A stretch of DNA of 35,443 bases from Polyangiaceae bacterium (GTDB taxonomy: Bacteria; Myxococcota_A; Polyangia; Polyangiales; Polyangiaceae): NCBI GenBank assembly GCA_025453595.1, contig JALOQB010000018.1, positions 1 to 35,443 on the forward strand. Reading direction: 5' to 3'. Both the position numbers and the translations under genes were made by a program. The notes under the pieces are model-generated. The model saw nothing but the letters and a program-made list of their open reading frames with translations, was not told the origin of the DNA and made no database searches. Position 1 is the stretch's first letter; every line of letters starts with the position of its first letter. Below, one piece after another: positions 1 to 35,443 of the stretch.

Positions 1-541
1 GGTGGAGCCCGCAGGCCTGTGCCTGGCGCCACAGCTCCGGGAAGGCCTGGCTCGGGTAGATGAACAGCGCCAGCCCGCCGGGCGAGAGCAGCGCGGCGGC
101 GGCGGCAAGAAAGGGGGAGAGGGCCCCCCCCCGGGCGTCCGCCCGACGGGGCTCGGGGCAGCCAGGGCCGCGCTCGGGCGGGGTGTACGGGGGGTTGCAC
201 AGGACCAGCTCGGCCCGCTCCATCGCCGGCAACCTGGCCACATCGCAGGCCAGCACCTCGGAGGGGGGGTAAGGGGCGGCGTTGCCCGCGGCGAGCCGGG
301 CCATCCATGGATCGCGCTCGACCAGCGTCAGGGAAGCGCAGCCCCCCAGGTGCCTCAGCGCAAGCCCTGCGGCCCCGCACCCGGCGCCCAGGTCGATGGC
401 GCGGCGGACAGGCCCCAGCGCGAGGGCTTCGCGGGCCAGCAGCGGCGCGTCCACGTTGAAGCGATAGCCGTGGCCGCGCGCGGGTTGCACCAGCCGGAGC
501 GCTCCGGAGAAGAGGGTGTCGAGGGTGGTCTCGCCTGCCAT
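1..541 (-). CDS. SAM-dependent methyltransferase, TrmN6/PrmC-like (3' end outside window)
   Basis: Partial gene that starts with ATG at 541 and runs off the left edge after 180 codons. It is a class I SAM-dependent methyltransferase. The SAM-binding loop reads DLGAGCGAAGLAL near residues 60-75, and the amino-methyltransferase motif NPPYTPP lies near residue 120; NPPY places the target on an amino nitrogen. The N-terminal pattern (LFSGALRLVQP, then GYRFNVDAPLLA) resembles the tRNA1(Val) adenine-N6 methyltransferase group (TrmN6/YfiC), so tRNA modification is the best guess. PrmC-like protein glutamine methylation is the alternative. The gene is divergent from pdxH with only 20 bp between the starts, so the two promoters must overlap. 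A TTA at 250-252 is out of frame. The missing C-terminus prevents a firmer call. Confidence 0.8.
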   Translation of the reverse strand, partial: MAGETTLDTLFSGALRLVQPARGHGYRFNVDAPLLAREALALGPVRRAIDLGAGCGAAGLALRHLGGCASLTLVERDPWMARLAAGNAAPYPPSEVLACDVARLPAMERAELVLCNPPYTPPERGPGCPEPRRADARGGALSPFLAAAAALLSPGGLALFIYPSQAFPELWRQAQACGLH

Positions 542-561
542 TCGGACTAGGATCCGGGGCC

Positions 562-1200
562 ATGACCGATCTGGCCTCCTTGCGCCGCGACTATACCCTG
601 GCCTCCCTCGACGAGAGCGAGGTCGACGCCGATCCCTTCCGCCAGTTCGCCCGCTGGTTTGACGAGGCCTGCAAGGCAGAGGTCGGGGAGCCCAACGCGA
701 TGACCCTCGCCACCGCGTCCTCCGACGGCATGCCCTCCGCGCGGACCGTGCTGCTCAAGGGCTTCGACGCGCAGGGGTTCGTGTTCTACACCAACTACGA
801 GAGCCAGAAGGCCTCCGAGCTCGCCGCCAACCCCCGCGCCTCCCTGGCTTTTTTCTGGCACCCCATCGAGCGTCAGGTGCTCATCGGCGGCGCCGTCGAG
901 CGGGTGAGCCGCGAGGAGAGCGAGGCGTATTTCCGCCAGCGACCCCGGCTCAGCCAGCTGGGCGCCTGGGCCTCGGCGCAGAGCCGACCGGTCGCCTCGC
1001 GCCAGGCCCTGGAGCAGCGCTTCGCCGAGCTGGAGGCGCGCTACCAGGAGCAGGAGATCCCTTGCCCTCCCCACTGGGGAGGCTTCCGCGTTGTCCCCTC
1101 CACCATCGAGTTCTGGCAGGGGCGTCGCAGCCGTCTCCACGACCGCATCCGCTACACCCGCCAGGGGGCAGGCTGGGCTCTCCAGCGCGTCTGCCCCTGA
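562..1200 (+). CDS. pdxH: pyridoxamine 5'-phosphate oxidase
   Basis: FMN-dependent oxidase that converts pyridoxamine- or pyridoxine-5'-phosphate to pyridoxal 5'-phosphate, the last step of PLP synthesis and salvage; cytoplasmic dimer. The product is 212 aa, the usual length. Family signatures are visible in order: N-terminal LRRDYTLASL, FMN-contact stretch SARTVLLKGFD, FYTNYESQKASEL, LAFFWHPIERQV, and the C-terminal PxxWGGFRVVPSTIEFWQGRRSRLHDR. The extreme C-terminus ends RVCP where many homologues end RLAP. The ATG at 562 gives the canonical N-terminus. The stop is TGA. It converges with the lipoprotein gene ending at 1237, leaving 36 bp without an obvious terminator hairpin. Confidence 0.96.
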   Translation: MTDLASLRRDYTLASLDESEVDADPFRQFARWFDEACKAEVGEPNAMTLATASSDGMPSARTVLLKGFDAQGFVFYTNYESQKASELAANPRASLAFFWHPIERQVLIGGAVERVSREESEAYFRQRPRLSQLGAWASAQSRPVASRQALEQRFAELEARYQEQEIPCPPHWGGFRVVPSTIEFWQGRRSRLHDRIRYTRQGAGWALQRVCP

Positions 1201-1236
1201 GCTCCGGGCGTCGCCGGCGTCACCAGCGCCCGGCGC

Positions 1237-2817
1237 TCATGGCTTGCACTTGAGCGTCGCCGGGTCGCAGCCCCCGTTGCAGCAGGGGAGCCCGTTCGGC
1301 GAGCAGGCCATCTGGTCCTTGATGCAGGCGCCCCCCCCGGCGCCACCAGCGCCGCTCGCCCCCCCGGCGCCGCCCTGGCCCACCAGCGCGCACACGCCGG
1401 TCTCCTTGCTGCACTCCCCCTCGCAGCAGAACGCGCCATCGCTCAGGCAGAACTGGCCCAGCGGCACGCAGCTCGGGCACACCCCTTCGCTGGCGCTGCA
1501 GCTCCCCTTGCAGCAGCCTGCCCCGAAGCCATCCCCGAGCCCCCCCCCGGAGCAGGGCTGGCCGGGCTGGGCGCAGGGCTGGCAGACCTTGAAGAACGGG
1601 CTGCAGGCGCCGCCGTCGCAGCAGGTTTGCCCCTCGGAGCAGGGGTTGTTCGCCGGGATGCAGGCGGGCCCGCCCGCGGCCCCCGCGGCCCCTCCTGCCC
1701 CGCCCTTGACCCCCGTGCCGCAGACGTCGCGACAGGCGTCCTGCACGCAGTGCAGCACGTCGATGAAGATCTGCATCCCCCCCGAGTACTTGATCGAGCA
1801 GTTGCTCTGGCAGGCCCCGTTGCCCGGGGCGCACTCGGAGAGGCATGCCAGCGCCGCCGCGCAGGTCGAGTTGGTCGGATCGTTCTTGCAGATCGTCGCC
1901 TCCTCGCAGCACAGCGCGTCGAAGCAGTCGTTGCAGGCGTCCCCGTTCTCCGGGATCACCAGCCCGCAGCGCTCCCCGTTCGGGATGCCCCCTTCCGCCT
2001 CGCACAGCCCCGCTCCCTTCAGCTTGGCCAGGATCTCCCCGCAGGCCTTGTCGCTGTCCGCCTTCTTGAGCGCCGTGTCGATCGACTCCAGGCACTCCAG
2101 TCGCGGGTCCTGCTTCATGCCGTCGCAGCAGCCCGAGAGCGTCGCGCAGCTCCCCTGGAGGGCCCCGCCGCCGCCGAAGGGATCCCCCGCCTGTCCGGAA
2201 GTTCCGGATGCACCTCCGGCGCCCCCGACCCCGCCGGCGCCGCCGGTCGGGGGCTGGCAGGTGGTCTTCGGGGCCCCCTGGTTGACCCAGGCCTTGTAGG
2301 CGCTCAGCTCGCTGGCGGTCACCTCGGGGGACCCCTTGGGGGGCATCGGCGCGTTGAGGTTCTGCATCCGATCCAGGGAGACCTGGGCCAGGGTCTTGCC
2401 CTGGCTGGGCTTCATCAGATCGTCATGGTCGACCAGGGGCATCGGGGCGCCCTTGGGCGGATCGCTGTGGCACTGCTGGCACTTGGCGGCGAACAGCGCC
2501 TCGATCTCGCAGGGCAGGCCGGAGGTGCTGGGGGCGCCGCCCGCGCCGGCGCCGCTCTGTCCGGAACCTCCGGACCCTGCCCCCCCGCTGGGCCCCCCTG
2601 CAGGCCCCGCGCCGCCCGCGCCTCCGGAGCCCCCGTCGGAGGAGCCCCCCTGGCCGCCCTCTTCGCCGCCCTGACCGCCGTTCCCGCTCTTGTTCTTCTT
2701 GGTGAGGGGGCGCCCTGGAGGCTCATCGGCGGGGGGGGCTTCGCCGCAGGACCAGAGCGCGGCGGTGGCGAGCAGACCGAAGGCGCAGACCCGCAGGAAC
2801 ATCAAGCTAGGGCGCAT
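1237..2817 (-). CDS. cytochrome-c-motif lipoprotein with Cys-rich C-terminal repeats
   Basis: Protein of 526 aa with a lipoprotein signal peptide (lipobox LWSC, Cys24), followed by a long Gly/Ser linker (about residues 45-100) typical of myxobacterial surface lipoproteins. A single haem-binding motif CQQCH lies at residues 113-117, and a downstream MPPKGSPEV stretch could supply a distal Met, as in small planctomycete/myxobacterial cytochromes. A second Gly-rich linker follows. The C-terminal 150 residues are Cys-dense and contain about four repeats of a C-x(5,6)-CC-x-G-x-C knot-like pattern (for example GQTCCDGGAC, AFCCEGEC, LPCCNGGC), probably disulfide-bonded modules. It lies 12 nt downstream of the larger cytochrome lipoprotein and is surely co-transcribed with it. 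Inferred role: electron transfer or a structural partner at the outer membrane. The substrate is unknown. Confidence 0.85.
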   Translation of the reverse strand: MRPSLMFLRVCAFGLLATAALWSCGEAPPADEPPGRPLTKKNKSGNGGQGGEEGGQGGSSDGGSGGAGGAGPAGGPSGGAGSGGSGQSGAGAGGAPSTSGLPCEIEALFAAKCQQCHSDPPKGAPMPLVDHDDLMKPSQGKTLAQVSLDRMQNLNAPMPPKGSPEVTASELSAYKAWVNQGAPKTTCQPPTGGAGGVGGAGGASGTSGQAGDPFGGGGALQGSCATLSGCCDGMKQDPRLECLESIDTALKKADSDKACGEILAKLKGAGLCEAEGGIPNGERCGLVIPENGDACNDCFDALCCEEATICKNDPTNSTCAAALACLSECAPGNGACQSNCSIKYSGGMQIFIDVLHCVQDACRDVCGTGVKGGAGGAAGAAGGPACIPANNPCSEGQTCCDGGACSPFFKVCQPCAQPGQPCSGGGLGDGFGAGCCKGSCSASEGVCPSCVPLGQFCLSDGAFCCEGECSKETGVCALVGQGGAGGASGAGGAGGGACIKDQMACSPNGLPCCNGGCDPATLKCKP

Positions 2818-2829
2818 CCGGCGAGGGTA

Positions 2830-5049
2830 TCAAAGAGACTCGAGGTAAGCGATGAGGTCCGCGAGCTGTTCCTTGGAGAGCTGGGAGGTGGCGCCATGCT
2901 TCCCGCTCTGGGCGGTGACATCGTAGAAGCGCGACTCCAGGGTCGGAGTTGAACCGTCGTGAAGGAAGGGACCACGGAAGGCCACATCGATCAGCGAGGG
3001 GACCTGGGTGGCGTAGCCAAACCCGATGTCGTGGTTCTTGTTGTTGGTGAGGTTGGAGCCGCTGTGGCAGTCGGCGCAGCCGACCGTCGAGTCGTTGAAG
3101 AGCTGCTTGCCGCGGGCGATGGACTTCTGCTCCTCGGCGCTGGGGAAGTCGTGCTGCTTCGGCAGGATGTTGTTCATCCAGGCCTCGAGGGCGCCCTGGC
3201 GCTCGGGGGTGGGGAGGGAGGGGGCGCCCATGCGGTGCACGAACACGTCGTTCATGAGGTCTTCAACCCCGGCGAACTCGGCGTCCCAGTGGAAGGGCGC
3301 GGTGTCGAGGAACCCGGCGCGGAAGGTCTGTGTGCGCCGGGCGATCTCCTTGACGGGCTGGCCGTTCTTGTCGACCTCGGGGGTGAAGCGCCAGGTGCGC
3401 GCGTCGTCCTGGCCCTCGGCGTGGCAGCCCGCGCAGCTCATGCCGCGGCCCGTGTTGGTGTGGAACAGGTTGTAGCCCTCGTTGGCCACGCTGGTGCCGG
3501 AGAGGGGCACCTCGGTCACCTGGCTCCCGCTCACGATGTAGAGCGCCGCAGGCTCGCGGGAGAGCACGACCTCGCGGCCCTGACCATCCATGTCGATGGA
3601 GGTCGGCTGCCCCGGCAGCGTGACCCCGTCCTTGAACTCAAGGCCGCACAGGTCCCTGTCAAACTTGTCCGAGCTGTCCGCCGGGCTGCCGCTTGTGTCG
3701 ATCGCTGGCACGCGGACCACGTTCCGCAGCGGCGCCCCGTCCTGGCTGGCGCCGTTGACGTTCCCCCCCAGCACCACGCTGTAGCTCTTGCCGTCCTTGG
3801 AGCGCGCGATGTCCACCGGCAGCGCGCCGCTGGGCAGCGCCGGGCCGTTGTAGACCTCGCCGGTCTCGGACACGCTCGACACCAGGCCCACCAGCACCGG
3901 AGGCGTGCAGATCGGCTTGCCCTTGGTGGTGACGCAGGTCTTCCCGCCGTAGCCAGACTTGCTGCAGGTCGTGGTCTCGTTCTGCTGCGTGCCGCCCCCG
4001 TTGTCCGAGGTTGACACGTTGATGACCCGATCGGTGCCGCCCTGGTGGGCGATCAGGATCTCCCCCGTGGAGCCCACCTTCGACCGCCACGCCAGCGCGG
4101 GGATGTAGTTCTGCTCGACGCCGCCGCCCAGCCCCTCGGCCTTCAGCTGCTCTGCCGAGGTATCCTTGCGGACCCCCAGCCCCACCGGCGCCCCGAGCAC
4201 CGTCCCGTCGCTCTGCACCTTGAGCACCTGGGCCTGCCGGAACGTGGTGACGAAGGTGCTGCCCCCCTTGAGGATCACGTCGCGCAGGTCGAAGACCGTG
4301 GCGCCCTCGTGCTTCACCTTGACCCGCGCGAGCGGCTGCGACTGCGTTGCATCCGCCGAGAGCGTGACCAGATCCCCCGCCGCGCAGGCGATCAGCAGCG
4401 CGTTGTCCGAGGCCCGGTGCGCGAGGCCCCGGGGCATCGCGCAGACCTGGCGCAAGCCGACCTGCATGCCGCTGAAGAGATCGATGGTCGCGACCCCGCC
4501 GCCGCGGCGCAGCGCCACGTGCACCTGGCCCGAATCATCCTGGACCATCCGGCCCGGCTCGGACCCGATCGGAAGCTGGATCTGCGCCTTCACCGAGGGA
4601 CCCGTCAGATCCACGATGGACACCATGTCCCGGTCCGGATCCGCCGCCACCGCGGTCTTCCCGTCCTTCAGCACCAGGAGCGTACCCCCCGTCATCGGGA
4701 CCGACCCCTTCTGCGCCGAGCCATTCCACGGCGGCGGCTCCTTGATCGGCTCCTCGGTCGTTCCGCCTGCACCTGCAGCCGAGCCGCCGGTGCCCGCCCC
4801 GCCGCTGCTGGTACCGCCGGTACCGCCAGCGCCGCCGTTGCTGGTCCCACCGCTCCCGCTGCTGCTGGTGCCGCCGGTCCCCGCGTCGTTGCTCGTGCCG
4901 CTGCTGGTGCCGCCCGTGTTGTCCGGGTTGTTCGGGTTCTTCTTCGGCTGCAGGCCGCTCGCCCCCTCGTTCTCGCTGCTCTCCCCCCCGGAACAAGCCA
5001 CCACCGCCAGAGCCATCGGAACCAGAAACGCACACAGAATGCGACGCAT
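2830..5049 (-). CDS. lipoprotein with propeller-like domain and di-haem cytochrome c (MauG/CcpA-like) domain
   Basis: Starting at ATG 5049 gives a 739-aa protein with a clean lipoprotein signal (MRRILCAFLVPMALAVVACS); upstream in-frame starts only add a non-signal leader. After a Gly/Ser/Thr/Asn-rich linker come roughly 400 residues resembling a WD/YVTN-type beta-propeller (for example TLLVLKDGKTAVAADPDRDMV). Two haem c motifs follow, CAGCH near residue 539 and CADCH near 658, in the arrangement of bacterial di-haem peroxidase/MauG-like domains, ending PFLHDGSTPTL...LADLIAYLESL. Known relatives are periplasmic or surface oxidoreductases. It is the first gene of a two-gene operon with the downstream mono-haem lipoprotein. 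A TTA at 2846-2848 is out of frame. The electron donor and substrate cannot be read from the sequence. Confidence 0.88.
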   Translation of the reverse strand: MRRILCAFLVPMALAVVACSGGESSENEGASGLQPKKNPNNPDNTGGTSSGTSNDAGTGGTSSSGSGGTSNGGAGGTGGTSSGGAGTGGSAAGAGGTTEEPIKEPPPWNGSAQKGSVPMTGGTLLVLKDGKTAVAADPDRDMVSIVDLTGPSVKAQIQLPIGSEPGRMVQDDSGQVHVALRRGGGVATIDLFSGMQVGLRQVCAMPRGLAHRASDNALLIACAAGDLVTLSADATQSQPLARVKVKHEGATVFDLRDVILKGGSTFVTTFRQAQVLKVQSDGTVLGAPVGLGVRKDTSAEQLKAEGLGGGVEQNYIPALAWRSKVGSTGEILIAHQGGTDRVINVSTSDNGGGTQQNETTTCSKSGYGGKTCVTTKGKPICTPPVLVGLVSSVSETGEVYNGPALPSGALPVDIARSKDGKSYSVVLGGNVNGASQDGAPLRNVVRVPAIDTSGSPADSSDKFDRDLCGLEFKDGVTLPGQPTSIDMDGQGREVVLSREPAALYIVSGSQVTEVPLSGTSVANEGYNLFHTNTGRGMSCAGCHAEGQDDARTWRFTPEVDKNGQPVKEIARRTQTFRAGFLDTAPFHWDAEFAGVEDLMNDVFVHRMGAPSLPTPERQGALEAWMNNILPKQHDFPSAEEQKSIARGKQLFNDSTVGCADCHSGSNLTNNKNHDIGFGYATQVPSLIDVAFRGPFLHDGSTPTLESRFYDVTAQSGKHGATSQLSKEQLADLIAYLESL

Positions 5050-5158
5050 ACCCCGTATCAGTGCAAGGTATGCGCCAGGACAGGGTGGCCGGAAAAAGAT
5101 TCGCAAAGTGGCGAAATCAGCCCTTCTCTACCCGGGTGAACACCCCAGAGCTGGGGGT

Positions 5159-5887
5159 TCAACGATCCAGGGAGGGGGGCTGCGCCAACCCAACACCCGC
5201 AAAGAAGGACCCCCACCCCTCGGCCTCCCGCAGGCCCTCCACCCGGAGCGCTACCCCCAGCCGTTGCCCCACCCGGAGCGCCTCCGCCAGGTAGGGCTTC
5301 ACCAGGTCGGGCGATGGGCGCAGCGAGGGGGGCAGCGAGGCCCCTGGTGGCTCCTCCGCCAGCGCGAGGTTCAGGGCCTGGGCCCCGCGGGCACCGACCA
5401 GCCGCACCAGCTCGGCCAGGTGCCGGAAATTGCTCCGGGTCACCACGCTGGTCACCCCCACCCGGAGCCCCACCCCGCGGGCCACCCCCAGCCCGGTGAG
5501 GGTCTGCGCGAAGCTCCCCCCGGTACGTGTATGGAAATCATGGATAGCCGCGGTGCTCCCGTGGAGCGAGACGTCGACCCCGGTGGCGCCGGCCTCCCGG
5601 AGCCCGCGGGTGTAGGGGGCGTAGGCGAGGCGCCGTCCGTTGGTCTGGATCACCAGCTCGCGAGCGCCGTGCTGCCGCGCCAGGCGGAGCAGGTCGAAGA
5701 GCTCCGGGTGCAGCGTGGGTTCCCCGCCCACGAAGGCCAGAGGCTGGCCAGAGGAAACGGCTTCGAGGAGACGCGCCTCGATGGCGGAGCGCTCGAAGAA
5801 GGGGGATTCAGGCCCGAGGCGGGCCTGCTGCTGGGGGCAGAAGGCGCAGGCGTTGTTGCAGCGAAGGGTGAGCCAGAGCGCCTGCAC
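5159..5887 (-). CDS. short radical SAM protein
   Basis: Protein of 242 aa with the radical SAM cluster C-x3-C-x2-C (CNNACAFC, residues 10-17), the GGEPT motif (FVGGEPTLHP) and a later VDVSLHG strand, so it has a complete but short radical SAM core. No SPASM or other auxiliary Cys cluster follows. The start is GTG at 5887: an in-frame TAG at 5894-5896 rules out an earlier start. The Tat-signal protein gene upstream ends at TTA 5895-5897, only 7 nt before this GTG, so the two are probably translationally coupled. No good Shine-Dalgarno is visible. The substrate is unknown; a modifying enzyme acting on the upstream gene product is possible but speculative. Confidence 0.82.
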   Translation of the reverse strand: MQALWLTLRCNNACAFCPQQQARLGPESPFFERSAIEARLLEAVSSGQPLAFVGGEPTLHPELFDLLRLARQHGARELVIQTNGRRLAYAPYTRGLREAGATGVDVSLHGSTAAIHDFHTRTGGSFAQTLTGLGVARGVGLRVGVTSVVTRSNFRHLAELVRLVGARGAQALNLALAEEPPGASLPPSLRPSPDLVKPYLAEALRVGQRLGVALRVEGLREAEGWGSFFAGVGLAQPPSLDR

Positions 5888-5894
5888 GAGGGGC

Positions 5895-6389
5895 TAAGTA
5901 GAGCTGCGCCTGGTAGCGCCGCTGGCGCTCGCGGAGGGGCAGCAGGCGGGCCACCGGCACGAGGTGTTCGTGCTGCTCGAGAGAGCGAGCGAGGGCCATC
6001 ACGGCGAGGCCACGGCCCTCGTGGGTGCGTGCGCCGCCGTGCCCCTGGTTCTTGACGAACAGCTCGAGGTGGGAGGTACGCGCCGGACCACGTTGAGCCT
6101 TGCTGGAGTCATCGAGGGCGCAGATCTCGACGAGGAACGAGTCGTCGCCGGGGCCAGCGAGCCGCAGCGAGAAGGTGCCGCGGTGGATGGGGGTCACCTC
6201 GGTGACCCGGTAAGCACCGGCCGCAAGCCCGAGGAGCGCGCTGGGAGCAGCGGCTTCAAAGGGATCGCCGGCGGGTGATGGGGCAGGGGCAGGGGGGGTA
6301 GCTTGGGCCGTGCTGGTCACGAGGAGGCCCGGCACCACCAGGCCGAGACCCCCCAGAACAACACGACGAGGAAGATGACTGAAGTCCAT
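5895..6389 (-). CDS. Tat-signal secreted protein of unknown function, ends at TTA
   Basis: Starting at ATG 6389 the N-terminus is MDFSHLPRRVVLGGLGLVVP, a twin-arginine-like signal (PRRVVLGG plus a hydrophobic stretch ending TSTAQA), so the protein is probably exported folded. The mature part (about 130 aa) begins with an Ala/Pro-rich stretch and then has segments such as YRVTEVTPIHRGTFSLRL and SHLELFVKNQGHGG. I do not recognise the family. No TAA, TAG or TGA occurs until 5808, which would overlap the radical SAM gene by 80 nt. An in-frame TTA at 5895-5897 ends the protein after QAQLY at 164 aa, 7 nt before that gene's GTG. I therefore end the CDS at TTA. A second TTA at 6211-6213 is out of frame. 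Confidence 0.72.
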
Positions 6390-6484
6390 GAAGCCTCCGC
6401 GCGAACCTTCATGGTGCAAGGCCCCGGGCCGCAGGTCAACACTTCACCAGGGGCATCTGCGAAATGCTTTCTGGGAGCGCCGCG

Positions 6485-7096
6485 TCAGAACCCCCACTGA
6501 ACCTGGAGGAGGTACTGGCCCCACTGCCCGCCTCGATGCCCGTGGAGCCGCCACCCGGCCCCCAGGGACCAGCGCTCGGTCAGTCGGTATTCAGCCCCGA
6601 GCGCCAGCACCACGCCGAGGCGGATCTCCTGCGCACGCTGGCCCAGCAGCGCCTGCCAGCGCCCCTCCCCCGCCGAGAGCCGGGACCCCCCCAGCATCAG
6701 GCCGCCGTAGGGGCTGAGCCGGGTGACATCCAGCACGTACACCAGGCCGCTGTAGGCCGTCAGCCCCTGGACCGGGAAGGGGAAGCGCTGCTCCTGGCAG
6801 GGGGCCGGCGGCTCCGGGCACGGGGAGGGGGCGGGTTGCTTCAGGTCGTAGCTGGCCAGGCTCACCTCGCTCAGCCACCGGAACTGATCGTTCAGGTCGT
6901 AGCGAAACCCCAGGTGAAGCCCGGGGGCCTGGGCCTGGTACGGAGGGCGCTCCAGATCAAGGTAATCAAGGCCCCCGCCCAGCCAGCGCCGCGGCCCCTC
7001 GGCCTGCGCCACCGACCCTTGCAGCAGGATCATCAGGGGCCACCAGCGCAACCACCGCACCGCCCTCTTGTCGCACGAAGCCTTCCCGGTGGCCAC
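6485..7096 (-). CDS. small outer-membrane beta-barrel protein
   Basis: Predicted outer-membrane or periplasm-exposed protein of 203 aa. The start chosen is GTG at 7096, which has a strong GGAGGG Shine-Dalgarno 5 nt upstream; a second GTG at 7060 is the alternative. A signal peptide (RWLRWWPLMILLQGSVAQA) is followed by alternating aromatic/hydrophobic strands (LGGGLDYLDL, LHLGFRYDLN, FRWLSEVSLASYDL, LGVVLALGAEYRL, LGAGWRLHG, LLQVQWGF). The C-terminal Phe is the classical Bam recognition end of outer-membrane barrels. A Cys-containing loop (PSPCPEPPAPCQEQ) lies in the middle. It resembles 8-strand OmpA/OmpW-type barrels, but no specific family is recognised. It is divergent from the gene at 7158. 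Confidence 0.72.
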   Translation of the reverse strand: MATGKASCDKRAVRWLRWWPLMILLQGSVAQAEGPRRWLGGGLDYLDLERPPYQAQAPGLHLGFRYDLNDQFRWLSEVSLASYDLKQPAPSPCPEPPAPCQEQRFPFPVQGLTAYSGLVYVLDVTRLSPYGGLMLGGSRLSAGEGRWQALLGQRAQEIRLGVVLALGAEYRLTERWSLGAGWRLHGHRGGQWGQYLLQVQWGF

Positions 7097-7157
7097 CGGA
7101 TCCCTCCGGCGCTTTCTCCTCGCCCCCCGCGCCTCGTCGTCTAAGGTTCTCGCTCCC

Positions 7158-8309
7158 ATGCGCTGGCGGTTCCCTGACCCATCGGAAGAGCCCGATCGTC
7201 GCCCGGTTGTTGCGGCCATCCAGGCCTTCTGGAGCGACTTCTCCTCTCACCAGCGGGCCCTGACCGAGGCCCTCTCCTCCGGCGAACTCCCCGACACGGG
7301 CTGGCTCACCGCGGGCCTCAAGGCCATCCACCCGGCCCTCTCCTGGGAGCTCGCGGGGCTCGACGACGCCCGCTGGCTGCTCGCCATCTCCGGCGAGGCC
7401 CAGCGCCACCTCGCCCCGCTGATCGAGCGGATCCTCCAGGAGGCCCCCGGCGCCCTCCCCTGGGCCTTCGCGTCGGGCCGACCCCCCAAACCCCTGGCCG
7501 AGGCCTCCGCGTACACCGAGCGCCTCGCGGGCCGCCCCCTCGACGGATGGACCTGCCGCGTCGAGCCCGCCGAGCACCACCTGATCGCGGTCCACTTCGG
7601 CGTCCCTGGCTGCGAGGGCCCCCGGGACCGGGACGCGCACATCGCATCCATGCTCGCCTGCGACGCCCTCCTCGGCAGCGAGCTCTTCGAGCGCTGGGTC
7701 GGCGCCGTGCGTGTCCACCCTGCCGAGGGCTTCGAGGGGGCCCCCCTCGACGGGCTCCGGGCCGGCGTCGAGGCAAGGCGAGACGCCCTCCGGCAAGCCC
7801 TGCCGTCGCGCCCCGTCCACAGCGCCATCCACGACGCCTCCTGGGCCCTCTACAAGTTCAACCCCCGGCGCCGCGAGGACTACAAGCACCGGCTCGATCT
7901 CTTCGTCGGCAAGACCATGTACCCGGCCCTCTGGCAGAGCGCCCACGGCGATATCTCGTTCTACTCCGAGCGCTTCTCTCGCCTCGGCGAGACCTTCGTT
8001 TACCTCAAGCTCGACAACGAACTCGGCTTCGGCGACGGCGGCTTCGAGGACAAGAGCGAGCTGGAAGATGCCCTCGACGAGGCCCTCCAGGAGGCTCGCC
8101 TCGGCTGCGTCATCGGCGGCGGCTCCGGGCTCCGTTACGACTACGTCGACCTCGCCCTCCTCGATGTCCCCGCCGCCGTCGAGATCGTGGGCCGCATCCT
8201 CCGCGAGGGCAAGGCCCCCCGCCGCTGCTGGATGCTCTTCTTCGACGAGCACCTCGCCTCCGAATGGATCGGCTTTCGACCGAAAACACCGCCCCCCCCG
8301 GGGTTCTAA
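7158..8309 (+). CDS. conserved-looking hypothetical cytoplasmic protein
   Basis: Protein of 383 aa with no signal peptide or membrane segment. ATG 7158 (MRWRFPDPSEEPD) is chosen over an upstream in-frame ATG because the latter would lie antisense inside the divergent gene. The sequence reads as a real soluble protein with a Trp/Phe-containing N-terminal helix (AIQAFWSDFSSHQRALTEAL), a middle region (CRVEPAEHHLIAVHFGVPG) and a C-terminal region (GKTMYPALWQSAHGDISFYSERFSRLGETFVYLKLDNELGFGDGGFEDKSELEDALDEAL...). I do not recognise the family. It stops at TAA 8307-8309. On the opposite strand these same three bases are the TTA that ends the convergent FemAB-like gene. Confidence 0.8.
   Translation: MRWRFPDPSEEPDRRPVVAAIQAFWSDFSSHQRALTEALSSGELPDTGWLTAGLKAIHPALSWELAGLDDARWLLAISGEAQRHLAPLIERILQEAPGALPWAFASGRPPKPLAEASAYTERLAGRPLDGWTCRVEPAEHHLIAVHFGVPGCEGPRDRDAHIASMLACDALLGSELFERWVGAVRVHPAEGFEGAPLDGLRAGVEARRDALRQALPSRPVHSAIHDASWALYKFNPRRREDYKHRLDLFVGKTMYPALWQSAHGDISFYSERFSRLGETFVYLKLDNELGFGDGGFEDKSELEDALDEALQEARLGCVIGGGSGLRYDYVDLALLDVPAAVEIVGRILREGKAPRRCWMLFFDEHLASEWIGFRPKTPPPPGF
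8307..8309. other. bidirectional stop: TAA (+) / TTA (-)
   Basis: The same three base pairs are the in-frame TAA stop of the + strand gene and the in-frame TTA that ends the - strand FemAB-like gene. In the standard code no stop is the reverse complement of another stop, so this zero-gap arrangement is only possible if TTA terminates translation. Confidence 0.8.
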
Positions 8310-9437
8310 CCCCTCACTTCGCAGCCCGGCCACCTCCGCCTCCAGCGCCGCCCGCTCCCGCGAGAGGTAATCGCGGATCGCCGCGCCAAAACGCCGGTCC
8401 CGCAGGTGGTGCAGCGACGAGGTCAGCACCGGGTCAAACCCCCGCGGCAGCTTGTGCTCGCCGCCAGCGCCGGGCTCGAACACCTGGACCCCGCGGGCGA
8501 TGCACTGCTCGATCGAGTGGTAGTAGCAGACGTGAAAATGCAGGAAGGGCCGCGGCTCGTCGCAGCCCCAGTAGCGCCCGTAGAGCCGCTCCTCGCTCGC
8601 CACGTTGAAGCAACCCGCGATGGGGCGCCCGCCGTCCCGCGCCAGCACGATGTCCAGGTGCTCCCCCATGCGCTCCCGCACCAGCTCGAAGAAGCGGCGG
8701 TTGAGGTACTGCCTCCCCCAGGGGAAATGCGCCTCCACCCCCTTCACGTAGAAGCGCACCATCGCCTCCAGCACCTCGTCGGTGATCTCGGCGCCGCGGT
8801 AGGTCTCCGTCACCACCCCGCTCTGCTCCACCTCCCGCCGCTCGCGCCGGAGCTGGTGCCGTCGCTTGGCGTTGAACGTCCCCAGGAAATCTTCGTAGCT
8901 CCGGTAGCCCTGGTTGAACCACTGGAATTGCACCCCGCGCCGCCGGTCGTAGCCCGCTTCCTCCAGCAACGCCCCGTCTTCCTCCCCCGGGAAGAGCACG
9001 TGCGCCCCCGATAGCTCCATCTTGTCGCTGGCCACCCGGATCGCCTCCGCCAGCAGCCCCCGGTCCGCGTCCTCCCGCGCCAGCAGCCGCCGCCCGGTCG
9101 CCGGGGTAAAAGGGACCGCCACGATCAGCTTGGGGTAATAATCGACACCGAATCGAGGCGCGGCCTGGGCCCAGGCGTGGTCAAAGACGAATTCGCCCTC
9201 GGTGTGGCCCTTGAGGTAGGCGGGGGCCGCGGCGATCAGGGCGCCGTTCTTGCGGACCAGCAGGTGGCAGGGGCGCCAGCCGGCCTCGGGGCGAACGCAG
9301 CCCGCGTCCTCCAGCGAGCGCAGCCAGGCGTGCTTGACGAAGGGGGTGTCGGTGGGCCCCAGCAGTCCATCCCACTCGTGGGCGGCGACGCTCCGGATGT
9401 CGTCGGTGGTGCTGATCTCGATGCGTTCGCTATCCAT
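8307..9437 (-). CDS. FemAB-like / DUF482 GNAT-fold acyltransferase, ends at TTA
   Basis: Protein of 376 aa from ATG 9437. It matches the 'peptidogalycan biosynthesis/recognition' FemAB-like family (PF04339): an N-terminal FVKHAWLRSLEDAGCV, then GWRPCHLLVR, the central basic motif FNAKRRHQLRRERREVEQ, FYVKGVEAHFPWGRQYLNRRFFE, and the C-terminal HFHVCYYHSIEQCIARGVQVFEPGAGGEHKLPRGF. Relatives usually end shortly after an xRERxxxE helix; here that helix is DYLSRERAALEAEVAGLR. No TAA, TAG or TGA follows in frame until 6966, which would give 823 aa with an antisense tail covering all of the 7158-8309 gene. TTA at 8307-8309 ends it at SEG, the expected place. Four other TTA triplets in the gene are out of frame. 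It is divergent from the radical SAM gene with 18 bp between starts. Confidence 0.86.
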
Positions 9438-9455
9438 GACCGTTACGATGCCGGC

Positions 9456-10742
9456 ATGGTGCAGATTCCTCCGCGTCCACGCCAGCTTCCCATCGCCCCT
9501 GATCCGGGGCCGGCGCGCCGGCACCTGCCGCTCGCGGGCCCGGTGCGCCCCATCGACCGCAAATGGCAGCCCGTGTACGCGGTCTGGGAGATCACGCTGC
9601 GCTGCGACCTCTCCTGCCGGCACTGCGGCTCCCGGGCGGGGCGGGCGCGGCCCGACGAGCTGACGACGGAGCAGGCCCTCGACCTGGTCCGGCAGATGGC
9701 CGAGCTGGGGGTCAAGGAGGTGACGCTGATCGGCGGCGAGGCCTACCTCCGCGACGACTGGACCGAGATCGCCCGCGCGGTGCGCAGCCACGGGATGCAG
9801 TGCGGCATCACCACCGGCGGCCGGTCCTTCACCCCCGAGCGGGCCCGCCAGGCCCGGGAGGCGGGGATCCAGAGCGTCAGCGTCTCGATCGACGGGCTCC
9901 GCGACACCCACGACCGGATCCGCGGCGTCCAGGGCAGCTACGACGCCGCCATGGAGGCCCTCGACAACCTGAAGGCCGCCGGCATCCCGGTCTCCGCCAA
10001 CACCCAGTTCTTCAGCTACAACCTCCACGAGATCCCCGAGGTCCTCGAGCGGCTGATCGAGCGCAAGATCCACTCGTGGCAGGTCCAGATCACCGTCGCC
10101 ATGGGCCGCGCCGTCGACGAGCCCGATCTGCTGCTCCAGCCCCACCAGATGCTCGAGCTGATGCCCCTCCTCGCTCGCCTCAAGCGCCGCGCCGACCAGG
10201 CCCGGGTCCGCATCTGGCCCGGCAACAACATCGGCTACTTTGGCCCCTACGAGACCCTGCTCCGGGGCACGCTGCCGCGAGGACACATGTCCTCCTGCGG
10301 GGCCGGTCGCTCCACCCTCGGCATCGAGGCCAACGGCGACATCAAGGGCTGCCCCTCGCTCCCCACCGCCGATTACGTCGGCGGCAACATCCGCGACCAC
10401 AGCCTCCGCGAGATCTGGGAGCAGACCTCCCCCCTGCGCTTCACCCGCGACCGCACCGTCGATGACCTCTGGGGCTTCTGCCGCTCCTGTTATTACGCCG
10501 ACACCTGCCGCGCCGGGTGTTCCTGGACCTCCCATGTGTTGCTGGGCAAGACCGGCAACAACCCTTACTGCCACCACCGGGCGCTGGAGCTGGTCCGGGA
10601 GGGCAAGCGGGAGCGGGTCGTGCGGGTGGCTCCGGCCCCCGGGGAGCCCTTTGATTACGGGCGCTTCGAGATCATCCTCGAGGACTGGCCGGCGGACGAG
10701 CTGCCCCGGGCCCAGGCCCTGGCCGAGTGCCCCGACGTGTTA
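9456..10742 (+). CDS. radical SAM/SPASM peptide-maturase-like protein, ends at TTA
   Basis: Protein of 428 aa from ATG 9456. The radical SAM cluster is C50-x3-C54-x2-C57 (LRCDLSCRHCGSRAG), followed by TLIGGEAYLRDDW, ITTGGRSF and VSVSIDGLRDTHDRIRG. A C-terminal SPASM region carries auxiliary Cys (CGAGRSTLGIEANGDIKGCPS, then FCRSCYYADTCRAGCSW, then NPYCHHRA). Such proteins oxidatively modify ribosomal peptides or protein side chains; it may belong to the GDL-peptide-associated SPASM group, but no precursor peptide is evident nearby. After the last conserved part (YGRFEIILEDWP) the frame has no standard stop for 2.6 kb and runs into frr. TTA at 10740-10742 ends it after ECPDV, opposite the TAA of the convergent gene. 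All other TTA triplets in the gene are out of frame. Confidence 0.87.
10740..10742. other. bidirectional stop: TTA (+) / TAA (-)
   Basis: The in-frame TTA that ends the + strand radical SAM gene is also, on the - strand, the TAA stop of the dikinase-like lipoprotein gene. It is the second instance in this window of one triplet closing two convergent genes. Confidence 0.8.
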
Positions 10743-12779
10743 GCGTGCCCCTGGTGCGATGACGCGCCCCTGGTCGTCGATCCAGCGGCGCTCCTTGGTC
10801 CACTCGACGTGGTAGGGGCGAGCCTGGACGATGACGACCTCGCGGCGGGGGCCTGCGAGCAGGAATTCGACGTCGGCGGCCTGCCCGGACATGCCCTGCC
10901 AGTCGCCGGTGAACGAGAGGTGGATGGCCCGGAGCGCCTCGGAGAGGCGGCGGATGTCGTCGGGGCCGAGCAGAGGCTTGCCGTTGCTGCGCGAGCTGTT
11001 GGAGAAGCGCTCGACGCCCTGCCCATCCTCGAAGGTGTAGATCATGAGCTGCTCGGGGATCTCGTTGCCCTTGGCGCCGGTCACGCTGCCGCCGGACATC
11101 TGGGCGTTGATGAAGTAGCCCGGCTGGCCCTGGCTGAAGGGGTTCTCGGTGATGGCGACGCCGTTGACGGCGTCATCGTCGACGCTCTCTTGGACGAGGA
11201 TGGCCATGCCGACGGAGGAGGAGTCGATGCGGTACCAGGAGCGCTCCTCGTGGGCGCCGGAGAGCCAGACCGAGGACCAGACCTTGCGGAGGCCGCGGGC
11301 GACGTCCTGGGGGTCGGCGGGGTCGACCCGGGTGGAGCGGTAGAGGCCGGCGCCGTTGAAGCCCGGGAGATCCTCGGCGTTGGTGCTGGAGCGAAGGCGG
11401 ACCTTGCCAGGGGGGAGCACCTCGCGCATGCGGCGCAGCAGGGGCTGGAGGGTCTCCGGAGGGACGTCGGCCTTCTCCATGGCGTCGCGGAGGTCGGCGA
11501 GGCGCTGGGCGCGGACGGAGGCGTCCTGCTGGAAGGTCGGATCCGCGAGGAGATCGCGGATCCGGCGGTCGAAGCCGTGGGCGGCCAGGAAGCGGGCGTA
11601 GTGGTGCATCGGCAGGGCGAAGCCCCGGGGCACGCGGAAGCGGCCGGGGCTGAGCTGGGTCACCAGGCCCAGCTGGGCGGCCTTGGCGCCGACCCGCGGG
11701 ATATCCTTGCGATCGAGCTGGTCGAGGGTGGGGAGCCCGACGTCGGCGTCATCGCGGCGCGGGGTCTGCGCCACGGAGGGGCGCCGCTGGGCCCAGGAGC
11801 GCTCGGCTTCCTGCTGGGAGGCGGGGGCGAGGGTGTGGCCCCGGGCGTCGACGGTGAGCTTGACCAGCTTGCCCTCCAGCGCGGCGATCTCGGGGCGCCG
11901 CGAGGCCCCGCGGAGCGCCATGTTCGGGGTCTTCCGGTTGTGACAGAGGACGTTGATATGGCCCAGCGGCGCCTGGATCTCGTCGGTGATCACGCCGGAG
12001 ACCACCGGGATATCCTCGGGCAGAGCGCCGAGCACCACGATGTCGAAGGGGCGCAGCCGGGAGGGGTCAAAATCCGCCGCCGTGGGCAGGATACGCAGGT
12101 ACCCGAAGGCCTCGCCCAGCTCGAGGGGCTGGTAGGTGATGTTGCCGAAGAGCTCGTGGCTCTCGACCACGGGCAGCAGGGCCCGGGTGCGCGGGTCCTG
12201 CTCGTGGGCCAGGGGGACCGGGCGGTAGCGGAGTTTATCGGCAAAAAATACGGATTTTTGCAGGAGCTTGAAGGCCCGGGCGGTCTCGTTCACGTCGAGC
12301 TCGTCGCCGGCGTAGAGCTCGAAGGCCCAGACCTCGCCGGGGTAACGGGACAGGGTGCCCAGGATGAAGCGGCGGTCCGGGTCGTGGTACTCGCGGCGGT
12401 TGAAGGTGCGCTCGTCGCCCACCGGCGCGCCCCCTCGGGACAGGAACCTGCGGGCGAAGTAGTAATGGATAGGCCAGCGCTCGCTCTGGAGAAAATAGAG
12501 GGAACCGTCGCTGCGATCGAGGATGATCTTCACCACCTCGGTGCCGGACATGACGCTGGTGGCGGGGCGGAACGCGAGGGCATCCCAGACCGCCTGGGAT
12601 GGAATCCCCGGGGCAAAATCGCCATCGCGCCGCGGGGCGACGGAGGCCCCTGGGGAGGGGCCAGGGCCGGGGGGGAGCACGGAGGCGGGCCCGGCCCCCG
12701 CGCAGGAGAGCGCGGCGGCCAGCGACATCAGCAGAACCAGGGGCAGGGAAGCGCGCCTCACCGGGCAATTGTAAAGCAT
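10740..12779 (-). CDS. secreted PEP/pyruvate-binding (dikinase-like) lipoprotein
   Basis: Protein of 679 aa from ATG 12779, chosen because it opens a lipoprotein signal (MLYNCPVRR, then LVLLMSLAAALSC). A His-containing segment near residue 273 (VITDEIQAPLGHINVLCHNRKTPNMAL) resembles the phosphohistidine domain of PEP-utilisers. The C-terminal half carries the PPDK/PEP-synthase ATP-binding domain (VRLRSSTNAEDLPGFNGAG near 460-475; a QARPYH ending near 650). Having the His domain before the ATP domain is the order of plant glucan/phosphoglucan water dikinases rather than of PEP synthase. An exported ATP-dependent dikinase is odd, since the periplasm lacks ATP; it may be a binding protein. It ends at TAA 10740-10742 and is divergent from frr with 36 bp between starts. 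Confidence 0.82.
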   Translation of the reverse strand: MLYNCPVRRASLPLVLLMSLAAALSCAGAGPASVLPPGPGPSPGASVAPRRDGDFAPGIPSQAVWDALAFRPATSVMSGTEVVKIILDRSDGSLYFLQSERWPIHYYFARRFLSRGGAPVGDERTFNRREYHDPDRRFILGTLSRYPGEVWAFELYAGDELDVNETARAFKLLQKSVFFADKLRYRPVPLAHEQDPRTRALLPVVESHELFGNITYQPLELGEAFGYLRILPTAADFDPSRLRPFDIVVLGALPEDIPVVSGVITDEIQAPLGHINVLCHNRKTPNMALRGASRRPEIAALEGKLVKLTVDARGHTLAPASQQEAERSWAQRRPSVAQTPRRDDADVGLPTLDQLDRKDIPRVGAKAAQLGLVTQLSPGRFRVPRGFALPMHHYARFLAAHGFDRRIRDLLADPTFQQDASVRAQRLADLRDAMEKADVPPETLQPLLRRMREVLPPGKVRLRSSTNAEDLPGFNGAGLYRSTRVDPADPQDVARGLRKVWSSVWLSGAHEERSWYRIDSSSVGMAILVQESVDDDAVNGVAITENPFSQGQPGYFINAQMSGGSVTGAKGNEIPEQLMIYTFEDGQGVERFSNSSRSNGKPLLGPDDIRRLSEALRAIHLSFTGDWQGMSGQAADVEFLLAGPRREVVIVQARPYHVEWTKERRWIDDQGRVIAPGAR

Positions 12780-12815
12780 GACCCGGCCGCCGGTGCTAAG
12801 GTCGCAAACGCCGCC

Positions 12816-13382
12816 ATGTCGATGATTGACGACATTCATAAAGACCTCCGCGACTCCATCACCAAGGCCCACGATGCGCTCAAGCGCGACCTGAGCAAGG
12901 TCCGCACGGGCCGCGCCAACGCTGCCATGCTCGATCCGGTGCGGGTAGATTACTACGGCACCCCCACCCCCCTGGCCCAGATGGCCACCGTCTCCACCCC
13001 GGAGCCGCGCCTCATCACCGTCAAACCCTGGGATCGCTCGGTCATGAAGGTGGTCGAGAAGGCGATTCGCGAGGCCGAGCTGGGCCTCAACCCGCAGACC
13101 GACGGTGACCTGATCCGCGTCCCGATCCCGCCCCTCACCGAAGAGCGGCGCAAGGAGATGGTCAAGCTGGCGAAGAAGATCGCGGAGGAAGGCAAGGTCT
13201 CCATCCGCAACGCCCGCCGCGACGCCCTCGAGATGATCGCCAGCCTGGTCAAGGACGGCGACGCCAGCGAAGACGAGGGCGATCGGGCCAAGAAGAAGGC
13301 CGAAGAGATCGTGGTCGATGGGGTCAAGCAGGTCGAGACCCTGCTTGCCAACAAAGAGAAGGATATCCTCGACGTGGGCTGA
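12816..13382 (+). CDS. frr: ribosome recycling factor
   Basis: Protein of 188 aa that, with EF-G, splits post-termination ribosomes. The match is close along the whole length: DIHKDLRDSITKAHDALKRDLSKVRTGRANAAMLDPVRVDYYG, PEPRLITVKPWDRS, AIREAELGLNPQTDGDLIRVPIPPLTEERRKEMVKLAKKIAEEGKVSIRNARRDA. Both a three-helix bundle and the hinge domain are present. ATG 12816 is used; ATG 12822 (MIDDIH) is an equally plausible start two codons on. Its frame is the same as that of the upstream radical SAM gene, and no standard stop separates them; the only in-frame terminator candidate is TTA 10740-10742. No tsf, pyrH or rpsB, the usual frr neighbours, is present here. The stop is TGA. Confidence 0.97.
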   Translation: MSMIDDIHKDLRDSITKAHDALKRDLSKVRTGRANAAMLDPVRVDYYGTPTPLAQMATVSTPEPRLITVKPWDRSVMKVVEKAIREAELGLNPQTDGDLIRVPIPPLTEERRKEMVKLAKKIAEEGKVSIRNARRDALEMIASLVKDGDASEDEGDRAKKKAEEIVVDGVKQVETLLANKEKDILDVG

Positions 13383-13440
13383 GGGCGGCGGCCCCTGTTG
13401 ACACTCTCCCCCCCATCATGACACGTTCCTTCCCTGTCCG

Positions 13441-14508
13441 ATGAGCCCTACCTCTTCCCTCTCGTCCGGCCAGTCTTCCAAGCTCCGAGCCGTGGCGTAT
13501 GGCCTCACGGACCGGGGGATGCAGCGCGAGCACAACGAGGATAGCTTCTCGGTGCTCAACGAGTACGGCCTGTTTGTGGTGGCAGACGGCATGGGGGGGC
13601 ATCAGGCAGGCGACGTGGCCAGCCGCATCGCCACCGAGACCATCGCCGAGTTCTTCCGCTCCACCGCCAGCGAGGACGTCACCTGGCCCTTCCACTTTGA
13701 CACCAACCTGTCCGAGGAAGAAAACCGGCTGCTCACCGGCATCCGGGTGGCCAACCGCCAGATCCTCGACCGCAGCGAGAAGTCCAGCGAGTGCCATGGC
13801 ATGGGCACGACGGTGGTGGGGGCGATGTTCTCGCCGGCCAAGAGCAAGCTCTTCATCGGTCACGTGGGCGACAGCCGCTGTTACCGGGTCCGTCAGGGGC
13901 AGATCAAGCTGCTCACCCGCGACCACTCGCTGGTCAACGACTACATCACGGCCATCCCCAACCTCACCGAGGAGCAGAAGGCCGATCTGCCCAAGAACGT
14001 GATCACCCGCGCCCTCGGCATGCAGCGCGACGTCGTGGTCGATCTCCAGGCCGATGAGCCCTCGATCAACGACGTGTACCTGCTCTGCTCCGACGGTCTC
14101 AACGGCATGCTCCGCGACGAGGAGATCCTCGAGATCGTCGCCGCTGCCGGCGCTGACCTCCCGGCGGGCGCTCGCAAGCTCATCGATGTCGCCAACGCCA
14201 ACGGCGGCGAAGACAACATCACCGTGGTGCTGATTCATATCGAGAACCTCGAAGAATCCACCCACCTCATCCCCTCGGCCCGCGGGTCTGCCCCGGCCTT
14301 CTCTGACGATGAGACCGTGATGGCCCAGACCGTGATGGCCCCGACCGACCCGCTCCCTCCCCTGGTCGGTGACCCCACCCCGCAGCCCTCCGCCAGCACG
14401 CCTCCGCTCGGCGTCCCTGCCGCCGCCCGCGCTCTCGGCGCTGGCCCCTTCCAGGATGAAGACACCCTGGTCTCCGGCGAAACGCCCCCCTTCCGCGGCG
14501 AACCCTGA
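13441..14508 (+). CDS. PP2C-family Ser/Thr protein phosphatase
   Basis: Protein of 355 aa. The first 260 residues form a metal-dependent PP2C catalytic domain with the Stp1/PrpC motif set: [73 protein letters not shown] and [14 protein letters not shown]. The metal-binding Asp residues are all present. A Pro/Ala/Thr-rich tail of about 95 residues contains the repeated stretch [15 protein letters not shown], with Thr residues that could be phosphorylation or FHA-binding sites, and near the end [12 protein letters not shown]. The likely role is to reverse Hanks-type Ser/Thr kinase signalling, such as that of the kinase at 32463-34004. It stops at TGA 14506-14508, 2 bp from the TTA of the convergent glutaredoxin gene. 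A TTA at 13881-13883 is out of frame. Confidence 0.94.
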
Positions 14509-14510
14509 GC

Positions 14511-14774
14511 TAAGGCCGGCGCTTGCAGCAGCGGGTCAAGCTGGCCGCTGCGATCCATGGCCAGCATGTCGTCGCAGCCGCCGATCGATTTACCGTTGAT
14601 GAAGATCTGGGGCACCGTGCTGCGACCCGTCACCTGCTGGAGCCACGCCCGCTTGGGTCGATCTCCGGAGACGTCGATCTCCTGAAAAACAACGCCTTTC
14701 TGGCGTAGATGTGCCTTGGCGCGCACGCAGTAAGGGCAATACGGTGTCGTGTAGACGATGACTTCCGCGGCCAT
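14511..14774 (-). CDS. grxC: glutaredoxin (Grx3 type), ends at TTA
   Basis: Cytoplasmic dithiol glutaredoxin of 87 aa: active site CPYC at residues 13-16, the cis-Pro motif TVPQIFINGK, and GGCDDMLAMDRSGQLDPLLQ at the C-terminus, matching E. coli Grx3, which ends LDPLLK. It reduces protein disulfides and glutathione adducts. ATG 14774 gives the usual short N-terminus. The frame has no standard stop after LDPLLQ until 14235, which would add 92 residues antisense to the PP2C gene. An in-frame TTA at 14511-14513 ends the protein three residues after LDPLLQ, the normal family length. Another TTA at 14731-14733 is out of frame. It is divergent from the prolyl isomerase lipoprotein gene. Confidence 0.93.
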
Positions 14775-14821
14775 GGGGCTCCTGGTTGGCAAGGGGTGAG
14801 GGCAGGTGTAAGGCTCCGTTC

Positions 14822-15331
14822 ATGGATGTCCACCCGCGCCCCCGGTTGCGCGCGCCGCTCCTCGCGCTGGGGCTCGCTCTGCTGGGCCTCGCCTGCGACG
14901 GAACCCTCTCGGGGATGCATGCCACCCGCGGCGTGCTGCCCACCGTGTACTCCGACCCGCTGCCCTCCGCGACCGCCGAGGCCCCCAGCCTCAGCGAACC
15001 CAAGAGCATTCGCGCCCAGCACCTGCTGGTGATGCACCAGGGCTCGCGCAGCGCCCCGCCCACCGTCGTCCGCACCAAGGAAGAGGCCCGCGCCCGCGCC
15101 GAGGAGGCCCTCGCCAAGGTCCGCGAGGGGGCCCCGATGGACGAAATCGTCGCCCGCTACTCGGAAGAACCCGGCGCGGCGCAGCGCGAACCGCCGGGTG
15201 ACCTGGGCGAATTCACCCGCAAGCGCATGGTTAAGAAGTTCTCCGACGCCGCCTTCAAGCTCCAGGTCGGCGAGGTCAGCAACGTCATCGAGACCGAGTT
15301 CGGGTTCCACGTCATCAAGCGCCTCGAATGA
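14822..15331 (+). CDS. parvulin-type peptidyl-prolyl isomerase lipoprotein
   Basis: Protein of 169 aa from ATG 14822, chosen because it starts a lipoprotein signal (LRAPLLALGLALLGLAC; lipobox LGLAC). After a short Pro/Ser-rich spacer, residues from about 60 to the end form one rotamase (parvulin/SurA-like) domain: IRAQHLLVMHQGS, ARARAEEALAKVREGAPMDEIVARYSEEP, GDLGEFTRKRMVKKFSDAAFKLQVGEVSNVIETEFGFHVIKRLE. The protein ends right at the domain end with TGA. It is likely to assist folding of exported proteins at a membrane surface. A TTA at 15231-15233 is out of frame. An inverted repeat follows the stop. Confidence 0.92.
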   Translation: MDVHPRPRLRAPLLALGLALLGLACDGTLSGMHATRGVLPTVYSDPLPSATAEAPSLSEPKSIRAQHLLVMHQGSRSAPPTVVRTKEEARARAEEALAKVREGAPMDEIVARYSEEPGAAQREPPGDLGEFTRKRMVKKFSDAAFKLQVGEVSNVIETEFGFHVIKRLE

Positions 15332-15341
15332 ACCTGCACCT

Positions 15342-15377
15342 CCCCTGCAGGCCTGAAACGGTGGGGGGCTGCAGGGG
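15342..15377. terminator. candidate hairpin after the prolyl isomerase gene
   Basis: Perfect 9-bp inverted repeat CCCCTGCAG (15342-15350) and CTGCAGGGG (15369-15377) with an 18-nt loop, 10 nt after the TGA of the isomerase gene and before mpl. No T-run follows, so it is not a canonical intrinsic terminator. It could be a Rho-dependent or attenuating hairpin, or an operator for mpl. Confidence 0.4.
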
Positions 15378-15403
15378 CGCCGGAACCGTGTCATAGGGGG
15401 GCC

Positions 15404-16867
15404 ATGCGCGTTCACTTTGTCGCGGTCTGTGGCACCGGGATGGGCTCGCTGGCGGGCCTCTTTCGCGAGGCCGGGCACGAGGTCTCGGGCTCCGATAGCG
15501 CCTACGATCCCCCGATGGGGCCGGCGCTGAAATCCTGGGGGGTCCGCTGTCTCGAAGGCTTTGACCCGTCGCACCTCGAACCCCGGCCCGACCTGGTGGT
15601 GATCGGCAACGTGTGCCGCCGCGACAACCCGCTGGCCCGGGCCGCCATCGACGGGGGGCTGCGCTACACGGACATGGCCCACGGGCTGGCCGAGCACATC
15701 CTGGAGGGCCGTTCCCCCCTCGTCGTCGCCGGCACCCACGGCAAGACCACGACCACCGCGATGGCCGCCTGGTTGCTCCACGATACGGGGCGCGAGCCTG
15801 GGTTCCTGGTGGGCGGGCTGCCCAAGAATTTTGAACGCAGCTTCAGCCTCGGGAGCACCCGCCGCAAGCTCCCTGCCTCCGGTGAGACCGTCCTCGGCGT
15901 CCACCGCGCGCCCCCCTTCGTGGTCGAGGGCGACGAGTACGACACCGCCTTCTTCGAGAAGACCCCGAAGTTCTGGCACTACCGCCCCGAGGTCGCCATC
16001 GTCACGTCCGTCGAGCACGATCACGTCGACATCTACGCCAGCGAGGCCGACTACCACGGGGCCTTCGCCGGCTTCCTCCAGCGGGTCCCGCCCCAGGGCC
16101 TCATCGTCGCGTCCGCCGCCGACCCGGCGGTCGTTCGCCTGGTCCGCGAGCATGCACGGGCCCCCGTCGCCTGGTTCGCCCTCCAGGGCGATGACACCGG
16201 CGACATCGCCCCCGAGTGGCTCATCGCCCCCGCCGTCTCCGGCCCCACGGGCCAGAGCTTTGACCTCTTCGTGGGCGGCCAGATGGCCGGACGCTTCGCC
16301 CTCCCGGTCCCCGGGGAGCACAACCTGCGCAACGCCGCCGCCGCCCTCGGCGCCGTCATCCAGGGCCACGGCGTCCCCGTCGACGAGGCCCGGCGCGCCC
16401 TCGCCCGGTTCCAGGGCGTCCGTCGCCGCCAGGACCTCCTCGGCACCCCCCGCGGTGTCTTCGTCTACGACGACTTCGCCCACCACCCCACCGCCGTCGA
16501 GGAGACCCTCCGCGCCATCCGCTCCAGGCACCCCTCCGCCCGCATCCTCGCCGCCTTCGAGCCCCGCAGCGCCACCGCCTGCCGCGCCATGCACCAGCAG
16601 GCTTACGCTCGCGCCTTCCGGGGCGCCCAGCTCGTCATCATCGCCCCCCGGGGCCGCACCAAGGTAGACGGAGACGCCCTCGATCTCGAGCGGCTTGTCC
16701 AGGATCTCCATACATCCGGCCAGGAGGCCAAGGCCCCCCCCTCCCTCGACGCCGTCGTCGACGAGATCGCCGCCTGGGCTCGCCCCGGCGACGTGGTGCT
16801 CCTGATGAGCAACGGCGCCTTCGGCGGCGTCCCTGCCCGCCTCGTCGGGCGCCTCGAAGCCAGCTTA
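15404..16867 (+). CDS. mpl: UDP-MurNAc:L-Ala-gamma-D-Glu-mDAP ligase, ends at TTA
   Basis: Murein-recycling ligase that attaches recovered tripeptide to UDP-MurNAc in the cytoplasm. It has the Mur ligase three-domain layout: an N-terminal Rossmann part (MRVHFVAVCGTGMGSLAGLFREAGHEVSGSD), the ATP loop GTHGKTTTT at 110-118, FVVEGDEYDTAFFEKTPKFWHYRPE typical of Mpl, GEHNLRNA, VYDDFAHHPTAV, FEPRSATACR, and the final VVLLMSNGAFGG. E. coli Mpl ends about 15 residues after this last motif. Here TTA at 16865-16867 ends the protein after RLVGRLEAS at 487 aa. Reading on to TGA 16981 would add 38 unrelated residues across the start of the helicase gene. The TTA shares its A with the ATG of that gene (TTATG). 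A TTA at 16603-16605 is out of frame. Confidence 0.95.
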
Positions 16868-18801
16868 TGTCCGGAAGTTCTCTACAGAAGCGGGAGGAGG
16901 CGCTGGGGCGCATGGCGCAGGCGCTCCACGAGGAGCGGCTCGCGTCCAGGGCTCGCTTCTCGGAGGAGCGACGGGCGCTGACGCTGGCGCAGCGGGTCGA
17001 GCGGGGGCTGGCGCTGCGCGACCTGGCGATCGAGGACACGGAGGCCGCCGCCGGGGGCCGGGCGCTGCTGTGGCTGGTGCCGCGCAAGGGCGAAGGGCTG
17101 CGGGATCTGCGGGTCGGCGAGGGGGATCCGGTGGCGCTCTGGTTCGAGGATCCCGAGCAGCCCGAGGCCCGCGGGGTGCTGGCCAGGCGCCGCGCCGATC
17201 GGATCGGCGTGGTGCTCGACGGCGATATCCCGGAGCGGCTCTGGGAGGAGGGCTTTCGCCTCGACCGGGAGAGCCCCGAGGTCACCCTTGATCGAGGCGC
17301 TCGCGCCATCGAGCAGGCACGGGGGCTCAAGGCCAGCAGCCCCGAGGGGCGCCTCCTCGATCAGCTCCTGGGGCTCCAGGAGCCCGAGGCCGGGCGGCCA
17401 GCGCCGATCACCTTCCTCGATCCGGCGCTGGAACCGGACCAGCAACGCGCGGTCGCCCGGGGGGTGGCCTCCGACGGGTTGACGCTGGTGCTGGGCCCCC
17501 CGGGGACCGGCAAGACCCGCACCCTCGCCGAGCTGGTGCGGCAGGCCGTGGTCCGGGGCGAGCGGGTGCTGATCTCGGCCGCCAGCAACACCGCGGTCGA
17601 CAACCTGGTGCTGAGGCTCGACGGCGCCGGGGTGCCGGTGGTGCGGCTGGGGCACCCGGCCCGCGTGCTCCCCGCGGTCGAGGGGCGCACCCTTGATGTG
17701 CTCCTCGAGCAGACCGACGCCTGGAGGCTCGCCCGGGCCTGGACCCGCCAGGCCGAGGACATCCGGCGGCGCGCCCGCAAGCCCTCCCGCGGGGGCTTCG
17801 ACCGCGAGGCCCGCGAGGCCCGGCGGGCCGCCTTCCACGAGGCCCGCGCCTTGCTTCGTGACGCTCGCGACCAGCTCCGGGCCACCCAGCACATGATCCT
17901 CGACCGGGCCCCGGTCATCGCCGCCACCGCTGCCGGCGCCGACAGCGTCCTGCTGGGGGGTCAGCGCTTCGATCTCGTGGTGCTCGACGAGGCCACCCAG
18001 GCGCCGGACCCGCTGGCCCTCGTCGCCTTGCTCCGCGCTCCCCGCGCCGTCCTCGCCGGCGATCCGCACCAGCTGCCCCCCACCGTGATCGCCCGCGAGG
18101 CCCTGGCCCTGGGCCTCGGCACGACCTTCTTCGAGCGCCTCGCGCTGCGCCCCGGGGCCGAGGGGCGCTGGGTCACGACCCTCCGGGTCCAGCACCGCAT
18201 GCACCGCGCGCTGATGGCCTTCCCGAACCACGCGACCTACGGCGGCGTCCTCGCGGCAAGCCCCGCCGTGGCCGGCGCGTGTATGGAAGATCTGGGTATC
18301 CCGGAGGACGGCGGGCGGCCAGGCCCCTTCGTGGCGGTGGACAGCGCCGGGCGAGGCTGGGAAGAGGAGCGGGGGGAGGACGATCCGAGCACCAGGAACC
18401 CGGGGCATGCGGGGCGCACGGCGGCGGAGGTCCGGCGGCTGATCGAGCGCGGCGTTGCGGCTGCCGACATCGGGGTGATCGCCCCGTACTACGCCCAGGT
18501 CAGGCTGCTCCGCGATCTGCTGGCGCCGGAGCTGGCGCAGGGCCTGGAGATCAGCACCGTCGACGCCTTTCAGGGGCGAGAGAAGCTGGCGATGGTGGTC
18601 GATCTGGTGCGCAGCAACGACGCGGGAGAGCTGGGGTTCTTGCAGGACATCCGCCGCACCAACGTGGCCCTGACGCGGGCCCAGCGCTTCCTTCTGGTGC
18701 TGCTCGACGGCGGCACCCTCGGCGCCCACCCCTACTACGCCGCGCTGCTCGCCCACGCCCAGGACTCGGGCGCCTGGATGAGCGCCTTCGTCGATGACTG
18801 A
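16867..18801 (+). CDS. SF1B UPF1/IGHMBP2-like helicase
   Basis: Protein of 644 aa, a DNA/RNA helicase of the UPF1-like SF1 group (IGHMBP2/Smubp-2 relatives). An N-terminal oligonucleotide-binding barrel region (LVPRKGEGLRDLRVGEGDPVALWFED) precedes Walker A GPPGTGKTRTL (from residue 210), motif Ia LISAASNTAVDNL, motif II VVLDEATQAPDP, motif III LAGDPHQLPPTV, motif IV LRVQHRMHRALM, motif V ISTVDAFQGREK and motif VI RRTNVALTRAQ. A charged helical insert (about 290-345) lies between Ia and II, as in relatives. ATG 16867 overlaps the TTA end of mpl by one base, so translation is probably coupled. The stop is TGA; 11 bp separate it from the convergent gene. Confidence 0.94.
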   Translation: MSGSSLQKREEALGRMAQALHEERLASRARFSEERRALTLAQRVERGLALRDLAIEDTEAAAGGRALLWLVPRKGEGLRDLRVGEGDPVALWFEDPEQPEARGVLARRRADRIGVVLDGDIPERLWEEGFRLDRESPEVTLDRGARAIEQARGLKASSPEGRLLDQLLGLQEPEAGRPAPITFLDPALEPDQQRAVARGVASDGLTLVLGPPGTGKTRTLAELVRQAVVRGERVLISAASNTAVDNLVLRLDGAGVPVVRLGHPARVLPAVEGRTLDVLLEQTDAWRLARAWTRQAEDIRRRARKPSRGGFDREAREARRAAFHEARALLRDARDQLRATQHMILDRAPVIAATAAGADSVLLGGQRFDLVVLDEATQAPDPLALVALLRAPRAVLAGDPHQLPPTVIAREALALGLGTTFFERLALRPGAEGRWVTTLRVQHRMHRALMAFPNHATYGGVLAASPAVAGACMEDLGIPEDGGRPGPFVAVDSAGRGWEEERGEDDPSTRNPGHAGRTAAEVRRLIERGVAAADIGVIAPYYAQVRLLRDLLAPELAQGLEISTVDAFQGREKLAMVVDLVRSNDAGELGFLQDIRRTNVALTRAQRFLLVLLDGGTLGAHPYYAALLAHAQDSGAWMSAFVDD

Positions 18802-18812
18802 ACGCACACGAT

Positions 18813-19517
18813 TCACCAGCGCGCTGACAGCCACATGCCGCCCTGGTGCGGCGCGACAACGGGGGTCACCTGCCAGGCGGTTCGTGGGGGCGACGAGGGG
18901 CCGCTGAACACCAGCGCTGCGCCCGCGATCAGGGCTGCCGCCCCGAGCCCGGCCAACACGAGCCCGGTGGCGTAAGGCGTCCTCTGCTCGTTGAACGCCT
19001 GGAGATCCCCCCGCTCGCTCGCGTCGCGAGCGTGGCTCACGGCCAGACCCGCCACCAGACCGCCCAGCATCAGCGAGGCGATCCCGGCGCCGCCGACGAT
19101 GAACCCTGCCGTACGGAGGCCTCCTGCCCGGGTCGGAGGACTGGCCCCTGCTTCATGGCCCGGACACCCCCTGGGTGCTGGTTTCAGCAGAGGCGGTAGC
19201 GAGACCAGCAGCGTGTGCACCTGCCCCTGGAAGAGGTCGAGCCTGTGAGACGATGGCTCACGGCACCGCACGATGACATCGACCTGATGCGCCCCCGGGG
19301 AGAGTTCCAGGGGCTTCCCCCAGCCATCCAGGGCCTGCACCTCCCCATCCACCCTGAGCTCGGTCCCCTCCCGCGGGATATCGGGAAACACATGGAAAAT
19401 CAGCGCCGTGGGCCTCCGGGGTTCTGCCTGGGCTGCCGGCGAGAGAACCAGTAGCATCAGGCAGAGAGTGGGGAGAATCCTCCCGGGTCGCGCTGCGCTG
19501 TCTGGATGCACCTTCAC
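18813..19517 (-). CDS. PEGA-like exported protein with two C-terminal membrane segments
   Basis: Protein of 234 aa. The start chosen is GTG 19517, preceded by GGAGAAGG with about 5 nt spacing and followed by a signal peptide (RILPTLCLMLLVLSPAAQA). Residues 40-120 look like a PEGA-type carbohydrate-wall domain (EGTELRVDGEVQALDGWGKPLELSPGAHQVDVIVR). After a Pro/Gly linker come two hydrophobic helices (TAGFIVGGAGIASLMLGGLVAGLAV and ATGLVLAGLGAAALIAGAALVF) around a short loop DASERGDLQAFNEQRTP. This layout (PEGA, then a two-helix hairpin) is common in myxobacterial proteins of unknown role and is also seen in the protein at 34004-35032. A TTA at 18973-18975 is out of frame. Confidence 0.75.
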   Translation of the reverse strand: MKVHPDSAARPGRILPTLCLMLLVLSPAAQAEPRRPTALIFHVFPDIPREGTELRVDGEVQALDGWGKPLELSPGAHQVDVIVRCREPSSHRLDLFQGQVHTLLVSLPPLLKPAPRGCPGHEAGASPPTRAGGLRTAGFIVGGAGIASLMLGGLVAGLAVSHARDASERGDLQAFNEQRTPYATGLVLAGLGAAALIAGAALVFSGPSSPPRTAWQVTPVVAPHQGGMWLSARW

Positions 19518-19591
19518 CGTTACCTTCTCCCGCGAACGATACCCCACTTCCTCTGGCAGCAGGTTCACCGTCTGCGGTTATTCTCCCTGGA

Positions 19592-19840
19592 ATGATGGTC
19601 AACCGACGATGGTCCGGTGCCTTCCTCCTGCTTGCCTCCTGCTTCCCGGAGGCACCGATCGGGCAGCCCGACGCCGGCGCCCAGGGGGGGGGCGGCGCAA
19701 GCTCCCGTCTCGTGGTGCGGGGGGGTTTTGCCACGAGCAGCCGCCACGAGGGGGCCGGGCTCCGCGTGCGTGGGGGCTTCACGATGGCTCCCCGTACCTG
19801 CTCGGAGGGGCTGTGTGTTCGAGGGGGGTTCCGGCCATGA
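19592..19840 (+). CDS. small lipoprotein with three VRGGF repeats
   Basis: Protein of 82 aa; ATG 19592 or the adjacent ATG 19595 are equally possible starts. A lipoprotein signal (SGAFLLLASC) is followed by a Gly-rich spacer and three copies of VRGGF: RLVVRGGFATSS, GLRVRGGFTMAP and LCVRGGFRP at the very end, spaced about 17-18 residues. A Cys pair (TCSEGLC) lies before the last copy. I do not recognise the family. The TGA overlaps the ATG of the next gene (ATGA at 19837-19840), which argues for translation and coupling with that exported protein. Function is unknown; a repeat-based surface binder or an assembly partner of the downstream protein is conjecture. Confidence 0.65.
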   Translation: MMVNRRWSGAFLLLASCFPEAPIGQPDAGAQGGGGASSRLVVRGGFATSSRHEGAGLRVRGGFTMAPRTCSEGLCVRGGFRP

Positions 19841-20775
19841 TCCAGGCCAGCAAGGTCGCTCTCGGCGCCTTCCTGCTCGTGGGGGCCACAGGAGGCTACG
19901 CGCTGCGCATGGCCCATGCGGACGGGATCCCTGACGCCAACACGCTCCTGTACGCCGGGACGCTGGAGGATAGCGAGGGGGTGCCCCTCACCGGGGTCCA
20001 CGACATCGCGGTCGCTGTCCACGGTGCAGCCTCGGGCGGTACTCCGCTGTGCAGCGGCAGCGTGAAGGGACAGCGGGTGTTCCACGGGCATTTCGAGGTC
20101 GGATTGCCCCAGAACTGCGTGGGCGCAATCCAGGCCAGCAAGAACGTCCACATCGAGGTGACGGTGGACGGGAAAACCCTGCCGCGGAGCAAGGCAGGGG
20201 CAGTCCCTTACGCGGTGGAGGCAGGTCATGCCCAGGAAGCCAGCCAGGCGGACACCGCCACCAGCGCTAGCAACGCAGCAGGCGCGCTGCTGGGGACCCT
20301 CGATCAGCTCTCCAGCACCCTGGCCGGCGCCGCACAGAAGAAGGATCTCCCGGCCCTGCAGGGGTGGATGAAATTTGTCCCCGGCCTCTCCTGCGATGGC
20401 GCCCCTGTGGTCGGGGCCAATCCCCAGGGTCGCTGGCGTCGCGTGGGGGACTCCGCGGAGATCATCGTGGGGACTGATTTTTCCCAGCAACCCGGGCTCT
20501 GCGCTGGCCTCTGGCGATGGACCTTGCCTGCAGGTCTCGTCGCTGATCTGACGAAGGCTTCCGACTCCGTCTGCGGGCCCGCGAGCATCCACACCAACGG
20601 CACCTTCACCATGTGCAGGACCGTGATCACCAACCAGGGAAACCTGCTCCTTCAATGCCAGGGTGCCGGGTCATTGCGGCAGGAAGGGTCCGGGGTTTAC
20701 AGCTTTGGCGTCGGCACCGGCATCGAGCTCCACGCGGTCGTGCCCATCAAGGGATGGACCGCCACGAGCCCCTGA
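19837..20775 (+). CDS. exported protein with myxobacterial stalk/adhesin-like N-terminus
   Basis: Protein of 312 aa with a signal peptide or anchor (VALGAFLLVGATGGYALRMAHA). Residues 35-130 contain a domain often seen at the start of myxobacterial and planctomycete surface proteins: NTLLYAGTLEDSEGVPLTGVHDIAVAVHGA, then VTVDGKTLPRSKAGAVPYAVEAGHAQEA. A short heptad-like Ala/Ser/Thr-rich region (SQADTATSASNAAGALLGTLDQLSSTLAGAAQ) suggests a trimeric coiled-coil stalk. The C-terminal 150 residues hold four to five Cys and may be a globular head. It starts inside the preceding stop (ATGA) and ends at TGA, 3 bp from the convergent zinc-ribbon gene. TTA triplets at 20208 and 20697 are out of frame. 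Function unknown, probably cell-surface. Confidence 0.75.
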   Translation: MIQASKVALGAFLLVGATGGYALRMAHADGIPDANTLLYAGTLEDSEGVPLTGVHDIAVAVHGAASGGTPLCSGSVKGQRVFHGHFEVGLPQNCVGAIQASKNVHIEVTVDGKTLPRSKAGAVPYAVEAGHAQEASQADTATSASNAAGALLGTLDQLSSTLAGAAQKKDLPALQGWMKFVPGLSCDGAPVVGANPQGRWRRVGDSAEIIVGTDFSQQPGLCAGLWRWTLPAGLVADLTKASDSVCGPASIHTNGTFTMCRTVITNQGNLLLQCQGAGSLRQEGSGVYSFGVGTGIELHAVVPIKGWTATSP

Positions 20776-20778
20776 CCC

Positions 20779-21888
20779 TCACCGCCTCCGCGCGAACGCG
20801 CCGTTCGCCCACGCCGCCAGGCCCCCCAGCCACCCGCACACCACGACCAGCGCCAAAAACCGTACGCTCGGGTGCCGTTGCGCGGCGACCCAGGCCGGCG
20901 GCTGGAGCGCGGTCATCGCCGCCATCCCGGCCAGCCCCGAGGCCAGGTAAGCCCACGAGAACGAGCCGGTCGAAGGTCTGGAGAAAGACCCCTGGGCCTG
21001 CGTCTGTTCCCTCTCTCGCTCCAGGTCAAAACGTTGCCGCGAGGGCCCCTCCAGCAGCACCCACCAGGCCGCCACCTTGCGCTGCTGCTGGGCCCGGTAA
21101 TCTTCCTGGGTGTCCTGCTCCTCTGTCTCCTCGAGGACGGCGCGCACCGGCACCAGGTGCGCGTACTGGTTGACCCAGACGTGGGGCCTGGTTTCTGCGC
21201 GGCACGACGGGCAACGCAGGCCCCCCGCGGCCCGCAAGGCGGGGCGACGATCCAGGCTGGCCGGCGCACCGCAGCCCTCGCACCGCGGGTGCCCCAGGGC
21301 CATCTTTAGCAAGAACCGGAGCCCCGCCCCTTCCCCCGGGACAACCAGCTCGACCTGCTCGGCGCGTAGCCGGTCCCGGTGCGGGTTCCGCGAGCCCAGC
21401 GGCAGGTACCGGAGCCCGTTCAACCCCTCGCCCTGGCCCCCCAGATCGACCAGCCCATGGAGAGCTCGTAGCAACGCCTGCCCATGCCGCTCGCCCAGCC
21501 GGTGCGCCTGGCCGCAGTGCATGCAGACAAAGCGTTGCTCCAGCGACTCCAGGGCCCGCGGTTGGTCCCCTCCGCACCCGCAGCTCACTCGGGCCGAGAG
21601 CCGCCCCCAGGCCACCCCGCTCTGGTGCCGGCCCCCCTGCTGGATCGCCTCCACAGGCGCCCCGCACCCGCAGCCCTCTTGCGTGGACCGCGCCACCCCG
21701 CACCGCCCGCAGAGGGCCTGCGACCGCGGCTTCGGCCTCGCTCGCCCGCCGAGCCTGCCTCGCCTGCTGCCATGCAGCGAGGTGGGGGCCCGGTTCTTCA
21801 GCGATCCTGGCGCACCCCCGCACCGACAGCAGCGTGGCCCTCGCTGGGCTGGCTCTCCACACCAGAGGCACTCCGGCTCGCCGCTCAT
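20779..21888 (-). CDS. multi-zinc-ribbon membrane protein
   Basis: Protein of 369 aa of unknown function. Several CxxC-type metal knuckles are visible: CLWCGEPAQRGPRCCRCG at the N-terminus, LCGRCG with CGCG, SCGCGG with FVCMHCG, HPRCEGCG, and LRCPSCRAE. Together they suggest four or more zinc ribbons. A charged helical stretch (EETEEQDTQEDYRAQQQ) follows, and the C-terminus has two hydrophobic helices (AYLASGLAGMAAMTAL and FLALVVVCGWLGGLAAWA). The topology suggests a cytoplasmic zinc-ribbon array tethered to the membrane. It starts at ATG 21888, 10 nt after the TTA of the 2OG oxygenase gene, so the two form an operon. TTA triplets at 20948 and 21098 are out of frame. Confidence 0.78.
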   Translation of the reverse strand: MSGEPECLWCGEPAQRGPRCCRCGGAPGSLKNRAPTSLHGSRRGRLGGRARPKPRSQALCGRCGVARSTQEGCGCGAPVEAIQQGGRHQSGVAWGRLSARVSCGCGGDQPRALESLEQRFVCMHCGQAHRLGERHGQALLRALHGLVDLGGQGEGLNGLRYLPLGSRNPHRDRLRAEQVELVVPGEGAGLRFLLKMALGHPRCEGCGAPASLDRRPALRAAGGLRCPSCRAETRPHVWVNQYAHLVPVRAVLEETEEQDTQEDYRAQQQRKVAAWWVLLEGPSRQRFDLEREREQTQAQGSFSRPSTGSFSWAYLASGLAGMAAMTALQPPAWVAAQRHPSVRFLALVVVCGWLGGLAAWANGAFARRR

Positions 21889-21898
21889 CTCGCCAGCA

Positions 21899-22480
21899 TA
21901 ACCCCACCCGGCGGTACATCACATCCGTTCGTAGGACATATTTTATCCCACTCGTTACCGGAGCGCCGCGGTGGAGGATCGGATGGGCGAAGACGAGGGC
22001 CTGGCCGGTGCGAGGGGCGATCTGGACAGGGGCCTCGGCGCCAGCGTGGAACTCGGTCTCGCCGCCGGAGCAGGCCTCGTTGAGGTAGAAAATCAGGGTC
22101 AGAAGGCTGCGCTCCTGCGGGGAGCGGTGGAACGCGCCGTCGCGGTGCCAGTCAAACTGCTGGCCAGCCTCGTAGCGGTAGAAGCGAAAGCGCTCGTTGA
22201 GGCCGCAGGCCTCCATGCCGGCGAGGTGCGCGGGGAGCAGCGCCTCGAGCCGGCGCCACAGCTGCCCGGCCAGGGCCGGATCGTCGAGGATCACCCGGGT
22301 GTTGTTCCGGATCTCGGGCGCCATCAGGAACCGGTTGGGACCGACGGTGATCGGGGCCTCGGTGAAGCCGCTGGCCTCGGCCTGGTGGATCAGCGCTGCG
22401 CACTCGTCGGCCGAGAGGGCTCCGCTCAGCGTGAAAAGCTCCGGGGTGGTGGAGAAGGTGCGCAGCCTCTGGTCAGCCAT
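21899..22480 (-). CDS. 2-oxoglutarate/Fe(II) dioxygenase (prolyl-hydroxylase-like), ends at TTA
   Basis: Protein of 193 aa from ATG 22480. The double-stranded beta-helix signature is complete: iron ligands H112 and D114 (FDWHRDG), H170 (FAHPILHRG), and the 2OG-binding basic residue in YVLRTDVMYRR (R184); GGETEFH lies between. It probably hydroxylates a protein or small-molecule substrate. Small relatives finish right after the LRxDVMYR strand. Here TTA at 21899-21901 ends the protein at MYRRVG. Standard reading continues to 21026 (484 aa) through the entire zinc-ribbon gene in another frame, giving a low-complexity Ala/Gly/Arg tail. No other TTA lies in the gene. Confidence 0.92.
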
Positions 22481-22692
22481 GAGCCCAGTATGAGTCACAC
22501 CTAACCCGCGACAAGGACCGGGTTTCCACCCCGCCCCGGGCGCTGCGAGATCGGAGAGGGCGACCCTTCGCGCAGGTCAGCGCAGAACCGGTGTGGCGCC
22601 TGCGAAGGAAGGGGGTCAAGCTGAGGAACAAAGATGGGTATCGTCGGTTCCCTTTGGCCAGGCGTACCCTATCGGACATCCCAGACCTTGCC
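22481..22692. promoter_or_regulatory. 212-bp divergent intergenic region
   Basis: Separates the 2OG oxygenase gene (-) and the polytopic membrane protein gene (+). It is the longest gap in the window and must hold promoters for both directions. I see no convincing -35/-10 pair, riboswitch or strong palindrome; the stretch near 22658-22675 (GGCGTACCCTATCGG) is the most AT-containing part close to the + start. Confidence 0.35.
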
Positions 22693-23751
22693 ATGAACGA
22701 GCAACGACCAGCCTCCAAGGACCGGCTCCCTGCGCTTGCGATGACCGCGCTCTCGGTCGCCTACCCGCTGGCCACGGTGCGCTATTTCTGGGAAGACTGG
22801 TTCCGGTTTCTCAAGCTCAAGGTGCCGGTGCTGGTCGAGGCCTCGGGCTGGCTGGTGCCCACCGGGGATGGCCGCTGGTCGCTGCTGTCCCCCTGGCGCA
22901 TGATGGTCGCGGGGGCCTCGACGCTGCTGCTCTGGCGCGCCGCGCGAGCCCTCCGTCAGGGGGCGCCGGGGGCGCGGGCGATGTCGCTGATGGTGCTGCT
23001 GGGCCTCGTGCTGCCGCAGACGCTCTGGTACGGCGAGCTCTCCCTCGACTGGTTCCGCGGCGAGGGGTTCTCCACGATGATGCTGGCGTCGCTGGCGGCC
23101 TCGGCGGTGCCGGCGCTGCTGATGACGACGGGGCGCGGCGTGCGCGAAGGGTGGGGGGCGCTCCAGCGAGGCGGGCGCCGCGTGCTCCTCGCGGGCGTGG
23201 GCCTCGGCTGGCTGGGCTTTGCCTCGACCTACTTCCTCGAGCACCTCCACAACTTCCAGCACACCACCTCCCTCGCCTTGCTCTCGATGGCCACGATGGG
23301 CACCGCCGCCCTCGGCATGCTTGGCCTCTACCGGCAGAAGGTCTGGGGTATCCTGGCGGCGGTCTCCGCGGTGGGGGCCTGGGCGGGCCTGCTGGGTAGC
23401 CTCATCGGCCAGCACTACGCCATCCGCTGGAGCTTCATGGGCCTCTTTGTCGAGCTGATCTCCGGCTCCGCCACCCGGGCCACGGTGGCCTTCGCGCTGC
23501 CCCTCATCACGCTCGTGGCCCTCCTCGGCCCCTTCCTCGTCGGCTTCGTTCGCAAGGCCCTCGGCCACGAGCCTCTCGCCTCCGGGACGCCCTCCTTCGC
23601 CGAGGCCCTCGCCTCTTCACGCGCGCCGGTCCGGGTCCAGACCCCCGCTGGCCAGCGCGTCGCCACCATGCACCCCGAGGTCTCTGACGAGGACGCCCTC
23701 CTCGATGCGCAGCAGACCCAGGATGAACCCAGGCGCGCTCACCTTCGCTGA
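22693..23751 (+). CDS. polytopic integral membrane protein of unknown function
   Basis: Protein of 352 aa from ATG 22693 (MNEQRPASKD), preferred over an upstream in-frame start that would put a basic non-membrane leader in the intergenic region. I count about eight hydrophobic segments, among them LPALAMTALSVAYPLATV, MMVAGASTLLLWRAA, AMSLMVLLGLVLPQTLW, MLASLAASAVPALLM, VLLAGVGLGWLGFAST, LALLSMATMGTAALGMLGL, GILAAVSAVGAWAGLLGSL and FALPLITLVALLGPFLVGF. A His-rich loop (FLEHLHNFQHTTS) and LIGQHYAIRW could bind metal or quinone, but no family is recognised. A soluble acidic tail of about 60 residues follows the last helix. The stop is TGA, 5 bp from the convergent FGE-like gene. Confidence 0.78.
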   Translation: MNEQRPASKDRLPALAMTALSVAYPLATVRYFWEDWFRFLKLKVPVLVEASGWLVPTGDGRWSLLSPWRMMVAGASTLLLWRAARALRQGAPGARAMSLMVLLGLVLPQTLWYGELSLDWFRGEGFSTMMLASLAASAVPALLMTTGRGVREGWGALQRGGRRVLLAGVGLGWLGFASTYFLEHLHNFQHTTSLALLSMATMGTAALGMLGLYRQKVWGILAAVSAVGAWAGLLGSLIGQHYAIRWSFMGLFVELISGSATRATVAFALPLITLVALLGPFLVGFVRKALGHEPLASGTPSFAEALASSRAPVRVQTPAGQRVATMHPEVSDEDALLDAQQTQDEPRRAHLR

Positions 23752-23756
23752 GCCCG

Positions 23757-24755
23757 TCACGGGTCCCGCGCGCAGCGGAACCCGCTCATCACCAGGCGAA
23801 AACGCCCGGGATGATGCACCCGGTTCGACGCGCGCAGCCCCCGCGCGTGGTAGTTGAAGGCCCCCCCTCGCAGCCCCTTCTCGCACTCCGTCGGGATCGG
23901 GTTGGTCCCCGTGAACCCCTGCATCTTCGTCCTGCGTAGCTCGCTGAACGTCTCCAGCGTCTCCTCGCAGGTACCATGGATCCCCTCGCCCGCGCGGGGC
24001 CTCCGGTACGCGTACGGATCGTAAAAATCCTCGACCCATTCCCACACGTTCCCCGCCAGATCCAGGTGCCCGTAGGGCCCCTTGCCACGGGGTCGGGACC
24101 CCACCTCCGCCGTCGTCCCTTCCCCGAACACCGCATGCTCTCGTGTAGGGAAGTCCGAACCCCAGGGGTATTTCTGACCCTCGGATCCTCGTGCGGCTTT
24201 TTCCCACTCGGCCTCCGTGGGCAGGCGCTTGCCGACCCAGCGGCAGTAGGTCACCGCGTCGTCCCAGGAGACGGCGCTGATGGGCTGCCGTGGGCGGCGA
24301 AAGTTCCGGTCGTCGCCGACCTTGTTGACCCTGGCGTTGTTGCTGTCGTGGGGCCTGCAGACGCCCGCGTCGACGCAGCGCTGGTAGGCCTCGTTGGTGA
24401 CCTCGGTGAGGTCAAGGAAGAAGGCCTTGAGGGTGACGGTGTGGGCGGGGCGTTCGTCGAGCTCTCCCTCGTCGCTGGCGCCCATGAGGAAGGGCCCCGC
24501 AGGGACCAGCGCCATGCCTTCTGGCGCGGGGGCGGGGGCGCTGCTCGCCGCGAGGCCGGGGGCGGAGGTGCTGGTGGCGGGCGTGCTGCTGGCCGAGGCG
24601 CCCGGCGGTGGCCCCTGGGGAGCAGCCGAGGAGGCCGCGGGGAGCTGGGAGGCGAGGGGGGCGGCGCTCGGCAGGGCAGGGGAGCCGGAGGAGGAGGCCG
24701 GTGAAGCGGAAGGGGCACATCCTGCGAGCAGGAGCAGCAAGACCGGGGGGCGCAC
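23757..24755 (-). CDS. FGE-sulfatase (SUMF1)-domain lipoprotein lacking the catalytic Cys pair
   Basis: Protein of 332 aa with a GTG start, a lipoprotein signal (LLLLLAGC) and a 60-residue Ala/Ser/Pro linker. From about residue 78 to the end it is a formylglycine-generating-enzyme-like domain: MALVPAGPFLMGASDEGELDERPAHTVTLKAFFLDLTEVTNEAYQRCV, PISAVSWDDAVTYCRWVGKRLPTEAEWEKAARG, YGHLDLAGNVWEWVEDFYDPYAY, GLRGGAFNYHARGLRASNR, SGFRCARD. Catalytic FGEs have two Cys in the stretch matching GGAFNYHARGLRAS; neither is present, so it is probably a binding or structural member, as many bacterial paralogues are. A TTA at 24022-24024 is out of frame. Confidence 0.88.
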   Translation of the reverse strand: MRPPVLLLLLAGCAPSASPASSSGSPALPSAAPLASQLPAASSAAPQGPPPGASASSTPATSTSAPGLAASSAPAPAPEGMALVPAGPFLMGASDEGELDERPAHTVTLKAFFLDLTEVTNEAYQRCVDAGVCRPHDSNNARVNKVGDDRNFRRPRQPISAVSWDDAVTYCRWVGKRLPTEAEWEKAARGSEGQKYPWGSDFPTREHAVFGEGTTAEVGSRPRGKGPYGHLDLAGNVWEWVEDFYDPYAYRRPRAGEGIHGTCEETLETFSELRRTKMQGFTGTNPIPTECEKGLRGGAFNYHARGLRASNRVHHPGRFRLVMSGFRCARDP

Positions 24756-24824
24756 CGCGAGGGAGATAGCGCGACCCGGCGTGCGAGAGAAGCACGCAGG
24801 AGCGGCCCGTCGGCGCCCCGCGGG

Positions 24825-26000
24825 TCAGTCGCGGCGGTACATGGTGACGACGCAGGCGCCGCCGAGGCCGAGGTTGTGCTGGAGCGCGATCCTGGCGTTC
24901 TCGACCTGGCGAGCCTCGGCCTGGCCCCGGAGCTGCCAGACCAGCTCGGTGCACTGGGCGAGGCCCGTGGCCCCCAGCGGGTGACCCTTGGAGAGCAGGC
25001 CGCCGGAGGGGTTGGTCACGTATTTGCCGCCGTAGGTGTTCTGCCCTTCCCAGATGAATTTCTCGGCCTCCCCCTCGCGGCACAGGCCCAGGCCCTCGTA
25101 GGTGAGGATCTCGTTCGCGGTGAAGCAGTCGTGGAGCTCGACGACATCCACATCTTCTGGCCCGACGCCGGCCTGCTCGTAGACCGCCCTGGCGGCGTTG
25201 ACCGTCATGTCGTAGCCGCACATCCTGATCATGCTCTCCTGGAAGCTGCTCCCGTAGTCGGTCTTCATGGCCTGGGCGGCGATGTACACCGGGTTGGCGA
25301 TGCCGTGCCTGCGCGCAAACTCGTCCGAGCAGAGGACCGCCGCCGCCGCCCCGCAGGTCGGGGGGCAGCACTGGTAGCGGGTCAGCGGGTCAAAGACCTC
25401 CGGGGCGCTCATGATCTCCTCGAGGGAGAGCAGGTCGTTGAAGATCGCAAAGGGGTTCTTGTTGGCATGCTTGCGCGCCTTCTCCGAGACCTTGCCGAAG
25501 GTCTCGCGCCGGGTCCCGTAGCGCCAGCGGTACTCGCGCCCCGCGCCGCCGAACATCTGCGCGGCCGGGGGCGCCTGGGTGAACCCCTGCACCTTCGCCA
25601 TGACGTTGGCGTGTTGCTCCAGCGGATTGGCGCGGTCATCGTACTTGTTGCTCAGCGCGCCCTTCTCCATCTTCTCGAAGCCGACGACGATCACGCACTC
25701 GGCGAGGCCCCCGGCCACCGCCTGGCGCCCGAGCATCAGGGCCGTCGAGCCCGTGGAGCAGTTGTTGTTCACGTTGAACACCGGGATCCCGGTGAGGCCC
25801 ACCTCGTAGATGGCGCGCTGCCCGCAGGTGCTATCTCCGTAGACGTAGCCCGCGTAAGCCTGCTCCACCTCCTCGTACTTCACCCCCGCGTCCTGGAGCG
25901 CCGCCTTCGCCGCCTTGGACGCCATCTCATGGTAGTCCTCGCTGGCGCCTGGCTTGGCGAACCTGGTCATCCCGACTCCGATCACGTTCACTCGTCGCAT
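24825..26000 (-). CDS. SCPx-type thiolase (lipid-transfer thiolase)
   Basis: Protein of 391 aa that cleaves 3-ketoacyl-CoA in beta-oxidation. Features of the SCPx/non-specific lipid-transfer thiolase branch: MRRVNVIGVGMTRF, the nucleophilic Cys81 in NVNNNCSTGSTAL, EKMEKGAL, VVELHDCFTANEILTYEGLGLCREGEAEKF, TNPSGGLLSKGHPLGATGLAQ with the catalytic His, and the C-terminal NLGLGGACVVTMYRRD with the second Cys. HDCFT instead of NEAF at the third active-site block is characteristic of the SCP2-thiolase group. It is 16 nt downstream of the MFE-2-like gene and in the same operon, so the two together could perform hydration, dehydrogenation and thiolysis. A TTA at 25855-25857 is out of frame. Confidence 0.92.
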   Translation of the reverse strand: MRRVNVIGVGMTRFAKPGASEDYHEMASKAAKAALQDAGVKYEEVEQAYAGYVYGDSTCGQRAIYEVGLTGIPVFNVNNNCSTGSTALMLGRQAVAGGLAECVIVVGFEKMEKGALSNKYDDRANPLEQHANVMAKVQGFTQAPPAAQMFGGAGREYRWRYGTRRETFGKVSEKARKHANKNPFAIFNDLLSLEEIMSAPEVFDPLTRYQCCPPTCGAAAAVLCSDEFARRHGIANPVYIAAQAMKTDYGSSFQESMIRMCGYDMTVNAARAVYEQAGVGPEDVDVVELHDCFTANEILTYEGLGLCREGEAEKFIWEGQNTYGGKYVTNPSGGLLSKGHPLGATGLAQCTELVWQLRGQAEARQVENARIALQHNLGLGGACVVTMYRRD

Positions 26001-26016
26001 GGTCTCGCTCCTTCCT

Positions 26017-28632
26017 TCACGCCTTCAGGACCGACAGCTTCCGCGCCGGCCCCACCTCACCATCCACCCGTAGTTTGCCTTGCTGGTAGAGCGTGGCCAC
26101 GCTCACCGTGCCGCCGAGCATCGCGTCCAGATCCTCCTCGCGCAGCGTGATCGTCGTGGCCGCCTCGCCGTCCCCTTCCTTCACCGCTCCGCTCGTGTCG
26201 ATCTGCCACACGCTGTCCGGATCCTTCACCCGGAACCGGACCGCACCCCCCAGCTCGCCGGCCAGCGCCGGGTTCTGCGCAAGGCGCTCGCCCACCTTCC
26301 GGAACAGCTCCGGCGCCTTCGTCTGCTTCGGCTTCTCAGGGGCCGCAGGGGCTGTGGGGGCCGCTGACCCTGCCGGAGCCGCTGACCCTGCCGGAGCCGC
26401 CGCGCCGCCGAGCTTGCCCGCGGCGATGGCGTCCCGCAGCGCCGCCTCCCGGTCCATCTTCTGCATGAACGAGAGCTTCTGCGACGCCATCACGTTGCCG
26501 CCGATCTTGAGCTTGCCGCCGCTGAAGAGGGCCATCGGGTTGGCCTTCCCGGAGGCCATCGCGAGGTAATCCTCGTCGGCGATCTCGAGGGTGGTGTCGG
26601 CCTTGGGGTCGACGCCCTCGTAGACCTTGCCCTGCTTGAGATCGATGACCCAGCTTGCCTCCGGGTTGGAGATCTTGAACTGGAAGACGGTCTGGATCTT
26701 TTGGGCGAGGTCCGGGTTTTTCTCGATGTAATGCTGGAGGACAAGGAAGCTGTTGCGCGTCGTCGCCTCGGGCTGCGCGGGGGTCGCGGCGGGGGCTGCC
26801 GCGGGGGCTGCCGCGGGGGCTGCGGCCCTGGCCGAAGGGAGCTCGCTGAACAGCTCGGCCACGCCGCCGGAGATCACGACCACGTCGCGCTCGACGACCT
26901 TGGTCCGGAAGAGGATGCGGGTGTCGGATTCTTTCCAGAGCTCGGTGACCAGGGTTTCCCCGGGGAAAACGCTGTCAGAGAAGCGACCCTTGATGCTGCG
27001 AAGGTAGCGCGGATCGTTCTTGGCGAAGGCCTTGATGACGTGGCGGGCGGAGAAGCCGTAGGTGCAGAGGCCGTGGAGGATGGGCCGCTGGAAGCCCATG
27101 GCTCCGGCGAAGGAGGGGTCGGCGTGGAGCGGGTTGATGTCGCCGGTGAGGCGGTAGAGCAGCGCCTGGTTCTCGTGGGTCTTCTCGGTGATCGATGCGT
27201 CGGGGGCGCGATCCGGGAGCGGGGCCTGCTCGGTCGAGGCCCCCCGGTCCCCGCCCCACCCGCCGGCGCCCCGGACCACCGCGGTGATCTCGTTCCGCAT
27301 GATCTCCTGGCCGGCGCCGTCGAAGCTGCGCACCTCGGTGACCACCACCGCGTTCTTCCCCTTGTCGAGGATGTCTTTGATCCTCGCCTTGTGGGTGAGC
27401 GTCCCGCTGGAGGGCAGAGGGCGCTTCAGCTCCAGGTACTGCTCGCCGTGCAGGATACGCTCGAAGCCGTAGTTCATCCCGGGGGCCTGGCCGGCCTTCA
27501 TCATCGCGTTGAGCGCCGGGATCACGCCGAAGGTCGGGAGGGCCACGAACCCCTGCGTGTGCCCCTCGTAGACCGCGCGCAGCTCGCCCTCGTCCAGCGC
27601 GTCACGGGCGGCGCCGATGGCCAGGGCGTAGAGCGCCAGGTCCTTCTCGCTGTAGCTCTCCCTGGACTCGGGGAACTCGTAGCCCAGCGCCTCGTCCACA
27701 TCGATGAACTCGTTGCCCCCCTTGCCCCTGGCGGTCCCCAGGTTCTCCATGACCGCGGCCATCGAGCCGTTGATGTCAGAGGGGTGCGTGCTCTTGCGGA
27801 AGTCGGTGATCTCCTTCCACGCGCCGGCGACGTGCTCCGGGGTCATCCGGCGCGACAGCCGGAAGCTCTTGCCCTGGGTCCGCTCCCACCGGAGCTTCCC
27901 TACAAATCCGCCGCCGACCTCGAACAATCCCCCGGTCTCCTCGCAGCCCTCGTGGCACAGGTAGGCCACCAGCGGGCTCACGTACTCGGGCTTGAGCGCC
28001 TCCAGCAAATCCGGCGGCAGCACCGTCTCGGTCATGCGGGAGCCCGCGATCGGCGCGATGGTGTTCACCAGCACGTTCTTCTTGCGGCCCTCGATCGCCA
28101 GCGTCTGCGCCAGGCCCACCACCCCCAGCTTCGCCATGCTGTAGTTGGCCTGCCCGAAGTTGCCGTAGATGCCCGCCGCCGACGAGGTCATCACGATGCG
28201 CCCGAACTCCCGGTCACGCATGTGCCCCCAGGCCGCGTGGGTCGTCTTGAAGACCCCCGCCACGTGCACCCGGTAGATCAGATCCCAGTCCGCCGCGCTC
28301 ATCTTCGGGAAGCTCGTGTCCCGCAGGATGCCCGCGTTGTTCACCAGGATGTCCAGCCGCCCGAAGTGATCCAGCGCGCTCTGGACGATCTTGTCCCCGT
28401 CCTCCACCGAATCGTAATTCGCGACCGCTTCCCCCCCGGCCGCCTTGATCTCCGCCACCACCGCGTCCGCTGCCGCCGAGCTCTTCCCCTCGCCCCGGTG
28501 GCTCCCCCCGAGGTCGTTCACCACCACCCGCGCCCCACGGCTCGCCAGCAGCAACGCGTGGGACTTCCCCAGCCCGTTCCCCGCCCCCGTGATGATCGCC
28601 ACCCTGCCGTCGAATCGAAGCTCCTTGCTCAT
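26017..28632 (-). CDS. MFE-2-like multifunctional protein: SDR + MaoC hydratase + two SCP2 domains
   Basis: Protein of 871 aa with the domain order of peroxisomal multifunctional enzyme type 2 (HSD17B4). Residues 1-300 are an SDR 3-hydroxyacyl-CoA dehydrogenase (TGAGNGLGKS at 15-24, NDLGG, NNAGILRD, Ser150, Y164-x3-K168). From about 310 to 600 there is a double-hotdog MaoC-type enoyl-CoA hydratase 2, with GDINPLHADPSFAGAMGFQRPILHGLC holding the catalytic Asp/His. An Ala/Pro linker (about 610-630) leads to one SCP2 sterol-carrier domain (VFQFKISNPEASWVIDLKQGKVYEG), and a second linker leads to another SCP2 domain at the end (VRFRVKDPDSVWQIDTSG). Two SCP2 copies are unusual. The likely role is chain-shortening of branched or sterol-like acyl-CoA. 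TTA triplets at 26567, 26729 and 28415 are out of frame. Confidence 0.9.
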   Translation of the reverse strand: MSKELRFDGRVAIITGAGNGLGKSHALLLASRGARVVVNDLGGSHRGEGKSSAAADAVVAEIKAAGGEAVANYDSVEDGDKIVQSALDHFGRLDILVNNAGILRDTSFPKMSAADWDLIYRVHVAGVFKTTHAAWGHMRDREFGRIVMTSSAAGIYGNFGQANYSMAKLGVVGLAQTLAIEGRKKNVLVNTIAPIAGSRMTETVLPPDLLEALKPEYVSPLVAYLCHEGCEETGGLFEVGGGFVGKLRWERTQGKSFRLSRRMTPEHVAGAWKEITDFRKSTHPSDINGSMAAVMENLGTARGKGGNEFIDVDEALGYEFPESRESYSEKDLALYALAIGAARDALDEGELRAVYEGHTQGFVALPTFGVIPALNAMMKAGQAPGMNYGFERILHGEQYLELKRPLPSSGTLTHKARIKDILDKGKNAVVVTEVRSFDGAGQEIMRNEITAVVRGAGGWGGDRGASTEQAPLPDRAPDASITEKTHENQALLYRLTGDINPLHADPSFAGAMGFQRPILHGLCTYGFSARHVIKAFAKNDPRYLRSIKGRFSDSVFPGETLVTELWKESDTRILFRTKVVERDVVVISGGVAELFSELPSARAAAPAAAPAAAPAATPAQPEATTRNSFLVLQHYIEKNPDLAQKIQTVFQFKISNPEASWVIDLKQGKVYEGVDPKADTTLEIADEDYLAMASGKANPMALFSGGKLKIGGNVMASQKLSFMQKMDREAALRDAIAAGKLGGAAAPAGSAAPAGSAAPTAPAAPEKPKQTKAPELFRKVGERLAQNPALAGELGGAVRFRVKDPDSVWQIDTSGAVKEGDGEAATTITLREEDLDAMLGGTVSVATLYQQGKLRVDGEVGPARKLSVLKA

Positions 28633-28695
28633 CCTCGCGACCTCTCTGCCCGGGGGTCTTCCCCGGTCTCTGGTTGGTTTAAATGTTCACCAGGC

Positions 28696-28718
28696 GAAAC
28701 TTTTGTGTGCGAAGTTTC
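28696..28718. promoter_or_regulatory. inverted-repeat operator candidate upstream of the MFE-2/thiolase operon
   Basis: Perfect 7-bp arms GAAACTT (28696-28702) and AAGTTTC (28712-28718) around a 9-nt spacer, in the divergent gap between the MFE-2-like gene and the sirtuin gene. The stretch is AT-richer than its surroundings and lies close to TTTAAA at 28678-28683. It could bind a TetR/FadR-type regulator of the fatty-acid operon; no regulator gene is in the window. Confidence 0.4.
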
Positions 28719-28766
28719 TGCCCCCTTTCGCCCGCCCGTCAAGGCGCTCCAGGCTAAAATCCTCGG

Positions 28767-29594
28767 ATGCAGGAAAAACTGGAGCGAGCGGCCATGGCCT
28801 TGCGTGAGGCCGACGGGCTGGTGATCTCGGCGGGGGCGGGCATGGGGGTCGACTCGGGGTTGCCTGATTTCCGCGGGGATCAAGGCTTCTGGAAGGCGTA
28901 TCCGCCCTACGCGCGGCTGGGGCTGAGCTTCATGAACCTGGCGAATCCCCGGTGGTTCCGCGAAGATCCGGCGCTGGCCTGGGGGTTCTACGGGCACCGG
29001 CTGGAGCTGTACCGGCGGACGGTGCCCCACGAGGGGTTCGCGCTGCTGCGCCGCTGGTCCGAGCGAACGACGCTGGGATCCTTCGTGTTCACCTCGAACG
29101 TGGACGGCCAGTTCCAGCGCGCGGGGTTTGACCCGGGGCGCATCGTCGAGTGCCACGGTGCCATCGATTTCCTCCAGTGCACGGCGAGCTGCGGGGTGGG
29201 AACTTTCTCCGCAGACGGCGTTCACGTCGACGTGGATCCCGAGACCTTCCGGGCGCGCGACCCCTTGCCCCGGTGCCCCCGCTGCGGGGCGCTGGCGCGC
29301 CCCAGCATCCTGATGTTCGGCGACGACGGCTGGGATAGCTCCCGGGTGGAGGTGCAGGAGCAGAACCTGGATGCGTGGATGACCAGGGCGCGAGGGGCCC
29401 GGCTGGTGGCGATCGAGTGCGGCGCGGGGACCGCGGTGCCATCGGTCCGTCATTTCAACGAGCAGTTGCGCCGGGTCTCGCCGGGGCTCTTGCTTCTTCG
29501 TATCAACCTCCGCGAACCTGAAGCCCCCGAGGGGCACCTCGGGTTGCCTCTGGGGGCCCTGGCGGCGCTCCGGGCCATCGAAGCATGCCGGTGA
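28767..29594 (+). CDS. sirtuin (Sir2-family NAD-dependent protein deacylase)
   Basis: Protein of 275 aa. The Sir2 core is clear: ISAGAGMGVDSGLPDFRG (21-37) binds NAD, FTSNVDGQFQRAGF (108-121) replaces the textbook TQNVDGLH, and the catalytic His130 lies in IVECHGAID. The four zinc ligands are C138 and C142 (LQCTASC) with C170 and C173 (PRCPRC), and RPSILMFGDDGW follows. The SNVDGQFQ variant is the one found in a common bacterial subgroup of small sirtuins. It is likely cytoplasmic lysine deacylation. The stop is TGA, 4 nt before the next gene, with which it should be co-transcribed. It is divergent from the fatty-acid operon, which makes acyl-lysine removal a tempting but unproven link. Confidence 0.92.
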   Translation: MQEKLERAAMALREADGLVISAGAGMGVDSGLPDFRGDQGFWKAYPPYARLGLSFMNLANPRWFREDPALAWGFYGHRLELYRRTVPHEGFALLRRWSERTTLGSFVFTSNVDGQFQRAGFDPGRIVECHGAIDFLQCTASCGVGTFSADGVHVDVDPETFRARDPLPRCPRCGALARPSILMFGDDGWDSSRVEVQEQNLDAWMTRARGARLVAIECGAGTAVPSVRHFNEQLRRVSPGLLLLRINLREPEAPEGHLGLPLGALAALRAIEACR

Positions 29595-29598
29595 ATTC

Positions 29599-31416
29599 AT
29601 GACGTACCGAGAAGGCTCCGGGGAAGAACGACCGCGGCGCATCGCCGTGGAGGTGTTCGCGCCGCAGGTGCGCCGCTCCCTCTGCAAGGCGCTGGCGCGC
29701 CCGGACGGCGCGCTGCTGGTCTCGTGGGAATGGCACCCCGGGACGCCCTGGGTCTGGGGGGTCGGCGGCGTGCTCGGCTGGCTGAGCACGGCCCTGGCGC
29801 TGGGGTACCGCTTCGGCAACCTCGACGCGAGCCCGCGCCCGGTCGGGTGGGTCGGGTTGCTGGCCGCGCTCTGCCTCTCGGCCGCCTTCCTGGGCACCCA
29901 CGTCGCGGTCCGCCTGTTCCGGCTCACGGCGACCCCCCGGGGCGTGTTCGTGTACCCCTTCGAGCTCATCGATTCCAGGAGCGATACCCTCGAGATCCTG
30001 CCGATGTCGCTGCTCCGCGTGGTGCGCACCAACGGGGCGCGCATCACCCTCGAGTTCGAGGGCGGACGCAGCTTTGATTTCGCCTCTTCCCCTGCTTCCT
30101 CGGGGATGCACGAGCGCATCCGGCTTGCCCAGGAGCAAGCCACCGCCGCCGCCTCCAGCGGCGACATGCAGGCCCTCCTGAGCCTCGACCCCTTCGCTCC
30201 GCTCCGCGACGCCTGGCCCGAGGACGCCCCCGCGCGGCCTGCCCCCTCGATCCCCTGGCGCCACACCACCCTCGCCTCGATCCTGCTGGGCTCCGTGGTG
30301 GCCGCTGCCGCCACGCCGCTGGTGCTCCGGGCCAGCGAGGAGCGCGGGGTGCGCCTCGCGGAGCAGGACAGGGACGATGACGTGCTCCTCGAGTACCTGC
30401 GCCGGGACGGCAGGGCTGCCCAGAGCGCCACGGACGCCCGGTGGCGCCTCGCGCTGGGCGCCGGCGTCAACGGCCTCCTGAAGCTGCTGCCCACCGCTGG
30501 CGCCAGGCAGGCCGAGGTGGATCGCAAGATCGTGGAGAAGATCAAGGAGAGCCCTTCCTCCGACCCGCTCTACCGTTACCTGGAGGTCGGGGGGGCTGAG
30601 CGCGAATGGGCCGAGCGTCTGCTCTTCGATCTGGCCGTTCAGGATCCTTCCGAGTTCCTGTTGAACCAGTACATCCAGCGTAACGGCAAGGAATCTACCC
30701 GGATTATCAACGAGACGCTCCCTCTCAAGAGGGCCTATTTGGCTCTCAAGAACCCCTCTGTATCAGCCCTCTTCGCCGCCAGGCAGGCCCTTCTACCCCA
30801 GCCCGGGGTACTGTTTCCCCGCAGTGAAGAGATGGCGCAGGTCCTTGAGCGGGTGAACTCCGAGCTTCTTCGCCTCCGAGCGAAGGATCTCTCGAAGCTC
30901 GAGGCAACCCTGGCTCCCCAGCCTCGCCTGGCGCAGGCTCTTGTCGCGCTCATCAAGGCCCAACCGCTTGGCACCCCGCTATCGCTCCCGCTGGTGCTAC
31001 ACGAGCTCACCACGATACCCCCTGCCCCCCCTGGGAAGTTGTACCGGCTGCGCCACTTCAGAGAACCCAAGGCCCATCAGTTCGCCGCGGCCGAGCTGGG
31101 GACCATCCTCCCGCAGTCGTGGGTAAAACTCGATGTGTCCTATGATCGGTCGGTGAGCGGGCGGGCGGGGGTCCCCTCCCTGGAGCTTCACTACCAGGAC
31201 CTCCAGGCCTACGAGACCACTTCACGCTCCATCCGAATCGCCACCGGGGCCCGCAGCGGTCGCCTCCATGGCCGCTTGCTCCTCCGCACGGAGAGCGAGT
31301 CCATCGAGGTGCTCTTTGGCTCCTGGTGTTCCCCCTGGGCTTATGCGCGCGAGCGGGTGTTCAATGAATCCCTGCGGGAGGCGCTCACGGGTACGTTCTT
31401 CCCCTGCACCCAGTGA
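29599..31416 (+). CDS. membrane-anchored protein of unknown function
   Basis: Protein of 605 aa starting 4 nt after the sirtuin stop. Two hydrophobic helices lie near residues 50-72 (WVWGVGGVLGWLSTALALGY) and 83-105 (VGLLAALCLSAAFLGTHVAV), followed by a PH-like or YcxB-like beta region (LTATPRGVFVYPFELI...LEILPMSLLRVVRTNGARITLEF). A third helix lies near 215-235 (TTLASILLGSVVAAAATPLVL). The remaining 370 residues are soluble and largely helical (EQDRDDDVLLEYLRRDGRAAQ, DRKIVEKIKESPSSDPLYRYLEV), then beta-rich near the end (VKLDVSYDRSV, LHGRLLLRTESESIEVLFGSW). I do not recognise the C-terminal part. The base composition is slightly less GC-rich around 30650-31100. TTA triplets at 30576, 30704 and 31341 are out of frame. 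Confidence 0.78.
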   Translation: MTYREGSGEERPRRIAVEVFAPQVRRSLCKALARPDGALLVSWEWHPGTPWVWGVGGVLGWLSTALALGYRFGNLDASPRPVGWVGLLAALCLSAAFLGTHVAVRLFRLTATPRGVFVYPFELIDSRSDTLEILPMSLLRVVRTNGARITLEFEGGRSFDFASSPASSGMHERIRLAQEQATAAASSGDMQALLSLDPFAPLRDAWPEDAPARPAPSIPWRHTTLASILLGSVVAAAATPLVLRASEERGVRLAEQDRDDDVLLEYLRRDGRAAQSATDARWRLALGAGVNGLLKLLPTAGARQAEVDRKIVEKIKESPSSDPLYRYLEVGGAEREWAERLLFDLAVQDPSEFLLNQYIQRNGKESTRIINETLPLKRAYLALKNPSVSALFAARQALLPQPGVLFPRSEEMAQVLERVNSELLRLRAKDLSKLEATLAPQPRLAQALVALIKAQPLGTPLSLPLVLHELTTIPPAPPGKLYRLRHFREPKAHQFAAAELGTILPQSWVKLDVSYDRSVSGRAGVPSLELHYQDLQAYETTSRSIRIATGARSGRLHGRLLLRTESESIEVLFGSWCSPWAYARERVFNESLREALTGTFFPCTQ

Positions 31417-31425
31417 TCGCCCGGG

Positions 31426-31923
31426 TCAGAACGGCATGTCGGCGTCCATCTCCTCGGCCGGCGCTGGCCGCGGACGGGGCGCAGGGCGCCCGCCCCTCGA
31501 CTTGTCCATCAGCCGCTTGCGCCAGCCACGGGCCCGCGCCGCGTCCTTGCGCAGGTACATGCTCCGCGGCTTGCCGTTGTTGGCCATCTCGTTCTTCTTG
31601 TCCGACTCCCGGGCCTTCCAGTCCAGGAAGCTCGCCAGGTTCTCGAGGTACTCGGGCGTCGTGTCCGAGTACTTGGCCCCCACAAACGAGGGCCCGCTCC
31701 ACCGGGGCGGGTCGCGCTTGATCTCCGGGTTGCCCCAGGTGCTATCCAGATCCGCGTCGTCCGCGATCGTGTTCTCTCCCGACGCTGCGACCCCCTGGAT
31801 CGCCATCCCGCCCCCGCCGGAGTTCACCACCTCCGTGCTCGCAAGGCGTTGCTCCACGCGCTCAAGGCGGGTAGCGATATTCTGCAACAACGACAACATC
31901 TCTTCGTACTGGGTGGCGTTCAT
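31426..31923 (-). CDS. small coiled-coil, basic-tailed hypothetical protein
   Basis: Protein of 165 aa from ATG 31923, which has a good AGGAGG Shine-Dalgarno about 5 nt upstream. The N-terminus (YEEMLSLLQNIATRLERVEQRLAST) is a probable coiled coil, followed by a Gly-rich spacer, then WGNPEIKRDPPRWSGPSFVGAKYSDTTPEYLENLASFLDWKARESDKKNEM, and a strongly basic Arg/Pro-rich tail ending EEMDADMPF. The tail composition suggests nucleic-acid or phage-like packaging/ssDNA association, but no family is recognised. It converges with the membrane protein gene (9 bp gap) and is divergent from hemerythrin. Confidence 0.72.
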   Translation of the reverse strand: MNATQYEEMLSLLQNIATRLERVEQRLASTEVVNSGGGGMAIQGVAASGENTIADDADLDSTWGNPEIKRDPPRWSGPSFVGAKYSDTTPEYLENLASFLDWKARESDKKNEMANNGKPRSMYLRKDAARARGWRKRLMDKSRGGRPAPRPRPAPAEEMDADMPF

Positions 31924-31992
31924 GGTGCCTCCTACCGACGGATCAGATACCCCCTGCTGAGCCCCTCCGCCACCCCTTCTCAAGGATAAAAT

Positions 31993-32472
31993 ATGTCCGA
32001 CCCTATCCTCCAGCTGGAGCACGATCACGACGAGTCTCGGCGCCACCTCAGGCTGCTGTTGAGCGAGCTGGTGTCCCAGGTCCAGGATGTGCGGCGCGAC
32101 CTCCAGGAGATCCACGTTGATTTCCAGGAAGCGCTCGACGCGATGTGCCGCGAGGTCGATCATTTCACCTCAGAAGAGTCGGTGCTGTTCCCGGCCATCG
32201 TGGAGGTGTGGCCCGAGGCCTCCGGGAAGATCGAGCTGATCCGGGGCTCGCACCAGCAGGTCGACGGCTGCGTCGCCAGGCTGGGGGCGCTGATCGCCAT
32301 GGAGCCCGGGGCGCTCCAGGCGAGGCTGGCCGAGCTCACCGAGCTGGTGCAGGCCTTTCTGGTCGAGTTTGATCGCCACGCGGAGCTGGAGCACGAGCTC
32401 TTTGCCGGGATGAGCGCGGCGCTCTCGCCGGAGCAGAGGCGCCAGATCGCCCGGAAGCTCGCTCAGCGATAA
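31993..32472 (+). CDS. hemerythrin-like (HHE) domain protein
   Basis: Protein of 159 aa with a four-helix-bundle hemerythrin-like domain. Putative di-iron ligands occur at the family positions: HDHDESRRHL in helix 1, HFTSEESVLFPAI in helix 2, GSHQQVDGCV in helix 3, and FDRHAELEHELF in helix 4. Such proteins bind O2 or NO, or store iron. ATG 31993 is preceded by AAGGA (31982-31986). It ends at TAA 32470-32472; the last 10 bp overlap the 3' end of the convergent kinase gene (stop TGA at 32463-32465 on the other strand). Confidence 0.9.
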   Translation: MSDPILQLEHDHDESRRHLRLLLSELVSQVQDVRRDLQEIHVDFQEALDAMCREVDHFTSEESVLFPAIVEVWPEASGKIELIRGSHQQVDGCVARLGALIAMEPGALQARLAELTELVQAFLVEFDRHAELEHELFAGMSAALSPEQRRQIARKLAQR

Positions 32473-34004
32473 GGAGAAATTTCGAGGCCCGTGGGGGGCG
32501 GGGTCGAGGGAGGAGCGGGGCGCGAGGGGCGCGAGGGCTTGCCGGTGGAGCGCGCCGTGGGGGTCGCCGCCGCGGGGGGCTCGACCGGTGCAGAAGCGCT
32601 GGCCGCGGGCTCGGGGGTCGAGGCCGAAGGGGCAGGAGGGGGGACGACCGCCGGGGCCGAAGGGACCGAGGCGACCGGAGGCGAAGTGGCTTGTGCGGGA
32701 GCTGCGCCGGGGCGAGCGAGGAGCCAGACCAGGGCCGAGGTCAGCACCAGGGCCGCAGGGATCAGGAAGAGCGCCCGGTTCGGGGGCCTCGTGGCCCCTG
32801 GTTCGACGCCGTCTCCCTGGGGAGAGGTGGCCAGCAGCGGGGACAGGCTGGAGCCCGTGGAGAGCGAGGAGACCGGGGCCAGCGGAGGCCCCGGGGGCTG
32901 GGCTGGCAGGGCGAAGCGTGCGCTGGAGGGCGTGAGGAGCTGGTTGGCGGCGGAGGGCGGGAGCGCGGTCCAGGTGCCGGTGGCGCTGGCCTGGCTGTGA
33001 GAATTGGCGAGCCAGCGGCCGATGGCCTCCTTGCGCCCGGCGAGCCGATCCCCGACGAGGGTCTCGACCACGCTGGCGACCTCGCGAGCCTGGGGCAGCG
33101 GCATCACGCTGCGGGTGGCGGCCTCGATGGCCTCGGCCATCTCGAGGGCGGTGGCGAAGCGCCGGGAGGGGTCGCGATCGAGCGCCCTGGCGACCAGCTC
33201 GGCCAGGCGCCTGGGGATCCCGGGGGTGAGCTGGTAGAGGTCAGGCACCGGCTCGTTGAGGACCCGGTGCATCGTCGCCACCTCGCTGGGCCCGAGGAAA
33301 AGCGAGCGATTGGCGAGCACCTCCCAGAGGACGACGCCCATGGCAAAGATGTCGGCGCGTCGATCGATCTCGGCCCCGCGCACCTGCTCCGGGGCCATGT
33401 AGGCCATCTTGCCCTTGACCTCGCCGGAGCGCGTGGACGAGAGCCGGGTGGCGGCGCGGGCGACGCCGAAGTCGGTGAGGCGGGCGGTGCCGTCGATGCC
33501 CACCAGGATGTTCTGGGGGCTCACGTCCCGGTGGACGACGTTGAGCGGGTTGCCGGCCTCGTCGACCAGCTCGTGGGCCGCGTGGAGCCCGAGGAGCGCC
33601 TCGTGGATGATACGGACCGCCGTGGCCACCGGGAGCTGCCCCCCGGGCCGGGTGTCGGTGGCGACGTTGCGCAGGTTGGCGAGGGTCTCCCCCTCGATGT
33701 ACTCCATGACCAGGTAGTACCCGGCCGGGGTCTCGCCGACCTCGAGGATGGGCACCACGTTGGGGTGGTGGATGCTGGCGGCCAGCCGCGCTTCATCGAG
33801 GAACATCTCGACGAATTCGGTCTCGTGGGCCAGGTGCGGGTGCAGCCGCTTGATCGCCACGAAGCGCTGGAAGCCGCCGGCCCCGCCGATGCGGGCCAGG
33901 AAGATGGTCGCCATGCCGCCCGCCGCAAGTTCGGCCACGAGCTCGTAGCGATCCAGGCGAGGACGACCCTGGGATGCGTCGAGGAGCTTGAACGGTTTGG
34001 CCAT
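32463..34004 (-). CDS. Hanks-type Ser/Thr protein kinase with single transmembrane segment
   Basis: Protein of 513 aa. The kinase domain (about 20-295) is complete: Gly-rich loop AELAAGGMATIFLA, catalytic Lys52 (VAIKRL), EA in LDEARLAA, HRDVSPQN (158-165; the myxobacterial variant of HRDLKxxN), DFGVA (178-182), MAPEQ (203-207) and DIFAMGVVLWEV. A juxtamembrane region of about 120 residues leads to one helix (ALFLIPAALVLTSALVWLLA, near 425-445). A 65-residue Pro/Ala/Ser-rich tail then lies outside the cell, a typical sensor kinase layout. Its ATG overlaps the TGA of the upstream gene by one base (TGATG at 34002-34006), the same geometry as TTATG at the mpl/helicase junction. The PP2C at 13441 could be a counter-phosphatase. 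Confidence 0.95.
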   Translation of the reverse strand: MAKPFKLLDASQGRPRLDRYELVAELAAGGMATIFLARIGGAGGFQRFVAIKRLHPHLAHETEFVEMFLDEARLAASIHHPNVVPILEVGETPAGYYLVMEYIEGETLANLRNVATDTRPGGQLPVATAVRIIHEALLGLHAAHELVDEAGNPLNVVHRDVSPQNILVGIDGTARLTDFGVARAATRLSSTRSGEVKGKMAYMAPEQVRGAEIDRRADIFAMGVVLWEVLANRSLFLGPSEVATMHRVLNEPVPDLYQLTPGIPRRLAELVARALDRDPSRRFATALEMAEAIEAATRSVMPLPQAREVASVVETLVGDRLAGRKEAIGRWLANSHSQASATGTWTALPPSAANQLLTPSSARFALPAQPPGPPLAPVSSLSTGSSLSPLLATSPQGDGVEPGATRPPNRALFLIPAALVLTSALVWLLARPGAAPAQATSPPVASVPSAPAVVPPPAPSASTPEPAASASAPVEPPAAATPTARSTGKPSRPSRPAPPSTPPPTGLEISPYR

Positions 34005-35032
34005 CAGAAGACCCCCTGGGCCCCGAGGGACCAGCCCTCTCGACCCCCCACCTGGAGCGTGGGCATCACGCGCGCCTCGGTCGGCGCCGCCCGGGACCAG
34101 TCGGTGAAGTAGGCGACGACCCCGGTCACCACCGCGGCCCCGGCGGTGACCCCTAGCAACACGTTGGTGCGGGTCTGGCTCTGGAGCGCTCGCTGGTAGG
34201 TCGGGCAGCTCTCGTCTCGACCTGCACAGTCGCTCCGCACCTTTTCACGGCCCGGGTTGGAGCGCATGTCGATCGTGCTCCACACGGTGACGCCGCCCAG
34301 GACCGCCGTGAGGCCCGCGGAGGCGTAAAAAAAAGGTCGCTTGAGCGGCTTCTTCCTGGCAGGCGCCGGGGGAGGCTCGGGCGGAGGAGGCGGCGGGGTC
34401 TCGGCGGGGGGCGGCGGCGGCGGCGGCAGCGGCGGGGCCGAGAACGACAGCGGCGTGTCCTTCCCTGCTTCCCCCTGGATCTCTTGATCCCGGTGCCGCC
34501 CCTTGGACCAGCCCGCCGACAGCTTGTGCTTCCCGGGATCGACGAAGACCGTGAAGCGCGCCCCTTCGGGCAGCGGCGAGAGCTTCCCGTCCACCAGCAG
34601 CGTGCAGGCCGGCTCGCACTGGATATCGAGGCGATGCAGCTTCTTGCTGTGGCTGGCCAGGGTCTGCTTCGCGAAGCTCACCGAGGCCTTGTCGTCCGGG
34701 TAACGGACCAGCATCGACGCCGACAGCGTCGCCGCTCGCGCCAGGTTCTTCGCGTCGTTGTGCGCCCGGATGGCGTTCCGGATGGCCACCGCCGAGGGCG
34801 CATCTCGATCCGCCGCCTCGAAGTGCGCGGCGGCCGCCTCGTAGTCGCGGGTCTGGTAGGCCCGACGCCCCGCGTCAAACTCTTCGGCTGCCGATTTGAC
34901 CCGGTCGGCGGAGGGCGCGTCTGCCCGGGCCGTTGCCGCATGGAGCAGCAAGGCGAAGGCAAAGAGGGGGCTCCGAGCGCGACCGTGAGGCATGAGCCTG
35001 ATGAGTTTCCTACCTGCGCCCATCGAGGTCAA
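34004..35032 (-). CDS. TPR/PEGA-like exported protein paired with the kinase
   Basis: Protein of up to 342 aa. TTG 35032 has a GGGAGG Shine-Dalgarno 9 nt upstream; ATG 35023 and ATG 34993 are in-frame alternatives, the last giving the tidiest signal peptide (MPHGRARSPLFAFALLLHA). The mature N-terminus has TPR-like helices (AAEEFDAGRRAYQTRDYEAAAAHFEAA). Next comes a PEGA-like domain (IQCEPACTLLVDGKLSPLPEGARFTVFVDPGKHKL), then a run of about 25 prolines with Glu, a membrane helix (FFYASAGLTAVLGGVTVW), a Cys-pair loop (DCAGRDESC) and a second helix (NVLLGVTAGAAVVTGVVAYF). This layout often accompanies myxobacterial Ser/Thr kinases. It is operonic with the downstream kinase (one-base overlap). 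TTA triplets at 34326 and 34701 are out of frame. Confidence 0.83.
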   Translation of the reverse strand: MTSMGAGRKLIRLMPHGRARSPLFAFALLLHAATARADAPSADRVKSAAEEFDAGRRAYQTRDYEAAAAHFEAADRDAPSAVAIRNAIRAHNDAKNLARAATLSASMLVRYPDDKASVSFAKQTLASHSKKLHRLDIQCEPACTLLVDGKLSPLPEGARFTVFVDPGKHKLSAGWSKGRHRDQEIQGEAGKDTPLSFSAPPLPPPPPPPAETPPPPPPEPPPAPARKKPLKRPFFYASAGLTAVLGGVTVWSTIDMRSNPGREKVRSDCAGRDESCPTYQRALQSQTRTNVLLGVTAGAAVVTGVVAYFTDWSRAAPTEARVMPTLQVGGREGWSLGAQGVF

Positions 35033-35102
35033 CGTTCTCAGCCTCCCTTGCCGATCTTGTGCGCCTCTTGGAGCGGGGGGCCTGGTGCCGTATCCTGGCG
35101 AA

Positions 35103-35443
35103 GTGAAGTACTTTGCCTGGGTCCTTGGGCTGCTCGCCGGATGTTCTTACTACGACAGCTCGTTGCTTGCCCCGACCGGGGAGATCTCGAACGGTCCAGG
35201 CGGCGCGGGGGGCGAGGGAGGGGAGGCGGGCGCGGGCGCAGGCGGAGGGCCTTCCGGAGCGGGAGGCGGAGGGGGCGGGGGCGGCGCCGGGGTTGCCGGC
35301 TCCGGTGGTGGTGCCGGGAGCGGCGCTGCGGGTGGCGCAGGTGAAGCGGGCGCCGCGGGCAGCGCGGGCGCCGCGGGGGCGAGCGGCGCCGGAGCGGGCG
35401 GCACCGGCGGGGCAGGGGGGAGCAACGGCGAGACACAGATCGT
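35103..35443 (+). CDS. Gly/Ala-rich lipoprotein (3' end outside window)
   Basis: Open frame from GTG 35103 (GTG 35085 is an alternative) to the right edge, 113 codons. The N-terminus VKYFAWVLGLLAGCSYYDSS is a compact lipoprotein signal (lipobox LLAGC). It is followed by about 75 residues that are almost only Gly, Ala and Ser, the same kind of linker as in the two cytochrome lipoproteins at 1237-5049. The functional domain lies beyond the window. It is divergent from the TPR/PEGA gene with 70 bp between starts. A TTA at 35147-35149 is out of frame. Confidence 0.72.
   Translation, partial: MKYFAWVLGLLAGCSYYDSSLLAPTGEISNGPGGAGGEGGEAGAGAGGGPSGAGGGGGGGGAGVAGSGGGAGSGAAGGAGEAGAAGSAGAAGASGAGAGGTGGAGGSNGETQI

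Follow-up and report, generated by a model that had tools for sequence, protein, structure and literature searches.

The stretch of DNA analysed here (the window) is a contig of 35,443 nucleotides (JALOQB010000018.1) from the draft genome of a Polyangiaceae bacterium, hereafter G000. It was compared with a MAG of the same genus (G001) and with two genomes of a sister genus (G071 and G072) found by a family-wide search; the four genomes of this clade are drafts, G000 being 81% and G001 84% complete. From the ATG at 9456 the forward frame was open under translation table 11 to the TGA at 13380–13382 (1,308 codons), passing first through a radical SAM/SPASM gene, then antisense to a PPDK_N gene and finally through the gene for ribosome recycling factor (RRF); a sequence-only reading of this DNA had described the same path, with a dikinase-like gene on the opposite strand. 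Codon 429 of this frame was TTA (10740–10742), the complement of which is the TAA of a minus-strand ORF (10740–12872). The following features were assigned around the site:

9456–10739, + strand: radical SAM/SPASM peptide-maturase-like gene, coding part (428 aa; PF04055 and PF13186)
10740–10742, + strand: TTA as putative stop of the radical SAM gene, identical with the TAA stop of the opposing gene (TGA in G001)
10740–12782 (start approximate), − strand: PPDK_N (dikinase ATP-binding domain) gene with stop TAA 10742–10740 (PF01326)
12816–13382, + strand: separate frr gene for ribosome recycling factor (PF01765/TIGR00496)

The radical SAM gene also matched the NCBIfam models of nif11-class and GDL-motif maturases, below cut-off. 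Its paralogues were found on contigs C75 and C109 of G000 (68% and 58% identical, respectively).

The radical SAM orthologue in G001 (C197:3289–4569) was 89% identical, aligned without gaps across all 1,287 nt and had a TGA at codon 429, the exact counterpart of the TTA in the window. The PPDK-like orthologue (79% identical, on a separate contig) had a TGA at the codon matching the TAA of the window and adjoined a stand-alone frr, the open frame of which was only 193 aa. The two orthologues, lying on different contigs, ended exactly where the window genes meet. Since both end at matching codons, the radical SAM and PPDK-like genes of the window are inferred by homology to end on the same 3 bp, and the coincidence of the two ends is well beyond chance. 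The sequence-only reading had taken this TTA for the end of the radical SAM protein and the same base pairs for the TAA of the opposing gene; both proposals were supported by the G001 orthologues, and comparison of the C-terminus with that of the orthologue revealed no conserved sequence past 10740–10742.

If TTA were leucine here, the radical SAM protein would be extended, or fused through the antisense into RRF, as the open frame under table 11 allows. Such a fusion had already been called implausible, and we consider it virtually inconceivable: the G001 radical SAM orthologue ends at codon 429, the extension is the antisense of a conserved gene, and frr is separate in G001, where its frame of 193 aa means that no fusion to RRF exists. 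A TAG is present at 10741–10743, but in the +1 frame only; it had been regarded as usable only by way of an indel, and an indel placing the frame on it was excluded by the gap-free alignment with G001, which, together with the TGA at codon 429, makes an indel unnecessary and the +1 TAG irrelevant. Thus, a radical SAM protein of 428 aa and a separately made RRF are the inferred products, for which no protein data exist.

The standard code forbids a stop triplet shared by both strands: none of its stops reads as a stop in reverse complement, so one of two genes meeting in this way would overrun. TTA and TAA are reverse complements; therefore, if UUA is a stop, a single site can end two convergent genes. 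At 10740–10742, UUA would be the stop of the radical SAM gene and UAA that of the PPDK-like gene.

The site had been listed as the second shared TAA/TTA site, and this count held: in ~700 kb of G000 only this one and another at 8307–8309 were found. Further TTA ends in the window were assigned as follows:

5895–5897, − strand: candidate TTA stop of an unidentified gene, a weaker case (coding signal before it, none after)
7158–8309, + strand: gene without an assigned family, terminated by the shared TAA (HMM coding segment)
8307–8309, − strand: the other shared site, TTA being the proposed stop of the FemAB-like gene and TAA the stop of the + gene
8310–9437, − strand: FemAB-like gene ending at TTA 8309–8307 (PF04339, E 4e-136; synteny with G001 C197)
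15404–16864, + strand: Mpl (UDP-N-acetylmuramate:tripeptide ligase-like) gene, ending at TTA (TIGR01081)
16865–16867, + strand: putative TTA stop of mpl, the last base of which is also the first of the ATG that opens the next ORF at 16867 (TTATG)

The Pfam FemAB_like match stopped 3 residues short of TTA 8309–8307, and a Pfam search of the + gene at 7158–8309 gave no match. TIGR01081 was matched by Mpl to profile position 447/448, with a score under the family cut-off. For the candidate at 5895–5897, the next standard stop was 87 nt further, and family searches with the gene ending there found nothing. Convergent genes in the window and in the ~700 kb of G000 had ends very close to each other, often 1–12 bp apart.

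Genes of unrelated families also ended at TTA. EF-G and GreA did so in both G000 and G001, and pyruvate kinase (pyk), mpl and a metallophosphoesterase in G000. At the corresponding ends relatives outside the clade had TGA, TAA or TAG (all relatives examined, for EF-G and GreA), and standard stops stood at the same place for pyk, mpl and the phosphoesterase. In Mpl of a relative (G009), TTA occurred as an internal codon, as leucine would be. The family models finished at the TTA (PK 476/476, EF-G 690/691, GreA 156/157, and Mpl as given above), and in HemB of G001 the model reached 324/327 at TTA. In the sister genus rpoN ended at TTA with the RpoN model complete (434/434) and the next standard stop 408 nt further; G000 rpoN ended with TGA at the matching place. 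About five candidate TTA ends were found in the sister genus, where TTA made up 2 of 84,557 core codons.

These ends bear on the view that the stop disappeared at 10740–10742 alone, through mutation or faulty assembly (TGA to TTA, or an indel), and that everything else is chance overlap between convergent genes lying in register at high GC content. In-register antisense frames are indeed long and stop-poor, and several convergent pairs in G000 continue in register through the TGA of the opposing gene (read as TCA). This explanation is nevertheless very unlikely: TTA takes the place of the stop in numerous unrelated genes as well as in orthologues of two separately assembled genomes, and it is ~65-fold enriched at stop-less gene ends genome-wide (~700 kb of G000). 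A rearrangement that removed the stop at a single junction was rejected, as EF-G and GreA share the TTA in two species, and a trivial in-register antisense effect was rejected because it leaves tandem genes and homologous ends unexplained.

The codon statistics were based on ~700 kb of G000, not on the whole genome, and the coding-potential model scored standard stops and TTA as neutral. Within coding sequence TTA occurred in 21 of 193,149 core codons, several of the 21 adjoining stops or falling in poor coding signal; in the same codons the rare CTA, TCA, AGA and ATA were counted 199, 176, 132 and 59 times, respectively. UUG was common inside genes (907 uses). G001, with 62% GC, had 0.29 TTA vs 9.56 CTA per 1000 codons. 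Conserved aligned blocks contained a single TTA per 16,730 codons in G000, lying in poor alignment, and 76 per 129,912 codons in relatives, 63 of them opposite leucine in G000.

At coding-segment ends without a nearby standard stop, an in-frame TTA, counted within 20 codons, was present in 19 of 61 cases vs 0.29 expected; this gives the enrichment cited above. Other rare codons reached ~1–8 times expectation, and no TTA was found at stop-less ends of G020 and G032, two relatives whose genomes each form one contig. With strict ends (n = 12 for TTA), the ratio of end use to core use was 0.71 vs ≤0.023 for 26 other codons, so that TTA exceeded each of these by a factor of 30 or more. Still, TTA accounted for only ~3–10% of gene ends in G000, depending on the filter. 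About two thirds of the stop-less ends had no TTA nearby and probably reflect coding-model errors or long overlaps.

In a simpler count TTA was reached first at 38 ends, 16 of which were preceded by strong coding signal. The base following TTA at these 16 well-supported ends was G in 5, C in 5, T in 4 and A in 2. One could suppose that ribosomes at a hungry TTA slip by +1 into a stop overlapping it (TTAG or TTAA), given that both shared sites of the window read TTAG and a tRNA for TTA was not found, but this is extremely improbable, for 9 of the 16 ends, those followed by C or T, have no overlapping +1 stop, and GreA, Mpl and the phosphoesterase are among the ends lacking one. Slippage at TTAG was accordingly rejected on the varied base after TTA.

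An Rfam search identified 87 tRNAs in G000, with the leucine anticodons GAG, CAA, CAG and UAG; tRNA-Leu(CAA), serving UUG, was thus retained. We failed to find tRNA-Leu(UAA) in the incomplete genomes of G000 (Rfam and an anticodon-arm pattern search) and G001 (pattern search); by the same pattern search the UAA arm was present in nearly all other relatives. As the clade genomes are incomplete drafts, this absence alone is no proof. A possible tRNA-Leu(UAA) fragment on contig C264 was not confirmed by ARAGORN. Contig C300 of G000 (L205, 14096–18119) carried an array of ~30 tRNA genes in 4 kb, resembling a mobile element; ARAGORN called in it a tRNA with anticodon TTA, which would read UAA, without Rfam support. 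In a further relative, G004 (96% complete; L378–L381), no tRNA-Leu(UAA) arm was detected and TTA was very rare, and no TTA stops were found in 80 kb; this genome could represent an intermediate stage or a missed tRNA.

The codon-recognition domain of RF2 in G000 and G001 had SPY instead of SPF, HRF instead of HRL, a three-residue insertion and other changes, none of which was seen in the 28 relatives compared. The changes were common to the four clade genomes and absent from the 26 other family members aligned. The PxT motif of RF1 was normal. SPY is also present in RF2 of some standard-code bacteria, so the tyrosine alone may not suffice. The serine of SPF was kept in the clade, although its numbering was not matched residue by residue to the organellar Ser204; it seems to be the residue through which RF2 of organelles has been proposed to read UUA (PMC12574857).

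The absence of a detectable tRNA-Leu(UAA) and the near-absence of TTA within genes would also be expected if UUA were simply unassigned, that is, if the tRNA had been lost, ribosomes stalled at the codon and rescue systems freed the protein, with no release factor reading UUA. We regard this as unlikely, but it retains some plausibility. Against it, TTA is kept at the ends of EF-G and GreA in two species, which would be costly if it only caused stalling, and the recognition domain of RF2 bears clade-specific changes; an unassigned codon should have no function anywhere, whereas TTA recurs at conserved ends in two species. Three marks of a sense-to-stop change were present: the codon stands where orthologues stop (EF-G, GreA, pyk, mpl, the phosphoesterase and the radical SAM gene; also, judged from its family model, rpoN of the sister genus), it is nearly absent inside coding sequence (G000, G001 and the sister genus), and a release factor has an altered codon-recognition region (RF2 of the four clade genomes).

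We therefore prefer the reading of UUA as a stop, and the genome-wide tests support widening it from a single site to the genetic code of the whole clade. In the genus of G000 and G001, UUA has very likely ceased to encode leucine and become a fourth stop beside UGA, UAG and UAA, with the sister genus probably following the same code. Termination at UUA remains the best reading of evidence confined to the sequences of MAGs, without protein or ribosome data. The codon is probably read by the altered RF2, as inferred from its substitutions. RF2 requires A at the third codon position; with SPY and the neighbouring changes it may accept U at position 2 and still demand A at position 3. UUG would then stay leucine because of this demand, which also fits the use of UUG and UCA inside genes. 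The inferred history would begin with high GC content pushing TTA to near extinction, continue with the loss of the tRNA and the broadening of RF2, and end with the capture of TTA as a stop.

Taken as a whole, a clade of large-genome bacteria with a four-stop code, an RF2 reading UUA, the first sense-to-stop change outside organelles and convergent genes able to share a 3-bp stop is a likely picture. Such changes have so far been reported only from mitochondria and, in 2025, plastids; a case in bacterial genomes of 5–8 Mb means that a very small genome is not a requirement for them. Codon capture at high GC is consistent with it, and the clade RF2 offers a natural variant for the study of UUA reading. 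On this reading, every gene of these genomes that is terminated by TTA is miscalled in the public databases. Screens asking only for the amino acid of a codon miss the sense-to-stop class, so more cases may exist.

Micrococcus luteus, which has unassigned codons, resembles the clade in high GC content and in the loss of a codon and its tRNA; its lost codon is simply unused, whereas TTA is newly used at gene ends in the clade. The labyrinthulean mitochondrial code corresponds to NCBI table 23. In these mitochondria (cited in PMC12574857), UUA is reported to have changed from leucine to stop in connection with RF2-type changes (a modified mtRF2a), as inferred for the clade; the genome is, however, small and mitochondrial, and a Ser204 substitution not seen in the clade is reported. 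In bacteria, the reviewed changes comprise UGA to Trp or Gly and sense-to-sense reassignments (PMC8629427); they are altered bacterial codes like that of the clade, but stop-to-sense or sense-to-sense rather than sense-to-stop, and the method of a large bacterial screen cannot detect new stops, according to its authors (PMC8629427). A search of the open literature, which left out most subscription articles and preprints, yielded no bacterial precedent for a UUA stop. Mitochondria of Pseudoscourfieldia and Marsupiomonadales (PMC12574857, PMC6821328) share a UUA stop and a release factor change with the clade, but their stops are UUR, including UUG, and the modified factor is mtRF1a, of RF1 type, whereas here UUG is common inside genes and the RF1 PxT motif is normal. 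In peDinoflagellate plastids, where UUA/UCA stops were described as the first sense-to-stop change outside mitochondria (PMC12574857), UUA likewise occupies 3′ gene ends at which homologues stop, and the codon-binding region of RF2 is altered. These plastids differ in being organelles that use UCA as a further stop, edit their RNA and have a pRF2 with Ser204 mutated; here a whole bacterial genome is concerned, UCA still encodes serine, and RF2 retains the SPF serine but has F changed to Y and three inserted residues at another place in the domain.
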